This document shows positions 1 to 64,000 of a stretch of 64,000 nucleotides of DNA, piece after piece (within the stretch, counting starts at the first letter, position 1; each line of letters starts with the position of its first letter). Below the pieces are notes generated by a model, which saw only the letters and a program-made list of their open reading frames with translations, was not told the DNA's origin and made no database searches. The stretch is from an uncultured Pelagibacteraceae bacterium (GTDB lineage Bacteria > Pseudomonadota > Alphaproteobacteria > Pelagibacterales > Pelagibacteraceae): NCBI GenBank assembly GCA_902531175.1, contig CACADE010000003.1:62001-126000 (forward strand). Direction: 5' to 3'. The position numbers were made by a program, and so were the translations under genes.

Positions 1-1702
1 TTTCAGGAATAATAAGGCTTTCATCTTTTTTGAATGCCAATATATCTGCATTTTGCTTCTTTAAATAACCTTTATAATGTGAATTTATTTCTAATTGTTC
101 GTCAATTTCACGTGAAACATACTTAATTTCAGGCCATATTTCTCTTATTTTATTCATATTTACTGATTTTTGGCCTAAAATCTGGCTTGCCGATCTGTTA
201 ATTCCGTCTTTAGCAATATTTACACCATATTTTTCGACTTTAGATGGTGAAATATTTAAATTGTTCATCTTTATTTCAATCTTTGATAATTGTTTGAACT
301 TCTCCATAAACACTTTTGCTCTTTCACTAAGTACAACTCCAATGTTTATACCTTTTTGTGTCAACCTGACATCCGCATTGTCTGACCTAAGGGATAATCT
401 ATATTCAGCTCTAGACGTGAACATTCTATAAGGTTCTGCTACACCTTTAGTAACGAGATCATCGATCATAACTCCAATATAGGCTTCTGATCTGTCTAAA
501 ATGAAAGGCTCTTTATTCTTAATTGAAAGGGCTGCATTAATCCCCGCCATCAATCCTTGAGCTGCAGCTTCTTCATATCCTGTGGTACCGTTGATTTGAC
601 CGGCCAGGTAAAGATTTTTTATTTTTTTTGTTTCAAGGGTTAAAAATAGTTCTCTGGGATCCACAAAATCGTACTCTATAGCATAACCAGGCCTTAATAT
701 TTTTACTTTCTCTAAACCATTGATTTTACTACATATTTCTTGCTGAATATCCTCTGGCAATGAAGTAGATATCCCATTTGGGTAAATTGTATAATCATTG
801 AGTCCTTCAGGTTCCAAAAAAATTTGGTGTCTCTGCTTATCTGCAAATTTTTTAATTTTATCTTCTATAGATGGACAATATCTTGGACCAACACCATTTA
901 TACTGCCCGAATACATTGCACTTTGTTTTATATTCTTAGAAATAATTTTGTGAACAGCTTCATTAGTATATGTCATACGACATGAAATTTGTTTATTTAA
1001 ATTTTTTTTAGTTAGAAAAGAAAAAAAATATGGATCATTATCAGCATGTTGTTCCTCTAAATTTTCAAAATTTATTGTCCTAGCATCAAGTCTTGGCGGG
1101 GTACCGGTTTTAAGTCTTCCGATTTTAAAATTATATTTTTCTAATTGTTCACTTAAACCAGTAGATGGCTTTTCATTAAATCTTCCTGCTGGCGTCTTTA
1201 GCTGACCAATATGTATTAAACCATTTAAGAATGTCCCTGTTGTTAAAATGACTTTGGAAGACTTAATTTCTTTCCCTGACTGGGTAGCAAATCCAATTAT
1301 CTTATTATTTTTAAAATTAAATCTAATTACAGGATCTGAAAAAATGCTTAAATTACAATAGTTTGCAAGTTTTTCTTGCATATATTTTTTATATAATGAT
1401 CTATCACTTTGGGTTCTAGGTCCTCTCACAGCCGGTCCCCTACTTCTATTTAATAATCTAAATTGGATACCAGATTTATCTGCTACATCTCCCATAACTC
1501 CATCTAATGCATCAATTTCTCTAACTAAATGACCCTTTCCTAAACCACCAATAGCAGGATTACACGACATCTCTCCAATAGTATTCAGGTTATGAGTGAA
1601 TAATGCAGTATTAACTCCTAATCGTGCCGAAGCAGCCGCCGCCTCGCAACCTGCATGACCACCACCAACTACAACCACATCAAATATTAATTCATTTTTC
1701 AC
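1..1702 (-). CDS. mnmG: tRNA uridine-5-carboxymethylaminomethyl modification enzyme MnmG, C-terminus cut by the window edge
   Basis: FAD-dependent subunit that acts with MnmE to place the cmnm5 group on wobble uridine 34 of certain tRNAs. The visible part is about 567 codons; the family is usually near 620, so only the C-terminal end is missing beyond base 1. The N-terminus carries the dinucleotide-binding motif [14 protein letters not shown] directly after the start. I chose GTG at 1702-1700, because the ATG at 1695 is out of frame and no in-frame ATG lies nearby upstream. A sigma-70-like promoter lies just upstream (1728-1757), so it can be transcribed separately from mnmE, which precedes it on the same strand. 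In other alphaproteobacteria rsmG, parA and parB follow; that part is outside the window. Confidence 0.93.
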
Positions 1703-1727
1703 AATTGTAATTTATTATTGATCTCAA

Positions 1728-1757
1728 ATTTTACAAGAAAACACTTATATTTGTCAA
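1728..1757 (-). promoter_or_regulatory. Predicted sigma-70-type promoter of mnmG
   Basis: On the minus strand a perfect -35 box TTGACA (1752-1757) is followed after 18 bases by TAAAAT (1728-1733). The predicted transcript starts near 1721, giving a leader of about 18 bases before the GTG start. The call rests on hexamer match and spacing only. Confidence 0.5.
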
Positions 1758-1778
1758 AAAAGCTAAGTATTTCAACAA

Positions 1779-3110
1779 TTATTTGCCTATGCAAAAGTCA
1801 CTAAAAATTGATCCTAAAATTTCTTCAACATCAATTTTTCCAACAATTATGCCCAAGTATCTTGTTGCTAATCTTAGATCTTCGGCTGCTTTATCAAAAT
1901 CATCTAAAGATTTTTTATCTTCAAAACTATTTAATTGTTCAACACATTTTTCAAGATTAAATCTATGTCTCTGTCTTGTTATAAATATATCTTCGGACGA
2001 TATGAATTTATTTTTTAAATTTCCTTTGATTTTCATAATAAGCTCATCCAAATTTTTTTCTTCTTTAATTGATATATAAATCGGATTATATTTTTTTATT
2101 TGATTTTTGATTTTATCAACTCCTAAGTCGGTTTTATTTACTACATATATTGAATTTTTTATAGCTAGGTGCTCAAAATCACTAGCAAAATCAATACTTT
2201 TTGGATCAATAACAATTATATTTAAATCTGCATATTCAGCTTTATTTAGTGCGAGCTTAATACCTTTTTTTTCAATTTCATCTTTTGAGTCTCTTATTCC
2301 AGCGGTGTCTGATAATACAACAGGATATCCATCCAGATTTAAATGGGATTCAATAACGTCTCTAGTAGTACCGGCAATTTCAGAAACTATAGCAACGTTT
2401 CTCCTAGACAAATAATTTAATAGAGATGATTTTCCTGCATTTGTAGGACCAATAATTGCAATTTTAAATCCTTCTCTAATTCTTTCACCTACTTTTTGAT
2501 CATTTAATATTTTTTCTATTTCCTCTTTTATGCTCTTTGTTTGAAAATGAATATCACTCAATATATTTGTCGGTAAATCTTCTTCAGGAAAATCAATTTT
2601 AGCCTCTACACTTGATAAAATTTTTAAAAGTCTATTTCTAATAGAATTAAACTTATCAAAATTTTTACCTGACATTATTTTAATTGCTTGCTGTCTTTGA
2701 ATTTCAGTTTCTGAAGAAATAAGGTCTGATATACTCTCTGCTTTTAACAAATTTATTTTTCCATTCTGGAAAGCTATCTTCGTGAACTCACCTGGCTCAG
2801 CTAATCTACAATCGTCAATGCTTGAAATTGATGTATACATGGCATCCACAACAGCTTTACTACCGTGTACATGAAATTCTGCCATATCTTCTCCTGTGTA
2901 GCTCATTGGTCCGGGAAACCATATTAAAATACCCTCATCTATAAGCTCATTATTGTTGAATTTATTGAATTTTCTTCTAGTTGCAACCCTCGGGTTTGGA
3001 AGATCTCTCTTAGTCAATTTTAAAATTACTTCTTTTGTCTTACTTCCAGAAATTCTTATAACTGAAATTCCAGAGATACCTTTGCCTGATGAAAGAGCAT
3101 ATATTGTCAT
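1779..3110 (-). CDS. mnmE: tRNA modification GTPase MnmE
   Basis: Partner of MnmG in wobble-uridine modification; a GTPase that binds a formyl-tetrahydrofolate-type C1 donor through its N-terminal domain. At 443 residues it is of normal family length. The G domain sits inside a helical domain: P-loop GPTNAGKSS at 221-229, AGTTRD near 246-251, DTAG at 268-271 and an NKTD motif. The protein ends in CIGK, matching the family's C-terminal C[IL]GK signature, whose cysteine is essential for activity. It lies 76 bases upstream of mnmG on the same strand. A perfect -10 box ends 7 bases before the ATG, so the transcript may be leaderless. Confidence 0.96.
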   Translation of the reverse strand: MTIYALSSGKGISGISVIRISGSKTKEVILKLTKRDLPNPRVATRRKFNKFNNNELIDEGILIWFPGPMSYTGEDMAEFHVHGSKAVVDAMYTSISSIDDCRLAEPGEFTKIAFQNGKINLLKAESISDLISSETEIQRQQAIKIMSGKNFDKFNSIRNRLLKILSSVEAKIDFPEEDLPTNILSDIHFQTKSIKEEIEKILNDQKVGERIREGFKIAIIGPTNAGKSSLLNYLSRRNVAIVSEIAGTTRDVIESHLNLDGYPVVLSDTAGIRDSKDEIEKKGIKLALNKAEYADLNIIVIDPKSIDFASDFEHLAIKNSIYVVNKTDLGVDKIKNQIKKYNPIYISIKEEKNLDELIMKIKGNLKNKFISSEDIFITRQRHRFNLEKCVEQLNSFEDKKSLDDFDKAAEDLRLATRYLGIIVGKIDVEEILGSIFSDFCIGK

Positions 3111-3113
3111 TGG

Positions 3114-3123
3114 TATAATTATA
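3114..3123. promoter_or_regulatory. Palindromic double -10 box between mnmE and the sulfotransferase gene
   Basis: The 10-base palindrome TATAATTATA contains TATAAT on both strands: plus strand 3114-3119 and minus strand 3118-3123. On the minus strand it ends exactly 7 bases before the mnmE ATG (3110), placing the start point at or next to the ATG. On the plus strand it lies 37 bases before the sulfotransferase ATG. Neither side has a convincing -35 box. Confidence 0.4.
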
Positions 3124-3156
3124 GCTAGTATTGATTTTAATTACATATTTATTTAG

Positions 3157-3996
3157 ATGATATTTTGGATTGCATCTTACCCGAAAAGTGGAAACACTTA
3201 CATAAGGTCTTTTTTATCGGCATATTATTTTTCTGATAGCGGTCAATTTGACTTTGATTTATTGAAAAATATTAAACAATTTCCAAACCCAGAATTTTTT
3301 GATGGACCTATAAAAACAATTGAAGATGCAGCAAATAATTGGATTTTTTCTCAAAGAAAAATTAAGGAGAAAAAAAAAATTAAAATGCTGAAAACGCATA
3401 ACTTTTTAGGAGCTTACAAAGGTCAACCGTTTACAACGGTTGATTATACTTTAGGTGCAATTTATGTAGTTAGAGATCCTCGTAATGTTATTACATCAGT
3501 AATGAATCATTTTGGTTTAAATGTAGACAAGGCTTTTGAATTTATGACAGATATTCAAAAAGGGACAAGCTTTAAAATTGAAGACGATTTTTCAACCTAC
3601 ACATTTCTAAGCGATTGGTCTAACCATTATAAATCATGGGCTCATTCTAAAAATTTCAGAAAATTGATAATTAAATATGAAGACCTTGAAGAAAACAAAT
3701 ATGAAACATTTAGAGATATAGTAGTTTTTGTAAATGCCTTATTAAATAGAACAGAAAGGGTTGATAAGAAAAAATTAGAAAATGCAGTTAAAAGTACTAA
3801 CTTTAATGTTTTAAAAAATTTAGAGAAAAATAAAGGTTTTGGAGAAGCCCTGTATTCTGAAAAAGATAAAAAGAAAAGAACATTTTTTAATTTAGGATTT
3901 AATAATAGATGGAAGAAATTGTTAAGAGAAGATATAAGAGAAAATCTGGAAAGTAATTTTAGATCAGAAATGAAAGAGTTGGGGTATTTAGATTAA
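3157..3996 (+). CDS. Sulfotransferase-domain protein (PAPS-dependent)
   Basis: Predicted cytoplasmic sulfotransferase moving a sulfuryl group from PAPS to an unknown acceptor. The 5'-phosphosulfate loop is seen as YPKSGNT at residues 8-14 and the 3'-phosphate-binding region as [11 protein letters not shown] near 104-114; a KTHN motif lies near 79-82. Length of 279 residues fits the family. It is the only plus-strand gene among the minus-strand genes left of the origin and sits between rho and mnmE, which are usually neighbours in alphaproteobacteria, so it is probably an insertion. Its stop overlaps the rho stop by 4 bases (TTAA). The acceptor could be a glycan, a lipid or a small molecule; the sequence does not say. 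Confidence 0.85.
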
Positions 3997-5264
3997 GCTG
4001 GTTTATTCATTGAATTAAAAAATTCCGCATTATTTTTAGTATCTTTTAATTTAGAATTTATAAACTCTATAGCATCCATAGATCCCATAGGAGCTATTAT
4101 TCTTCTCAACACATTCATTTTCTGGAGATCATTCTTATCAAAAATAAGCTCCTCTCTCCTTGTCCCCGATTTTGTAATGTCAATTGCTGGGAATATTCTT
4201 TTTTCTGATATTTTCCTATCTAAAATAGTCTCACTATTTCCTGTACCTTTAAATTCCTCAAAAATTACCTCATCCATTCTACTACCTGTATCAATTAAAG
4301 CTGTAGCTATTATAGTAAGAGAGCCACCTTCTTCAATATTTCTCGCAGCTCCAAAAAATCTTTTTGGCCTTTGTAAAGCGTTAGCATCTACACCCCCGGT
4401 GAGCACTTTTCCAGAGCTTGGGACAACAGCATTATAAGCCCTGCCTAATCTAGTTATTGAGTCTAACAAAATTACCACATCCTTTTTATGCTCTGTTAAT
4501 CTTTTTGCTTTTTCAATCACCATTTCTGCAACCGCAACATGCCTCTGTGCTGGTTCATCAAAAGTAGAGCTAATAACTTCACCTTTTACAGTTCTTTGCA
4601 TATCTGTTACTTCCTCTGGTCTTTCGTCAATTAATAAAACCATCAGATAACATTCTGGATGATTTGCAGTAATTGAGTTAGCAATACTTTGTAAAATCAT
4701 AGTTTTTCCAGCTTTAGGAGGGGATATTATAAGAGATCTTTGACCTTTTCCAATTGGGCTTACCAGATCAATTAATCTAGGAGTTAAGTCTATTTTTTTC
4801 TCAACTTTATTGGTTTCAACTTCCATAACCAACTGTTTATTTGGATAAAGCGGGGTTAAGTTATCAAATGCTATTTTATGTTTAAATTTATCTGTTTCCT
4901 CAAAATTTATTTTGCTTACTTGCAGCAATGCAAAATATCTTTCACCATCTTTTGGAGCTCTTATTGGTCCTTCAACAGTATCTCCAGTTCTAAGACCAAA
5001 TCTTCTAATCTGGTTTGGGCTTACATAAATGTCGTCAGCACCTGGTAAGTAATTTGATTCCATTGCTCTTAAAAAACCAAAGCCATCCTGTAACAATTGT
5101 AGCACTCCGCCTCCGGTAATTTCTTCTTCTTTTTCTGCAAGCTTTTTTAATATAGCAAAATAGATTTCTTGCCTTCTTAAAGTGCTCGCATTTTCAATTC
5201 CTAAATTCTCTGCTTCTGTGATTAGCTTTTCGGAGCTTTTTTCTTTTAGTTCTTGTATATTCAT
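3993..5264 (-). CDS. rho: Transcription termination factor Rho
   Basis: Hexameric RNA-dependent ATPase that releases transcripts. At 423 residues it has the normal layout: N-terminal helical region (about 1-45), cold-shock-like RNA-binding domain with GFGFLR near 61-66, and the RecA-like motor with P-loop SPPKAGKT at 181-188 and Walker B LLIDE near 210-214. The conserved Q- and R-loop segments are present. Last gene of the run hemE-hemH-hemG-rho, with an 87-base leader after hemG that holds its own promoter and an inverted repeat. With almost no intrinsic terminators in the window, Rho probably has a large role in this cell. Confidence 0.97.
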
Positions 5265-5268
5265 AATG

Positions 5269-5347
5269 TAGGGATTTTTTAATTAGATACTTTAATATAA
5301 TAATATGGCTCAGTAATTTCAACCCCAGATTACTTAAAAATCCCCTA
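5269..5347 (-). promoter_or_regulatory. Long-range inverted repeat in the rho leader
   Basis: Arms at 5269-5282 and 5334-5347 are near-perfect inverted copies (TAGGGATTTTTTAA against the complement TAGGGGATTTTTAA), separated by 51 bases. On the minus strand the second arm ends 4 bases before the rho ATG. There is no U-tract after it, so it is not an ordinary terminator. The predicted rho promoter lies in the loop, so only transcripts read through from hemG would contain both arms. Confidence 0.4.
5294..5322 (-). promoter_or_regulatory. Predicted promoter of rho
   Basis: On the minus strand TTGAAA (5317-5322) is followed after exactly 17 bases by TATATT (5294-5299). The expected start is near 5287, giving a leader of about 22 bases before the rho ATG. 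Match and spacing are good; expression has not been tested. Confidence 0.55.
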
Positions 5348-5351
5348 AATT

Positions 5352-5876
5352 TTACAAATTTTCCAATTCTTTTGCAAATTTCTTAACATTTTCCCAATTT
5401 GTAAATTCGTAAGAATTGTTTATGTCAGTTGGGCCTTTTGTAATAAGCATGATGAATCTAATAATATTTTTGTTAATAAAATTGTAATTTGGATAGTCCA
5501 CTTTACCAGCAAATACAGAAAGCTTGTTTGGTTTCCAATCTGTTTTTTTTAGAAACTTTATTACGTATGGATTAGTTTCTGCTTTACTCTTTTCTTTCTT
5601 TCTGGCAACAACATTTACTGAAAAAAATGCAGTTTTTTTTGAATTTAAAATATTTTTATTTTTAACAACAAAGTCCAAAACTTTTTTACTGTGTCTACCA
5701 TATCTAATACTTGCTCCTATTATTATTTTTTCACAAAATTTTAAATTTTCATCCGCCACTTCATTTAATGGAATTAGTTTAAATTTATTATATGGCGATA
5801 AATGGTCTTTTATTCTCTCACAAATTTTTTTTGTTTGTCCATCCGTCGATGAATAAATTATTAAATCCTCCATCAT
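5352..5876 (-). CDS. hemG: Flavodoxin-type protoporphyrinogen IX oxidase HemG
   Basis: Predicted FMN protein that oxidises protoporphyrinogen IX to protoporphyrin IX, passing electrons to the quinone pool. The 174 residues begin with a flavodoxin-like strand and phosphate loop (LIIYSSTDGQTKKI, residues 5-18) and contain the GASIRYGRHS segment typical of HemG, plus a long insertion loop as in the E. coli enzyme. It starts directly after the hemH stop, so the haem genes are surely cotranscribed. Most alphaproteobacteria have the unrelated membrane protein HemJ in this neighbourhood, so this looks like a functional replacement. A general flavodoxin-domain protein is the alternative; position beside hemH favours HemG. 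Confidence 0.85.
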   Translation of the reverse strand: MMEDLIIYSSTDGQTKKICERIKDHLSPYNKFKLIPLNEVADENLKFCEKIIIGASIRYGRHSKKVLDFVVKNKNILNSKKTAFFSVNVVARKKEKSKAETNPYVIKFLKKTDWKPNKLSVFAGKVDYPNYNFINKNIIRFIMLITKGPTDINNSYEFTNWENVKKFAKELENL

Positions 5877-6866
5877 TTAAATATTTTTTTGAATAAGATT
5901 ATTTATTAATTTAATATGGTCATCATTATCATTTAAACATGGTATCATATCAAAATTTTCTCCTCCAGATTCCATGAAACTTTCTTTTCCTTGTATTAAT
6001 ATTTCCTCTAAAGTTTCAACACAATCTGAAGAAAATCCAGGGCATATTGCAAGGACATTTTTTACTCCCTCCTTTGGTAAACTTTCTAAAGTTTTATCAG
6101 TGTACGGTTTAAGCCATTCTTGTGGTCCAAATCTAGACTGAAAAGTAGTTTTAATTTCAATTGATTTAAACTTTTCAGATATTAGTCTTGTGGTCTTGTG
6201 ACAATAACAATGATAAGGATCACCTTTATCAAAATATTTCTTTGGGATACCATGATAAGAAGCCAAAATTAAATCTGGCTTCCAATTTATCTTCTCTAAT
6301 TTTTGATTAATTGAGTTAACGAGGGCATCAATATAAAGAGGATTTGACTCATAATGTGGTATAATTTTCAAGGATGGTTGCCATCTCATATTCATTAAGG
6401 TTCTATATACTTCATCACATACTGTGGCTGTGGTTGCTGCTGAATATTGCGGATATAGAGGAAGAATTACAAGATTTTCACAACCATTTTCTTGTAATTT
6501 TTTAATTTTACTTTTAATACTTGGATTTCCATATCTCATAGCAAAATCTATTATTAAATTATCATTTGATATTTGATCTGAAACTTTTTTTGTTTGCTTA
6601 CGAGTATAATATAATAAAGGTGAGATATTATCTTTTTTCATCCAAATTTCTTTATATGCCTTTGCGGTTTTAGATGGTCTTAAATTAAGAATAAAAACGT
6701 TTAATATTATTTGCCATAAAATTGGATTAACTTCTATTACTCTCCTATCAGATAGAAACTCTTTTAGATATTTCCTTATATCAAGCCAACCTGTTGAGTC
6801 TGGTGTGCCTAAGTTTATTATTAAAATTCCTGTTTTTCCAAATTTAACCTCCGGATGATTTTCCAT
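5877..6866 (-). CDS. hemH: Ferrochelatase
   Basis: Inserts Fe2+ into protoporphyrin IX, the last step of haem b synthesis. The 329-residue length is normal. Visible family motifs are LINLGTPDS (about 16-24), LPLYPQYS (135-142), SYHGIPKKY (203-211) with the metal-binding His at 205, and PGFSSDCVETLEEI (276-289) with the catalytic Glu. Its start overlaps the hemE stop by one base (TAATG), and hemG follows without a gap, so the three are translationally linked. No transmembrane segment is evident. Confidence 0.97.
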   Translation of the reverse strand: MENHPEVKFGKTGILIINLGTPDSTGWLDIRKYLKEFLSDRRVIEVNPILWQIILNVFILNLRPSKTAKAYKEIWMKKDNISPLLYYTRKQTKKVSDQISNDNLIIDFAMRYGNPSIKSKIKKLQENGCENLVILPLYPQYSAATTATVCDEVYRTLMNMRWQPSLKIIPHYESNPLYIDALVNSINQKLEKINWKPDLILASYHGIPKKYFDKGDPYHCYCHKTTRLISEKFKSIEIKTTFQSRFGPQEWLKPYTDKTLESLPKEGVKNVLAICPGFSSDCVETLEEILIQGKESFMESGGENFDMIPCLNDNDDHIKLINNLIQKNI

Positions 6867-7867
6867 TATTTAAAATTCCTCACTATTGTCACCATTTCTT
6901 CGACCATATCAATTCTAGTTTCAGGAAGGATACCATGTCCTAGATTAAATACATAAGGATGATCTCTAAAAATTTCTAAATATTTTGTAACTTCATTTTT
7001 TAAACTTTTCTTATCGGTTAATAGAATTTTTGGATCAAGCCCACCTTGTATAGGAATACTAACGTTTTTAAGTAAGTTCTCTGGCTCGACGTTATAATCT
7101 ATATTTACCATATCTGGTTTTACATTCTTACAAAATAGAGGGTAATCAGATATACCTCTCGGAAAACATATAACCGGGACACCAAGTTGTTTTGTAAAGT
7201 TTACCAATGATAATGTTGGATTATATAAAAATTTATCAAAATCCTTTTCAATTAGGCCTGACCAGCTATCAAAAATTTGTATTATAGTAGCTCCAGCGTT
7301 GACTTGATTTTTAATATGTATCTTAATGAATTTATCAAGAATTCTTAACAAGTAATCGACCCGTTCCATATCTGCAAAAAAATTGTTAGATAAACCATTT
7401 TTTGGTGAAACTTTATTAATCATATAAACTAACAAGGTCCAAGGAGCTCCCACAAAACCTATTAAATCTTTATTCTTTAGTTTTTTATTTTTACTCAAAT
7501 TTTGTAAAAGTTTATAAATTGGTGACATTCTATCTGTAAAGCTTAATTCGTCCAAATCTGACAATTCATTTAAATTTATTTCACCAAGGTTTGGTCCAAA
7601 ATTTTTTTTAAATTCTACTTTTTGTCCAAGTCCATAAGGTATCATTAAAATATCTGAAAAAATAATTGCTGCATCAAAATCAAACCTATCTAAAGGTTGA
7701 AGAGTTATTTGTTCCGACAGCTCCGCATTTAAACACAATTCAATAAAATTTGTATTAAGTTTCCTTATTTCCCTAAATTCTGGCAAATATCTTCCTGCTT
7801 GTCTCATTAACCACATAGGGTTTATATTTGTTTTTTTATTTATTAAACATTCCTTTATTGGTGTCAT
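6866..7867 (-). CDS. hemE: Uroporphyrinogen decarboxylase
   Basis: Converts uroporphyrinogen III to coproporphyrinogen III. The 333 residues include the signature WLMRQAGRYLPEFR (19-32), the FSDILMIPYGLGQ region and the C-terminal NLGHGILP motif. First gene of a leftward run hemE-hemH-hemG-rho. It is divergent from ppsR, and the 279-base gap between the two is the likely replication origin. In Caulobacter and Rickettsia hemE likewise borders oriC. Confidence 0.97.
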   Translation of the reverse strand: MTPIKECLINKKTNINPMWLMRQAGRYLPEFREIRKLNTNFIELCLNAELSEQITLQPLDRFDFDAAIIFSDILMIPYGLGQKVEFKKNFGPNLGEINLNELSDLDELSFTDRMSPIYKLLQNLSKNKKLKNKDLIGFVGAPWTLLVYMINKVSPKNGLSNNFFADMERVDYLLRILDKFIKIHIKNQVNAGATIIQIFDSWSGLIEKDFDKFLYNPTLSLVNFTKQLGVPVICFPRGISDYPLFCKNVKPDMVNIDYNVEPENLLKNVSIPIQGGLDPKILLTDKKSLKNEVTKYLEIFRDHPYVFNLGHGILPETRIDMVEEMVTIVRNFK

Positions 7868-8146
7868 AATTAATAAGTAATATATTTAGATTTATTATTA
7901 GTATGATTTGTTAATAACGTAAATTACTCAATTTAAACACTTTATTAATTATTTATACATTCTGTTAGTTTAAAATACGCGTAATCTCTGAATTATTGTA
8001 TGGTTCCTGTCGAACTTAAAAGATGTTTATAAGTTATTAACATTTATAAATTTGTTAATTATATGTGATTAAATTGTAAAAATTGCTTCTAGTTGCTTAT
8101 TTTTATAAACTTCTTATTTTATAAATATTTTATAAACAAATAATAC
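7868..8146. other. Candidate chromosomal replication origin (oriC)
   Basis: This is the longest gap in the window at 279 bases, very A+T-rich, between divergent hemE and ppsR. The same gene pair borders oriC in Caulobacter crescentus and Rickettsia. Genes on both sides read away from it for several kilobases. I find DnaA-box-like sites with one or two mismatches to TTATNCACA: TTATAAACA at 8130-8138 (plus) and 8024-8032 (minus), TTATAAACT at 8103-8111, and weaker TTATACATT near 7954. No perfect box is present. It must also hold the promoters of hemE and ppsR, which I could not assign with confidence. Confidence 0.5.
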
Positions 8147-8968
8147 ATGAAAAATACACACCAAGTTTACTTAATATCTGATTCTACTGGGGAAACATTA
8201 GATAGGATATTTATGGCTCTAAAAGCTCAATTTAATAATTTTAATTATGACTTAAACCAATTTTCCTTCACCAGAACTGAAAATCAAATTACTACAATTC
8301 TAAGAAATGCAAAAAAGCAAGATAGCCCAATTATTTTGTACACTGTTGTAAATAGTAAATTAGCCAAGTTTCTCGCAGAAGAAGCTAATAAGAAAAAGAT
8401 ACCTTGTTTCGGAGTATTGGGCGATTTAATTTTAAACTTTTCAAAAATACTTAACGAAAAGGCCACTCATGAACCAAGCGCACAACATGTTTTAGATGAA
8501 GATTATTATAAAAGAATTGAGGCAATTCAGTTTACAATGAATCATGATGATGGAAATAACACTGAAAATATTCTAGACTCCGATATTATTTTAATAGGAG
8601 TAAGCCGTACTAGCAAAACTCCCACATCAATCTACTTAGCAAATAAGGGATTAAAAACTTCTAATATACCCTTAGTAAATGACATGGTTATTCCGCAAGA
8701 GGTTATTAAATCTAAAAAAATTTGTGTAATTGGTTTAACAACCGAAGCTGAAAGATTATTTGATATAAGGAGAAATAGATTAATATCCTTAAAAGAAAAT
8801 GAAGCTTCTGATTATACAAATTTAGAGAAAATTAAAGCTGAAGTTGAACAATCAAAAAAAATTTTTAAAAAAAATCAATGGCCCACTATTGATGTTACTA
8901 GAAAATCTGTTGAAGAAACAGCAGCGTCAATTATAAAAATTTATGAAATCCAGAGTAAAAATGCATAA
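8147..8968 (+). CDS. Pyruvate,phosphate dikinase / PEP synthase regulatory protein (DUF299)
   Basis: Bifunctional serine/threonine kinase and phosphorylase family that turns PPDK or PEP synthase off and on in response to ADP and phosphate. The 273 residues carry SDSTGET (11-17) at the N-terminus and the family P-loop GVSRTSKTPTS (151-161). It is the first rightward gene after the candidate origin and corresponds to the RP001-type gene next to oriC in other alphaproteobacteria. The target enzyme is not in the window. Its end overlaps the chosen maf start by 8 bases. Confidence 0.93.
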   Translation: MKNTHQVYLISDSTGETLDRIFMALKAQFNNFNYDLNQFSFTRTENQITTILRNAKKQDSPIILYTVVNSKLAKFLAEEANKKKIPCFGVLGDLILNFSKILNEKATHEPSAQHVLDEDYYKRIEAIQFTMNHDDGNNTENILDSDIILIGVSRTSKTPTSIYLANKGLKTSNIPLVNDMVIPQEVIKSKKICVIGLTTEAERLFDIRRNRLISLKENEASDYTNLEKIKAEVEQSKKIFKKNQWPTIDVTRKSVEETAASIIKIYEIQSKNA

Positions 8969-9545
8969 AATAATATTAGCATCTAAAAGTAGGGTTAGAG
9001 AAAAAATTTTAAAAAAATACAATATATCTTGCTCTGTATTTCCTTCAAATGTTGATGAAGAACCTATAAAAGAAAGTCTAATTAAAAATGGAGCAACACC
9101 CGAAATAATTTCAAAAAATTTAGCAGAATTGAAAGCAAATAAAGTTAGTCAAAAAGAAAGTGAAATTTTAGTTTTAGGCGCCGATAGTGTTATAGATCTA
9201 AATGGAGAAATAATTTCTAAACCAAATGATAGAGAACAAGCATTTAATATACTAAAAAAATTAAATGGAAAAAGACATCTACTCATTAGCTCAGTCTGTA
9301 TTTCAAAAAACGGTTCTATGATATGGAACTATACAGACAAAGCATATCTTACAATGAAAAAATTTTCAGACGATGAACTTAAAATTTATCTAAATAAAAT
9401 TTCGGATAATGATTTATATGCTTATAATGTCTATCAAATTGAAGGAGAGGGTAGAACTTTATTTTTAAATATTGAAGGTGATGAAGAAACAATAATGGGT
9501 CTGCCTGTAAAAAAAATAAAAGAATACATCGAAAGCTATAAATGA
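8961..9545 (+). CDS. maf: Maf-family nucleoside triphosphate pyrophosphatase
   Basis: House-cleaning pyrophosphatase that hydrolyses non-canonical or modified NTPs (dTTP/UTP or m7GTP types). I start it at ATG 8961, giving MHKIILASKSRVR; an ATG at 8943 would add six residues before the conserved ASKSxxR motif and deepen the overlap with ppsR. Family features are ASKSRVREKIL near the start, the Glu/Lys-rich second region and GADSVI. Length of 194 residues is typical. It overlaps both neighbours by a few bases, so the rightward operon is probably translationally coupled. Confidence 0.92.
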   Translation: MHKIILASKSRVREKILKKYNISCSVFPSNVDEEPIKESLIKNGATPEIISKNLAELKANKVSQKESEILVLGADSVIDLNGEIISKPNDREQAFNILKKLNGKRHLLISSVCISKNGSMIWNYTDKAYLTMKKFSDDELKIYLNKISDNDLYAYNVYQIEGEGRTLFLNIEGDEETIMGLPVKKIKEYIESYK

Positions 9546-10336
9546 AAAAATTTTTAGTAATTGGAAACCCAATAGACCATTCTTTATCACCCAAACTCCA
9601 TAATTATTGGATTAATAAAAATAAATTAAAAGCTGTTTATGGAAAACTAGAAACTTTTGAAAACGATTTATTTGAATTAACCAGAAATTTAAAAGAAGGG
9701 AAGTTGGATGGTTTAAATGTTACAGTTCCTTTCAAAAATAAAATTATTCCACATATTGATATTTTGAGTGGCCATGCTCTTAGAACAAAATCTGTGAATA
9801 CTATTTCAGTTGATAACGGTAATTTGATAGGAAACAATACGGATATAGATGGTTTTGAACTAAGTATTAAAAATCTGAATTATGATATTCAAAAAAAATC
9901 TATATTTATTTTAGGAGCAGGAGGAGTTGTTCCTTCAATTATATATGCTTTAAAAAGAATGAATGTTTCCAAAATATTTTTGAGCAATAGAACTCATGCA
10001 AAAGCTATAAAATTAAAACAATTATTTAATGATTTAACAATTTTAGAATGGGGAAAGTTACCTAATTTTGATATGATTATTAATGCAACCAGCATAGGAC
10101 TTAATAAAGATGATGAATTTAAAATAGACTTCAAAAAGGTTGGATCAGATAAATTCTTTTATGATGTTATTTACGAACCTCACCAAACAGAATTTTCAGA
10201 AGCTGGAGGTAAATCAAAAAATATTTATGAAAATGGTTTTAACATGTTTCTATTTCAGGCACAAAAAGCATTTAATATATGGCATAATATTGAGCCTGAA
10301 ATAAATGAAGAAGTTGTTAATTTCTTAAAAACTTAA
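9542..10336 (+). CDS. aroE: Shikimate dehydrogenase (NADP+)
   Basis: Reduces 3-dehydroshikimate to shikimate in aromatic amino-acid synthesis. The 264 residues show the substrate site SLSP (14-17), NVTVPFK with the catalytic Lys75, NNTD (108-111) and the NADP-binding GAGGVV (135-140). The start ATGA overlaps the maf stop by four bases. Order ppsR-maf-aroE is the standard alphaproteobacterial origin-proximal order. Confidence 0.96.
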   Translation: MKKFLVIGNPIDHSLSPKLHNYWINKNKLKAVYGKLETFENDLFELTRNLKEGKLDGLNVTVPFKNKIIPHIDILSGHALRTKSVNTISVDNGNLIGNNTDIDGFELSIKNLNYDIQKKSIFILGAGGVVPSIIYALKRMNVSKIFLSNRTHAKAIKLKQLFNDLTILEWGKLPNFDMIINATSIGLNKDDEFKIDFKKVGSDKFFYDVIYEPHQTEFSEAGGKSKNIYENGFNMFLFQAQKAFNIWHNIEPEINEEVVNFLKT

Positions 10337-10340
10337 ATTA

Positions 10341-11081
10341 ATGAGATTGAAAGATAAAATAACAGTAATAACTGGATCAGCTTCAGGATTTGGCAAGGGT
10401 ATAGCAAAAAAATTTACTGAGGAGGGATCAAAAATTATAATGGTGGATGTAAACAAAAAATTACTCAAAAGTGTTTCTAATAATTTATTTCAAGATCATT
10501 TTGTTGCTGATGTGTCTAAGTCCACTGATTTTAAATTATTGTTAAAATATATTTATAAAAATTACCGTAAAATAGATATAATAATTAACAACGCTGGCAT
10601 AACTCATAAGCCAAAACCAATGGAAAATGTTACAGAGAAAGAATTTGATAGAGTTTTCAATGTTAATGCTAAATCTGTCTATTATTGTGGAAAATATTTT
10701 GTACCTAAAATGAAAAAATATAAAAAGGGTGTAATTTTAAATGTTGCTTCAACTGCTGGATTATCCCCAAGACCTAAACTCAATTGGTACAATGCAAGCA
10801 AAGGATGGATGATAACAGCTACTAAAGCAATGGCAATAGAATTAGCTCCATATAAAATTAGAGTAAACGCAATTGCCCCGGTTGCAGGTTTGACTCCTTT
10901 ATTGAAGTCATTCATGGGTGGAAATACAATAAAAAAAAAACAAGCGTTCTTATCAACAATTCCAATTGGACGCTTTTCAACTCCTCAAGATATGGGTAAT
11001 GCAGCATGTTTTTTGTGTTCTGATGAAGCTAGTATGATTACGGGTACTGTTCTAGAAGTTGATGGTGGAAGATGTATATAG
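10341..11081 (+). CDS. Short-chain dehydrogenase/reductase (SDR)
   Basis: Cytosolic NAD(P)-dependent oxidoreductase of the classical SDR type. The 246 residues carry the cofactor motif TGSASGFGKG (11-20), NNAG (83-86), and the catalytic set Ser137, Tyr150 and Lys154 (YNASK), with the C-terminal EVDGGR tail. It resembles glucose dehydrogenase or 3-oxoacyl-ACP reductase relatives, but the substrate cannot be told from sequence. It sits between aroE and coaE, which are usually adjacent in related genomes, so it may be an insertion specific to this lineage. Asp36 at the end of the second strand suggests a preference for NAD. Confidence 0.87.
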   Translation: MRLKDKITVITGSASGFGKGIAKKFTEEGSKIIMVDVNKKLLKSVSNNLFQDHFVADVSKSTDFKLLLKYIYKNYRKIDIIINNAGITHKPKPMENVTEKEFDRVFNVNAKSVYYCGKYFVPKMKKYKKGVILNVASTAGLSPRPKLNWYNASKGWMITATKAMAIELAPYKIRVNAIAPVAGLTPLLKSFMGGNTIKKKQAFLSTIPIGRFSTPQDMGNAACFLCSDEASMITGTVLEVDGGRCI

Positions 11082-11103
11082 ATCGAATTAAAAAAAAACA
11101 TAT

Positions 11104-11691
11104 ATGATAAGAGTTGGAATTCTAGGAACTATTGGATCAGGTAAATCTTTTGTAGCAAAATTATTTAAAAGTCCACTTTTTGATGCAGATAAAGAAGTAA
11201 AAAGTATTTACAAAAATGATTTAAAATGTTTTAAAAAATTAAAAAAAATACTACCTAAATACATAACGACATTCCCTATAGCAAAATCTGAAATAATTGA
11301 AGCAATTAAAGTAAACAAAAATAATCTTCATAAAATTTCTTCTATTGTTCATCCTATTGTTAGAAAGAACCTAAAATCTTTTCTTAACAAAAATAAAAAA
11401 AAAAAACTTATTGTACTAGATGTTCCATTATTAATTGAAAACAAACTTAATAGGAAAAATGACGTGCTAATATTTGTAAGCACAAAATCAAATAAGATAT
11501 TAAAAAGGTTAAAAAAACGCGAAAATTTTGACAAAAGAATATTAGACCAGCTTAAACAAAACCAAGTTGAATTATCAAAAAAAATTAAATTGTCTAATTA
11601 TATTGTCGATAATAATTTTTCACCAAATATAATGAAAAAAAAAATTAAAAAATTAAAAAATTTAATATTAAATGAAAGAAGTAGTTCTTGA
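11104..11691 (+). CDS. coaE: Dephospho-CoA kinase
   Basis: Phosphorylates dephospho-CoA at the 3'-hydroxyl, the last step of coenzyme A synthesis. The P-loop GTIGSGKS lies at 8-15 and the DADK motif follows near 29-32. At 195 residues the protein is of usual length but very lysine-rich, in line with the low G+C content. It overlaps dnaQ by 20 bases, which suggests translational coupling; coaE-dnaQ is a conserved alphaproteobacterial pair. Confidence 0.94.
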   Translation: MIRVGILGTIGSGKSFVAKLFKSPLFDADKEVKSIYKNDLKCFKKLKKILPKYITTFPIAKSEIIEAIKVNKNNLHKISSIVHPIVRKNLKSFLNKNKKKKLIVLDVPLLIENKLNRKNDVLIFVSTKSNKILKRLKKRENFDKRILDQLKQNQVELSKKIKLSNYIVDNNFSPNIMKKKIKKLKNLILNERSSS

Positions 11692-12337
11692 TACGGAAAC
11701 AACTGGATTATCAGTTCAAGATGGTCATCGTATTGTTGAAATAGGATGTATCGAGCTAGATAATTTAATACCAACTAAAAATGTTTTTCATTGTTATCTC
11801 AATCCTGAAAGAAAAGTATCCCAAAGTGCGCTAGACGTTCATGGTTACACAGATGAGTTTTTATCGGACAAAAAAAAATTCTCTGAAGTTGCTGATGAAT
11901 TTTTGAAATTTATTGAAGGAAAAAAAATTATAATACATAACGCTGAATTTGATATAGGACATTTAAATAACGAATTATCACTTATTACAAAAAAACCGAT
12001 ATCTAAAACAAATGTTATTGATACGCTTGAAATTGCAAGAAATAAATATCCAGGATCCAGTATAAGTTTAGATGCATTATGTAAGAGATTTAGAATAGAT
12101 AATTCAAAAAGAACAAAACATACAGCCTTAATAGACTGTGAGCTTTTATCAAAAGTTTATATAAATCTTATAGATCAAAAAGAACCAGTTTTTCAATTTC
12201 AGAGAATCTCTGACCAAACCAAAGAAATCAAAAATTTTGAGTATAAATACTCAAAGAAAGTTATAAAGCCCAGTGATACTGAATTGAGCGAGCATAAAAA
12301 GTTTTTAGAAAAAAATCTAAAAAAAAATTATTACTAA
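11672..12337 (+). CDS. dnaQ: DNA polymerase III epsilon subunit (3'-5' proofreading exonuclease)
   Basis: Proofreading subunit of the replicative polymerase. DEDDh exonuclease motifs are all visible: DTETTGL (7-13), HNAEFDIGHL near 89-98 and the HTALIDCELL motif. The 221 residues include a short C-terminal tail expected to bind the alpha subunit. It begins inside the end of coaE, and its stop overlaps the secB stop by three bases in a convergent arrangement. Confidence 0.95.
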   Translation: MKEVVLDTETTGLSVQDGHRIVEIGCIELDNLIPTKNVFHCYLNPERKVSQSALDVHGYTDEFLSDKKKFSEVADEFLKFIEGKKIIIHNAEFDIGHLNNELSLITKKPISKTNVIDTLEIARNKYPGSSISLDALCKRFRIDNSKRTKHTALIDCELLSKVYINLIDQKEPVFQFQRISDQTKEIKNFEYKYSKKVIKPSDTELSEHKKFLEKNLKKNYY

Positions 12338-12756
12338 TTTAATCTTTGATTATACAATTGTTCAAAATCAATTTTTTTTTCAAATTTTAAATCTGGAAAC
12401 CCTGCATTCTTTATGACGCCTAAAAAAATTTTTTCTAATTTTGGATATATTTCATTTTGTAGATCGCAAAGAATAATTTTTTCCAGCACTTTTTTATCTA
12501 AATTTTCTTCTTTCACTTTAATAACGGATGCATATAAAATTTCAAAATAAGATTTCTTTTTGCTGTGACCAGGGTCTTTATATTCAAGTTTTGTTATAAC
12601 TTCTATCATCTTGTTTTTTAAAGCTTTAGAGTTAATATTTATTCCCATCACATATTTACTAATTTGTTCTCTGCTGATAATGAAAGATTCGGAGTCAGGA
12701 ACTTCAACAGATAAATCTTTAATATAATTAAGAACTAATTCATACTTTTTTGTCAT
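12334..12756 (-). CDS. secB: Protein-export chaperone SecB
   Basis: Cytosolic chaperone that keeps preproteins unfolded and hands them to SecA. The sequence is divergent but has the family landmarks YIKDLSVEVPDSESF near the start and the FPDLxFEKKIDFEQLY end. I start at ATG 12756 (MTKKYELVLNY, 140 residues), with GGAGA five bases upstream; a longer frame to 12819 would add 21 residues without family similarity. It overlaps the end of fxsA by 17 bases. The dnaQ-secB-fxsA order is conserved in alphaproteobacteria. Confidence 0.85.
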   Translation of the reverse strand: MTKKYELVLNYIKDLSVEVPDSESFIISREQISKYVMGININSKALKNKMIEVITKLEYKDPGHSKKKSYFEILYASVIKVKEENLDKKVLEKIILCDLQNEIYPKLEKIFLGVIKNAGFPDLKFEKKIDFEQLYNQRLN

Positions 12757-13165
12757 CATCTTCTCCGATATCCTCATATTCACCATCAATATAATTTTTA
12801 CTATATTTTTTTTGGTCATATTTCTTTTTAATAAATTTTCCCAAAATAAGTCTTCTAGTAAAAGGTATAACTAACAAGATACCCACTACGTCGGTTGCAA
12901 AACCTGGCAATATAAGTAGAAAAGCAGCAAAAGCTAGCGTTGCTCCTGAAACTATTTCGTAAATTGGTAACTCATTTTTGATTAATTGACCCATTGCAGA
13001 TTTTAAGGTGATAAATCCCTCGTATCTTGCATATGCAACCCCAGCCACAGCAGTAATTAAAATTAGCAAAACGGTGTTAAATGCTCCTATTTGTGATCCT
13101 ACTTTAATAAACAAGTAAATTTCAATGAGAGGTATACCGATTAGTAAAAACAATACTGTGTTCAT
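12740..13165 (-). CDS. fxsA: FxsA-family membrane protein
   Basis: Small inner-membrane protein whose E. coli homologue affects F-plasmid exclusion of phage T7 when overproduced; its normal role is unknown. The 141 residues hold about three to four hydrophobic segments, the LIGIPLIEIYLFIKVGS start typical of the family, and a charged C-terminal tail ending in an acidic stretch. It is divergent from the Tim44 gene (58-base gap) and upstream of secB. Confidence 0.9.
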   Translation of the reverse strand: MNTVLFLLIGIPLIEIYLFIKVGSQIGAFNTVLLILITAVAGVAYARYEGFITLKSAMGQLIKNELPIYEIVSGATLAFAAFLLILPGFATDVVGILLVIPFTRRLILGKFIKKKYDQKKYSKNYIDGEYEDIGEDDDKKV

Positions 13166-13223
13166 TTGTCTATAATTTAAATAGCAGGTTGAAATTTATC
13201 AACATAGTAAATAATATATATAT

Positions 13224-13811
13224 ATGAGTTATAGTTTTGAATACATCGATATAATACTTCTTGCAATGATTGCAGGATTTATTTTTTTAAGATTAAGGGG
13301 AATTTTAGGAAAAAAAACTGGTTTTGAGGAAGATATAAACTCTAGTTTTCCACATGAAGCCCCGCCAGCAAAACAAAATTTTGATTTAAATTCAAATACC
13401 TTTGATGAGAATGCAAAAAAGGAATTCGTTAAAGGTGCTAAGATTGCTTATGAGACTATAATTACCAATTTCGCAAAAGGTAAAATTAAAGAAATAAAAT
13501 CATTGTTAGATAAGGGTGTTTATCAACAATTTGAAGAAGCCATTAAAGATAGAGAGACAAAAAATTTATTATCAGAAACAACATTCATAGGCATAAATTC
13601 AGCTGAGATTAAGGAACATAATCAAAACAAAAATATGATCGAAGTATCTATTGAGTTTGTTAGTGAAATTATTTCATGTGTAAAAGATAAAGAAAATAAA
13701 GTGATATCGGGCGATCCTGATAAAGTAAAAAAAGTCTTAGACACATGGAAATTTGCGAAGGATAGTAGGTCTTCTAATCCAAACTGGTTACTGATCGATA
13801 CACAAGCTTGA
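13224..13811 (+). CDS. Tim44-like domain membrane protein
   Basis: Bacterial Tim44-domain protein. The mitochondrial relative tethers mtHsp70 to the import pore; the bacterial role is unclear but is thought to concern the inner membrane or its proteins. The 195 residues have one N-terminal membrane segment (about 8-24), a short linker and a C-terminal Tim44 domain (about 65-195). The stop TGA overlaps the TTG start of smr. The fxsA / Tim44 / smr arrangement is conserved across alphaproteobacteria. Confidence 0.87.
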   Translation: MSYSFEYIDIILLAMIAGFIFLRLRGILGKKTGFEEDINSSFPHEAPPAKQNFDLNSNTFDENAKKEFVKGAKIAYETIITNFAKGKIKEIKSLLDKGVYQQFEEAIKDRETKNLLSETTFIGINSAEIKEHNQNKNMIEVSIEFVSEIISCVKDKENKVISGDPDKVKKVLDTWKFAKDSRSSNPNWLLIDTQA

Positions 13812-14221
13812 CAGATAAGCTTTCAGATAAAGACAAAAAAGATTGGCAAAAATTCATAGATAGCAAAGATAAAGTAAGCGTAAAAGATGAAGACTTTATT
13901 AATGAAAAAATTATTCCTGAAAAAGTAATTGATTTACACGGATATACTCTAGAAGAAGCAAATCAAAAAATTTCTGAATTCATAGAATATTGTTTCAATA
14001 ATAAAGTTAAAAAAATCAATGTGATCACTGGAAAAGGAATGAGATCAAAGAATATTAATGATCCTTACCAATCTTCAGAATTAGGTATACTTAAATATTC
14101 TGTTCCAGAATTTATCAAAAATAACGATTACCTTATGAATAAAATTATAAAGATTGATTTTGAGGCAGTTAGTAGTTCTTCCAAAGGAAATTTTGATATA
14201 ATTTTAAAAACTACAAAATAA
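13808..14221 (+). CDS. Smr-domain protein (MutS2 C-terminal-like)
   Basis: Small MutS-related domain protein, a putative nuclease acting on DNA or RNA. The 137 residues contain the [11 protein letters not shown] motif and the ITGKGMRSK motif that define the domain. The start is TTG at 13808-13810, overlapping the previous stop as TTGA; no ATG lies in a suitable place. Its 3' end overlaps the hslU gene by 11 bases in a convergent arrangement. Confidence 0.9.
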
Positions 14222-15578
14222 ATTTTGATAAATCTGTATCCTTGACAAGTTCACCAATGTTATTTTTAATGTAGTTTCCATCTACTGTTATTTTTTCACC
14301 AGCTCTATCTGTTGCGGTAAAGCTTATTTCATCTAAAACTCTTTCAATTATTGTATGTAATCTTCTAGCACCAATATTTTCTACTGACGTATTCACCTCA
14401 TTTGCGATTTCTGCTATTGTATTAATTCCATCTTCAGTGAACTCTAATTCTACGTTTTCCGTTTTTAAAAGTGCTTTGTATTGTTTTATCAAACTATTAT
14501 CAGGTTCTTTTAAAATTCTTATAAAATCATCGCTATTTAATGCATCAAGCTCAACTCTTATAGGGAGTCTTCCTTGCAATTCTGGCAATAAGTCCGAAGG
14601 TTTGGCCAATTGAAATGCTCCTGATGCAATAAACAAAATATGATCAGTCTTTACAGGTCCATATTTAGTACTTACTGTTGTTCCCTCTATTAATGGAAGC
14701 AAGTCTCTTTGAACACCTTCCCTTGAAACATCTCCACCAACTCTATCAGTTCTTGCTGAAATTTTATCTATCTCATCTAAAAAAACTATTCCATTATTTT
14801 CTGTTGAATCTTTTGCTGATTTTATAATTTTGTCTTGTTCAATTAATTTATCTGCTTCTTCGTTTATTAAAATTTCATGGGATTCTTTCACTGACATTTT
14901 CTTTTTCTTTGGCTTTTGACCCATGGATTTACCAAGCATGTCAGATATATTTATCATTCCAACATTTGCACCAGGCATTCCAGGTATCTCAAAAGATGGC
15001 ATTTGATTAGAATCACTTACTGCTATTTCTATTTCATTTTCATCTAAGTCTCCATCTCTCAGTCTTTTTCTAAAACTCTCTCTTGTTGCAACACTTGCTT
15101 TATTTCCAACTAAAGTATCTAAAACCCTATCTTCAGCTAATTTTTGTGCTTGAGCATGAACTTCTTTTCTTTTCTTAACCTTTTCCATTGCAATTGCGAT
15201 TTCTAATAAATCCCTTACAATTTGTTCTACATCACGTCCCACATATCCTACTTCAGTAAATCTTGTAGCTTCAACTTTTACAAACGGCGCTTCAGCTAAT
15301 TTTGAAAGTCTTCTTGATATCTCAGTTTTTCCAACACCAGTTGGTCCGATCATTAAAATATTTTTTGGAAGAACTTCGTCCTTCATATCATCTTGTAATG
15401 CTTGTCTTCTCCATCTATTTCTTAAAGCGATAGCAACAGCTCTTTTAGCTTTATTTTGCCCAACAACAAATCTATCTAATTCTGAAACAATTTCTCTAGG
15501 TGATAATGAATTTGTAATTGTTGTCTTTTCTTTTTCTACTTTACCTTTAGGAAATGTTGTTACGTTTGAGTTTTCCAT
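14211..15578 (-). CDS. hslU: ATP-dependent protease ATPase subunit HslU
   Basis: AAA+ unfoldase that feeds substrates to HslV. The 455 residues have the P-loop GPTGVGKT at 78-85, Walker B FLDEID near 269, the inserted I-domain in between, and the C-terminal tail DLSKFIL that docks into HslV. It starts on the last base of hslV (shared A, TAATG), so the two are coupled. Heat-shock regulation is usual for this pair, but I could not identify the promoter. Confidence 0.97.
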
Positions 15579-16093
15579 TATATTTTCTCCATGCTCAAAT
15601 TATCGTTAGTAAATACACAAATATCAGAAGCAACTTTAATAGACTTTTTAGCAATTTCTTCTGCAGACATATCAGTATCCATTAATACCTTTGCGGCTGC
15701 CAAGGCATAATTTCCACCTGAACCAATTCCAATTACATCTCCCTCAGGTTCAAGAACATCGCCTGTTCCCGAAATTATAAAACTTTTTTCTTTATCACCT
15801 ATTGCCATTAAGGCTTCTAATCTTCTTAAGTATTTGTCTGTACGCCAATCTTTTGCCAATTCTACTGCAGCTCTTGTCAGATTGCCCGCATGTTTTTCAA
15901 GCTTTGACTCTAATCTTTCAAATAATGTTAAGGCATCTGCTGTTGATCCTGCAAAACCTGCGATCACATTTCTTTTCTCAATTTTACGAACCTTGTTAGC
16001 AGTTTTCTTAATTACAGTATTACCCATGCTAACTTGACCGTCACTGGCCACTACTACGTCATTATTTTTTCTTACAAGTACAATTGTTGTCAT
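15578..16093 (-). CDS. hslV: ATP-dependent protease peptidase subunit HslV
   Basis: Threonine protease forming the double-hexamer core of HslUV. The start MTTIVLVRK places the catalytic Thr at residue 2 after Met removal, and ASDGQVSMG follows as in the family. Length is 171 residues. It is the first gene of the hslV-hslU pair and is divergent from hisB across a 90-base gap. Confidence 0.97.
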
Positions 16094-16183
16094 GATCTAT
16101 AGATGGATACGAATTTTAATAGTTCAAGTCTAGGTTTAGTATTATTGATATAATCAAAAATACCTATATACCTAATTTAAATT

Positions 16184-16774
16184 ATGAAAAGAAAAGCAAA
16201 AATAGCCAGAAAAACAAAAGAAACCAATATCAGTGTCGACCTTAATATTGATGGTAAAGGTAAGTACAAAGTTGACACAGGAATAGGTTTCTTAGATCAC
16301 ATGCTCGAGCAGTTATCTAAGCACTCATCAATGGATTTAACTGTTAAAGCCAAAGGTGATACACACATTGATCTTCATCACACAACAGAAGATACTGGAA
16401 TTGCTATTGGTGAATGCTTAAAAAAAGCTTCAAAAAAATTTGTAGGTATTAAAAGATATGCACATATTTTATTACCAATGGATGAAACTTTAACAAGAGT
16501 TGCAATAGATGTTTCAAACAGACCTTATTTGATTTGGAATGTAAAACTAAAAGTTGAAAAACTTGGTGAGATGGACACTGAATTATTTAAAGAATGGTTC
16601 CAAGCCTTTTCTCAGGCTGCAGGAATTACTTTGCACGTTGAAAACATTTACGGTGATAATAGTCACCACATCATAGAGTCTTGTTACAAAGGACTAGCCA
16701 GAACTTTAAGAGCTGCATTAGAATTGGATCCAAGAAACAAAAGTACAATTCCTTCTACAAAGGGCTCTTTATAA
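16184..16774 (+). CDS. hisB: Imidazoleglycerol-phosphate dehydratase
   Basis: Dehydrates imidazole glycerol phosphate in histidine synthesis. The 196 residues form a single-domain IGPD enzyme without the N-terminal phosphatase found in enteric HisB. Metal-binding motifs [14 protein letters not shown] and DLHHTTED are present, and a second HH pair lies near the C-terminus (DNSHHIIE). It opens the his operon. A perfect TATAAT box is at 16149-16154 about 30 bases before the ATG, without a good -35 box. Confidence 0.97.
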
Positions 16775-16779
16775 GATTA

Positions 16780-17406
16780 ATGGACGTCACAATTGTTGAC
16801 TATAAGTCGGGCAATATTAGCTCTGTAATTAACTCCCTCAAGGAAGTTGCTAAAGATAAAGTTAATATCGAGGTAACCTCAGATTTAAATAAAATTAAAT
16901 CAAGCGATAAGGTAGTTTTACCAGGGCAGGGCTCATTTAAGAGCTGTATAGATGGTTTAAATAGCATAAATGGTTTGATTGATACTTTAAGTGAGTTTAC
17001 GTTATATACTAAAAAACCACTTCTTGGTATTTGTGTAGGCCTTCAAATGTTTGCAGATGTTGGTTATGAAGAAGTTGAAACCAAAGGTTTAGGATGGATT
17101 TCTGGTAAAGTTTCTAAAATTGATAATCAAGATGGAAAATATAAACTTCCTCATATTGGTTGGAACCAAATAAATATTGCTAAGGAAAGTAAAATTTTTA
17201 AAGATATAGAAAATAACTCACATATGTATTTTGTCCACAGTTATGAATTTATTCCAGAAGATAATTCAGTCATTGCTGCTACAACTGATTATTCATCAAA
17301 TATTGTTTGTGCAGTTGAAAAAGAAAATATATTTGGAACCCAGTTTCACCCTGAAAAAAGTGATAAAATTGGACTAAAAATAATTGATAATTTCATTAAA
17401 TTATAA
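16780..17406 (+). CDS. hisH: Imidazole glycerol phosphate synthase, glutamine amidotransferase subunit HisH
   Basis: Releases ammonia from glutamine and passes it to HisF. I start at ATG 16780 (MDVTIVDYKSGN); a longer frame reaches back into hisB but adds 33 residues unlike the family. The catalytic Cys is 85 in LLGICVGLQMF, and His and Glu lie in GTQFHPEKS near the end. The 208 residues are normal. It begins 5 bases after the hisB stop. Confidence 0.96.
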   Translation: MDVTIVDYKSGNISSVINSLKEVAKDKVNIEVTSDLNKIKSSDKVVLPGQGSFKSCIDGLNSINGLIDTLSEFTLYTKKPLLGICVGLQMFADVGYEEVETKGLGWISGKVSKIDNQDGKYKLPHIGWNQINIAKESKIFKDIENNSHMYFVHSYEFIPEDNSVIAATTDYSSNIVCAVEKENIFGTQFHPEKSDKIGLKIIDNFIKL

Positions 17407-17408
17407 AT

Positions 17409-18320
17409 ATGAAAAAATGTGTCCTAATTTTAAGTTTAATATTTTTTTCCACAAATTCTTTTGCAAAAAAGCTAGATCTAGGTATTCACGAAATAATTTT
17501 TCCTGATAAATTCAATGTAATTAATTGGAATGATACAAGTTTCGGTTCTTCTTTTTGTCAAGAATTTTCGACTTGTTTTGGCCTAATTGACAATAAAGTC
17601 CTAGAAATTGTTAATCAGGTAGAAGCTGGAAAAAATTTTGAAGAAATAAAAGTCATTAAGCCAATAATAACCAAATATAATAAGATGATAGATTCATTTA
17701 GTGATACCAAGGTTAAAAGTTTGCTTAAGACTACAAAAAATATTTTAAAAAAGAATAACTCTGGAACATTTTTTACATATTTTGGAACTGACGAAAAAAT
17801 AAATGATAATGATATGTTGTCTGAATATGGGATAAATATTGATGAAATAAGAGAAATGTCTATGTCAGAACTACAAAAATTTTCAAATAAAATTAAAAAC
17901 GAAGTAACATCTGGCAAAGACTATTATATGTTCATGGATGGTTTATTCATAAATTTTGATAAGTTCACTATATCAAAATATTCAAATAAAAAACCTTACC
18001 TTATAATCAATGGTGATATTACATATCTTCTTACATCATCGAAGATTAAGTTGGGTAATATTGCGTACTATATTTCAGAAGTTGATGATAAGTTATTTGT
18101 CATGGATGGCTATTGTGTAGTCGATTGCAAAAGTTTTTTTTCAGATTTTAACCAAATAATTGATAACTCTTTTAAATCAAAAAATAAATCTAATAAAAGT
18201 ATATCAAAAAAAAAAGATTCTGATTTTATAAATCAAATCCAAGAGTTAAACGAACTTTATAAATCTGGAGTTTTGTCTAAGGACGAATTTGAAAAAGCAA
18301 AGAAAAAAATCTTAAATTAG
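17409..18320 (+). CDS. Secreted protein with C-terminal SHOCT motif, function unknown
   Basis: I do not recognise the main domain. The 303 residues begin with a clear Sec signal peptide (MKKCVLILSLIFFSTNSFA, cut after residue 19), followed by a mixed alpha/beta region with Cys pairs near residues 50-57 and 236-240, a lysine/serine-rich linker (about 256-272) and a C-terminal SHOCT-like helix pair (LNELYKSGVLSKDEFEKAKK). SHOCT motifs are usually attached to other domains and may mediate oligomerisation. The gene sits between hisH and hisA with gaps of 2 and 1 bases, so it is cotranscribed with histidine synthesis, although an exported protein has no obvious part in it. Confidence 0.75.
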   Translation: MKKCVLILSLIFFSTNSFAKKLDLGIHEIIFPDKFNVINWNDTSFGSSFCQEFSTCFGLIDNKVLEIVNQVEAGKNFEEIKVIKPIITKYNKMIDSFSDTKVKSLLKTTKNILKKNNSGTFFTYFGTDEKINDNDMLSEYGINIDEIREMSMSELQKFSNKIKNEVTSGKDYYMFMDGLFINFDKFTISKYSNKKPYLIINGDITYLLTSSKIKLGNIAYYISEVDDKLFVMDGYCVVDCKSFFSDFNQIIDNSFKSKNKSNKSISKKKDSDFINQIQELNELYKSGVLSKDEFEKAKKKILN

Positions 18321-18321
18321 T

Positions 18322-19041
18322 ATGAAAATATTTCCAGCAATAGATATCAAGGATAAAAAATGTGTACGATTATTCAAAGGTGACTTTGAAAATAAAACGG
18401 AATATGAGATATCTCCTGTAGAGCAAGCTGGAAAATATAAAGATAATGGATATAAAAATTTACATATAGTCGATTTGGATGGTGCATTAACCGGCGAGCC
18501 GATTAATATTGATATTATTCAAGATATTATTGGAAAATTTGACCTTAAAGTAGAAATAGGTGGTGGCATAAGAAATTATGAAACTATTCAAAAATATGTT
18601 GATGCTGGGGTCGAAAAAGTAATTTTGGGAAGTGCAGCCATAAAAGATAGAAGATTTTTAGAAGAAGCTTGTAAAAAATTTTCAAATCAAATTGCTTTAG
18701 GTTTAGATGCTAAAGATGGTCATCTTGCAATCTCAGGTTGGACAGAAGAGTCGGATAAACTGACAACCGAATATCTAAAAAAAGTAAATAATTATGGAGT
18801 TAGTAGGATTATTTACACAGACATTAATAGAGATGGAACTAAACAAAGCCCGAATTTTGAAGAGACACAAAAAGTGGCAGATATTTCAAATTGTCCAGTA
18901 GTTATATCTGGTGGTGTTTCATCAATTGATGACATTAAAAGAGCAAAAAAATTAAATAATATTGAAGGTGTTATAGTTGGGAAAGCTATATACGATGGAG
19001 ATATAAAGTTAGATGAACTTGCAAAAGAAGTAGATGCTTAA
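18322..19041 (+). CDS. hisA: ProFAR isomerase HisA
   Basis: Amadori isomerase of histidine synthesis (ProFAR to PRFAR), a TIM barrel. The 239 residues show the catalytic Asp8 in [14 protein letters not shown] and the phosphate-binding VISGGVSS and GVIVGKAIY segments in the C-terminal half. It overlaps hisF by 8 bases. Confidence 0.97.
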
Positions 19042-19786
19042 AAATAGAATTATACCTTGTTTAGATGTTAAAAATGGTCGTGTTGTAAAGGGTATTAACT
19101 TTGTTGATCTTAAAGATGCAGGTGATCCTGTGGAACAAGCAAAAATTTATAGCGATGGTGGTGCAGATGAAATTTGCTTTTTAGATATTACTGCTTCAAA
19201 TGAAAATAGAGATACTATTTATGAAGTGGTAGAGAAAACTTCTAAAAAATGTTTCGTTCCACTAACTGTAGGTGGTGGTGTTAGAAGTATTGATGACATT
19301 AATAAATTGCTTAATTGTGGGGCCGATAAAGTATCAATTAATACAGCAGCTGTGCAAAATGCAAAAGTTGTTGAAGATAGTTCTAGAAAATTTGGATCAC
19401 AATGCATTGTAGTTGCAATTGATGCAAAGAGAAAAGACGATGGATGGGAAATCTTTACTCATGGTGGAAGAAATCCAACTGGCATAAATGCTTTAGAATT
19501 TGCATCTAAAATGGAGAAATGCGGTGCTGGTGAACTTCTTGTGACATCAATGGATAAAGATGGAACTCAGTCTGGATATGATATTGAATTAATGCAAAAA
19601 ATATCATCCATGGTCAATATTCCAGTTATAGCTTCAGGTGGAGTTGGAACTTTAGATCATTTGGTAGATGGAATAAAATCAGGTGCTAGTGCTGTTTTAG
19701 CTGCATCTATATTCCATTATGGGACTTATTCAGTAAATGAAGCTAAGCAATATTTGGCATCAAAAGATATACCTGTTAGGATTTAG
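19034..19786 (+). CDS. hisF: Imidazole glycerol phosphate synthase, cyclase subunit HisF
   Basis: Joins ammonia from HisH to PRFAR, giving imidazole glycerol phosphate and AICAR. TIM barrel of 250 residues with [15 protein letters not shown] at the start (catalytic Asp11), VGGGVRS and [10 protein letters not shown] phosphate sites. AICAR formed here can feed PurH, encoded at 29530-31089. It is followed after one base by hisE. Confidence 0.97.
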
Positions 19787-19787
19787 T

Positions 19788-20060
19788 ATGTTAAAGATAT
19801 TAGAAGATCTCGTAACCCTTGCTAGAGAGCGAAAAAGCAATCCTGTTGAAGGCTCATACACGAATAAGCTTTTAAAAGATAAATCTTTAGCAAAAGAAAA
19901 AGTCTTAGAAGAAATTAATGAACTTATAGAAGCTGTAGAACAAGACTCTAATAAAATCCATGAAGCAGCAGATGTTTTGTATCATTTAATCATGTACTTA
20001 GAAAAAAGTGGTATTAAAATTGAAGAAGTAATGGAAGAACTAAAAAGTCGAAAAAAATAA
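19788..20060 (+). CDS. hisE: Phosphoribosyl-ATP pyrophosphatase
   Basis: Hydrolyses PR-ATP to PR-AMP. I start at ATG 19788 (MLKILEDLVTLARERK, 90 residues); a longer frame begins inside hisF and is unlikely. MazG-like helical fold with KVLEEINELIEAV and EAADVLYHL motifs that bind Mg2+. It is a separate HisE, not fused with HisI, and no hisI gene is nearby. Confidence 0.95.
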   Translation: MLKILEDLVTLARERKSNPVEGSYTNKLLKDKSLAKEKVLEEINELIEAVEQDSNKIHEAADVLYHLIMYLEKSGIKIEEVMEELKSRKK

Positions 20061-20062
20061 TT

Positions 20063-20206
20063 ATGATGCAAGGTTATATAAATTGGGAAAAAAGACAAAT
20101 TCAGTGGTGGAAGAAAAAACTTGGACTTTCTGAACATGGACTTGCCTGGATATCTTTTATCAAGGGAATTTTGGTTGGATTATTAATTTATCATTTCTTT
20201 TTTTAG
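20063..20206 (+). CDS. 47-residue membrane peptide, function unknown
   Basis: A short open frame directly after hisE (gap of 2 bases) on the same strand. The peptide begins MMQGYINWEKRQIQWWKKK, an amphipathic Trp/Lys-rich part, followed by one hydrophobic segment (about residues 27-47) ending in HFFF. Start context and tight placement at the operon end suggest a real gene. It may be an anchor or a regulator of a membrane protein; no family was recognised. The 60 bases after it precede the convergent TRAP genes and include a tRNA-Met-like fragment. Confidence 0.6.
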   Translation: MMQGYINWEKRQIQWWKKKLGLSEHGLAWISFIKGILVGLLIYHFFF

Positions 20207-20266
20207 CAAAATAACAAACTTCATCAGAGCGCAGGACTCATAAGCCCGAGTTTAGCTTTTCCCCCC

Positions 20267-21532
20267 TTATAATTTCCCAGGTAACCAGGTAGAGAATATT
20301 GGAAAGAGTATCATTAGTATTCCATAAATTATTCCAACGATTGTAAATAAAGGAACCTCTTTAAAAGCTTTGGCTGGGTTTTCTTTGATCACACCTGCAG
20401 CTGTATAAATACCAACACATACGGGGGGTGTGATCATTCCTATTCCCGCAAAAGCAACAAATACTACGTAAAGATGAAGTAAACTTTGATTAAATGATAA
20501 TGTGATTGCTGCAAAAATTGGAACCGTTAAATAAAACACAGGTACTATTTCAATAAAAGTTCCAAGGATTAAACAGATTGCTCCAAGCATTATCCAGAAC
20601 AGATTTACGCTAACACCTTTGTCTGTGAAGAATGTAATAATTTTTTGAGGAGCTTGAGTGTAAGTTAAAACTACACTTAAGAAAGTTGCAGTTGCAATAA
20701 TTGAAAAAATAACAGCTGTTATGATTGCTGTTTCTCTTAAACAACTCATCAAAGATGATAAAGTTAGTTCTCTATATATTAAAAATCCTATAAGTACTGC
20801 ATAAACTCCTGCAACAGCGGCTGACTCAGATGGGGTTAATATTCCTGCATAAATTCCACCCAAAATTATTACTGGAGTGATCAATGCTGGTAATGCAGCT
20901 ATGAAAGAACTTACTCTTTCCTTAAAAGATGCTTTCTCATCTGTTCTAATATGCCTGCATTTAAACAAAACTAGAAGGACCATCAAAACAAGGAGAACCA
21001 GGCCTGGAATAACTCCAGCAGCAAAAGTTTTTGAGACCGGAACATTCGTTAGAGCACTAAATAATATTGCTGCATTGGATGGAGGTATCAATGCCTCTAA
21101 AAGAGCAGCTGAAGCAGCTAGAACAACAACAAAAGGAGTTGGATAACCTTGTTCAATCATCTTTGGCATCATTATTGTCCCAACAGCAGTGATTGCTGCA
21201 AGTATTGAACCACAAAAAGCTGCGAAGAATCCCATCGCAATAACCATCGCAACACCCAATCCACCTGGCCAATGACCAACTAATGTTGTTGTAAATTTAA
21301 CTAATCTTGAGGCAGCTCCACCTTTCAACATTGCCATACCTGTAAAAATAAATAACGGAACAGCGATTAGAACGTGTTTTGTTAATGCACCAAATGAAAC
21401 TTGAATAAGAACTGACCACGGTAAATTTAATCCTGCAATAGCTGCCAATGAACTTCCTAATCCAAAAACTAAAAAAATTGGAACTGAGATAATTAATGTT
21501 ATAAGAGAAATAATAAAAGCTAATCCAAACAT
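20267..21532 (-). CDS. dctM: TRAP transporter large membrane subunit (DctM type)
   Basis: Main translocation subunit of a tripartite ATP-independent periplasmic transporter, sodium-coupled uptake of an organic acid or related solute. The 421 residues give about 11-12 hydrophobic segments, with the family's GMAMLKGG, PPSNAAI and ITPPVCVG segments. Starts one base after dctQ. The three genes are ordered dctP-dctQ-dctM in transcription. Substrate is set by DctP and is not known. Confidence 0.95.
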   Translation of the reverse strand: MFGLAFIISLITLIISVPIFLVFGLGSSLAAIAGLNLPWSVLIQVSFGALTKHVLIAVPLFIFTGMAMLKGGAASRLVKFTTTLVGHWPGGLGVAMVIAMGFFAAFCGSILAAITAVGTIMMPKMIEQGYPTPFVVVLAASAALLEALIPPSNAAILFSALTNVPVSKTFAAGVIPGLVLLVLMVLLVLFKCRHIRTDEKASFKERVSSFIAALPALITPVIILGGIYAGILTPSESAAVAGVYAVLIGFLIYRELTLSSLMSCLRETAIITAVIFSIIATATFLSVVLTYTQAPQKIITFFTDKGVSVNLFWIMLGAICLILGTFIEIVPVFYLTVPIFAAITLSFNQSLLHLYVVFVAFAGIGMITPPVCVGIYTAAGVIKENPAKAFKEVPLFTIVGIIYGILMILFPIFSTWLPGKL

Positions 21533-22027
21533 TTATTCTTTTCCTGAAAGCTTTTTTAAATTATCTATAATAAGTTCTAATGAAGTTAATGCTAAAATTA
21601 AAAAACCAAATGGAAATGCTAAAAACATCCACCAAATTGGAATATTAATTTCTAATTCCATCATCTGTCCTAAATTGTAATACATTGTTGTTGCATCAAC
21701 TCCTGCTTTGAAGAAGACACACGCAGAAATTAGAGCAATTAAATTTACAATTGTTCCAATAATATTTTTTGATTTGTCAGATAAATAGTGACTTAAAAAG
21801 TCTACTTTAATATGTTGTCCTTGTTTTAATAAAGGACCTAATAATGGAAATACTAACCAACTAACCATTACAGGTGGTAATTCAATAAACCATGCAAATC
21901 CTGTACCTGTGATAAATCTTGTTGTGGCGCTTAATGCTAAAGCTGCCACCATTAAAAAGACGATGAACATTGCGAGCGAAATTGCAGCTTTTGCTAGCAA
22001 ATTATTAATAGCTCGCAATGCCCTCAT
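21533..22027 (-). CDS. dctQ: TRAP transporter small membrane subunit (DctQ type)
   Basis: Four-helix membrane subunit that pairs with DctM. The 164 residues have four hydrophobic segments and the central WLVFPLLGPLLKQGQHIKVD motif, close to the family's G-x-x-x-R/K-x-x-x-H-I pattern. It follows dctP after 28 bases and meets dctM without a gap. Confidence 0.93.
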   Translation of the reverse strand: MRALRAINNLLAKAAISLAMFIVFLMVAALALSATTRFITGTGFAWFIELPPVMVSWLVFPLLGPLLKQGQHIKVDFLSHYLSDKSKNIIGTIVNLIALISACVFFKAGVDATTMYYNLGQMMELEINIPIWWMFLAFPFGFLILALTSLELIIDNLKKLSGKE

Positions 22028-22055
22028 AATCTTTATAGAAAAAGCTTAACTTCTT

Positions 22056-23072
22056 CTAATTACTTTTAGCATATGCTTGTGCTGCTTCTAAAGCGTCAGC
22101 ATCAATCATTTTAGCCATTGCTGGCATTACTTCATCTTTCATAAGCTTATCAAACTTAGCTTTTTCAGCCCCTGAAAGTGTAGTAACAACTCCACCTCTT
22201 TCTTGGAATTTCTTAAGAGTGCTTTCTCCAGTATCCATAATTAAGTCAGTTGATCTTTTTCCTATTTCTTTACCAACATCCATTATGATTTTTTGTAAGT
22301 CTGGAGACAGACTATTAAACCAAGTTGAGTTTGCCATAATATATGCATCAGCATAATATTGATAAGGCTTTTGAGCGTATTTTAAAAACTCCCACCAGCT
22401 ATATGCTTCGATACTTCCTGGAGGGCTGTTTATCGTATCAATCATTCCAGTTTGTAATGAAGTATAAACTTCGCCAGTAGGTAAAGATACTCTATTTGCT
22501 CCTAAAGCATCCCACATTGGCTCTTCACTTTTTAAAAGTCTTCTAGCTTTTAGACCTTTCATAGCATCGATCCCAGTTAACTCTTTAGCACTTGAAAAAG
22601 TCATTACGGGTCCAACTGGGTTATACATTACTAAAGTTGAATTAGTTTTTTTTGTTAATTCACCCCAAATTTCTTTTCCTTTAGGTGAATTTTGAAAAAA
22701 ACCTCTTTGCTGTTCCCAAGAATTAAATAGCCCTGGAAATGAAGCAACATTAAAGTTTTTGTTTATTGGTGGAAAACTTACTACACCAACAATTCCTCCA
22801 AGTTCAACCGCACCAGATGTTACTGCTCCCATTACTTCTCTAATTCCAAACAATTGTTTAGATGGATAAACTTCTATTTTTAATTTTCCTTTTGCTCTTT
22901 TATTCACTTCATCAGCAAATATTTGTGCATGTTTTGCACTATGGTGCTTTGGACTCCAGTGAACCGATAAACGTCCAACTATTTCCGAAAAAGCAGCTGT
23001 TGAAGTAAGAACAAATGAAAAAATAAATGTTAAGCTTATAAAAGCTTTGTAAATTGATTTAAATCTATTCAT
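22056..23072 (-). CDS. dctP: TRAP transporter periplasmic solute-binding protein (DctP type)
   Basis: Periplasmic receptor of the TRAP system. The 338 residues begin with a signal peptide of about 29 residues ending in AAFS. Family features are a Lys/His-rich first loop after LSVHWSPKHHSAKHAQIFADEV, KLKIEVYPSKQLFG, and Arg residues of the KARRLLKSEEP segment expected to bind a carboxylate (by family analogy). A Shine-Dalgarno site GAGAGG (23077-23082) lies 4 bases before the ATG, in contrast with many genes here. First gene of its operon, divergent from the pilin gene across 90 bases. Confidence 0.94.
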   Translation of the reverse strand: MNRFKSIYKAFISLTFIFSFVLTSTAAFSEIVGRLSVHWSPKHHSAKHAQIFADEVNKRAKGKLKIEVYPSKQLFGIREVMGAVTSGAVELGGIVGVVSFPPINKNFNVASFPGLFNSWEQQRGFFQNSPKGKEIWGELTKKTNSTLVMYNPVGPVMTFSSAKELTGIDAMKGLKARRLLKSEEPMWDALGANRVSLPTGEVYTSLQTGMIDTINSPPGSIEAYSWWEFLKYAQKPYQYYADAYIMANSTWFNSLSPDLQKIIMDVGKEIGKRSTDLIMDTGESTLKKFQERGGVVTTLSGAEKAKFDKLMKDEVMPAMAKMIDADALEAAQAYAKSN

Positions 23073-23076
23073 TTTT

Positions 23077-23082
23077 CCTCTC
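23077..23082 (-). promoter_or_regulatory. Shine-Dalgarno site of dctP
   Basis: GAGAGG on the minus strand, 4 bases before the dctP ATG at 23072. It supports this start and fits a highly translated solute-binding protein. Confidence 0.55.
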
Positions 23083-23162
23083 TTTTTATAAAATTTATCT
23101 TATTAGTCGCATATATTTTAAACAATGCAAATTTTTAAAAAATTAGTAAGTTTAGTTATTGT

Positions 23163-23636
23163 ATGAAAAAAAACGGTTTTACTTTAATTGAATTACTCGT
23201 TGTAGTAGCAATTATAGGTATTTTAGCGGCTGTTGGTGTGGTTGCGTATAGTGGTTATACTTCCAGTGCTAGGCATAATATGTGTAAAGAAAATCATAAA
23301 AAAATTGTTAAAACAATAATCGAGAAAAAAACATTTTGTGAATTCAATGATACAATTAAACTAAGAACATGGTACTCAGGTTTCAAAAAAGGTGCTGAAT
23401 ATGACTTTAATTGCTCAAATACTTTTTCATCATTAGCCCAAAATGTTGGCATCCATATGACTAATATTCTTAAAAACGCATATACACCAAACAATCATTG
23501 GGGATATGACTGGATGGGTAATAGTTCAACTCCTACAACAGAAGGTAGATCCTTTTATCACACTGTATCCTCTTCGCAGTTTAGAATTAGAACTCTTTGT
23601 GATAATAATGTTATTGAGACAATTATAGATGAATAA
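23163..23636 (+). CDS. Type IV pilin-like prepilin
   Basis: Short leader MKKNG followed by FTLIELLVVVAIIGILAA, the classic class III signal with Gly before the cut, Phe as first mature residue and Glu5. The remainder (about 120 residues) is a small globular head with five Cys residues near 41, 60, 81, 144 and elsewhere that may pair. The 157-residue length suits a major or minor pilin or a type II secretion pseudopilin. No prepilin peptidase or assembly ATPase gene is in the window, so it depends on genes elsewhere. It is a single-gene unit between divergent dctP and the HIT gene. Confidence 0.88.
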   Translation: MKKNGFTLIELLVVVAIIGILAAVGVVAYSGYTSSARHNMCKENHKKIVKTIIEKKTFCEFNDTIKLRTWYSGFKKGAEYDFNCSNTFSSLAQNVGIHMTNILKNAYTPNNHWGYDWMGNSSTPTTEGRSFYHTVSSSQFRIRTLCDNNVIETIIDE

Positions 23637-23690
23637 TTAATTTTAATTAATATGAGAAAGCTATAATATAAATAGAAACTCAAACAAATT

Positions 23691-24056
23691 ATGAATTATG
23701 ATAACAATAATATTTTTTCTAAAATACTAAGAGGTGAGATTCCTTGTAATAAAATATATGAAGATGATTTTGTATTATCTTTTTATGATATCAATCCACA
23801 AAAAAAGATTCATGCTTTAGTAATACCCAAAGGAAAGTATATAGATTTAGATGATTTTAATACCAACGCCTCAAACGAAGAAATTATTGGTTTAATGAAG
23901 GGTATTACTGCAGTTGCAAAAAAATTAGGCATTTCATCTATCGACGGAAAAGGTTATAGAGCCCTTGCTAATATAAGTGACTATGGTGGCCAAGAGGTTC
24001 CACACTTACATTTCCATTTATTTGGAGGCGAAAAAGTCGGAAAAATGATTTCGTGA
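23691..24056 (+). CDS. HIT-family nucleotide-binding protein (HinT-like)
   Basis: Histidine-triad hydrolase acting on purine nucleoside phosphoramidates or similar. The 121 residues have the typical start DNNNIFSKILRGEIPC and the catalytic HLHFHLFGG near 105-113. A TATAAT box lies at 23662-23667, about 24 bases before the ATG. The TGA stop overlaps the GTG start of the acetyltransferase gene. Confidence 0.93.
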   Translation: MNYDNNNIFSKILRGEIPCNKIYEDDFVLSFYDINPQKKIHALVIPKGKYIDLDDFNTNASNEEIIGLMKGITAVAKKLGISSIDGKGYRALANISDYGGQEVPHLHFHLFGGEKVGKMIS

Positions 24057-24565
24057 TAACTAAAGTAGACAGAAAATATTTAGAAATTAATTCAATTAAT
24101 GAAATTAATTTATCTAAAAAACCAAAAAGTAATTGTAAAGTAGAAAAAAAAAATCCACCAGATTTTCAAATCAATAAATTTTTTTATAAGCAGATAGGTA
24201 AGAGTTATCGTTGGATCGATAGATTAATATGGAATGACGCTAAGTGGATGGATTATACTAACAATACAAATTTAGAGACTTATATACTCACCGAAAATGA
24301 TGATTTAATTGGCTTTTTTGAGCTTTTATTTCATCCAGAGACAAGTAAATGTGAAGTGGCTTATTTCGGTATTCTTGATCAATTTATTGGAAAAAAATAT
24401 GGTAGTTATCTTTTATCTGAGGCTTTGAGGTTAGGATTTAGAAAAAATACTAAAAAAGTTTGGTTGCATACTTGTTCTTTAGATCACAAACATGCTTTAA
24501 AAAATTATTTAGGTAGAGGTATGAAAATTTTTAAATCTGAAAGTATTAATTTAGATATTAGTTGA
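24053..24565 (+). CDS. GNAT-family N-acetyltransferase
   Basis: Predicted acetyl-CoA-dependent acetyltransferase. The 170 residues include the core GNAT segments: the strand with GFFELLFHPETSKCEVAYF and the acetyl-CoA loop QFIGKKYGSYLLSEAL, a variant of the usual Q/RxxGxG/A. The start is GTG, overlapping the preceding stop as GTGA. The acceptor is unknown. Its 3' end overlaps lolA by 8 bases in a convergent arrangement. Confidence 0.8.
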   Translation: MITKVDRKYLEINSINEINLSKKPKSNCKVEKKNPPDFQINKFFYKQIGKSYRWIDRLIWNDAKWMDYTNNTNLETYILTENDDLIGFFELLFHPETSKCEVAYFGILDQFIGKKYGSYLLSEALRLGFRKNTKKVWLHTCSLDHKHALKNYLGRGMKIFKSESINLDIS

Positions 24566-25112
24566 TATAATTTTGAACTCTAAATATTCTATCATCAATC
24601 ATTATATTTGTTTCTATATTAGACAACTTGGTTTCAACTTTGTTAAGATAGATATCAGTTGTAGTCCATCCTTTAATTTCATAATTAATTTTATCAAAAA
24701 AAATATTTAATAAATTATTGTTATGTGTAATATTAAAAGAGAAAGTTTCATCATTCTCTTCAATTGTTTCCACCTGATCTAGTTTATCTAGTAGAAATTT
24801 TTTATCTAAAATTAAATCAAGAGGAGTCTCTTTAAGTTGGTATCTTAAATAATTTTTAATTTTTTTGCTGTTAATTACAAGTGATTTCCCGTTAGATACT
24901 AAAATTTTTTTATATTTACCATCATATCTACATAAAATTTTTTTTGGATACAAAATTATACATTCTCCTTGCTCGGTTTTCTCCCCAATCTTCTGTATGA
25001 ATTTAAAAGATATATTATCGGTCTCATATAATTTATTTTTTATCATCTCTTTTGATGATGCAAAAATATTAATTGGATAAAAAAATATTAAAATAAAAAT
25101 TATATATCTCAC
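24558..25112 (-). CDS. lolA: Outer-membrane lipoprotein carrier protein LolA
   Basis: Periplasmic chaperone that ferries lipoproteins from LolCDE to the outer membrane. The 184 residues begin with a signal peptide (about 1-18) and show the LolA half-barrel pattern, with FKFIQKIGEK near the start and the ECIILYPKKILCRYD strand pair. It follows ftsK with one shared base, an arrangement widely kept in alphaproteobacteria. Identity is supported more by context and overall pattern than by sharp motifs. Confidence 0.8.
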   Translation of the reverse strand: MRYIIFILIFFYPINIFASSKEMIKNKLYETDNISFKFIQKIGEKTEQGECIILYPKKILCRYDGKYKKILVSNGKSLVINSKKIKNYLRYQLKETPLDLILDKKFLLDKLDQVETIEENDETFSFNITHNNNLLNIFFDKINYEIKGWTTTDIYLNKVETKLSNIETNIMIDDRIFRVQNYIN

Positions 25113-27190
25113 TATTTTAATACTTCTCTTTTACCAACATGATTTGCTTTACTAACTTCACCATTAGCTTCCATTTGATCAATGATCCTTGCGGCTCTAT
25201 TATATCCAATTTGTAACTTTCTTTGTAAAAAGGAGGTTGATGCCTTTCTTTCCGATTTGATTATTTCAAGAGCTTCGCTATATAACTCATCGGTTTCTGA
25301 ATTATCCTTATTTTTCTCATTAATCTCTTTCTCATCAGCGAAGTTTAAAATTTCATCAACATAATCTGGCTCAGCTTGATTTCTAAGGAAGTTATTTACT
25401 TTTTCTATTTCTATCTCTGAGACATAAGGTGCATGTATCCGTGTAATTCTATTAGCTGATGACATATATAACATGTCCCCTTTACCTAAAAGTTGCTCAG
25501 CTCCTTGCTCACCTAAAATTGTTCTGCTGTCAATTTTGGAAGTTACTTGAAATGAAATACGAGTAGGAAAATTAGCTTTTATTGTTCCAGTAATTACGTC
25601 TACACTTGGTCTTTGTGTTGCCATTATTATATGAATTCCAGCTGCTCTAGCCATTTGTGATAATTTTTGTATGTAGTTTTCAATCTCTTTACCAGCTACC
25701 AACATAAGATCTGACATTTCATCAACAATCACAACAATATAAGGCATCTTAACTTTGTGCTTTTCATTATAACCATCAATGTTTCTCACCCCCACTTTTG
25801 TCATCAATCTGTATCTGCTTTCCATTTCTTTAACTACCCAACCTAAAACAGACGCAGCCTTTTTTGCTTCTGTAATGACTGGACATAGTAAATGAGGAAT
25901 TCCTTCATAAGTTGAAAGCTCTAACATTTTTGGATCAATCAAAATGAATTTACAGATGTCAGGCGTATGTTTGTAAATTAGTGAAAGTATAATTGTATTT
26001 ATACATACCGATTTCCCTGAACCAGTAGTACCAGCTATTAATAAATGAGGCATCGAACTTAAATCACTAGTTATAGGTTCTCCAGATATACTCTTTCCAA
26101 GAGCAATTGGTAATTTTATTTCCCTTTTTTTAAAACTTTTATCTGAAATTATTTCTCTTAGAAAAACATTTTCTCTGGATATCTTTGGTAGTTCAATACC
26201 TACAGTATTACTTCCAGGGATTGTAGCTATCCTTGCAGATTCTGAACTTGTATTTCTTGCAATATCCTCTGCTAAATTAATAATTTTAGAGACCTTAACT
26301 CCAGCTGCGGGCTCAAATTCGTTTAGTGAAACAACAGGTCCATGACTTATTTTTTTTATTTTTCCTTCTACACCGAAATCAAGGAGTATTTTTTCCAATA
26401 CTTCAGCATCAATTTTAACATCTTCTTTCTTATTGTATATTTTTTCTGGTTTTTTTAATAAATCAATTAAAGGAAGTTTTATTTTTACATCGCTCAAAAT
26501 TGATTTATTGCTAGAAAATAAATCTTCTTGAACAGGAATCTCCATACTTTTTTCAACTCTAGAACTTTCTTTAAATTTATTTTCTTGATCGATAGGATTA
26601 TCTTTTTTTGATAAAAATAATTTTTTTATTAATGCGAAAAATTTTGAAATATGTGAAATTTTGAAATTACTGCTTAAAAGAAAAAATAATAAAATAAAAA
26701 ATATTAATAAATAATAACTTATCATTTTGTTAATTTTTAAAAAATCTGCTATTATAGTTTCAGACATTAAATCACCTACAAAACCATTGTTACCATTAAT
26801 TATTAACCAATAGGTCTCTTTATGGAAAATGCTGAAAAAAAATGCTGCAGCAATAATGTAAAGAATTATAAAAAAAATATTTTCTATAATAACTCTTAAT
26901 TTTTTATTAATTGTTATAGATAGTCCAGTAAATAGAAGAGAAAAAGGAATTAAAAGTGATATTATACCAATTGACTGAAAAAAAATATCAGCAATAAAAC
27001 TTCCTCTGAAACCAAGAATATTTTTTATTTCCCGATTTTCTGGAAATATAAAATTTGGATCATCCGGTGAATAGCTAATTAGAGATATAAAAAGTAATAC
27101 TGAGGTAACTACAAGAAAGATACCAACTAGTTCCGCCAATCTCTTTATAGCAAAATCAGCTATTTTATTGATATAATTTTTAAATATCAT
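25112..27190 (-). CDS. ftsK: DNA translocase FtsK
   Basis: Septum-anchored motor that pumps chromosome ends and activates XerCD at dif. The 692 residues comprise about four N-terminal membrane segments (within 1-175), a short linker, the RecA-like motor with Walker A GTTGSGKSV near 390 and Walker B VVIVDEMSDL, and a C-terminal gamma winged helix (about 625-692) that reads KOPS sites. The linker is much shorter than in E. coli. It is divergent from the hydroxylase gene across 61 bases. Confidence 0.96.
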   Translation of the reverse strand: MIFKNYINKIADFAIKRLAELVGIFLVVTSVLLFISLISYSPDDPNFIFPENREIKNILGFRGSFIADIFFQSIGIISLLIPFSLLFTGLSITINKKLRVIIENIFFIILYIIAAAFFFSIFHKETYWLIINGNNGFVGDLMSETIIADFLKINKMISYYLLIFFILLFFLLSSNFKISHISKFFALIKKLFLSKKDNPIDQENKFKESSRVEKSMEIPVQEDLFSSNKSILSDVKIKLPLIDLLKKPEKIYNKKEDVKIDAEVLEKILLDFGVEGKIKKISHGPVVSLNEFEPAAGVKVSKIINLAEDIARNTSSESARIATIPGSNTVGIELPKISRENVFLREIISDKSFKKREIKLPIALGKSISGEPITSDLSSMPHLLIAGTTGSGKSVCINTIILSLIYKHTPDICKFILIDPKMLELSTYEGIPHLLCPVITEAKKAASVLGWVVKEMESRYRLMTKVGVRNIDGYNEKHKVKMPYIVVIVDEMSDLMLVAGKEIENYIQKLSQMARAAGIHIIMATQRPSVDVITGTIKANFPTRISFQVTSKIDSRTILGEQGAEQLLGKGDMLYMSSANRITRIHAPYVSEIEIEKVNNFLRNQAEPDYVDEILNFADEKEINEKNKDNSETDELYSEALEIIKSERKASTSFLQRKLQIGYNRAARIIDQMEANGEVSKANHVGKREVLK

Positions 27191-27213
27191 GAATCAAAAC
27201 TGCTTTTGTCACT

Positions 27214-27242
27214 TTGTATCATTTAATTTTTATTGTTAAAAT
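27214..27242 (+). promoter_or_regulatory. Predicted promoter of the UbiH-type hydroxylase gene
   Basis: TTGTAT (27214-27219), 17-base spacer, TAAAAT (27237-27242). The expected start is about 27249-27250, leaving at most 2-3 bases before the ATG at 27252, so the message may be leaderless. Confidence 0.45.
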
Positions 27243-27251
27243 TATTTTGTT

Positions 27252-28334
27252 ATGAAAATATGTCTTATTGGTCAAAATTTAACAAATTTGATTCTTGCTA
27301 ACGTTTTTGAGAAAAAAAAACTCAATGTTGACATATATTTAAATAGAAAGTTTAAAAATATAAAAACAAACAGAACAATAGCTTTATCAAGTGAAAATTA
27401 TGATTATTTAAAGTCTGTAACAAAATCAAGTATTCCATGTTGGAAAAGTAAAGAAATTAAAATTTTTACAGAAGGTTTTCAGCCCAAAGAAATAATTAAT
27501 TTTAATAAAAAAAATAAAGAGGTTTTTAATTTAATATCCTATTCAAAATTAAACGAAATTTTTTCAAAAAAAATTATAAAATCAAAATTTATAAAATTAC
27601 ATCATTTAGATACTTCTAGCCCACTCATTCTAAAAAAAGTTAAATACTATGATTTAGTTATTAATAGTGAAAATAAAAATTTTATTTCAAATAAATTTTT
27701 TACAAATAAAATAAAAAAAAATTACAGAAGTAGGGCTTACACTTTTACTATAAATCATCCATGTAAAGATAATAATATAGCCATTCAAGTTTTTACAAAA
27801 TTTGGTCCACTGGCATTTTTGCCATTGTCAAATACCAAAACCTCAATAGTTTTTTCTTACAAGGGAATTGATATGGATGATGAGAAAATTGTTGATATAT
27901 TTAAAAAATATAATTCTTTTTATCCATTTACTAAGATTAATAAAATTGAAAAACTAAGCCTGAGTTTTGAAATGCTTAGAAATTACACTTATGAGAATAT
28001 CCTTGCTTTTGGTGACTTAATACATCGAATACATCCTCTTGCGGGACAAGGATTTAATATGACAATTAGGGACATTAAAATAATATCAAAAATTGTTAAT
28101 GATAAAATATCTTTAGGTCTCCCGATAGACATTTCTGTAGCTGAAGATTTCCAGAGTTCTACAAAACATTTTAATTATCTTTATGGAAAAGCAATTGATG
28201 GTATATATGAATTTTTTAGATTTGATAGTAAAATTAATAATTCAATTTCAAAACCAGTTTTTAAAATTTTAAATAATAATTCTATTTTTAAAAAGTATTC
28301 TGATATTTTATCAGATAAGGGACTAAATTTATAA
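27252..28334 (+). CDS. FAD-dependent hydroxylase of the UbiH/UbiF/Coq6 family
   Basis: Probable flavin monooxygenase of ubiquinone ring hydroxylation. The 360 residues carry the second FAD motif AFGDLIHRIHPLAGQGFNM (about 255-273), well conserved. The N-terminal dinucleotide motif is degenerate: the expected GxGxxG reads GQNLTN at residues 7-12, so FAD binding may be altered. Which ring position it hydroxylates cannot be told. A neighbour of ftsK in several alphaproteobacteria. It converges with the LON-domain gene with a single base between stops. Confidence 0.82.
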   Translation: MKICLIGQNLTNLILANVFEKKKLNVDIYLNRKFKNIKTNRTIALSSENYDYLKSVTKSSIPCWKSKEIKIFTEGFQPKEIINFNKKNKEVFNLISYSKLNEIFSKKIIKSKFIKLHHLDTSSPLILKKVKYYDLVINSENKNFISNKFFTNKIKKNYRSRAYTFTINHPCKDNNIAIQVFTKFGPLAFLPLSNTKTSIVFSYKGIDMDDEKIVDIFKKYNSFYPFTKINKIEKLSLSFEMLRNYTYENILAFGDLIHRIHPLAGQGFNMTIRDIKIISKIVNDKISLGLPIDISVAEDFQSSTKHFNYLYGKAIDGIYEFFRFDSKINNSISKPVFKILNNNSIFKKYSDILSDKGLNL

Positions 28335-28335
28335 A

Positions 28336-28977
28336 TTACTGAACAGTAGTATTTTCAAACTCGTCTTTAATATAATTGTTAAGAATTTGTTCCATTTTTT
28401 CTTTTCTTGTATTTATATCAAGACTCTCTAATAATATTTGTTTTTCCTCCAATGAGAAGGGTGATGCCATTGATAAATCATTAAGAGTTTGGCTAAGATC
28501 CTTCTTTTCTAAATCCTTTAAATTCACAATATATCCTTGTTTTTTGAAAAATTTTTTCATGTTTTCCATGATTAAGCTTAAATCAGAAAAGTTAACTTCG
28601 TTACTTTTTTGCATTATATCTTTTGAAAAATAATTGTACTCAACATTGCACTCGCGGTACATTTTGTCCGTATTTAACTCTGAGTTAATTTTGTATCTGC
28701 AAATCCCATTTAAAATTATAAGTATTCTACCATCTTCTGTTTCATTGAAGCTTGTGATTTTTCCGATACATCCTATTTCATATAAATCAGGTTTTTTCAA
28801 AGTTCCTGTTTTTTTTGGCTGTATCATGCCAATTATCCTATGTTTTTTCATACTATCGTTTACCATTTGTAAATATCGAGGCTCAAAAATGTTAAGGGGA
28901 ACAGTTGTACCTGGAAGCATTATAAAATTTGAAAGAGGAAAAATCGGTATTGTTTTTGGCAATTCGTCTAATTTCAT
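28336..28977 (-). CDS. LON substrate-binding domain protein (no ATPase or protease domain)
   Basis: The 213 residues form a stand-alone LON N-terminal domain: PIFPLSNFIMLPGTTVPLNIFEPRY near the start in family style, then GTLKKPDLYEIGCIGKI. Lon proteases use this domain to recognise substrates, but nothing here suggests ATPase or peptidase modules. Function of stand-alone copies in bacteria is unproven. It is transcribed away from tRNA-Gly. Confidence 0.87.
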   Translation of the reverse strand: MKLDELPKTIPIFPLSNFIMLPGTTVPLNIFEPRYLQMVNDSMKKHRIIGMIQPKKTGTLKKPDLYEIGCIGKITSFNETEDGRILIILNGICRYKINSELNTDKMYRECNVEYNYFSKDIMQKSNEVNFSDLSLIMENMKKFFKKQGYIVNLKDLEKKDLSQTLNDLSMASPFSLEEKQILLESLDINTRKEKMEQILNNYIKDEFENTTVQ

Positions 28978-29099
28978 ATTTTGATTATAATTATTCTTTT
29001 CAAAGATACAACCAGTCAGAAAAGTTTGATAGTCGCATTTAAGTATTTAATCACTTGCTATATTCCAAAAAAGCTTTTAGTTTTCTTATGTAAAAATAA

Positions 29100-29174
29100 G
29101 CGGGCATAGCTCAGTGGTAGAGCGTCTCGTTGCCAACGAGAAGGTCGTGGGTTCAAGTCCCATTGCCCGCTCCA
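29100..29174 (+). tRNA. tRNA-Gly (anticodon GCC)
   Basis: Complete cloverleaf with acceptor stem GCGGGCA / TGCCCGC, D-arm with AGCTCAGTGGTAGAGC, anticodon stem TCTCG / CGAGA with loop TTGCCAA, and T-arm GGGTTCAAGTCCC. The anticodon GCC is at 29132-29134. The CCA end is encoded (29172-29174). A TATATT box at 29059-29064 may be its -10 element. It is the only tRNA found in the window; the next gene starts 16 bases later. Confidence 0.97.
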
Positions 29175-29190
29175 TTAAAGGAATTAAATT

Positions 29191-29529
29191 ATGAGCGATT
29201 TAGCAAGCAAAAGATGTATACCATGTGAAGGTAACATACCACCATTTAATACAGAAGAAATTCACAAGTATTTAAAAAAAGTTGATGGATGGGAAGTCGT
29301 CGAAGACAAAATAGATGGATTTCATCTAATAAAAAATTTTAAATTTGATGATTTTTTACAAAGCCAAGAGTTTGTAAATAAAGTTGGTGAAATTGCTGAA
29401 GCTGAAGGACATCACCCTGATCTATGGTTTGGATGGGGCTATGCAAAAATTAAAATATTTACCCATGCAATTAAAGGTCTTGCAGAAAGTGATTTTATTT
29501 TAGCTGCTAAAATAGATAAGATAAATTGA
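29191..29529 (+). CDS. phhB: Pterin-4a-carbinolamine dehydratase
   Basis: Dehydrates 4a-hydroxytetrahydrobiopterin and so recycles pterin cofactor. The 112 residues show the motif EGHHPDLWFGWGYAKIKIF followed by THAIKGL, matching the family's HHP and TH residues. No phenylalanine hydroxylase gene is nearby. Stand-alone copies may serve other pterin or molybdopterin roles. It lies just downstream of tRNA-Gly and converges with purH with no gap. Confidence 0.93.
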   Translation: MSDLASKRCIPCEGNIPPFNTEEIHKYLKKVDGWEVVEDKIDGFHLIKNFKFDDFLQSQEFVNKVGEIAEAEGHHPDLWFGWGYAKIKIFTHAIKGLAESDFILAAKIDKIN

Positions 29530-31089
29530 TTAGTGATTAAAGTGCCTTGTTTTGGAAAATACTAAAATCGTATTTGTTTGGTTAGCAAATTTAATAATTT
29601 CTTTATCATTTTTTGATCCTGCCGGTTGAATGACAGCTGAAACTCCTGCCTGGACCAATTTTTCTATACCGTCTACGAAGGGGAAAAACGCATCAGAGGC
29701 TGCTAAAATTTCGTCTTCAACATTTATTTTCTGAAATTTTTTCATTTTATCGATAGCTATTTTGCAACTATCCAATCTACTTGGTTGACCAGAGCCTATA
29801 CCTATAGTTTTGTAATTTTTTGTAATGACTATAGCATTTGATTTTACACTTCTGCATATATTAAATGCAAAAATAAGTTTTTTTAAAGTTTTATTCGTAG
29901 GTTTTAATTTTGATACAATCCTAAAATCCTTCTTAGAAAAATGCTGAGTATCCGGATCTTGAACTAAAATCGAATTAAATTTATTTAAAAAGTTAAATTT
30001 AAAATTTTTTTCAACTTTACTAGAATCTATTAACCTTAGTTTTTTTTTCTTTTTTAAAAGTTTAACTGATTTTTCATCAAATCCATTTGCAATTACTACC
30101 TCAAAAAATATTTTATTAATTTCTTTAGCTAAACTAATGTTTAATTTAAAGTTACATGATACAATACCACCATAGGCACTAATTGGGTCACTTTCTAAAG
30201 CTTCTTTAAAAGATTTGATTTTGTTTGGATTAATGGAAACTCCGCAAGGATTAGCATGCTTAATTATTGCTACACCGTTATTTTTTGGTAAAGTTTTAGA
30301 TATGCTTAGAGCTGAATAAAGATCGTTATAATTGTTGTAACTTAGTTGTTTTCCACTGATTTGAATAATTTCCTGTTTGTTATTTTGTGAATATATTGCT
30401 GCTTTTTGATGAGGGTTTTCTCCATATCTCGTCTTTTCAAGTAATTTTCCAGAAAAAATATTCTTGATTGGGAAAAGGTTTCCAGACTTATGATTGAAAT
30501 AGTTAAAAATTTTTGACTCATAATATGCAGTTTCCATAAATGCTTCCTCAGCTAACTTTTCTCTAAAATCTAGATTAGTTGATCCATTATTTTTATTTAA
30601 TTCAATAGTTAAATCCTCATACTGTTTTGAGTTACTTACAACTACCACATCATTATAATTTTTTGCAGCTGATCTAACCATTGTCGGTCCTCCGATGTCT
30701 ATATTTTCGATTATATTTTTGTGATTAGAATTACTTAATAAAATCTTTTCAAATGGATAAAAATTTATGACAACTAAATCTATATTTTCATAATTATTAA
30801 TTTTCATTTCTTTTTGATGTTTTTTGTTTTGCCTAATACTTAAAATCCCAGAATAAATTTTTGGATGTAAAGTTTTTACTCTTCCATCTAATAACTCTTT
30901 AGAATTTGTAAATTTAGATACCTCTAAGCATTTATAACCCATACCTTTAATTTTTTTGTATGTTCCACCTGAGCTTATTATTTTAATATTATATTTTTTT
31001 AATAAACTTAATAATGTTCTTAAATTAGATTTATCTGACAAGGAAATTAAAGCAGTCTTGATTTTTATTGTATTTTTTCGAATACCCAT
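29530..31089 (-). CDS. purH: Bifunctional AICAR formyltransferase / IMP cyclohydrolase PurH
   Basis: Last two steps of IMP synthesis. The 519 residues carry an N-terminal MGS-like cyclohydrolase domain (about 10-155, with ISSGGTYKKIK and DGRVKTLHPKIYSGIL) and the formyltransferase domain with KHANPCGV near 275 and the C-terminal FVDGIEKLVQAGVSA. The first 25 bases overlap the heparinase-like gene upstream. It would process AICAR coming from the his pathway as well as from purine synthesis. Confidence 0.96.
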   Translation of the reverse strand: MGIRKNTIKIKTALISLSDKSNLRTLLSLLKKYNIKIISSGGTYKKIKGMGYKCLEVSKFTNSKELLDGRVKTLHPKIYSGILSIRQNKKHQKEMKINNYENIDLVVINFYPFEKILLSNSNHKNIIENIDIGGPTMVRSAAKNYNDVVVVSNSKQYEDLTIELNKNNGSTNLDFREKLAEEAFMETAYYESKIFNYFNHKSGNLFPIKNIFSGKLLEKTRYGENPHQKAAIYSQNNKQEIIQISGKQLSYNNYNDLYSALSISKTLPKNNGVAIIKHANPCGVSINPNKIKSFKEALESDPISAYGGIVSCNFKLNISLAKEINKIFFEVVIANGFDEKSVKLLKKKKKLRLIDSSKVEKNFKFNFLNKFNSILVQDPDTQHFSKKDFRIVSKLKPTNKTLKKLIFAFNICRSVKSNAIVITKNYKTIGIGSGQPSRLDSCKIAIDKMKKFQKINVEDEILAASDAFFPFVDGIEKLVQAGVSAVIQPAGSKNDKEIIKFANQTNTILVFSKTRHFNH

Positions 31090-32690
31090 TTAATTTCCTG
31101 AGTTATATCCTTTATTTTGCCTGATAAACATATATTTTGGTTTTCAGTAGTTAAATTTTTATTACCAAAATATATACCCGATTCAATATTTATAATCTCA
31201 CAGTTAGTTGAAAATTTCCATCCAGAATTCTCAATCTCAATTAGCAGAGTTTTATTATCCAGAGTTTTGGTTAATTTAACACCTGGTTCCATATGAAATC
31301 TGATATCATATTTTTTTGATTCCAAATTGTTTTTTGAAATTATTTTATCGGTTCCTATCAATTTTTTTTTTTCATCAAAATATTCTAAGGTTCTTTCATA
31401 TAAAATTCCAAATTTTTTTAAAAAGCCATTATGAGAAGCTTTGATTAACCAATAGTTTTTTTCATCAACAATATTTTTATCAATAATTTTCAAACCATTT
31501 TCTAATATTTTATAGTTTCTATTGTCTCTAAATGAACAACTTGAATGATTATCAATTATAAGTGCTGAATGAGCAGCAGTAGATTTTGAAATCAGATTTA
31601 ATTTGTTTTTATAATCCTGAAAGTAACCAGAATTCGAAATAAGTTTTTTATTTTTGTAGAAGAATTCAAATGAAAGAGCTCCACTTTGATAATTATATGA
31701 AAATATTTTTTGGGGTGGATTTCCAACATCCATTGCAAGAATGCAATTTTTGTTTTTCAAAATAGCATATCCTCCTACCTCAATATTTGAATTTTCAAAC
31801 TTATATTTATTAAGTGAAAGATATTTATTAAATTCCTTTAAATCACTTTGATGATTCCCATTGAATAGCAAACTTTGTTCGATTTTAGAAAAAACAGAAT
31901 AAGATTTTCCTAAATAGAAAATTATTTCATCAAGGTACTCAGGTATATCATTAAAAGACTCCTTTAATAATTCTCTAACAAGAACAAAATATTTTAAATA
32001 AAAATTTAATTGTCTAATACTTCTTGTTTTTGGAAAATATTCATTGTCAAAAGAATTAATAATAATTTTTCTTAGTAAATCTAATCCATAATTTAAAAAT
32101 TTTTCATTTGCGTATGATAATCCTGTGATTATTATTGCGGTACAGCCTAATAATTTATCATTAACAGATTGAGATTTACTAATTTCATTTATTAAATGAT
32201 TAATCTGTTTATTTACAGAAAAATTAAATTTATTTTTATATTTTGTGTTACTTTCATCGTAAGATAATTTAGAGTTTGCAATCCAAGATATTATTCTCTT
32301 TGATAAAATATCAATCTGCCAAGTTAATGAATTATAACTTTGATTTTTTTCAATCCATTTAATAATTATTGATTGTGTAATACCTGGAGAAGATTTTAAA
32401 TCAATGCTAAATAACCAATAAAAATTATTAAGTTTATTTAGATTATTTCCACTTAATAATTCACTTTCCCAAATATTATCTTTATCTAATTCTTCAATTT
32501 TAATTTTTTTTTTATCATATTTAACCAAGCAGCTTAAAATACTTAGACTTGGTCTATATGAAATGTTGCTTATCTCAATTTTTGAAATTTTATTATTATA
32601 AAACCTTGATTTTAAGTATAAATTTCTTATTTGATCTTTAGCGTAGTAAAAAAATTCATTTATTAAAATTAAAGAATTTTTTAAATACAT
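31065..32690 (-). CDS. Heparinase II/III-family protein
   Basis: Predicted polysaccharide lyase-like protein. The 541 residues have an alpha-helical N-terminal half and a beta-rich C-terminal half with the heparinase II/III pattern, for example GALSFEFF, SNSGYFQDY and STAAHSALIID. I see no clear signal peptide. A homologue lies next to purH in many alphaproteobacteria, so this is an inherited gene rather than an insertion. The polymer acted on is unknown. It starts one base from rpe and overlaps purH. Confidence 0.8.
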   Translation of the reverse strand: MYLKNSLILINEFFYYAKDQIRNLYLKSRFYNNKISKIEISNISYRPSLSILSCLVKYDKKKIKIEELDKDNIWESELLSGNNLNKLNNFYWLFSIDLKSSPGITQSIIIKWIEKNQSYNSLTWQIDILSKRIISWIANSKLSYDESNTKYKNKFNFSVNKQINHLINEISKSQSVNDKLLGCTAIIITGLSYANEKFLNYGLDLLRKIIINSFDNEYFPKTRSIRQLNFYLKYFVLVRELLKESFNDIPEYLDEIIFYLGKSYSVFSKIEQSLLFNGNHQSDLKEFNKYLSLNKYKFENSNIEVGGYAILKNKNCILAMDVGNPPQKIFSYNYQSGALSFEFFYKNKKLISNSGYFQDYKNKLNLISKSTAAHSALIIDNHSSCSFRDNRNYKILENGLKIIDKNIVDEKNYWLIKASHNGFLKKFGILYERTLEYFDEKKKLIGTDKIISKNNLESKKYDIRFHMEPGVKLTKTLDNKTLLIEIENSGWKFSTNCEIINIESGIYFGNKNLTTENQNICLSGKIKDITQEIKWVFEKIQ

Positions 32691-32691
32691 C

Positions 32692-33351
32692 TTACATTGA
32701 TTTTAGAGTTTCTATATTTTTTTTAATATCACCATTGTTTTCTTTGAATATTGTTGTTCCAGAAACTAATATATTTGCTCCCGCTGATATAACCTCTTTT
32801 GAATTAGAGAAATTTATTCCGCCATCAACTTCAATATCAAATTTTAAGTTATTATCTTTTTTTATTTGATAAAGTTTTTTAATTTTTTCAATTACTTCTG
32901 GTATAAATTTTTGACCACCAAAACCGGGATATACACTCATAATTAAAACTAAATCTATTTCTTTTAATAATTTTTCAATGACACTTACTTCTGTATTTGG
33001 GTTTAAAGATATGCCTACTTTTTTCTTTAATTGTTTTATAAGTTTAATCGACTCAATCAAATTATCGGTTGCTTCAGGGTGAATTGTTATTATATCAGAC
33101 CCTGCTTCAGCAAAATTTTTTATATATTTATGAACTGGTGAGATCATTAAATGTACATCAAAAGGTAAATTTGTATATTTTCTAAGTGTTTTTATTACCG
33201 GGGGACCAATCGTAATATTAGGAACAAAATGTCCATCCATTACATCGACATGAATTAAGTCAGCGCCACCATCTTCTAATCTTTTAATTTCTTCACCTAA
33301 TTGGCTAAAATCTGCAGAAAGTATTGAAGGCGAAATTTGTATATTTTTCAT
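32692..33351 (-). CDS. rpe: Ribulose-phosphate 3-epimerase
   Basis: Interconverts ribulose 5-phosphate and xylulose 5-phosphate in the pentose phosphate pathway. TIM barrel of 219 residues with SILSADFSQLGEE, HVDVMDGHFVPNITIG, MSVYPGFGGQKF and EVDGGIN motifs, including the two metal-binding Asp and His positions. First of the group rpe, heparinase-like gene, purH, all reading leftward. Confidence 0.97.
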   Translation of the reverse strand: MKNIQISPSILSADFSQLGEEIKRLEDGGADLIHVDVMDGHFVPNITIGPPVIKTLRKYTNLPFDVHLMISPVHKYIKNFAEAGSDIITIHPEATDNLIESIKLIKQLKKKVGISLNPNTEVSVIEKLLKEIDLVLIMSVYPGFGGQKFIPEVIEKIKKLYQIKKDNNLKFDIEVDGGINFSNSKEVISAGANILVSGTTIFKENNGDIKKNIETLKSM

Positions 33352-33398
33352 TAATAAATAAAAACTAGTACTATCAATTTTTGAATATATTTGAATTA

Positions 33399-33734
33399 CT
33401 ATTTACCAAATATTTTATAAATTTCTGCAGCTATTTCACTTTCTAATGGAAACGATAACATTCCCATAACAGAATAACCCATTAAATAAGGCATTAAATA
33501 AAATCTAAACATATAAAAAAACCAAGCTACATAAAGTGGAACTAATGGTCCTATGATGAAACTAGGAGTTATGAATTTAAAAATTTTAATAATTGGATTT
33601 GTGTATTTTACAAATACTTTCATAAAAAAAAATTCTGAGTCTTCTTTTTGAAAAATATTCATTGCAGATCTACCAATTAAAGTCCACATGATGATACCTA
33701 AAATGTAGTCTATTACTAAAATATATAACGGCAT
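33399..33734 (-). CDS. YggT-like small membrane protein
   Basis: The 111 residues have two or three hydrophobic segments (about 3-22, 60-82) separated by a polar stretch with YTNPIIKIFKFITP, which resembles the repeat-like LxPIxxxxP pattern of YggT proteins. No specific function is known; a membrane-assembly role is possible by family analogy. It is separated from the upstream symporter gene by the intrinsic terminator at 33750-33768 and so probably has its own promoter. Confidence 0.6.
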   Translation of the reverse strand: MPLYILVIDYILGIIMWTLIGRSAMNIFQKEDSEFFFMKVFVKYTNPIIKIFKFITPSFIIGPLVPLYVAWFFYMFRFYLMPYLMGYSVMGMLSFPLESEIAAEIYKIFGK

Positions 33735-33749
33735 TTATCTGAAAAAAAT

Positions 33750-33768
33750 GGGGGCGGTATCCGCCCCC
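33750..33768 (-). terminator. Intrinsic terminator of the symporter operon
   Basis: A perfect 8-bp stem GGGGGCGG / CCGCCCCC with a 3-base loop, on the minus strand followed by A and then seven T. It lies 12 bases after the symporter stop. It is by far the most G+C-rich element in this A+T-rich window and the only strong Rho-independent terminator I found. Confidence 0.9.
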
Positions 33769-33780
33769 AAAAAGTTTAAT

Positions 33781-35619
33781 TTAGTGTTGCTTACCAAGTA
33801 TTGTCTTACCTGATGGAACACGAACTTCGTCTACCATTTGCTGTGTAGCTTTATCTGGTTCTTCAGTCATTAAACTTACTACAACCATTACAACTAAACA
33901 GACAGACGCTCCGATAATACCGAAACGTAAATGGTCAATACCTAACCAAGGTGCATTACCCATAAACTTAGGATACACATAAATTAGATAAGCTGTTCCT
34001 GATGCAAGACCTGCAATCATACCTGCTATTGCTCCTTGTCTTGTTGCTCTCTTCCACCATACACCAAGTATTAATGGGAAGAACAATCCTGACATTGCAA
34101 AATCAAATGCCCAAGCAACTGCACCAAGGATACTAGTGATCCTCATCGATGCAATGTATGCTCCAGCGGCACCAATAACTATTAGAAGTGCTCTAGCAAC
34201 TAACAATCTTTTTCTTACATCCGCTTTTGGATCAATGATTTTGTAATAGATATCATGTGATAAAGCGTTTGCGATAGCAAGAATTAGACCATCAGCAGTT
34301 GACATCGCAGCAGCCATTCCTCCTGCAGCAACTAGTCCAGAGATTACGTATGGTAATCCAGCAACTTCAGGAGTTGCTAGTACAACTACGTCACCTCTCA
34401 TAAACCATTCATTTAACTGGAGAATACCATCTCCGTTAAAGTCTGCTATGAAGGCTTGTTTTACATTAATCCAAGCATTTACCCACTCAATTTGCATAAT
34501 TTCAGCAATTGGTTTTCCAATAATACCTGTTGGTAAGTTTGGATCTATTAGTGAGATCTTGGATAATGTTGCAAGCATTGGCGCTGAAGTATAAAGCAAT
34601 GCAATAAAGAATAGTGACCATGCCACTGATTTTCTTGCAGCTTTAACACTTGGAGTAGTGAAGTATCTCATTAAAATGTGCGGTAAAGAAGCTGTTCCTA
34701 CCATCATACATAGTGCTAATGAAATAAACTTCCATGCAGCCATTCCACCTTCTGGCACACCTGCGTGTGACACAGCGATAGATTTTAGACCACCTGGTAC
34801 ACCTGCAGCTTTAATATCTGCAGCAGCATTTTTAACTAATCCAAATTGCGATTCAAGTGCACCTAATCTAGCTACTTCCTCACCTAACATAAAGTGTGGA
34901 AAGAAACCAAATCCTGATTTATTACTAATCCAGAATACTGGAATTAGATAAGCAATAATCAATACTATGTATTGAGCAACCTGTGTCCAAGTTACCGCTC
35001 TCATTCCGCCTAGCATTGAACAAAGTAAAATACTTACTAGTCCAACCCAAACTCCTAATTCAAATGGAATACTTAGTGCTCTTGATGCGATTGTTCCTGT
35101 TGCGTTAATTTGAGCTGTTACATAAGTGAAAGATGCCAATGTTAAAACAACTACGGCACAGAACCTTGCGAAGTTTCCGCCATATCTTGTTCCAATGAAA
35201 TCTGGCACAGTGTAACATCCAAATTTTCTTAAGTATGGTGCTAAAAGTGATGATACTAAAACGTATCCCCCAGTCCATCCGACTAAGAAAGCCATATAAG
35301 TATAACCACCAAAGTAAATACCACCAGCCATTGCAACGAATGAAGCACCTGACATCCAGTCAGCTGCAGTTGCCATTCCGTTAAATACTGTTGGTACCTG
35401 TCTTCCAGCAACATAATAAGCGTCGACCTGTACAGTTCTAGATAGATATCCAATTATAGCATATATACAAACTGTAAAGGCGACAAACAAAATACCAATT
35501 GTTTTAGCGGTCATACCTGCTTGCTCTGCTATTGCCATCAAAATGATGAATATAAAGAAGCCCCCAGTATATGTTCCGTAAATTTTTGGTAGGTTGTCAA
35601 TAAAATTGCCTTTAAACAT
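33781..35619 (-). CDS. Sodium:solute symporter, VC_2705-type (acetate-permease-like)
   Basis: Inner-membrane sodium-coupled carrier of the SSS family, probably for acetate or another short carboxylate. The 612 residues give about 13-14 membrane helices; SSS landmarks are YYVAGRQVP, ATAADWMSGASFV and GGMRAVTWTQVAQY. A soluble-looking insert (about 355-415) lies in the middle. The gene starts on the last base of the DUF4212 gene, its usual small partner, and has a strong Shine-Dalgarno site GGAGGA (35626-35631) 6 bases before the ATG. The nearby acs gene supports acetate as substrate, but this remains inference. Confidence 0.9.
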   Translation of the reverse strand: MFKGNFIDNLPKIYGTYTGGFFIFIILMAIAEQAGMTAKTIGILFVAFTVCIYAIIGYLSRTVQVDAYYVAGRQVPTVFNGMATAADWMSGASFVAMAGGIYFGGYTYMAFLVGWTGGYVLVSSLLAPYLRKFGCYTVPDFIGTRYGGNFARFCAVVVLTLASFTYVTAQINATGTIASRALSIPFELGVWVGLVSILLCSMLGGMRAVTWTQVAQYIVLIIAYLIPVFWISNKSGFGFFPHFMLGEEVARLGALESQFGLVKNAAADIKAAGVPGGLKSIAVSHAGVPEGGMAAWKFISLALCMMVGTASLPHILMRYFTTPSVKAARKSVAWSLFFIALLYTSAPMLATLSKISLIDPNLPTGIIGKPIAEIMQIEWVNAWINVKQAFIADFNGDGILQLNEWFMRGDVVVLATPEVAGLPYVISGLVAAGGMAAAMSTADGLILAIANALSHDIYYKIIDPKADVRKRLLVARALLIVIGAAGAYIASMRITSILGAVAWAFDFAMSGLFFPLILGVWWKRATRQGAIAGMIAGLASGTAYLIYVYPKFMGNAPWLGIDHLRFGIIGASVCLVVMVVVSLMTEEPDKATQQMVDEVRVPSGKTILGKQH

Positions 35620-35876
35620 TAATCATCCTCCTTTTCGGTAAAACCAAACTCTTCATCGATTTTTTCCTGTCTATTTGCAAACCAAAAAATTAGGACCACA
35701 AATGCAATGATGGAACCTTGCGCACACATGTAATACGCTAATGGATATCCCATAAAACTTGAAGTGTTTAGGTCAGAACCAAACATGAAGATCAGATAAC
35801 CGAAAACAAACCAAATAATTAATGTAATTATCATTAATCCTTTGGTTTTTTCCCAGTGCTTTTCTTTGTTTGACAT
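35619..35876 (-). CDS. DUF4212 small subunit of sodium:solute symporter
   Basis: The 85 residues have two membrane helices (about 13-32, 46-66) and the family's WFVFGYLIF and GYPLAYYMCAQGS segments. DUF4212 proteins are nearly always encoded before a VC_2705-type symporter, as here, and are thought to form one transporter with it. First gene of the pair; a strong Shine-Dalgarno site GGGAGG (35886-35891) lies 9 bases before the ATG. Confidence 0.92.
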   Translation of the reverse strand: MSNKEKHWEKTKGLMIITLIIWFVFGYLIFMFGSDLNTSSFMGYPLAYYMCAQGSIIAFVVLIFWFANRQEKIDEEFGFTEKEDD

Positions 35877-35885
35877 TATTTTAAT

Positions 35886-35891
35886 CCTCCC
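35886..35891 (-). promoter_or_regulatory. Shine-Dalgarno site of the DUF4212-symporter operon
   Basis: GGGAGG on the minus strand, 9 bases before the ATG at 35876. The symporter gene has a similar site, GGAGGA at 35626-35631. Such strong sites are rare in the window and point to high translation of this transporter. Confidence 0.6.
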
Positions 35892-35987
35892 TATAGGTTA
35901 AAGATATAATTCATACTCATTTAATGTGATAATTAAAGGGTAAAAAATGGCATATATTTATAGTAAAAGTAGTAATATCGGTTCTAA

Positions 35988-36617
35988 ATGGGCATTAAAT
36001 ACAAATTAAAGCTCAAAGATTTGAAATTTGAGTATTTAAAGGAATATTTCATTCCATTCTTAAAATATTTCAAAAAAACAAAAAAAATCGAAAATTATTC
36101 TGATTTAAAAGAATTCATTCAAAAAAAATCTGCATGGGTAAGTCAAGTTACTCTATATGGTTATCTTAAAACAAGAATGGGAGCAAAATATGTATTGATG
36201 TTTGAAGATGAGATATTTCTAGGTTCAATCAACAAAGCTAAGTGGAATATTTATTCAACCGCTTTACAGGATTTAACATTTTATACCATCTCTTTCCTAA
36301 AAAATATCAGAAATCAACATGACACTGAAAAAGCAAAAGAATTATATGTTCAAATTTTAGATAATGAACTTCAAAAAAATGAAATGCCAAATGAAATTTA
36401 TGAAAATGCAAAAAAAAAATTTCTCGATAGATATGAAAAAATTAATTGGAATGAATATCATGAATCATTACCCTTTAATACCAGTGCTTTATCTCTATAT
36501 GAATGGTCACCAATAGCTGAAGAGTTAAAATCCTTAGATAAAAAAATAGTTTTGAATTCTATGATTCTGAAATGGGATAATGTTAAAAAAGAATTTATTG
36601 AATTAATAAATTTTTAA
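35988..36617 (+). CDS. Conserved-looking cytosolic protein, function unknown
   Basis: I do not recognise this 209-residue protein. It has no signal peptide or membrane helix and looks mostly helical, with many Lys, Glu and aromatic residues. An [26 protein letters not shown] stretch (positions about 41-66) and [15 protein letters not shown] are the most patterned parts. It is divergent from the symporter operon and its stop overlaps the acs stop by four bases (TTAA). Codon use is like its neighbours, so recent transfer is not suggested. Confidence 0.65.
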
Positions 36618-38635
36618 GTATTTTTTCTATTCTCAACTAAACTTTTTACTACACTTGGATCTGCCAAGGTAGTTGTATCACCTAATTGATCATGTTCATT
36701 TGCTGCAATTTTTCTTAGAATTCTTCTCATAATCTTACCTGATCTAGTCTTTGGAAGCCCAGGTGAAAATTGTATTAAATCTGGTGTTGCTATTGGACCA
36801 ATTTGTTTTCTAACCCAAAGTTTTAAATCTCTCTCTAAATCTAAAGTCGACTCTTCACCTACATTTAAGGTTACATAACAATACAAGCCATTACCTTTAA
36901 TATCATGAGGATATCCAACTACAGCAGCTTCCGCTACTTTTGGATGAGCAACAAATGCACTTTCTATTTCGGCAGTTCCAAGATTATGTCCTGAAACAAT
37001 AATTACATCATCAACTCTTCCTGTGATCCAGTAATATCCATCTTTATCTCTTCTACACCCATCTCCTGTAAAATATTTTCCATCAAATTGAGAGAAATAA
37101 GTATCAATAAATCTTTGATGATCACCGTAAACTGTCCGCATCTGCCCGGGCCAAGATTGTGCAATACATAATCGACCCTCAGCTTCTCCTTTTAAAACTT
37201 TTCCATCTTTATTTACTATTACAGGTCTTATTCCATAAAAAGGTTTTGTTGCTGAACCTGGTTTTAAATTTATAGCACCTGTTTGTGGACTAATTAATAT
37301 TCCACCCGTTTCAGTTTGCCACCAAGTATCAACAATCGGACAATTAGAATCTCCGACAGTTTTATAATACCACTCCCAAGCTTCGGGATTGATTGGCTCA
37401 CCTACTGTTCCTAGTAATTTCAATGATTTTCTTGATGTTTTTTTAACAGGCTTATCACCCTCTCTCATTAAAGCTCTTATTGCTGTTGGGGCAGTGTAAA
37501 AAATATTTACTTTATATTTATCGACGATTTGCCACCATCTTGAACTATCAGGGTAAGTTGGAATTCCCTCAAACATTATAGTTGTTGCGCCATTTGATAA
37601 CGGTCCATAAATAATATAGCTATGACCAGTTACCCATCCAATGTCAGCAGTGCACCAATAAATATCTTTAGGTTTATAATTAAAAATATATTGATGTGTC
37701 ATTGACGCATATACCATATATCCACCAGTTGTATGCATCACCCCTTTTGGTTTTCCTGTTGATCCTGATGTATATAAAATAAATAAAGGATCTTCTGCAT
37801 TCATTTCCTCTGGGTCACATTTATTAGATACTTTTTTTGTTAACTCGTGGTACCAAACATCTCTTCTCTCATCCCAATTAATTCTATTGCCTGTTCTTTT
37901 AACAACAACACATTTTTTTACATTTGGGCAGTTTACTAAAGCTTCATCAGCAATTGATTTCAGAGGTATTATTTTTCCACCTCTAACACCTTCATCAGCT
38001 GTAATTAGATAATCAGATTCGCAATCGTTTATTCTTCCAGAAATACTATCAGGAGAAAATCCTCCAAAGATTATTGAATGCACTGCTCCTATTCTTGCAC
38101 AAGCTAACATAGTATATGCAAGTTCTGGTATCATAGTTAAATAAATTGTTACTCTATCACCTTTTTTAACTCCTAATTCTTTAAGACCATTTGCAGCTTT
38201 AGAAACTTCTTTGTGTAATTCTTTATAAGAAATTTTCTTTTGCACCTTTGGATCATCTCCAACCCATATAATCGCAGTTTTATCTTTATTCTTCTTTAAG
38301 TGTCTATCTATACAATTTGCTGATGCATTAAGAGTACCATCATAAAACCATTTTATCTTAACATCCGATTTACTATATTTAACATCTTTAATTTTTGTAT
38401 ATTGCTTTATCCAATTAATTCTTTTTCCTTCTTTTTTCCAGAAGCCATCATTATCTTTTATTGAAGCTTTATATTTTTTTTCGTACTGAGATTTATTAAC
38501 TAGTGCTTTGCTAATCCAATCTTTCTTTGTTTTATATATAAGTTCTTTTTCTTGTTTTGGGGCTAATGACTTTACCTTATTTTTCTTTTTTCTGATTATT
38601 TTTTTCTTTTTTTTTTTAGCTTTTTTTTTTGGCAT
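36614..38635 (-). CDS. acs: Acetyl-CoA synthetase
   Basis: AMP-forming acetate:CoA ligase. The 673 residues contain the adenylation motif [12 protein letters not shown] (about 291-302), WWQTETGG, and [11 protein letters not shown] with the Lys normally controlled by acetylation. The first 37 residues are an additional tail made mostly of Lys ([16 protein letters not shown]); similarity to Acs begins near [16 protein letters not shown]. No other ATG is close to that point, so the tail appears real. With the symporter next door it would allow use of external acetate. Confidence 0.95.
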
Positions 38636-38649
38636 GAGTTATAAATTTT

Positions 38650-39063
38650 TCAGATACTACCCATCTTCAAAATAATTTTCCAGCATTTAGTGTCAATTGG
38701 CATGACAGACAGTCTGCTTTGTTTTATTAGTGCAATATCTTTTAAACCTTTATTTTTTTTAATGTTTTCAAGAGAAACTGGTGTTTTTAGTTTACTTTTA
38801 TACTTCACTTTTACTGCTACAAATCGCTTATCTTTATCTGTTGGGTCGATAAATGCTGTTTTAATTACTTCAACAATTCCAACGATTTCTTTACCAATAT
38901 TTGAATGGTAAAAAAAACAAAGATCACCCCTCTTCATTTTTTTCAAATTATTTGCTGCTTGATAATTTCTTACACCATCCCAGTCGGCACCTTTTGCACC
39001 AACCTTTAATTGTTTTTCTATCGACCAAACATTTGGCTCTGATTTTAACAACCAATAATTCAT
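38650..39063 (-). CDS. EVE-domain protein (thymocyte nuclear protein 1-like)
   Basis: The 137 residues form a single EVE domain of the PUA-like fold, with NYWLLKSEPNVWS, WDGVRNYQAANNLKKM and FFYHSN motifs. EVE domains bind modified bases in DNA or RNA, so a role in reading nucleic-acid modification is likely, but the ligand is unknown. It starts on the last base of tsaD and precedes acs; the tsaD-EVE-acs order recalls the alphaproteobacterial tsaD-gpsA-YciI-EVE-acs cluster without gpsA and the YciI gene. Confidence 0.9.
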   Translation of the reverse strand: MNYWLLKSEPNVWSIEKQLKVGAKGADWDGVRNYQAANNLKKMKRGDLCFFYHSNIGKEIVGIVEVIKTAFIDPTDKDKRFVAVKVKYKSKLKTPVSLENIKKNKGLKDIALIKQSRLSVMPIDTKCWKIILKMGSI

Positions 39064-40133
39064 TACAAAACTACGCCAGCTCCTTTTAAAAATTTAGCAC
39101 TAGCATCTAGGGCTAATCTTGGACTGGCTTCTAAATCCATATTATCAAATTTCTTTATTTTATATTTTTCTAGACCCACAAATGCGATCATAGCTGCGTT
39201 ATCTCCACATAGTTTAATGTCTGGAAAAATTGTCTTAAAGCCGTTCTCATTACTCACTTCGATTAGTTTTTTTCTTATACCTTTATTTGCCGCAACTCCT
39301 CCCGCAACAACAAAAGATTTTTCTTTAAATGAGTTTTTTAAAAATTCCTCAAAAGCAATTTTAGATTTAATATATAATATATCTTCTATAGTTTTTTGAA
39401 AAGAAGCTGCTAAATCATATTTTTCTTGTTCTGAATTTATATATTTAGTTATTCTTAGTATTGCAGTTTTAAGTCCAGCAAAAGATAAATTACATCCACC
39501 TTTATTTATTATTGGTTTAGGTAATTTAAATTTATTTGGATCACCTTTTTCTGCAAATTTTTCTATCTTTGGACCACCTGGAAATTCTATTCCTAAAAGT
39601 TTTGCAGTTTTGTCAAATGCTTCTCCTAAAGCATCATCAATTGTAGTTCCTAATCTTTTATAACTGCCTAATCCATTCACACTTAAAAATTGACTGTGTC
39701 CACCTGAAATTAACAGAAGTAAATAAGGATAATTAATATTAGTTTGAAGTTTTGGACTTAAAGCATGACCCTCTAGATGATTAACACCAATAAATGGAAC
39801 CTTTAAGGATGATGCGAGTGATTTTGCAAAATTTAAACCAACACTAAGACAAATTATTAAACCAGGTCCAGATGTTGCGGCAACAGCAGATACTTTATCA
39901 AGAGTTATACCGCTTTCATCCAAAGCTTTTTTTGCAATTAAATTAATTTTTTCAACATGTGACCTTGCAGCTAATTCTGGAACAACTCCCCCAAATTCTT
40001 TATGAATGTCAAATTGACTTGAAACTATATTTGATAAAATTTTTGGTGTACCACTTTCGTTATCTTGAATAATTGAAACCGCTGTTTCATCACAACTTGT
40101 CTCAATTCCTAATATTATTGGGCTTTTATTCAT
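39063..40133 (-). CDS. tsaD: tRNA N6-threonylcarbamoyladenosine synthase subunit TsaD
   Basis: Transfers threonylcarbamoyl to A37 of tRNAs reading ANN codons. The 356 residues have the ASKHA-type fold with GIETSCDETAVSI at the start, the metal site HLEGHALSP near 115-120 and GGVAANKGIR. It is divergent from hemC across 58 bases, as in most alphaproteobacteria. Confidence 0.97.
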   Translation of the reverse strand: MNKSPIILGIETSCDETAVSIIQDNESGTPKILSNIVSSQFDIHKEFGGVVPELAARSHVEKINLIAKKALDESGITLDKVSAVAATSGPGLIICLSVGLNFAKSLASSLKVPFIGVNHLEGHALSPKLQTNINYPYLLLLISGGHSQFLSVNGLGSYKRLGTTIDDALGEAFDKTAKLLGIEFPGGPKIEKFAEKGDPNKFKLPKPIINKGGCNLSFAGLKTAILRITKYINSEQEKYDLAASFQKTIEDILYIKSKIAFEEFLKNSFKEKSFVVAGGVAANKGIRKKLIEVSNENGFKTIFPDIKLCGDNAAMIAFVGLEKYKIKKFDNMDLEASPRLALDASAKFLKGAGVVL

Positions 40134-40191
40134 AAATTATTTTTTATAATTAATACAATTAATCTATAAGAATGTAATAAAAATAACTTTT

Positions 40192-41103
40192 ATGAAAAGA
40201 GCTAATCTTGTAATTGGGACACGTGGAAGTAAGTTAGCAATGATTTACGCAGAAAATGTAAAAAAAGAACTAAAAAAATATTATTTTAAAGAGATTGAAT
40301 TAAAAAAAATAGTAACAACAGGAGATCAAAAGCAAGATGAGAGATTATCTGAAATAGGAGGCAAAGGATTATTTTCAAAACAAATTGAAAAAGATTTATT
40401 AAATAAAAATATAGATATTGCAGTACATGCTTTCAAAGATATGCCTACTGAAGAAACTAAAAATCTTTTAACTAATTTTTTTTTAAAAAGAAATTCTCCT
40501 AATGAAATTTTAATAAGTAAAAATGATATAAAATTTGAAGATTTAGAGCCAAACTCTATTATTGGCACATCATCATATAGACGAGAATATCAACTTAAGA
40601 AAAAAAGACCCAACTTAAAATATAAACTTATCAGAGGAAATGTTGATACTAGAGTTCAAAAGTTAGAAAAAGGGGAATATGATGCAATAATTCTCTCAAA
40701 AGCAGGAGTGGATGCTTTAAATTTAAAACATAAAATTTCACAAGAATTTAGTGTTGATGAACTTATACCTTGTGCAGGCCAAGGAATTATAGCAATTCAA
40801 TGCAGAGAAGATGATAATGAAATTAAAAAATTACTTGAAAATATTAATGATCAAGAAACAAGAACTGTCGCAAAAGCAGAAAGAGAGGTCTTAAAAGTTC
40901 TTGAAGGAGATTGTGACACTGCAGTTGGTGTATTTGCAAAATCAAATGGTAATAAAGTAGATCTGTTAACCGAATTGTTTTCTGTTGATGGAAAAAATAG
41001 ATATTTTATAAAAAAAAGTCTTCAAAAAGATAATATTGAGTCGACTAGTAGAATGGTGGGAGAAGAGCTTAAATTAAAATCAAAAGGTTCTTATAAAAAT
41101 TAA
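40192..41103 (+). CDS. hemC: Porphobilinogen deaminase (hydroxymethylbilane synthase)
   Basis: Polymerises four porphobilinogens to hydroxymethylbilane. The 303 residues show GTRGSKLAMIYAE, HAFKDMPTE, GTSSYRREYQLKK and the cofactor-binding Cys in LEGDCDTAVG near 241. Followed after one base by hemD. The product continues through HemD and then HemE encoded at 6866-7867. Confidence 0.97.
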   Translation: MKRANLVIGTRGSKLAMIYAENVKKELKKYYFKEIELKKIVTTGDQKQDERLSEIGGKGLFSKQIEKDLLNKNIDIAVHAFKDMPTEETKNLLTNFFLKRNSPNEILISKNDIKFEDLEPNSIIGTSSYRREYQLKKKRPNLKYKLIRGNVDTRVQKLEKGEYDAIILSKAGVDALNLKHKISQEFSVDELIPCAGQGIIAIQCREDDNEIKKLLENINDQETRTVAKAEREVLKVLEGDCDTAVGVFAKSNGNKVDLLTELFSVDGKNRYFIKKSLQKDNIESTSRMVGEELKLKSKGSYKN

Positions 41104-41104
41104 T

Positions 41105-41803
41105 ATGCATATTTTATTAACAAGACCATTAGATGATAGCAAAGAATTAATTTTAAAATTTACTTCGATGAAACATAAAGTTTCTCATTTACCTTTATTG
41201 CAAATAAAAAAAATAGAAACACAAGAAACAGATTTTAGCCAATTCAAAGGCGTCATTTTCACGAGCGCTAATTCTTTAAAAAATTTAAATATTTCAAAAA
41301 TAGATAAAAGAATAATTTGTTTTTGTGTTGGTCTTGCAACAGAAAGAAAGGCAAAAGAATTAGGTTTTCAAAATATTTTCTGCGCTGAAGGTAACGTAAA
41401 TAATCTTAAAGAATTAATTTTACAAAACTTTGACCCAAAGATTGGACCAATGGCCTACATTAGTGGAGAAATTGTTTCTTATAATCTCGATCAAGACTTA
41501 ATTTCAGAAAACTATGTCATCAAGAGAATTATAAATTATACTGCAATACCAAATGAAAATTTAAGTGACGATTTTTTAAAAGATATTAAATCTTCTGTAC
41601 CAGAAATAGTTTACATATATTCTGAAAATAGCGCGAAGACATTTTTTACGTTAATAAAAAAATATAATTTAGATAATATTTGGATGGAAACTAACCTAAT
41701 GTGTATGGGCGAAAAAGCATCATCAGTATTGAATGACATAAAATGGAAAAAAATTTTTCTTTTTAACCCTGGTGAAGAGGAGTTTTTGCTATATAAAATT
41801 TAA
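41105..41803 (+). CDS. hemD: Uroporphyrinogen-III synthase
   Basis: Closes hydroxymethylbilane with inversion of ring D. HemD is poorly conserved in sequence; the evidence is the LLTRPLDDS start, the FTSANSLKN segment, the YIYSENSAKTF segment in the second domain, the 232-residue length and the position directly behind hemC. Confidence 0.88.
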   Translation: MHILLTRPLDDSKELILKFTSMKHKVSHLPLLQIKKIETQETDFSQFKGVIFTSANSLKNLNISKIDKRIICFCVGLATERKAKELGFQNIFCAEGNVNNLKELILQNFDPKIGPMAYISGEIVSYNLDQDLISENYVIKRIINYTAIPNENLSDDFLKDIKSSVPEIVYIYSENSAKTFFTLIKKYNLDNIWMETNLMCMGEKASSVLNDIKWKKIFLFNPGEEEFLLYKI

Positions 41804-41805
41804 AA

Positions 41806-42891
41806 ATGGACGTTTTAAATAAACTAAATGAATTATTTTTATCTGTTTGGAAGCAAGGAATTCTTGGGGTAGATTTCTTTCAGATAATAGTAGGTCTTGG
41901 AATATTTGTATTATTTTTAATATTTAGAGGTCTAATCAGCAAACTTGTAATAAAAAAATTGGAATTAATTTCAAAAAGAACAACCAATAAATTAGATGAT
42001 ACTTTTGTAAAATCTATGGAAGGTCCTGCTAGGTTTCTTCCAATTGTGCTTGGTGTATTTTTTGCAAGCTATTACATGTCATTTGATAATGAGACTAGGG
42101 GTTTCATAGATAACGTTAACAGAACTTTAATAACAATTTTAATATTTTGGATAATACATCAGATAATTGAGCCTATATCATATATTTTAAGTGGATTAGA
42201 TAAAGTCCTGACAAAAGAATTAATAGGCTGGATTATAAAGTCTCTTAAAATTTTAATTTTTATTTTAGGCGCAGCTGCTGTTCTTGAGTTATGGGGAATT
42301 AAAATTGGACCAATTATTGCAGGGTTAGGTTTATTTGGAGTAGCAGTTGCATTAGGCGCTCAGGATTTATTTAAAAATTTAATCTCCGGAATTTTAGTTT
42401 TAGTTGAAAAAAGATTTAGAATTGGTGATTGGATTAAAGTTGAAGGAGTTATCGAAGGGATTGTTGAAAACATTGGATTCAGATCAACTGTTATAAGAAA
42501 ATTTGATAAATCACTGGCGATTATTCCTAATTTTCAATTTGCAGAAAATGCAGTGATTAATAACACAAGAAAAACTAACTGGGCTATTAGTTGGATAATA
42601 ACTCTTCAATATGACACTACAATTGATCAATTGAAAAAAATAAGGGACGAAATTGAAGATCACATAAATAAAGGTGACGATTATGATCAATCTGTAGGAG
42701 TCGCCGTAAGAATAGATAAGTTTTCAGATAGCTCGATTGATATGTATGTTAGATGTTTTACAAAAACAAATAGTTGGACTAATTATTTACAAGTAAAAGA
42801 AAATTTGGCACTTGAAATAAAAAAAATTGTTGAAGGTAAGGGAGCTGCTTTTGCATTTCCTAGTCAGTCCATCTATGTTGAAAAAAAATGA
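41806..42891 (+). CDS. MscS-family mechanosensitive channel
   Basis: Small-conductance mechanosensitive channel for release of solutes on osmotic downshift. The 361 residues have four or five hydrophobic segments, the pore helix with LGLFGVAVALGAQDLFKNLISG (about 170-191), and the beta domain with RFRIGDWIKVEG and RKFDKSLAIIPN. It follows hemD by 2 bases and overlaps the yggT gene by 4. Confidence 0.93.
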   Translation: MDVLNKLNELFLSVWKQGILGVDFFQIIVGLGIFVLFLIFRGLISKLVIKKLELISKRTTNKLDDTFVKSMEGPARFLPIVLGVFFASYYMSFDNETRGFIDNVNRTLITILIFWIIHQIIEPISYILSGLDKVLTKELIGWIIKSLKILIFILGAAAVLELWGIKIGPIIAGLGLFGVAVALGAQDLFKNLISGILVLVEKRFRIGDWIKVEGVIEGIVENIGFRSTVIRKFDKSLAIIPNFQFAENAVINNTRKTNWAISWIITLQYDTTIDQLKKIRDEIEDHINKGDDYDQSVGVAVRIDKFSDSSIDMYVRCFTKTNSWTNYLQVKENLALEIKKIVEGKGAAFAFPSQSIYVEKK

Positions 42892-43178
42892 TTGCTATAT
42901 TTTATTTAGCTCTTCAAATTTTAAAACTTTATTCATATGTTGTAATCGCTAATGTCGTTATAAGTTGGTTGGTCGCTTTTAATGTACTAAATACAAGTAA
43001 TCGTTTTGTATATTTAATATTAGATTTCACTTATAAAATGACAGAACCGATTTTAATGAGAATTAGAAGATTTTTACCTAACCTAGGTGCTTTTGATATT
43101 TCTCCTATCGTACTTCTTTTGTTGATATGGTTCATAGAAATGTGTATGAAACTCTACATTGCACCACTAATATTTTAA
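42888..43178 (+). CDS. YggT-family membrane protein
   Basis: The 96 residues carry two membrane helices around a central loop with PILMRIRRFLPNLGAFDISPI, the defining YggT pattern with RR, P and DxSPI. The role is not established; relatives are linked with membrane-protein assembly and osmotic tolerance. Overlaps the mscS gene (ATGA) and precedes folD. Confidence 0.9.
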   Translation: MIAIFYLALQILKLYSYVVIANVVISWLVAFNVLNTSNRFVYLILDFTYKMTEPILMRIRRFLPNLGAFDISPIVLLLLIWFIEMCMKLYIAPLIF

Positions 43179-43181
43179 TAA

Positions 43182-44027
43182 ATGATTTTAATTGATGGAA
43201 AAAAAGCTGCTGCTGATTTAAGAGAAGAACTCAAGAAAGAAGTCTTATCTTTAAAAGATAAGCATAATAAAGTACCAGGTTTAACAGTCATATTGATTGG
43301 TGATTTAGCACCTAGTCAAATTTATGTAAGAAATAAAGAGAAATCTGCCAATGAAGTAGGCCTTAAATCAGAGGTGATTAGATACCCTGACAGTATTGAA
43401 GAAAGTGAAGTTTTAAAAAAAATTGATGAACTTAACAATGACGACTCCGTTTCAGGAATTTTAGTTCAGCTTCCACTTCCAAAACATATTGATAAACAAA
43501 AAGTTATAGAGGCAATAATGCCAGAGAAAGATGTAGATGGATTTCATCCCATGAATGTTGGTAATCTGTCGTCAGGTTATGAAAGTTCTATTCCATGCAC
43601 TCCTTTAGGTTGTTATCTATTAATAAAAAAAATCGAACCAAACCTTAATGGGAAAAAGGCTGTAATTGTTGGAAGATCAAATTTAAATGGTAAGCCAATG
43701 ACACAGTTGTTGTTGAAAGAAAATTGCACAGTTACAATTACTCATTCAAAAACAAATGATCTTAAGGGTGAATGTTTAAAAGGTGACATTATAGTTGCTG
43801 CTGTTGGAATTCCTGAGCTTGTGAAAGGTGATTGGGTGAAAAAAGATGCAATTGTTATTGATGTTGGAATTAATAAAACTGAAAACGGCTTAGTTGGCGA
43901 TGTCGCATTTGATGAAGTATCAAAAGTTGCAAAAGCTTTAACTCCAGTTCCAGGTGGAGTTGGACCTATGACTATTGCTTGTTTACTTAAAAATACAATT
44001 GAGTGTTTTAAGAGAGCAAATAAATAA
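43182..44027 (+). CDS. folD: Methylenetetrahydrofolate dehydrogenase / cyclohydrolase FolD
   Basis: Interconverts 5,10-methylene- and 10-formyl-tetrahydrofolate, supplying the C1 units used by PurH and MnmE. The 281 residues show YVRNKEKSANEVGL with the catalytic Lys, QLPLPKHID, VGRSNLNGKP and PVPGGVGPMT. Its stop lies 6 bases from the stop of the convergent ABC permease gene. Confidence 0.97.
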   Translation: MILIDGKKAAADLREELKKEVLSLKDKHNKVPGLTVILIGDLAPSQIYVRNKEKSANEVGLKSEVIRYPDSIEESEVLKKIDELNNDDSVSGILVQLPLPKHIDKQKVIEAIMPEKDVDGFHPMNVGNLSSGYESSIPCTPLGCYLLIKKIEPNLNGKKAVIVGRSNLNGKPMTQLLLKENCTVTITHSKTNDLKGECLKGDIIVAAVGIPELVKGDWVKKDAIVIDVGINKTENGLVGDVAFDEVSKVAKALTPVPGGVGPMTIACLLKNTIECFKRANK

Positions 44028-44033
44028 AATTTA

Positions 44034-46571
44034 TTATTGATTTCTAATTAAAGGGTAAACTTTAGGACTCAAGTATCTAAGATTAGTTAGCATAATTAAA
44101 ATCAAGGTCACAATTCCTATAGAGGCGCCAAGGTAAATAGAAACTATAAAATCAAATTGCCAAACTAATTCAAAAATATTCTCCATAATAAATTTTGATC
44201 CAATCACTGCAAAAAAGATTGCAATTAATATTACTGAAATAAAAATAATTATAAATTCTATCAAAGAGGAAAATAGAATTTCTTTTTTTGAAAAACCTAA
44301 AATCTTAAACACAAGATTTTGGTACTCTTTTACTTTTCCTTGGACCATTATAGCACTTGAGATAACAATCAATCCAATGACAATCGTTACACCAGAAATT
44401 AGAGTTACAGCTATAAAAACTTTATTTAAAACTGCTGTTACTTTATTTAAGTAATCAGCAATTTTTATCATAGATAAACTAGGTAATACTTCTAACATTT
44501 TGGTTTCATCAAAATTATCTGGATTTTTAAACTTAGCAGTTGCTAGATATTCATGAGGAATTTTTTTTGCAAATTGTGGATTAAATAACATGGCAAAATT
44601 AATACTTAGATCACGATAATCAACTTCTCTAAAATTAACTATTTCTCCATCAATTTCTCGACCATAAATATTTAAAGTAAAAATATCCCCCAACTCAATA
44701 TTAAAATCTTTAGCCACTTTTGCATCAAGTGAAATCTGAAGTTGGTTAGGTTTAGATAAATCCCACCATTCTCCTTTTAAAATTGGGTTATCTTTAGGGA
44801 TATTTTCAACCCAAGAAGATCTTCTTTCACTTCCAATTACCCAATAACTATCATTATCTGGTTTAATATAGCTATTTGGATTCACACCATTAATTTTTAC
44901 AATTCCGGAGGAAACCATAGGCACTATTTCAATATTCGCATCAGGATTCATTTTGTAAATACCTTGTTCAAATTTTTCCTTTTCACCTTTTTGAATTCCA
45001 ACAAAAAAATAATCAGGTGCAATATCTGGAATAGACCTTGCAATTTCTCTTTTAAAATTTGTTCCAACTAAGGCTAAAGTTAATAATAAAGTTACACCCA
45101 AACCTAACGACATAATTGTAATAGGCGTGATACTTTTTGTTTGAGTTATATTTTTTATTGATACTTTTAAAGAAATATTTGAACTAAAATTAAACTTTTT
45201 CAGTAAATAAATTATAATTTTTGAAAGTAAAAAAAATACAATTAGACACACAAAAAAAGCAAGAAAATAACCCAAGCTATATGAAGGTCTTTCGGATCCA
45301 AATGTAAACAATAAAACTAAAATTGATAACAAAATAAAACTTAAAATAATTGACTTTTTTGAGTAATAAAATTGCAGGTTTTGGAATACATTTCTAAATA
45401 GGTTTGATGCTCTAACTTGATCAATTGAACTTATTGTTGGTATTGAAAAAATTATAAGAACTAACAAACCTACAATAAATATTTTTATAAAATTAATTAA
45501 AGAGAATTTTGGATAAACATTTAATCCCAACCCATCAGATAAATATTTATCAGCAATTGGTACAATTAAAAAACTTGAGCCATAAGAAATTACAGTAATA
45601 ATAAATAATAATATTAATAATTGAAGATAATAAAGTGTTTTTATATTTCCTGAATAAAATCCTACAGCTTTTCTTACAGCTATAGACATATTGTTCTGGT
45701 TTATAAAAGACAACAATGTATTAGCGATACCTATTCCAGCAATTAACATTGCACTAATTGAAACTAAAGAGAGAAATTGGGAAAAATTATTAATTATCCT
45801 TTTTAAGCCACTTGCTGAATTTTCTGGAAATCTAAGTTTTACTTTTTGGTCATCTTTAAAAATATCTTTGATCTTACTTTCTATTTTTTCTGGATCATCA
45901 CTTGGATTAAATTTTACTTTATACTCATAATTTAAAAAACTACCTATTCCATTTAGTTTTAGTATCTCCAAAGTTTGTTTTCCTGCTAATGCCCAATCTC
46001 CAAAAGCAACAAACCCGCTGACATCAGGCACAGATTTTATAATTCCAACAATTATGAAACTTTGATCTTGTACTTTAACTTTGTCATTTATTTTTATCTT
46101 TAAAGTTTTTGATAAACTTTCATTAATCAAAATTGTTTTGGGTTCCTTTTGCATTCTTTCATAAGCATCTTCTGGTTCATAAACAACTTCACCGTACAAC
46201 GGATATTTTTCATCAACTGTTTTAATTCTTGTAAATATTGATTTATTTTTTTCTCTGCCTGTCGTAGAAAGCATTGTACTGAACTCTATCATTTGTGAGA
46301 TAGTTGAAAATTCCTTTACTTTATTGACTAAATTAAGATCCCCCTGATTACGGTTATAATCGATTTCGAGATCTCCACCTAAAAGAACTTTTGCATTATC
46401 ATTAAGCTCTTTTTTTAAACTATCTTCGATTGTAAAGATGGCACTTAAAATAAAAAGACTGATAAACAGCGTTACAATAATGCTTGAAATTTTTTTATAA
46501 TTTCTGCTTAAATCCTTTAAAGCATACTTGAATATTAAACTTAACTCCGAAGAATTATTTAATTTTTCCAT
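44034..46571 (-). CDS. ABC transporter permease of the YbbP type (FtsX-like domains)
   Basis: Large inner-membrane permease of 845 residues with about ten helices, built as two FtsX-like units (core helices about 265-370 and 715-840) with large extracytoplasmic domains that resemble MacB-type periplasmic regions. Such proteins usually do not move small solutes but act on lipoproteins or peptides in the periplasm. The gene overlaps the ATPase gene by 17 bases. The arrangement permease-ATPase-divergent tesA equals ybbP-ybbA-tesA in E. coli. Confidence 0.9.
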   Translation of the reverse strand: MEKLNNSSELSLIFKYALKDLSRNYKKISSIIVTLFISLFILSAIFTIEDSLKKELNDNAKVLLGGDLEIDYNRNQGDLNLVNKVKEFSTISQMIEFSTMLSTTGREKNKSIFTRIKTVDEKYPLYGEVVYEPEDAYERMQKEPKTILINESLSKTLKIKINDKVKVQDQSFIIVGIIKSVPDVSGFVAFGDWALAGKQTLEILKLNGIGSFLNYEYKVKFNPSDDPEKIESKIKDIFKDDQKVKLRFPENSASGLKRIINNFSQFLSLVSISAMLIAGIGIANTLLSFINQNNMSIAVRKAVGFYSGNIKTLYYLQLLILLFIITVISYGSSFLIVPIADKYLSDGLGLNVYPKFSLINFIKIFIVGLLVLIIFSIPTISSIDQVRASNLFRNVFQNLQFYYSKKSIILSFILLSILVLLFTFGSERPSYSLGYFLAFFVCLIVFFLLSKIIIYLLKKFNFSSNISLKVSIKNITQTKSITPITIMSLGLGVTLLLTLALVGTNFKREIARSIPDIAPDYFFVGIQKGEKEKFEQGIYKMNPDANIEIVPMVSSGIVKINGVNPNSYIKPDNDSYWVIGSERRSSWVENIPKDNPILKGEWWDLSKPNQLQISLDAKVAKDFNIELGDIFTLNIYGREIDGEIVNFREVDYRDLSINFAMLFNPQFAKKIPHEYLATAKFKNPDNFDETKMLEVLPSLSMIKIADYLNKVTAVLNKVFIAVTLISGVTIVIGLIVISSAIMVQGKVKEYQNLVFKILGFSKKEILFSSLIEFIIIFISVILIAIFFAVIGSKFIMENIFELVWQFDFIVSIYLGASIGIVTLILIMLTNLRYLSPKVYPLIRNQ

Positions 46572-47220
46572 CTTTGATTTTAATTTTTCGTTTTGCTTTG
46601 TCTGCTAATTTTGGATCATGTGTGACCATTATTAAAGAAGACCCTTCTTCTTTGACGTATTTAAATAAAATTTCAGAGATCATTATTGAGTTTTCGGTAT
46701 CTAGATTACCAGTTGGTTCATCAGCTAAAATCAAATCTGGTTTCATTGCAATAGCTCTAGCAATCGCCACACGTTGTTGCTCTCCGCCAGATAATTGACT
46801 TGGAAGATTATTGAATCTATGTTTTAGACCAAATCGATCTAATAAACTTTTTGCTTCTTTCTCTGGATTTTTAAATTCATTAAGTTCAAGTGTTAAAGCT
46901 ACATTTTCAACAGCTGTATAATTTGGAATTAAATAGAAAGATTGAAATATAATTCCTATATTTTGCTTTCTAATTTCAGATACTTCGTCTTCATTAAGAT
47001 TTGTTATTTCCCTGTCTTGAAATATAATTTTCCCTGAGGTTGGACGTTCTAGTCCACCAATAAGCATAATCAAGCTTGTTTTTCCTGACCCACTTTCTCC
47101 AACCACAGATACAGTTTCTTTTTTTTTTATAGTTAAATCAATATTTTTTAAAACATTGATATTGTCCTTCCCAGTTTGGTATTTGAGATTTATTTTTTTT
47201 AATTTAAGAAGTGTGTTCAT
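46555..47220 (-). CDS. ABC transporter ATP-binding protein of the YbbA/LolD type
   Basis: ATPase partner of the YbbP-type permease. I start at ATG 47220 (MNTLLKLKKIN, 221 residues); the longer frame to 47268 would overlap tesA and adds nothing conserved. Walker A GESGSGKTS, signature LSGGEQQR and Walker B LILADEPTGNLD are all present. The start codon shares two bases with that of tesA on the other strand. Confidence 0.93.
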   Translation of the reverse strand: MNTLLKLKKINLKYQTGKDNINVLKNIDLTIKKKETVSVVGESGSGKTSLIMLIGGLERPTSGKIIFQDREITNLNEDEVSEIRKQNIGIIFQSFYLIPNYTAVENVALTLELNEFKNPEKEAKSLLDRFGLKHRFNNLPSQLSGGEQQRVAIARAIAMKPDLILADEPTGNLDTENSIMISEILFKYVKEEGSSLIMVTHDPKLADKAKRKIKIKDGKIK

Positions 47221-47827
47221 GAATAAAAGTTTATTTATAAAAATATTGTTATTCTTTCTAGTGCACATAAATGCAAGTGCAATAGAAAAGGTTATATTAT
47301 TCGGCGATAGTTTAATGGCGGGTTATGGTCTACCTAAAGAGCAACACTTATCTTTGGTTTTAGAAAGTAATCTCGTTAGGAGTGGTTTAAATATTAAGGT
47401 AATAAATGGAAGTGTGTCAGGTAGTACTTCTTCTGGTGGATTGAATAGAGCAGAATGGAGTTTATCAGAACCCGGTATTGATCTAATCATCCTTGGTCTT
47501 GGGGCAAATGATATGCTTAGAGGAATTCAACCAGATGAAACTGAAAGAAATTTAGAAGAAATAATTAAAATTGCTAATAGTAAAAAAATAAAAATTATAA
47601 TAGCTGGGATGGTTGCGCCAACATCTCATGGAACTAAATATAAAAAAAATTTTGATGCTATTTATCCTAAATTGTCAAAAAAATATAATTTACCTCTAAT
47701 TCCATTTTTGTTAGAAGGTGTTGCTCTTGATCCAAATCTAAATCAACAAGATGGAATACATCCTAACAAAGCTGGAACAATAGTAATAAGTAATACAATT
47801 CAAGATATTATTTCAAAAAATTATTAG
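47219..47827 (+). CDS. tesA: GDSL-family esterase / lysophospholipase TesA
   Basis: Periplasmic SGNH hydrolase acting on thioesters and lysophospholipids. Starting at ATG 47219, the 202 residues begin with a signal peptide (about 1-20) and have GDSL with Ser31, GANDMLRG, and the Asp-His pair in DGIHP. A longer frame to 47156 would remove the signal peptide from the N-terminus, so I reject it. AAGAAG is the only weak ribosome site seen. Confidence 0.93.
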   Translation: MNKSLFIKILLFFLVHINASAIEKVILFGDSLMAGYGLPKEQHLSLVLESNLVRSGLNIKVINGSVSGSTSSGGLNRAEWSLSEPGIDLIILGLGANDMLRGIQPDETERNLEEIIKIANSKKIKIIIAGMVAPTSHGTKYKKNFDAIYPKLSKKYNLPLIPFLLEGVALDPNLNQQDGIHPNKAGTIVISNTIQDIISKNY

Positions 47828-47833
47828 TTTGTT

Positions 47834-48835
47834 ATGAAAAAAAAATATCATCATTTAGCTAATGGCACATTTCGAAATCCTGAAGGATCAAAAGTCATTG
47901 ATATGAATTTCAATTGGTCGTTTAAGGTCTTTAACCAAGAAAAAAAAAAATTAGATATGACTTTTCCTGAAAGTAATATTATTAAAAAAGAAAAAGTTTT
48001 ATTGGATTTAAATAATTTCCAAAAAGAAGATTATGTAGCGTGGATAGGTCATGCAACATTTTTATTAAAATTAGGGGAAACAACAATAATAACAGATCCA
48101 GTTTTTTCAAAAAATGCAGGACCTTTATTTTTTGGGCCAAAGAGATTTACCGAACCAGCATTAAAACTTAATGAGATACCAAGAACAGATATTTTTCTAC
48201 TAACTCACAATCACTACGATCATCAAGATATGAAAACAATAATGAGATTTCCTTATAAAGAATCTAAAGTTCTGTTACCTTTAGGACTAAAAAAATATTT
48301 TAAAATTAATAGATTTAAAGATGTAAATGAAATGGATTGGTATGATCAAATAAGAATAAATCATAATTTAAATATTACTTTTTTGCCATCAGTCCACTGG
48401 TCAAAAAGGAGTTTAACGGATACTAACAAAACTTTATGGGGCAGCTATTTGATTGAATACAAAGGAAAAAAAATATTATTTTCATGTGATACTGGTGTTG
48501 GAAAAATATATAAAGAATTGGGAGATAAGTATGGTCCAATTGATTTAACATTTATTAACATTGGCGCATATAATTTTTATCCTATGGCTTCAATTAAAGA
48601 TTCTTCTGCTTACCACACTAACCCTGAAGAAGCCCTTGGACTTGCTAAAGATTTAAAAAGTAAAAAAGTAATTGGAATGCATTGGGGAACTTTTGTCTTA
48701 TCACTTGAACCAATATTAGAGCCCCCTTTAAGGTTTAAGCAAAATGCAGAAAAATTTGGATTTAAAAAAGATGATGCAATTATTTTTAAAATTGGTGAAT
48801 TTAAATTATTTAAAGAGCTTTTTGATACTAACTAG
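47834..48835 (+). CDS. Metallo-beta-lactamase-fold hydrolase (NAPE-PLD / UlaG-like)
   Basis: Zinc-dependent hydrolase of the beta-lactamase fold. The 333 residues show WIGHATFLLKL, ITDPVFS and the metal motif LLTHNHYDHQD, with further ligands in SCDTG and MHWGTF. The pattern GPLFFGPKRFTEP is typical of the group that includes NAPE-hydrolysing phospholipase D, so a phospholipid substrate is possible. No signal peptide is seen. The 3' end overlaps the next, convergent gene by 8 bases. Confidence 0.88.
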   Translation: MKKKYHHLANGTFRNPEGSKVIDMNFNWSFKVFNQEKKKLDMTFPESNIIKKEKVLLDLNNFQKEDYVAWIGHATFLLKLGETTIITDPVFSKNAGPLFFGPKRFTEPALKLNEIPRTDIFLLTHNHYDHQDMKTIMRFPYKESKVLLPLGLKKYFKINRFKDVNEMDWYDQIRINHNLNITFLPSVHWSKRSLTDTNKTLWGSYLIEYKGKKILFSCDTGVGKIYKELGDKYGPIDLTFINIGAYNFYPMASIKDSSAYHTNPEEALGLAKDLKSKKVIGMHWGTFVLSLEPILEPPLRFKQNAEKFGFKKDDAIIFKIGEFKLFKELFDTN

Positions 48836-49892
48836 AATTTTCCATCAACCACAATCCATCTTGATTTAAAAAATATAGTTTACCATTTATAGGATGAATT
48901 TGTATGTCTCTGATTCTTCCAATTTTATCTTTAAATATTATTTCCTCTTTTACGTTTGATAAATCATTAAACTCTAATTTTCTTAAAGACTTATCTTTAA
49001 GAGAAGTAATTAATGCATGACCATTCCATTCTTTAAATTCATTCCCTTTATAAATTGTGATTGCACTTGTGGCTATAGATGGAACCCAATATTGAATGGC
49101 TTTTGTAAAGCCAGGTTTCCATTTTGGCCCTATTGGTAGACCTGAATAATTTGTGCCACCCCATCCAAGAATTTTCCAACCATAATTTTCACCTTTCTTT
49201 GCTTCACCAAACCAATCGCCTCCTTTTGCGCCATGATTGCTCATATAAATTTTTCCATCAAAAGGTGATAAAGCTAAGCCTTGAGGATTTCTTACACCAA
49301 TTTGATATATTTCAGGTAGCCAGTCTGATTTCCCCTCAAAACGAGGATTGTCTTTTGGAATGCCACCATCTAGATAAATCCTAATTATACTTCCTGGATG
49401 TTTATTTCCATCTTGAGCAATCATTCCCCCGCCTCTTTCGCCTGCAGAAGCAAATAAATAATTGTCTTTAATTACCAGTCTTGAACCAAAATGATAGGGC
49501 GAGTCAATTGGTGGATTGGCTTGAAAAATATTTTTAAAATTTAATTTGTTTTTATTAAATTTTGCACGTGCAATTGAAGTACTAGTCTTCCAATTACTTC
49601 TATTTTCTGTGTATGAGATATAAATGTAATCTTCATTATACAGAATGTCCAATAATCCTCCCTGTCCATATTCTACAAAATTTAAGTTATGACCAATTTC
49701 ACTCATCTCTCTTGTTGAAATATTAACAAGTTTTATTTTGCCACCTTTCTCGGTAACAATCATTTCATTATCATTAACGAACGACGAACCCCAAGGTGCT
49801 TCTAATTCAATAATTTTATTAAAATTAAAATTTTTACTAAATGAATTAGTTGAGAATAATATTAAGGATAAAAGAAATAATAATTTCTTCAC
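48828..49892 (-). CDS. Secreted PQQ-type sugar dehydrogenase-like beta-propeller (YliI/Asd type)
   Basis: Predicted periplasmic soluble aldose dehydrogenase-like protein. I start at GTG 49892, one base after the SDR stop, which gives a Sec signal peptide (KKLLFLLSLILFSTNSFS) at the N-terminus and 354 residues; upstream ATGs in the same frame lie inside the SDR gene. Propeller landmarks are APWGSSFV, GLLDILY, SAGERGGGM, GVRNPQGLALSP, SNHGAKGGD and GENYGW, which match the soluble glucose dehydrogenase family. Whether PQQ is made or taken up by this cell is not known. Confidence 0.87.
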   Translation of the reverse strand: MKKLLFLLSLILFSTNSFSKNFNFNKIIELEAPWGSSFVNDNEMIVTEKGGKIKLVNISTREMSEIGHNLNFVEYGQGGLLDILYNEDYIYISYTENRSNWKTSTSIARAKFNKNKLNFKNIFQANPPIDSPYHFGSRLVIKDNYLFASAGERGGGMIAQDGNKHPGSIIRIYLDGGIPKDNPRFEGKSDWLPEIYQIGVRNPQGLALSPFDGKIYMSNHGAKGGDWFGEAKKGENYGWKILGWGGTNYSGLPIGPKWKPGFTKAIQYWVPSIATSAITIYKGNEFKEWNGHALITSLKDKSLRKLEFNDLSNVKEEIIFKDKIGRIRDIQIHPINGKLYFLNQDGLWLMENSS

Positions 49893-49893
49893 T

Positions 49894-50604
49894 CTATGAA
49901 AGTTTTGATCTACCACCATCGACAGCAATAATTTGTCCTGTAACCCAAGAACTGTCTTCAGTTATTAGAAATTTTGCAAGCGAAGCTGAGTCTTTACCTT
50001 CTCCAAGTCTTTTTAATGGATGGGCTTTTGCTATACCATCAGCTAAAACTTTATTTTTAAGCATTGGCTCTGCAATTTTTGAATTAGTTAAACTTGGAGC
50101 AATGCAATTTACTCTTATATTAGGAGCAAATTCTGCTGCTAAAGAAACAGTTAATCCTTCAACAGCTGCTTTAGTTGAAGCTATAATTGCATGATTTGTA
50201 AAACCCCTTTGAGCAGCAACAGTTGAAAACAAAACAATCGATCCTTTATTTTTTTTTAAACTTTCTTGATAACCTTTAATTAAATCTACTGCGGAATATA
50301 AATTTAGTTTCATACATTTTGTAAAATCTTGTTCTGAAACCATTCTCAAAGGTTTTAAATCAATTGAACCAACACAATAAGCTATACCTTTGATATCATC
50401 TATTTCGGACTTAATCTTTTCAACAAAACCATTTTCTAAAACATCAGAGACTGTATATTTACAATTTAGTTTTTCAGACAAAGATTTTGTTCTTTCTTCA
50501 TCCCTACCAATTAAATGTACTTCTTTGCCGGCTGCGCATAACTGTTCGGCTAAATTAGATCCGATAGATCCTGTCGCACCTACTACTAAATATTTTTCTG
50601 ACAT
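49894..50604 (-). CDS. Short-chain dehydrogenase/reductase near the photolyase genes
   Basis: Classical SDR of 236 residues with the cofactor motif GATGSIGSN (8-16), R37-type residue after the second strand (IGRDEER) favouring NADP, AYCVGS in place of the usual NNAG, catalytic Ser in LFSTVAAQRG and a shortened active-site region in which the usual YxxxK reads IIASTK. The Tyr is thus replaced by Ile at the expected place, which may alter catalysis. An SDR gene is often found beside PhrB-type photolyase genes in marine bacteria. It is divergent from the photolyase gene with a 27-base gap. Confidence 0.82.
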   Translation of the reverse strand: MSEKYLVVGATGSIGSNLAEQLCAAGKEVHLIGRDEERTKSLSEKLNCKYTVSDVLENGFVEKIKSEIDDIKGIAYCVGSIDLKPLRMVSEQDFTKCMKLNLYSAVDLIKGYQESLKKNKGSIVLFSTVAAQRGFTNHAIIASTKAAVEGLTVSLAAEFAPNIRVNCIAPSLTNSKIAEPMLKNKVLADGIAKAHPLKRLGEGKDSASLAKFLITEDSSWVTGQIIAVDGGRSKLS

Positions 50605-50631
50605 AAATTTTTAAAGAGCTATATATAGTTA

Positions 50632-52122
50632 ATGAAATTATTTTTTCTACTTGGAAATCAGCTTTTCTCAGAGAAATATCTAGAAAAGTACAGAAAAGAC
50701 CACTTTTTCTTTATGGCTGAAGATTATCAGCTGTGTACTTACGAAAAGCATCATAAACAAAAGATATTATTGTTCTTATCTTGCATGCGATCTCACGCAG
50801 ATAGACTAAAAAAAAATAAATTTAAATTAGAATATTCTTCGATCGAGGATAAACCTTTCAAGCTGGATTACACAGAAAAATTAAAAAAAATAATTAAAGC
50901 AAAAAAAATTAAAGAAATTTCAAGTTTCGAAATTGAGGATAAGTTTTTTGAAAATAAAATTAACAATTTTTTAAAAAGGGAAAAAATTAAATGGAATATT
51001 ATTCAAACACCAATGTTTTTAAATTCTAGAGAAAAATTTAAAAACTATTTATCAAAATCAAAAAAACCTTTTATGGCAGTTTTTTATAAAGATACTAGAA
51101 GAGATTTGGATATACTCATGAAAAAAGATGGTAATCCAGAAGGAGGCAAATGGAGTTTTGACGAAGAAAATCGAAATAAACTTCCAAAAAATATATCTAT
51201 ACCCAAATTTCCTAAAATTACTGAGACTGTTCATACGAAAAAACTAAAAATTTTAATTGATAAAAACTTTAAAAGTCACCCAGGTAATACGAAAGATTTT
51301 TGGTTTGCTACGGAATATGATGATGTAATTAAATTATTAAATTTTTTTATTAAAGAGAAATCAAATTTATTTGGGGATTATGAAGATGCAGTTGATCAGA
51401 AAGACAATATATTATTTCATAGTGCTTTAAGTCCTTACATCAATTTAGGTCTTATCACTCCAGAATTTATCATTAAAAAAGTTTTAGATTTTCACAACAA
51501 AAATAAAATAAGATTAAATTCCTTAGAAGGTTATATTCGTCAAGTAATCGGATGGAGAGAATTTATGAGGGGAATATATCAAAGCTATTCAAAAGAAATG
51601 GAAACTAGAAATTTTTTTAAACAAAATAGAAAAATGAAAAACTCATGGTACGAAGGAACAACAGGATTACCACCTTTAGATTATGCTATTAAAAATGCAT
51701 TGAATTATGGTTGGTCACATCATATTGAAAGGTTAATGATCTTATCAAACATAATGAATTTATGTGAAGTTAAGCCAACATATGTTTACAAATGGTTTAT
51801 GGAAATGTTTGTGGATTCCTCTGACTGGGTAATGGTCCCGAATGTTTATGGAATGGGGCTTTTCAGTGATGGGGGAATATTTGCAACAAAACCATATATT
51901 TGCGGCTCCGCTTATTTCATGAAAATGATGGATTTTAAAAAAGGAGAATGGTGCAATACCATGGATGGTCTTTATTGGAGATTCATAAATAGAAATAGAG
52001 CCTTCTTTTTAAAAAATCCCAGACTTTCTATGATGGTTAGAATTTTCGATAAAATGAAACCTGATAGAAAAAAATTAATTTTAGCTGAGGCAGAAAAATT
52101 TATTAAACAAAATACTGCATAG
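50632..52122 (+). CDS. PhrB/CryB-like photolyase-related protein
   Basis: Member of the photolyase-related (DPRP, FeS-BCP) family that includes the 6-4 photolyase PhrB of Agrobacterium. The 496 residues have an N-terminal Rossmann-like antenna domain (about 1-200) and a helical FAD domain (about 215-490) with GYIRQVIGWREFMRG, HHIERLMILSN, DWVMVPNVYGM and DGLYWRF. Canonical members bind a 4Fe-4S cluster through four Cys; here only Cys378, Cys424 and Cys441 occur in the C-terminal half, and the usual CxxC is absent. Probably a light-driven DNA repair enzyme; a photoreceptor role cannot be excluded. Confidence 0.9.
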   Translation: MKLFFLLGNQLFSEKYLEKYRKDHFFFMAEDYQLCTYEKHHKQKILLFLSCMRSHADRLKKNKFKLEYSSIEDKPFKLDYTEKLKKIIKAKKIKEISSFEIEDKFFENKINNFLKREKIKWNIIQTPMFLNSREKFKNYLSKSKKPFMAVFYKDTRRDLDILMKKDGNPEGGKWSFDEENRNKLPKNISIPKFPKITETVHTKKLKILIDKNFKSHPGNTKDFWFATEYDDVIKLLNFFIKEKSNLFGDYEDAVDQKDNILFHSALSPYINLGLITPEFIIKKVLDFHNKNKIRLNSLEGYIRQVIGWREFMRGIYQSYSKEMETRNFFKQNRKMKNSWYEGTTGLPPLDYAIKNALNYGWSHHIERLMILSNIMNLCEVKPTYVYKWFMEMFVDSSDWVMVPNVYGMGLFSDGGIFATKPYICGSAYFMKMMDFKKGEWCNTMDGLYWRFINRNRAFFLKNPRLSMMVRIFDKMKPDRKKLILAEAEKFIKQNTA

Positions 52123-52250
52123 TGAGAAAAGAAAATTTACCCACAAAAATTTGCCCTGTATGTAAGAGACCTTTTACTTGGAGAAAAAAATGGAAATTAA
52201 ACTGGGATAAAGTGAAATATTGTTCTAAGAAATGTTCAAAGAACAACTAA
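52122..52250 (+). CDS. DUF2256 zinc-ribbon peptide
   Basis: A 42-residue protein starting at GTG 52122, sharing one base with the photolyase stop. Two Cys pairs (CPVC and CSKKC) frame the conserved TWRKKWKLNWDKVKYC block, so it should bind one zinc. DUF2256 genes are regularly found next to photolyase or cryptochrome genes, as here, and are sometimes fused to them, which suggests a shared task. Its biochemical role is unknown. Confidence 0.88.
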   Translation: MRKENLPTKICPVCKRPFTWRKKWKLNWDKVKYCSKKCSKNN

Positions 52251-52320
52251 GAATTTAATTTTAATAATTATTTAATCTTTCTGAAATAATTTTGTATCTT
52301 ATTTAAATTATAAATTTTTC

Positions 52321-53709
52321 ATGCAAAGAAATTTAGTACTAATTCTATTATTAATACTTTTCAACAGTTCACAATCTCTAGCAAAAACATTTAATGTCAA
52401 AAATTCAAAAGATTCTGGTCCTGAAAGTCTAAGGCATGCACTTTTAAAGGCATCTAAAAGTAAAGAATCATCAAAAATATTAATTACAACTGAAGATGAA
52501 ATAATTATTAATTCAACTTTAGAATATACAGGACTACAACCCCTAGATATAGTAGGGTCAGGACAGTCTATTAAAACTACCCAAAATCAAACACTCCTCT
52601 TTATTTCAAATGGTGCTGACCTTACAATATCTAATTTAAATTTTTATGGAGTAGGTGGATTTAGTATTAAAAAAGGAGGATGGGGCAAAGGTATATTTGT
52701 AGATGTTAGAGACGACCAAAAAGGTTTAGTAAATGTAATTTTAAATAACGTTTCTGTTAACGATGTTGCCAGTCATGGAATTCATATTTCTGACTGCAGT
52801 CTAGCCGATGACTGTGGTGGTGGACAAGGCGGTGGGGGAGAAGGTTCAGATGCTTCCATTAAAGTTGTAGTTGATAATTTAACAATTAGTAATGTAGGAA
52901 ATGGAAGATTTGATGCGGATGGATTTAGGATTGATGAAAGAGGCATTGGTGATATCGATTTCAAAGCAAGTAACTCTCTGTTTACTCTTGTTGGTGCGGA
53001 TGGAGTTGAGTTAGATGAAGGTAATGCTGGAAATGTTAATGCTACAGTAAATAATTCATCTTTTGTTTTAAATGGAGCATATTGTGATCCAAAACTTTTA
53101 AAACCATTTATGCCCAAACAAGATGAAGGTGAATTTGATGATAATGTGAGAAAAGAAGACAGTATACCTGGAAAGATTAAGGGTACCCCAGATGATAGAT
53201 GTTTTGAGAGAGAAGTTGATTTGTATGACTCTGGTTTTGTTAAAGAATTTGAATTTGGCATAGATTTAGATGATGGTTTTGATATTGATGAAGCTGGTCC
53301 CGGAAATTTAGTTGTTACCATTAATAACTCATTTATAAATGGAAATTTAGACGAAGGTTTAGATTTTGATGAAGCAAATAATGGTGATATATTTTTAACT
53401 ATCAACAACACTATTTCTATAAATAACACAGACGATGGTTTTAAAAATTCTGAAGAAGATGATGGTTCAGTTATAGCAAGTATTGATGGTGTAATTGCTG
53501 TAAAAAATGGTGGTAAAGGAATTGTGCTTGAAGAGGAAGGTGTAGGTGATGTGAGAGCGTTTATTGAAAGTACAATTACAAACACCAATGATGATAGTGA
53601 TAAAACTGGATTAGAGGCAGTGCAAGAAGATGTTGGATCTGGTATTATAAAAATTGTTAATTCTCAGTTGTTTGATGGTATTGATGCTGAAGGTGTCCAG
53701 CTAAAATAG
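52321..53709 (+). CDS. Secreted acidic beta-helix protein with 27-residue repeats
   Basis: Function unknown. The 462 residues begin with a signal peptide (about 1-21, ending SQSLA). The first half resembles a right-handed parallel beta-helix (ESLRHAL, LTISNLNFYG). A Gly-rich loop (about 164-174) follows. From about 198 the chain shows exact 27-residue repeats with the pattern DG-x-x-[ILF]-DE-x4-G-[DN]-x5-[IV]-NN-[ST]: two units at 198-251, an insertion of charged sequence with two Cys (252-315), then four units at 316-423 and a degenerate end. The acidic DG/DE positions suggest calcium binding. It sits between two photolyase genes, with a 70-base gap upstream, so it may have its own promoter. 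Confidence 0.8.
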   Translation: MQRNLVLILLLILFNSSQSLAKTFNVKNSKDSGPESLRHALLKASKSKESSKILITTEDEIIINSTLEYTGLQPLDIVGSGQSIKTTQNQTLLFISNGADLTISNLNFYGVGGFSIKKGGWGKGIFVDVRDDQKGLVNVILNNVSVNDVASHGIHISDCSLADDCGGGQGGGGEGSDASIKVVVDNLTISNVGNGRFDADGFRIDERGIGDIDFKASNSLFTLVGADGVELDEGNAGNVNATVNNSSFVLNGAYCDPKLLKPFMPKQDEGEFDDNVRKEDSIPGKIKGTPDDRCFEREVDLYDSGFVKEFEFGIDLDDGFDIDEAGPGNLVVTINNSFINGNLDEGLDFDEANNGDIFLTINNTISINNTDDGFKNSEEDDGSVIASIDGVIAVKNGGKGIVLEEEGVGDVRAFIESTITNTNDDSDKTGLEAVQEDVGSGIIKIVNSQLFDGIDAEGVQLK

Positions 53710-53710
53710 A

Positions 53711-53941
53711 TTAACAACAAGAACAACTTGTCTTTTTCTCTGATTTTTTTTCTTCAATTACTTCTTCCCTAGCTGCTGATTGTTCAAGAATTTTTGCTGC
53801 TTCAGCTTCTTTCTCTTTTAATATTTTATTTTCAATGTATGCGTAAAGAGAGTTGAAACCTAATTTTGAAGCTTTCTTTTCTTCGTAATTCCTTCTGCCT
53901 TTAAGATTTTCAATAATTTCAAGAACTTGCGGGTTATTCAT
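53711..53941 (-). CDS. Small coiled-coil protein with C-terminal CSCC tail
   Basis: I do not recognise a named family. The 76 residues have a helical first part with LGFNSLYAYIENKIL, a long charged coiled-coil stretch (about 38-68, rich in Glu, Lys and Ala) and the tail TSCSCC. The terminal Cys cluster could bind a metal or a persulfide or be oxidised. It converges with the beta-helix gene with one base between stops and lies 41 bases downstream of the second photolyase-like gene on the same strand. Confidence 0.65.
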   Translation of the reverse strand: MNNPQVLEIIENLKGRRNYEEKKASKLGFNSLYAYIENKILKEKEAEAAKILEQSAAREEVIEEKKSEKKTSCSCC

Positions 53942-53982
53942 ATTATTGTTATCTCATAATTTTGATAATTTACAATAGTTCT

Positions 53983-55125
53983 TTAAAAAAATTCTTTAAT
54001 TATAGTTGGTATATACTTTTTGAAATTAAAAAAACCTTTATTGCAATATTTCCAAGAACTCCGGTCTAAATTACGATAAAGAAATTTTATATTATTTATT
54101 CCTTGAGAAGTTAAAAAATCTAAGTTTTCTCCAACACAAGGATATAAAAAATAACTATTCTCAATTGTTTTAAGCTTACCAATATCAATAATTCCACAAT
54201 CCAAAGATTTTTCATCCAACCTTCTTTTTTGATCTTGAATTAAATTAGTCTTAAATTTCACTGTTTTTTCACTAAGTTTAATATTTCTACTGTCGTTATT
54301 ATTATTAACTAAATAAATCTTTTTAAATTTATGGTCTTTGAAATCAGTCAACTCAAAAGAAAGATTATTATCAAAAATAATTAAATTTTGCTCATCCAAA
54401 CTTACTGGATTACTAAAATCTTTTAAGACAGCCTTGTATATTTTCTCGCTAACTTTAGGTGGCGCATTCTCATTTAAATTAATGTTATTAAATCTGTTAT
54501 TAGTAAATTTTTTTATATTCCATTCACTTGCCAAATAATGCTTACCTTGTGTTTGTATCCCAGCAACCCATCTCCATCCTAATGTATTAGATGCTGCATC
54601 TCCATCATAGAGATGCTTCATAAAAAGTTCAGCTCCTAATTGCCAAGGTAAATTTAAAGTAAAAATCCAGATACTGGCAAACCACATTCTTGTATGATTA
54701 TGAAGGTAATTAAATTCTTTTAATTCTTTAACCCACTCATTAAAACATTCTATATTTGTATTTCCATCAATGGCATTTAAATAATCTTTATTATCTTTGT
54801 ATTTTTCTCTTATAATTTTTAGTTCTATTATATAATCTGTCCATACATTAGGTCTTAATTCTAACCATCCTTTCCAATAAGTACGCCACAAAACCTCCTG
54901 AATAAATTTTTCATTTTTAGAAAATGAAAATTTCTTTAAGGCTTTATCTATAACTTCTAACTCATTTAATATTCCATGAGATATATATGGAGAAATACAA
55001 GATATATTTGATCTTTTATCTGGACCAAAATCAAAATTTCTCAATCTTGAATATTCAGAAAGATTATTTTCAACAAAATTATCTAGTTTATTAGTGGCTT
55101 GCGCCCGACTTGGTTCAAAATTCAT
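53983..55125 (-). CDS. Photolyase-like protein lacking the N-terminal antenna domain
   Basis: The 380 residues begin directly with the photolyase FAD-binding helical domain (about 1-215): SPYISHGILNE, EKFIQEVLWRTYWKGWLE, YLHNHTRMWFASIW, DGDAASNTLGWRWVAG. These match the flavin- and DNA-binding parts of the photolyase/cryptochrome family. The usual antenna domain in front is missing, and a separate alpha/beta-looking domain follows instead (about 240-380, with NLIIFDNN and KIYLVNNN strands and a KGFFNFKKYIP end). The domain order therefore appears reversed. Repair activity and antenna pigment are unknown. It follows argG with a 6-base gap, on the same strand. Confidence 0.87.
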   Translation of the reverse strand: MNFEPSRAQATNKLDNFVENNLSEYSRLRNFDFGPDKRSNISCISPYISHGILNELEVIDKALKKFSFSKNEKFIQEVLWRTYWKGWLELRPNVWTDYIIELKIIREKYKDNKDYLNAIDGNTNIECFNEWVKELKEFNYLHNHTRMWFASIWIFTLNLPWQLGAELFMKHLYDGDAASNTLGWRWVAGIQTQGKHYLASEWNIKKFTNNRFNNINLNENAPPKVSEKIYKAVLKDFSNPVSLDEQNLIIFDNNLSFELTDFKDHKFKKIYLVNNNNDSRNIKLSEKTVKFKTNLIQDQKRRLDEKSLDCGIIDIGKLKTIENSYFLYPCVGENLDFLTSQGINNIKFLYRNLDRSSWKYCNKGFFNFKKYIPTIIKEFF

Positions 55126-55131
55126 GATATT

Positions 55132-56316
55132 TTATTTTAATTTTTTCTTGTGAAAATTAATAAATCTTTCAACATTTGATTTATTAAAAGTTTTATTTTC
55201 CTCAAATGAAACTTTTTTCATAGAATAAGCTGAACTTTTAGTTATTCTCGAATGAATAATAACATTCCCTTTATATAACCTCAATTTAACTGATCCATTA
55301 ACTTTAGTTCTCTTAAGATCTACAATTCTTTGTATTTTAAATCTCTCTTTAGAAAACCAATATCCATTGTAAATAAGTTCCGCATACCTAGGCATAACTT
55401 TCTCTTTCTTATGCATTGTATCTTTGTCAAGTGTAACAGACTCTATGGCCCTATGAGCATGCATTAATAAAGTTCCGCCTGGTGTTTCGTATACACCTCT
55501 TGATTTAATACCGATAAATCTATTTTCTACTAGATCAACTCTTCCAACAGCATTTTTTCCAGCTATGTCGTTTAATTTTCCAAGCAATTTAGATGGAGAT
55601 AATTTTTTCCCATTCACTGCAATCGGATCTCCACCTTTAAAGTCTATTTTTACAATTGAAGATTTATTAGGTGCTTTTTCTGGAGATACCGTTCTTTGAA
55701 AGATAAAGTCAGGTGCAGAGTTTTTTGGATTTTCTAACAACTTTCCTTCTGTTGATGTATGAAAAATATTATCGTCTACTGAAAAAGGTGGCGCTCCTTT
55801 CTTGTCTTTAGGTATTTCAATTTTATTTTTTTTTGCATAATTAATTAGATCTGATCTAGATTTCAGCTTCCAAATTCTCCAAGGCGCAATAATTTTTATT
55901 TTAGGACCAAAATAATGATAACCTAATTCAAACCTTACTTGATCATTTCCTTTTCCTGTTGATCCATGAGACACAGCATAGGCTTTAAATTTTTTAGCAA
56001 TTCTAATTTGATCTTTGGCTATTAAAGGTCTAGCAATTGAGGTCCCAAGCAAATAAACACCCTCATATATTGCATGGCCCCTAATCATTGGATAAACATA
56101 ATCTTTTACAAAAATATCTTTTAGATCTTGAATAATAATATTTTTTACACCAAGTTTTTTTGCGTTTCTGAAAATTTTATTTCTATCTATTTCTTGACCA
56201 ATGTCTGCAGTATAACAAATTACTTCTGCATCATAATTTTCCTGTAACCATTTTAATATGATTGATGTGTCCAGACCGCCAGAATAGGCAAGAACTATCT
56301 TTTTCTTAGATTTCAT
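55132..56316 (-). CDS. argG: Argininosuccinate synthase
   Basis: Joins citrulline and aspartate with ATP in arginine synthesis. The 394 residues show the pyrophosphatase loop AYSGGLDTSI (10-19), HGSTGKGNDQVRFE and ETPGGTLL. No other arginine gene is in the window. It is followed by the photolyase-like gene after 6 bases and preceded by the IalB-like gene with a 3-base gap. Confidence 0.97.
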   Translation of the reverse strand: MKSKKKIVLAYSGGLDTSIILKWLQENYDAEVICYTADIGQEIDRNKIFRNAKKLGVKNIIIQDLKDIFVKDYVYPMIRGHAIYEGVYLLGTSIARPLIAKDQIRIAKKFKAYAVSHGSTGKGNDQVRFELGYHYFGPKIKIIAPWRIWKLKSRSDLINYAKKNKIEIPKDKKGAPPFSVDDNIFHTSTEGKLLENPKNSAPDFIFQRTVSPEKAPNKSSIVKIDFKGGDPIAVNGKKLSPSKLLGKLNDIAGKNAVGRVDLVENRFIGIKSRGVYETPGGTLLMHAHRAIESVTLDKDTMHKKEKVMPRYAELIYNGYWFSKERFKIQRIVDLKRTKVNGSVKLRLYKGNVIIHSRITKSSAYSMKKVSFEENKTFNKSNVERFINFHKKKLK

Positions 56317-56319
56317 TAT

Positions 56320-56820
56320 TTAACTGCAGCTTTTTTTAGCTGCGTTGTATGCTTTAGTGAAGCCCATCAAGGAATAGTGATCAATTGTTTGAGAACCAGA
56401 TTTATTATATCCAGTAACCATTAATCTAGAGGCCTTTTTCATTCTTTTAACAACTTTTTTTTCAATTTTATTGCTTGAAATCCATGCAAAATTATCTTGA
56501 GCTATATCAAATTTATATTTTGATTTACCAGAGCTAGCTGTAATTGAATTTTGACTGTTGTATTCATAGCCTGACGTTGTGCTTACTTCGTCTTTAATTT
56601 TATCAGATGGTCTGAAAGTCACAAATAATCTTGCATCTCTATCATTTTTTTTTGGAGATTGAAGAACAGGTTTAGATTGAGCAAAACATACTTTACTATC
56701 CCCATTAGTAACAACAATTGCATCCCAGTCTTTAAATGTTCCTATTTTATTTAATTCTTCTGAATAAGAAGTTGATCCTAATAAGAGAATAAAAAAAATT
56801 ATCTTAAAAATTATGGACAT
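56320..56820 (-). CDS. IalB-family periplasmic protein
   Basis: Invasion-associated locus B-type protein; the name comes from Bartonella, but free-living alphaproteobacteria carry many copies with no link to invasion. The 166 residues have a signal peptide (about 1-20), then FKDWDAIVV, KVCFAQSKPV and the C-terminal YSLMGFTKAY segment ending in Cys, which fit the family. Two Cys (residues about 45 and 165) may form a disulfide. Function is not known. Confidence 0.82.
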   Translation of the reverse strand: MSIIFKIIFFILLLGSTSYSEELNKIGTFKDWDAIVVTNGDSKVCFAQSKPVLQSPKKNDRDARLFVTFRPSDKIKDEVSTTSGYEYNSQNSITASSGKSKYKFDIAQDNFAWISSNKIEKKVVKRMKKASRLMVTGYNKSGSQTIDHYSLMGFTKAYNAAKKSCS

Positions 56821-57845
56821 GGATTTGGATATTTTTTTTGAATTTCATTAATTTCATTAATTATTTCTTTATCAAGATTCACTTTTACACTTTCTATGTT
56901 TGTTTTCAACTGCTCCATTGTTGTTGCACCAATAATAACGCTAGACATAAAATCCTGTATCTCACAAAATTTTATACACATTTGACTCATATCAATGTTG
57001 TATTTTTCACTAATTTTAAAATATTTTTCAACAGCTTCATTAGTATTTGGTTTTCGATATCTTGTCCAAAAATCCCAATCTCTTTCCATCCGAGATCCTT
57101 TTGGAAATTGCTTATTTCTATATTTGCCACTTAAAAAACCACTGGCTAAAGGAGAATAAGATAAGCAGCCAATATTTTCTCTTATAGACACTTCAGCTAA
57201 TCCAACTTCATATGACCTATTTAATAAACTATAGGGATTTTGTATGGACATCATTCTAGGCAAACTCCTTTCCTTTGAAAGTTTGAGATAATTCATAACA
57301 CCCCAAGGAGTTTCATTAGATAAACCTACATGTCTAATTTTACCTTGCTCAATATACTTTTGTAATTCAACCAACACGTCTTCGAATTTATTCCATTCAT
57401 TTTCTTTATGCACATAACCAAGTCTTCCAAAATTGTTTACATTTCTTTCTGGCCAATGAAGCTGATATAAATCTATATAATCAGTTTTAAGTCTTTTAAG
57501 ACTGTTATGAAGTGCAGTTTCGAGATTCTTCCCTACAAAACTATTTTCACCATTTCTAATATAATCTCTTGCAGGACCACAAACTTTAGTTGCAAGTATC
57601 ACATCTTTTCTTTTTTTTGTTTTTTCAAACCAATTTCCAATGATCGTCTCTGTATGACCAAAAGTTTCAGCTTTAGGAGGTACCGCATAAAGTTCTGCTG
57701 TATCCCAAAAATTAACCCCATTTTCTAGCGAGAAATCCATTTGTTCGAAGGCCTCTTCTTGGCTATTTTGTTCACCCCAAGTCATAGTGCCGAGACAAAT
57801 TGTGCTAATATCTATATCAGTTGTTCCTAATTTTTTATAATTCAT
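56811..57845 (-). CDS. Aldo/keto reductase (Tas-like)
   Basis: NADPH-dependent oxidoreductase with a TIM-barrel fold. The 344 residues show LGTMTWGEQNS, DTAELYAVPP with catalytic Asp and Tyr, YIDLYQLHWPERN and the cofactor segment SVIIGATTMEQL. Close in length and pattern to E. coli Tas. The substrate is unknown. Its end overlaps the IalB-like gene by 10 bases. Confidence 0.92.
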   Translation of the reverse strand: MNYKKLGTTDIDISTICLGTMTWGEQNSQEEAFEQMDFSLENGVNFWDTAELYAVPPKAETFGHTETIIGNWFEKTKKRKDVILATKVCGPARDYIRNGENSFVGKNLETALHNSLKRLKTDYIDLYQLHWPERNVNNFGRLGYVHKENEWNKFEDVLVELQKYIEQGKIRHVGLSNETPWGVMNYLKLSKERSLPRMMSIQNPYSLLNRSYEVGLAEVSIRENIGCLSYSPLASGFLSGKYRNKQFPKGSRMERDWDFWTRYRKPNTNEAVEKYFKISEKYNIDMSQMCIKFCEIQDFMSSVIIGATTMEQLKTNIESVKVNLDKEIINEINEIQKKYPNPCP

Positions 57846-57881
57846 TAAATTTTAAGTATTTGTTACCTACATTTTGACTGC

Positions 57882-57910
57882 TTGAAAAACTTAAGATTTA
57901 TTACTATATA
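57882..57910 (+). promoter_or_regulatory. Predicted promoter of the BI-1 family gene
   Basis: TTGAAA (57882-57887), 17-base spacer, TATATA (57905-57910). The expected start point is about 57917-57918, coinciding with the ATG at 57918. It argues for a leaderless message and against the in-frame ATG at 57882, which lies inside the -35 box. Confidence 0.55.
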
Positions 57911-57917
57911 TTTAATT

Positions 57918-58676
57918 ATGGAATTCAATAGAGACAATATCCTAAATAGATCAACGACAGCAAAAAAAGCTGTTGTGATGGACGAAGGCCTTAGAGCCTA
58001 CATGCTTAAAGTTTACAACTACATGGCAACTGGTGTTTTGTTAACGGGTATCATTGCATTACTATCTTTTAAAATGTCAGTAGTTACAGATGCAAGTGGA
58101 TCAATAGTTGCTTTAACTGAGTTCGGAAATGCAATTTATCTATCAGGATTGAAATGGGTAGTTATGTTAGCTCCTCTCGGAATTGTTTTTTATATGAGTT
58201 TTGGGATAAATAAAATGAGTTCTTCAAAAGCTCAAACAACTTTTTGGATTTTTGCAGCCTTGATGGGTTTATCACTCTCATCAATTTTATTAGTTTACAC
58301 AGGACTTAGTGTGACGAGAGTATTTTTCATATCTTCAGCAACTTTTGGAGCTATGAGTATATATGGTTACACAACTAAAAGAGACCTCACAAAATTTGGG
58401 TCATTCTTAATGATGGGTTTGATCGGTATTATAATCGCATCTTTAGTAAATATTTTCTTAAAATCTTCAATGATGTACTTTGCTATTTCAATCATTGGAG
58501 TTCTTATATTTGTTGGATTAACTGCATACGATACACAAAAAATTAAAAATATGTACGCAGCATCAGATTCAGGTGAAGTAATTGGCAAGAAAGCTGTTAT
58601 GGGAGCTTTAACATTATACTTAGATTTTATAAATTTATTTATAATGCTTTTAAGATTGTTCGGTCAAAGAAGATAA
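57918..58676 (+). CDS. BI-1 / YbhL-family integral membrane protein
   Basis: Bax inhibitor-1 family protein of the inner membrane; relatives act as pH-sensitive calcium leak channels. I start at ATG 57918 (MEFNRDNILN), giving 252 residues and seven membrane helices beginning near residue 43. Family features are YNYMATGVLLTGI, TAYDTQKIK with the pH-sensing Asp and LDFINLFIMLLRLFG at the end. It is a single-gene unit; the stop lies 7 bases from the convergent DUF2794 stop. Confidence 0.93.
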   Translation: MEFNRDNILNRSTTAKKAVVMDEGLRAYMLKVYNYMATGVLLTGIIALLSFKMSVVTDASGSIVALTEFGNAIYLSGLKWVVMLAPLGIVFYMSFGINKMSSSKAQTTFWIFAALMGLSLSSILLVYTGLSVTRVFFISSATFGAMSIYGYTTKRDLTKFGSFLMMGLIGIIIASLVNIFLKSSMMYFAISIIGVLIFVGLTAYDTQKIKNMYAASDSGEVIGKKAVMGALTLYLDFINLFIMLLRLFGQRR

Positions 58677-58683
58677 TCAAAAA

Positions 58684-59019
58684 CTATAGTTTTTTCCAAT
58701 TTGTTTTTTTTAGAAGTATTTCTAAATCATAAGCATTATTTAAAATTTTACCATTTCTATCAGTTATTAAATATTTCAAATTCTTATTAGAAGGTTTAAA
58801 ATTTTTACAAATATTGTAGATAGCTTTTTCTGCTGCATTTTTAAAAATACTAAAACTTACTCTTTTAGTTGATATTGAGAGTCCATAGTCTTTCCAAGAT
58901 CCTTCAGATACCATTTTAGCATATAGGTCTAATATAATTTTTAGTTCTTTTTTTTCAAAAAAATACCTTTGGTTTTGTTCTTTATTTGAATTATTTATTA
59001 CTAATTTTAAATTACTCAT
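58684..59019 (-). CDS. DUF2794-family protein
   Basis: The 111 residues match the alphaproteobacterial DUF2794 pattern: FFEKKELKIILDLYAKMVSEGSWKDY region (about 20-45), FSIFKNAAE, and a C-terminal YLITDRNGKIL part. Cytosolic, function unknown. It overlaps the yciB gene by 8 bases and is translated from within its end. Confidence 0.85.
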   Translation of the reverse strand: MSNLKLVINNSNKEQNQRYFFEKKELKIILDLYAKMVSEGSWKDYGLSISTKRVSFSIFKNAAEKAIYNICKNFKPSNKNLKYLITDRNGKILNNAYDLEILLKKTNWKKL

Positions 59020-59563
59020 TTAATTTGTGTTTATTAATCAAGCCAACTTGTGATGCTGTAAAAATGAATGTAATTGGTAGCATTCCCCAAACTTTAAAGT
59101 TAACCCAAAATTCTTCTGTTTGAGTTCTCCAAACAATTTCATTTAATATAGCTAAAAAAATAAAAAAATAAGTCCATCTGTTATTCAAAATTTTCCAACC
59201 TTCATCAGACATTGGCAGTGTTTTTCCAAGTATTAATTTTAAAACTGGTTCATTGGTGAAGTATTTTCCAAAGAATAAAGCTAAGGCAAATAAAATATTT
59301 ATAATAGTGGGTTTCATATAAATAAAAATTGGATTATCAAAATAAATTGTTAAACCTCCAAATAGAGTAATTAAAATTCCTCCTAACAAAGGAACCATCG
59401 GAACTTTTTTTTCCAGTATCCAAACCAGTAGAACAGAAATTATTGTTGCGACAATTAGAGGTGGTATTGCAACTTTTAAATTTTTATCACTGTTATAATA
59501 AAAGAAGAAAAAAATAGCTAAAGGCCCAACGTCTGTAATGAATTTTAGAAGTGATTTATTCAC
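59012..59563 (-). CDS. yciB: Inner-membrane septation protein YciB (IspZ)
   Basis: Membrane protein with five or six helices in 183 residues, linked in E. coli and Shigella to septation and envelope synthesis. Family features are the start LKFITDVGPLAIFFFFYY, WKILNNRWTYFF and the WVNFKVWGMLPITF end. It is divergent from hspQ across 78 bases. Confidence 0.92.
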   Translation of the reverse strand: MNKSLLKFITDVGPLAIFFFFYYNSDKNLKVAIPPLIVATIISVLLVWILEKKVPMVPLLGGILITLFGGLTIYFDNPIFIYMKPTIINILFALALFFGKYFTNEPVLKLILGKTLPMSDEGWKILNNRWTYFFIFLAILNEIVWRTQTEEFWVNFKVWGMLPITFIFTASQVGLINKHKLNE

Positions 59564-59641
59564 TGCTACATATTAACAGATTAATAAAACATTTATATTT
59601 TTTTTATTGATTTTTTTCATCAAATATCCATATTTAATATC

Positions 59642-59962
59642 GTGAGTACTCAAAAAGCTAAATTTTCAATTGGAGACGTTGTAAAACATAGACACTTCGA
59701 TTTTAGAGGTGTGATTTACGATGTTGACTTTGAATTTAATAACTCAGAGGAGTGGTATCAATCGATTCCAAAAAACGTGAGACCTAGAAAGGATCAGCCA
59801 TTTTATCATTTACTAGCAGAGAATGACGAAATTACTTACGAGGCTTATGTGTCTGAGCAAAATCTATTATTTGATGACTCTGAAGAGCCTATAAAACACC
59901 CTCTAATTAATGAAATTTTTTCAGGTAAGCGTGGATCAAGCTACTTCAAGCCTTCAAATTAA
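59642..59962 (+). CDS. hspQ: Heat-shock protein HspQ
   Basis: Small hemimethylated-DNA-binding/YccV-type protein; in E. coli and Yersinia it modulates Lon and acetylation-dependent turnover. The 106 residues show KFSIGDVVKHRHFDFRGVIYDVDFEF in family style (positions about 6-31), PRKDQPFYHLLAE and AYVSEQNL. The start is GTG at 59642. The 167 bases after it hold a stem-loop before ccmC. Confidence 0.92.
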   Translation: MSTQKAKFSIGDVVKHRHFDFRGVIYDVDFEFNNSEEWYQSIPKNVRPRKDQPFYHLLAENDEITYEAYVSEQNLLFDDSEEPIKHPLINEIFSGKRGSSYFKPSN

Positions 59963-60032
59963 CTAATAGCCAATATTTAAACACAATTGTCCCAAATCTC
60001 TGTCATATCTGTTTGTTATAAAATATTTAATT

Positions 60033-60082
60033 CTGATCAAGAGTACTGTTTTTCCTCTATCTCCCTCTGTATTCTTGGTCAG
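60033..60082 (+). ncRNA. Predicted stem-loop RNA upstream of ccmC
   Basis: Arms at 60033-60046 and 60069-60082 pair over 14 positions without a bulge, including two G-U pairs that are only possible in plus-strand RNA. The loop of 22 bases is made almost wholly of C and U. It is not followed by a U-tract, so it is not a normal terminator. It lies between the end of hspQ and the ccmC start 48 bases later, and could be a leader element, a 3' UTR structure or a small RNA. Confidence 0.45.
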
Positions 60083-60129
60083 AAAATTTTGAACAATTTT
60101 AATCTAAAATTTATGTGTTATAAAAAATT

Positions 60130-60837
60130 ATGATTAATTATTTCAATCCAAATAATACTTTAAAGATAATTAATAAAATACAAAAGTTTGTATTTGCGCT
60201 ATTTATAATTGTATTGTTACTTGGATTAGTTGAAGCTTTAGTTCTTTCTCCTGAGGATTATAAGCAGAGTGACTCAGTTAGGATTATGTATGTCCATGTT
60301 CCATCAGCTTGGATATCACTCGGAATATTTTCATTTATTTCCATTCTTTCTTTTGGAGTTTTTGTTTTTAAAAATAAAAATTTCTCTTTAATAACAAAAA
60401 GTTTAGCACCCTCTGGTTTTGTTTTTAGCATAATAGCTTTAGTTACAGGATCAATTTGGGGAAAACCAACCTGGGGAACTTGGTGGGCTTGGGATGCAAG
60501 AATAACTTCAATGCTCTTACTTTCAATTTTTTATTTATTATTTATTACTTCTTGGAAGATTACGACAGATACCAGTAAAGCAGAAAAAATTAGCTCAATA
60601 ATAGCAATTATTGGTCTTATAAATATTCCAGTTATAAAATTTTCAGTAGAATGGTGGAATACTTTACACCAACCTGCGTCAGTAAAAATTTTGGAAGAAA
60701 CAACAATTCATTCTTCAATGTTGACACCATTAGCTATAATGACTGCGGCATTTGCTCTATTTTCACTTTTGATATTTTTAATGAAATATAATACAGAACT
60801 GTTAAAGATTAAAAATAAAGGCCTTAATAGATTATGA
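60130..60837 (+). CDS. ccmC: Haem exporter / handling protein CcmC
   Basis: Integral membrane protein that loads haem on CcmE in system I cytochrome c maturation. The 235 residues have six helices and the Trp-rich haem-binding segment WGTWWAWDARITS. Conserved His residues lie in YVHVPSAW and TLHQPAS. First gene of ccmCDEFGH; ccmA and ccmB are not adjacent and must be elsewhere. It overlaps ccmD by 4 bases. Confidence 0.96.
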   Translation: MINYFNPNNTLKIINKIQKFVFALFIIVLLLGLVEALVLSPEDYKQSDSVRIMYVHVPSAWISLGIFSFISILSFGVFVFKNKNFSLITKSLAPSGFVFSIIALVTGSIWGKPTWGTWWAWDARITSMLLLSIFYLLFITSWKITTDTSKAEKISSIIAIIGLINIPVIKFSVEWWNTLHQPASVKILEETTIHSSMLTPLAIMTAAFALFSLLIFLMKYNTELLKIKNKGLNRL

Positions 60838-61067
60838 TTAGTGAACTACTAAATATGAATGGATACGGTGTATACGTTTGGTCATCATTTATATTTACTC
60901 TATTTTCTTTTAGCTTCTTGTACGCGGTAGTAAAATTAAATTTAATTAAAGAGAAAAAGAAATTTGAGGAAAATTATAAATCACTAGATGAAAAGAAACT
61001 TGCATCAGTAGCTAAGCAAAAAACGTACAGAGAGATATTAGCAAACACTTCCACATCTAAAGTTTAA
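60834..61067 (+). CDS. ccmD: Haem exporter accessory protein CcmD
   Basis: Small membrane protein that helps release holo-CcmE from CcmABC. The 77 residues have one helix (about 13-35) with the [14 protein letters not shown] motif and a charged cytoplasmic tail. Identity rests on position and on the G-x-Y-x-x-Y/W-x-W/x-S-F pattern. Confidence 0.88.
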
Positions 61068-61078
61068 CTAAAATTCAC

Positions 61079-61501
61079 ATGTACGGAAAAAAAGTTAAAT
61101 TTAGAGCCCTTTTTATTTTTTTAATTTTAATTTCATTAGTTCTTACAATTTTTTTGGTGGTTAAATCTCTTGAGGAAAACGTAGTATATTTTAAGTCTCC
61201 AACAGACATTAAAAACCTTAATGAAATCAAAAATGCTCAAAAAATTAGAGTTGGTGGAATGGTGAAAAAAAATTCTATTAAAATAAACGATAAAGAAATT
61301 TTTTTCGTAATTACGGATTTCAAAAATGAATTATTAGTCAACTTTAATGGATCTGTACCTAATCTGTTTGAAGAGGGTAAGGGTGTAGTTGCTGAAGGTT
61401 TCTTAAAGGATAAAAGTTTTCTAAATGCTGACAAGATTTTAGCAAAACATGATGAAAATTATATGCCTCCTGAAGTCAGCGAAGCTATGAAGAACAATTA
61501 A
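61079..61501 (+). CDS. ccmE: Cytochrome c-type biogenesis haem chaperone CcmE
   Basis: Periplasmic haem carrier, anchored by one N-terminal helix (about 9-28). The OB-fold domain has [11 protein letters not shown] and [10 protein letters not shown], and the haem-binding His124 with Tyr128 lies in [12 protein letters not shown]. Length of 140 residues is usual. Confidence 0.96.
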
Positions 61502-61505
61502 ATGT

Positions 61506-63386
61506 ATGTCTAATTATTTAGGAAATTATTCTTTATATATTGCTTTAATAGCATCTGTTTATTTAATTTTTAAGTCATACTTGGATGCAAATTCAGAAAA
61601 TAAATATTTAGATAAAAACTTTATTTTAATTACTTCAATACAAACTATAATGATTACGGTAAGTTTTTTTAGTCTAGTTGCAGCTTTTCTAATTTCAGAT
61701 TTTAGTAATGAAACTGTTTTCAACAATTCTCATACTTTAAAACCTTTATTTTATAAAGTATCAGGCACATGGGGAAATCACGAGGGAAGTTTATTATTGT
61801 GGTTATTAGTTCTTTCAATTTTCCTATTTATTTTTTTATTAAATTCAAGATCACAAGATACTAAATACAAACTTTTAACGATACTATTTCAACAAATTAT
61901 TATTTCAGGTTTTCTAGTTTTTATTTTATTAACTTCCAACCCATTCAAAATGCTACATCCAATTCCTAGCGAGGGATTAGGTTTGAACCCTATTTTACAA
62001 GACCCTGCTTTAGCTATTCATCCTCCAATTTTATATTTAGGTTATGTTGGAACATCTATTATCTTTTCAGCTTCACTTGCCTCAATGATTAGCGGAAATA
62101 TTGGAGATAAGTGGGCAAGGCACATTAAAAAATGGGTTTTGGTATCTTGGGTATTTTTAACAATTGGTATTTTGCTTGGATCTATATGGGCATATTATGA
62201 GCTGGGCTGGGGAGGTTTTTGGTTTTGGGATCCTGTAGAAAATGTTTCATTAATGCCATGGTTTTGCTTAACAGCGCTACTGCATACTGTAATTGTATTA
62301 CAGAAAAGAAATTCGTTTAAAGAGTGGACTATTATTTTGTCAATTACAACTTTCTCACTGAGTATGAGTGGCACTTTTCTTGTTAGGTCTGGAATTTTAA
62401 ATTCAATTCATACTTTTGCAAACGATCCATCAAGAGGGCTATATATATTAAGTTTTCTCTTTATCCTAATTTTGATGTCTATATTAATTTTCTTTTTTAA
62501 TCAGAATAAAATATCAAACACAGCCAAAGAGAATTTTATTTTAAGTAAAGAGACTGCAATATTAGTGAATAACTGGTTTATGATGTTTTTTTTATCTGTT
62601 GTTCTTGTTGGTACAATTTATCCAATTTTTCTTGAAGTTTTAAATGGTTCAAAAATTTCTGTTGGTCCGCCTTTTTATCATAATCTTTTAATACCCTTCT
62701 TAATTCCTTTTTTAATATTCATGAGCTTTGGCCCAAGTTTGAAATGGATTAAAGATAAATTAAAAAAGTTTAACTATAATATTTTAATTATTTTTTTAGT
62801 TTCACTACTTATTTCATATGTCATTTTAACAAAAACCGAAAATTCATTTCTGTTGTCTATTCCTCTGATAGTTTTGAGCATCTATCTTTTATTAGTAACA
62901 ATTAAGGATTTTTTTGTTAGCAAATCCTCGATTAGCCAAAAAATTTCACATTTTGGTTTTAGCTTATTAATTACAAGTATCTTATTGAATGGACTTTTTT
63001 CTAATGAATTTAATTCAAATATGAAAGTAGGAGATGAAAGAATATTCAATGACAAAGTTGTAAAATTAAAAGAAGTTTATGTTAAAGATGTAGACAATTA
63101 TAAATCTCTTAAAGCTAGTTTTGAAGTTACGAATAAAAATTCCTCTTTTGCTTTATACCCAGAAGTTAGGATTTACCAGCAGCCTTTAACTATTACGAGT
63201 GAAGCAGATATTAAGACAACATTATTTTCAGATAATTTTTTAGTATTTAATATTTTAAAAGACGATGGCTATTATAACGTAAGATATCAATATAAACCCT
63301 TAATGATTTGGATATGGATCTCAACTATATTTATTGGTTTTGGTGGTTTATTAAGTGTTATTAGAAAAAATGAGCAAAAATATTAA
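61506..63386 (+). CDS. ccmF: Cytochrome c haem lyase subunit CcmF
   Basis: Large membrane protein that attaches haem to apocytochrome c together with CcmH. The 626 residues have some 14-15 helices; conserved parts are GTWGNHEGSLLLW, LNPILQDPALAIHPP and the haem-binding GWGGFWFWDPVENVSLMPW. The periplasmic domain is near the C-terminus (about 515-600). Its end overlaps ccmG by 17 bases. Confidence 0.97.
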   Translation: MSNYLGNYSLYIALIASVYLIFKSYLDANSENKYLDKNFILITSIQTIMITVSFFSLVAAFLISDFSNETVFNNSHTLKPLFYKVSGTWGNHEGSLLLWLLVLSIFLFIFLLNSRSQDTKYKLLTILFQQIIISGFLVFILLTSNPFKMLHPIPSEGLGLNPILQDPALAIHPPILYLGYVGTSIIFSASLASMISGNIGDKWARHIKKWVLVSWVFLTIGILLGSIWAYYELGWGGFWFWDPVENVSLMPWFCLTALLHTVIVLQKRNSFKEWTIILSITTFSLSMSGTFLVRSGILNSIHTFANDPSRGLYILSFLFILILMSILIFFFNQNKISNTAKENFILSKETAILVNNWFMMFFLSVVLVGTIYPIFLEVLNGSKISVGPPFYHNLLIPFLIPFLIFMSFGPSLKWIKDKLKKFNYNILIIFLVSLLISYVILTKTENSFLLSIPLIVLSIYLLLVTIKDFFVSKSSISQKISHFGFSLLITSILLNGLFSNEFNSNMKVGDERIFNDKVVKLKEVYVKDVDNYKSLKASFEVTNKNSSFALYPEVRIYQQPLTITSEADIKTTLFSDNFLVFNILKDDGYYNVRYQYKPLMIWIWISTIFIGFGGLLSVIRKNEQKY

Positions 63387-63900
63387 ATTTTTAGGATTAC
63401 TACTAACATTAATAATAATTTTTATAATCTTGCTCAAGGGATTGAACGTATCGAAAGATTACTCTAACGAGAAATTAAAAAGTAAAATAGATTTTTCACT
63501 TAATGCAAAAAAACTATTTTCTGATGAAATAATTAATATTTCAGACTTATTTGATAAAAATAGTCCTTCTGTAGTAAATATTTGGGCATCTTGGTGTGCA
63601 CCATGTAGAGAAGAGCATCAGTTTTTAATGAAATTAAAAGATATGAACATAAATATAATTGGAATTAATTATAAAGACAGTCCAAAAAATGCGAAAAATT
63701 TTTTAAGCTCACTTGGAAATCCTTATTCAGAAGTTATTACCGATAATGATGGAACAAAATCAATAGAATTCGGAGCTATTGGTGTTCCTGAAACTTTTAT
63801 CATAAGTGGTAAAACAAATGAGATAATTAAAAAGTATATTGGTCCATTGACAAGCGACAATTTAATAGAAATAAAAAATTTATTAAAAAAAAATGCTTAA
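63370..63900 (+). CDS. ccmG: Thiol:disulfide interchange protein CcmG (DsbE)
   Basis: Membrane-tethered periplasmic thioredoxin that keeps the haem-binding Cys of apocytochrome c reduced. I start at ATG 63370 (MSKNIKFLG, 176 residues), placing the anchor helix at about 7-22; the active site WASWCAPC has Cys76 and Cys79, and GAIGVPETFI carries the cis-Pro. Confidence 0.94.
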   Translation: MSKNIKFLGLLLTLIIIFIILLKGLNVSKDYSNEKLKSKIDFSLNAKKLFSDEIINISDLFDKNSPSVVNIWASWCAPCREEHQFLMKLKDMNINIIGINYKDSPKNAKNFLSSLGNPYSEVITDNDGTKSIEFGAIGVPETFIISGKTNEIIKKYIGPLTSDNLIEIKNLLKKNA

Positions 63901-64000
63901 AATTTTAAAATTAATATTGCTGCTATATTTTAGTTTTAATTTTTCCTATGCGAATGAAATAAATACCAAAGTAGATCAAATTACAAAAAACTTAAGGTGT
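63893..64000 (+). CDS. ccmH: Cytochrome c-type biogenesis protein CcmH, N-terminal fragment
   Basis: Only 36 codons are in the window. They encode a signal peptide (MLKILKLILLLYFSFNFSYA) and the start of the mature protein up to NLRC, the first half of the LRCxxC motif of CcmH. The ATG overlaps the ccmG end by 8 bases. The motif and the place in the operon make the call likely despite the truncation. Confidence 0.85.
   Translation, partial: MLKILKLILLLYFSFNFSYANEINTKVDQITKNLRC

Follow-up and report, generated by a model that had tools for sequence, protein, structure and literature searches.

The 279-bp block between hemE and ppsR in this uncultured SAR11 bacterium is, in all likelihood, its chromosomal origin of replication, oriC. 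This reading, made from comparison of sequences, draws on a conserved place and length, a cluster of conserved DnaA boxes, a DnaA-trio-like element, a nearby parS and a rough skew axis. The original prediction had already named the gap a candidate origin, which the comparison supports, although one of the sites that it named is not conserved. More specifically, the block is very probably a genuine, streamlined oriC of the hemE/ppsR type with an A/T-drifted box. A specialist would have expected an origin at this location; the useful parts are the box consensus and the distance to dnaA. The window, that is the whole stretch of DNA analysed, comprises 64,000 nucleotides (C3:62001-126000) of a 25-contig genome totalling 1,297,415 bases, and its numbering is used throughout (Table 1).

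The hemE/ppsR block and its counterparts across the family

The coordinates of the gap and the divergent hemE/ppsR layout given in the original prediction are exact, with Pfam assigning the two products to URO-D and Kinase-PPPase. Beyond hemE, to the left, lie hemH, rho and mnmE, and to the right of ppsR lie maf, aroE, coaE, a dnaQ-like exonuclease gene and secB (all by Pfam). The gap is A+T-rich, as had been proposed, and A+T-richer than its surroundings, the 2-kb bins of the window ranging from 24 to 38% G+C. It had also been described as the longest gap in the window, which holds for gaps lying inside it when ORFs of at least 80 codons are taken as genes; a longer ORF-free stretch (1-1778) abuts the window edge, where a gene is presumably cut off. 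The runner-up, at 53710-53982 (273 bp, 28% G+C), has no Rfam match.

Table 1. Features of the candidate origin and its surroundings, in window coordinates; slot conservation counts aligned gaps with at most one mismatch to TTAT[ACT][AC]ACA
Feature	Coordinates	Strand	Details
oriC candidate	7868..8146	.	entire hemE/ppsR intergenic block, 279 bp, 18% G+C
hemE, flanking gene	6866..7867	-	Pfam URO-D, 1.5e-80
ppsR (COG1806/DUF299 type), flanking gene	8147..8968	+	Pfam Kinase-PPPase, 7.8e-92
DnaA-trio-like run	7893..7904	+	3'->5' from B1: TAT GAT TAT TAT after a 4-base spacer
DnaA box B1, TTATTAACA	7909..7917	-	beside trio-like run; 94/99 aligned gaps, shuffled 0.6%
DnaA box, TTATAAACA here	8024..8032	-	71/99 aligned gaps, shuffled 2.9%; TTATTAACA in 50/99
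DnaA box, TTATTAACA here	8034..8042	+	80/99 aligned gaps, shuffled 4.7%; TTATTCACA in 25/99
DnaA-box-like TAATTAACA	8053..8061	-	73/99 aligned gaps, shuffled 3.1%; TAATTAACA in 55/99
TTATAAACT, named in the original prediction	8103..8111	+	2/99 aligned gaps, shuffled 4.4%
DnaA box, TTATAAACA	8130..8138	+	88/99 aligned gaps, shuffled 6.0%; TTATAAACA in 47/99
parS-like site	104..119 (C3:62104-62119)	.	two mismatches

Within the family, ppsR is present in 162 of 197 genomes (76 of the 78 better assemblies), and loci were drawn from these and from named contigs. Among loci L001-L112, all 108 that hold both genes have them in divergent orientation (L001 and L003 being one and the same locus); the remainder consists of three without hemE on the stretch examined and of L002, which is the dnaA locus. 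hemE also lies beside ppsR in 54 of 55 further regions. The 161 family gaps, which include eight exact duplicates, measure 254-297 bp (median 281) with 12-27% G+C, their length staying near 281 bp while their sequence diverges. Motifs were counted in 75 of these, left by a greedy filter that held mutual 8-mer sharing below 35%; the 75 gaps are related by descent and their motif counts are not independent.

A clustered and conserved set of DnaA boxes

By far the commonest motif of the 75 gaps is TTATTAACA, with 92 sites against 4.7 in shuffled sequence and an occurrence in 59 gaps against 4.3. It is accompanied by TTATAAACA (33 sites against 4.7), TTATTCACA (20 against 0.6), TTATCAACA (16 against 0.8) and TTATCCACA (5 against 0.1), whereas forms combining T at position 5 with T or G at position 6 are at chance level (6 against 5.0 and 1 against 0.6, respectively). 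The relaxed class TTAT[ACT][AC]ACA is found in 71 of the 75 gaps, compared with 11.0 after shuffling; 11 gaps hold one such site and four hold none. Clade-bound exceptions to this box rule are TTATCTACA (8 against 0.7) and TTATAGACA (7 against 0.5), and another clade-bound word, GGTCATGTT, which overlaps B1 and the spacer in some genera, equals TTATTAACA in z-score rank.

In the window's own gap there are four sites of the relaxed class against 0.15 expected, and none of 5000 shuffles reaches four, but the class was defined afterwards on a gap set that includes this one, and the main case is the family comparison. TTATAAAC[AT] has three sites in the gap where 0.12 are expected (P 0.0008; 5000 dinucleotide shuffles of the gap) but shows no enrichment when the window is taken as a whole (5 sites against 6.8 expected). 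Nowhere else in C3:1-126000 do three or more relaxed sites fall within 280 bp; the gap holds four of the 18. The consensus TTATNCACA, present in 27 of the 75 family gaps, has no occurrence in that of the window. With the consensus box lacking and the relaxed one present, we file this gap as a putative variant of the hemE/COG1806 type of oriC.

The box sites occupy fixed slots across the family gaps, and the conservation of each slot was scored over the 99 distinct aligned gaps of the genus relative to shuffled sequence (Table 1). All three sites named in the original prediction are at their exact coordinates; those at 8024 and 8130 fall in conserved slots, but the one at 8103 does not and is probably not functional. 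The box form that it put forward, TTATAAACA, is genuine, the main form being TTATTAACA, and it had overlooked TTATTAACA at 7909-7917 and 8034-8042 as well as TAATTAACA at 8053-8061. Among the relatives, and counting against the oriC reading, the gap of genome G043 holds only three relaxed boxes, and in the 795 kb of this genome that were scanned the sole strict three-site cluster lies near 285310, away from the hemE/ppsR gap. A corresponding scan of G078 found no cluster in the stretches covered, which left out the gap itself.

A DnaA-trio-like run beside the hemE-side box

A trio-like run flanks B1, the box on the hemE side. Read 3'->5' from B1 towards hemE, the A and T columns of the 75 gaps show a periodicity of three: A stands at positions 6, 9, 12, 15 and 18 in 85, 83, 69, 75 and 55% of them, and T at positions 7, 10, 13, 16 and 19 in 92, 91, 88, 93 and 79%. 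At least three trios starting with GA are seen in 38 of the 75 gaps, as against a shuffled mean of 11.8 and a maximum of 20 in 200 shuffles. The window's gap also matches the pattern of the bacterial basal unwinding system (BUS), a permissive one, in which at least three central-A trios lie no more than 16 bases from a box that carries up to two mismatches: GAT TAT TAT lies seven bases from TTATTAACA, which is itself two mismatches from TTATCCACA. In the sister family f2, where the box finder misplaced B1, the number of trios (3 of 27) does not rise significantly above shuffled sequence (1.0, at most 4), although visual inspection readily shows GAT repeats in the f2 loci L320, L324, L333 and L343.

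Taken as a mechanism, these elements would let DnaA bind a constant set of some five or six TTAT[T/A/C][A/C]ACA boxes and, starting at B1, assemble along the trio-like strand (7893-7904) in the direction of hemE. Melting would follow at 7868-7908, where the DNA is A+T-rich, and the replicative helicase would be loaded there.

Persistence of the block when its neighbours change

In f2, a search of 53 genomes gave no ppsR match; such an empty result by itself proves nothing, though with the same query 154 of 240 genomes in the class did match at an E-value of 1e-15 or better. In 26 of 30 f2 loci (L315-L344), 252-281 bp separate hemE from a Maf-like ORF that follows it, and all 30 contain a Maf match. 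The f2 gaps contain 17 sites of the relaxed class against 2.5 shuffled, spread over 13 of 27 gaps. In genus g9 (L151, L287), hemE does not adjoin ppsR and the A+T-rich block upstream of ppsR is kept, with one and three TTATAAACA sites in the two loci. Outside SAR11, the best 27 loci from 151 matching alphaproteobacterial genomes include 25 with divergent hemE/ppsR, separated by gaps of 356-591 bp.

DnaA and the sixth position of the box

Comparison of DnaA domain IV with E. coli 1J1V gives a match at 8e-24. Of the residues that have been reported as base contacts (399, 423, 432-435 and 438-439; PMC5043019), all are retained apart from L438I, a substitution shared by the f2 relatives. Just before the RDHTT recognition helix, the GG of the signature FGGRDHTTV is replaced by [A/S]N in genera g1, g2 and g4 (F[A/S]NRDHTT[V/I]) and by [S/T]G in g5, g9 and g12 (F[S/T]GRDHTTV), and is unchanged in 30 of 30 f2 loci (signatures from dnaA at G000:C3:5584-5790 and from loci L257-L286 and L365-L384).

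On the DNA side, position 6 of TTATNNACA is occupied by 90 A, 24 C, 9 T and 7 G in genus g1, by 52 A, 8 C, 7 T and 1 G in the other genera of the family, by 9 A and 9 C in f2, and by 3 A, 13 C and 1 G in other Alphaproteobacteria; in PMC4285127, the eight tabulated 9-mer boxes all have C. Relative to composition, C is nevertheless more enriched than A at this position (32-fold for TTATTCACA, 20-fold for TTATTAACA), and hence drift within the tolerance of DnaA suffices to account for the data, with no need for a new specificity. The main form does, however, refuse T at position 6, which argues that A is accepted there rather than merely frequent. We consider it most likely that the A/T-rich box consensus arose by A+T drift inside this position-6 tolerance. 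It is conceivable, if rather doubtful, that the SAR11 box shifted from TTATCCACA to TTATTAACA while DnaA adjusted to an A in the sixth position, an adjustment to which the change of GG to [A/S]N in g1, g2 and g4 may have contributed. A simple link between that change and A at position 6 was rejected, as g5 and g12 have [S/T]G and yet show nearly all A (12 of 12 and 9 of 10 TTATNNACA sites). The suggestion in the original prediction that DnaA may use an altered box is thus borne out for the DNA, where position 6 is mostly A and not C, but not for a changed protein, given the retained contacts and the stronger enrichment of C.

parS, skew and the chromosomal axis

The genome's one exact parS (C3:61772-61787) lies outside the window, 332 bases to the left of the parS-like site in Table 1 and at a distance of 8.1 kb from the gap; ParB adjoins it. 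Eleven complete genomes have a parS carrying no more than one mismatch, located 7-20 kb from the gap in ten, the eleventh not being placeable. Extra one-mismatch matches occur elsewhere in G043, G017 and G078, and the reversed parS pattern gave one match, in G043.

In four sampled relatives (G043, G078, G040 and G026, in this order hereafter), the raw cumulative GC-skew minima fall at 596, 1213, 238 and 433 kb and the gaps at 605, 1262, 359 and 336 kb, that is 9, 50, 122 and 97 kb apart, too coarse a measure to separate the gap from dnaA; the skew maxima lie 28, 102, 16 and 28 kb from the antipode. The window's 126-kb contig has no skew minimum at the gap, its cumulative skew being lowest near 40 kb of the window; GC skew in both window and contig tracks gene strands and, over 126 kb, is not diagnostic either way. 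The skews of P. ubique are reported to be atypical for the class (PMC2031905).

The leading strand carries 62-67% of the coding length in the four sampled genomes, and fourfold-site skew was meant to remove this gene-strand effect on GC skew. Leading minus lagging, it amounts to -0.093, -0.061, -0.016 and +0.065 for GC and to -0.041, -0.050, -0.091 and -0.091 for TA. The resulting axis fits in G043 and, less exactly, in G078 and G040, under a model that is blind to origin versus terminus and with mixed polarity. At leading-strand fourfold sites A exceeds T in all four genomes and C exceeds G in three, which is opposite to the usual sign in bacteria and counts against the oriC reading; one guess is that genes on the leading strand are under codon selection. 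In 11 genomes a dif site was sought opposite the gap with an E. coli-type pattern and discarded, as matches were at the level of the reversed control; the terminus is not independently placed.

Alternative readings of the gap

An origin at or near dnaA, with the gap as a mere DnaA-titration or segregation-linked site, would accord with the start of genome alignments at DnaA in a recent Arctic SAR11 paper (PMC12421898), and the sampled skew does not discriminate over the distance involved, which is about 64 kb in this genome and 61-65 kb when seven complete genomes of the genus are included. We nonetheless regard it as very improbable: C3:1-126000, dnaA included, has no second cluster of at least three relaxed sites per 280 bp, parS in this genome is 8 kb from the gap as opposed to 56 kb from dnaA, and it is the hemE/ppsR pair that flanks oriC in Caulobacter and Rickettsia (PMC1914354). 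It is scarcely credible that the gap is just an ordinary long divergent promoter region, A+T-rich by composition. While it must contain the promoters of the two genes between which it lies, its motifs outnumber those in dinucleotide-shuffled versions of the gaps, the block and its boxes survive the loss of ppsR or the replacement of hemE, and its length is maintained despite sequence divergence.

Recognition of the conserved TTATTAACA-like sites by another protein, such as a CtrA-type regulator or IHF, with the DnaA boxes elsewhere, also appears highly unlikely. Relatives display canonical forms in the same slots, namely TTATTCACA at 8034 and, in 4 of 99 gaps, TTATCCACA at 7909. The CtrA motif TTAA-N7-TTAA is mildly above chance over the 75 gaps (74 sites against 42.7; 30 gaps against 18.1), as is the IHF motif WATCAANNNNTTR (13 gaps against 5.5), but the window's gap has no CtrA motif. 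It has no WATCAANNNNTTR site either, and the looser IHF consensus WATCAN5WTR occurs in it once against 0.44 expected from mononucleotide shuffles, which is chance level; the lack of the CtrA and WATCAANNNNTTR motifs also counts against the oriC reading itself. A reading of the gap through CtrA, GANTC or IHF was likewise set aside, GANTC being below chance (8 against 24.2 in the 75 gaps) and the other two weak.

The oriC reading bears on how this lineage is studied. Growth rates of marine SAR11 are estimated from the ratio of origin-near to terminus-near reads, and at least one tool, GRiD, places the origin by dnaA (as described in PMC7852909). With an origin about 64 kb from dnaA and no box that TTATNCACA can find, the choice of anchor and motif would therefore matter: the A/T-drifted landing sites of an abundant ocean bacterium would be missed by a standard box search. 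The block also offers a defined stretch of 280 bp on which replication initiation could be put to a first test in a streamlined marine bacterium, and its relatives provide a natural series of box variants for studying DnaA specificity.

Comparison with known origins

A description of the SAR11 oriC box was not found in the literature searched, including searches on DoriC and Pelagibacter, though a DoriC database prediction may exist. The block shares with Caulobacter Cori and Rickettsia oriC, as presented in PMC1914354, the hemE/COG1806 pair, the divergent layout, an A+T-rich gap with multiple boxes and ParB/parS nearby (here at 8 kb). It differs from them in being shorter, about 281 bp against more than 400 bp in R. 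prowazekii and C. crescentus, in the absence of the CtrA motif from the window's gap, and in a box that is mostly TTATTAACA where the strong box of Caulobacter is TGATCCACA (PMC4285127). The CtrA motif is not universal, ori regions without it having been reported (PMC1914354).

With the BUS (PMC8287927) the block has in common the order of box, short spacer and central-A trinucleotide repeats, with GAT frequent. It departs from the BUS in that strict trios are found in only 38 of 75 gaps, KAT often replacing GAT, and A+T-rich DNA satisfies the published pattern easily. Finally, the boxes predicted from sequence in Mycoplasma hominis, M. mobile and M. arthritidis (PMC2751442) belong to unrelated bacteria and lie upstream of dnaA; yet in that lineage, too, which is likewise A+T-rich, the predicted box is the identical 9-mer TTATTAACA.
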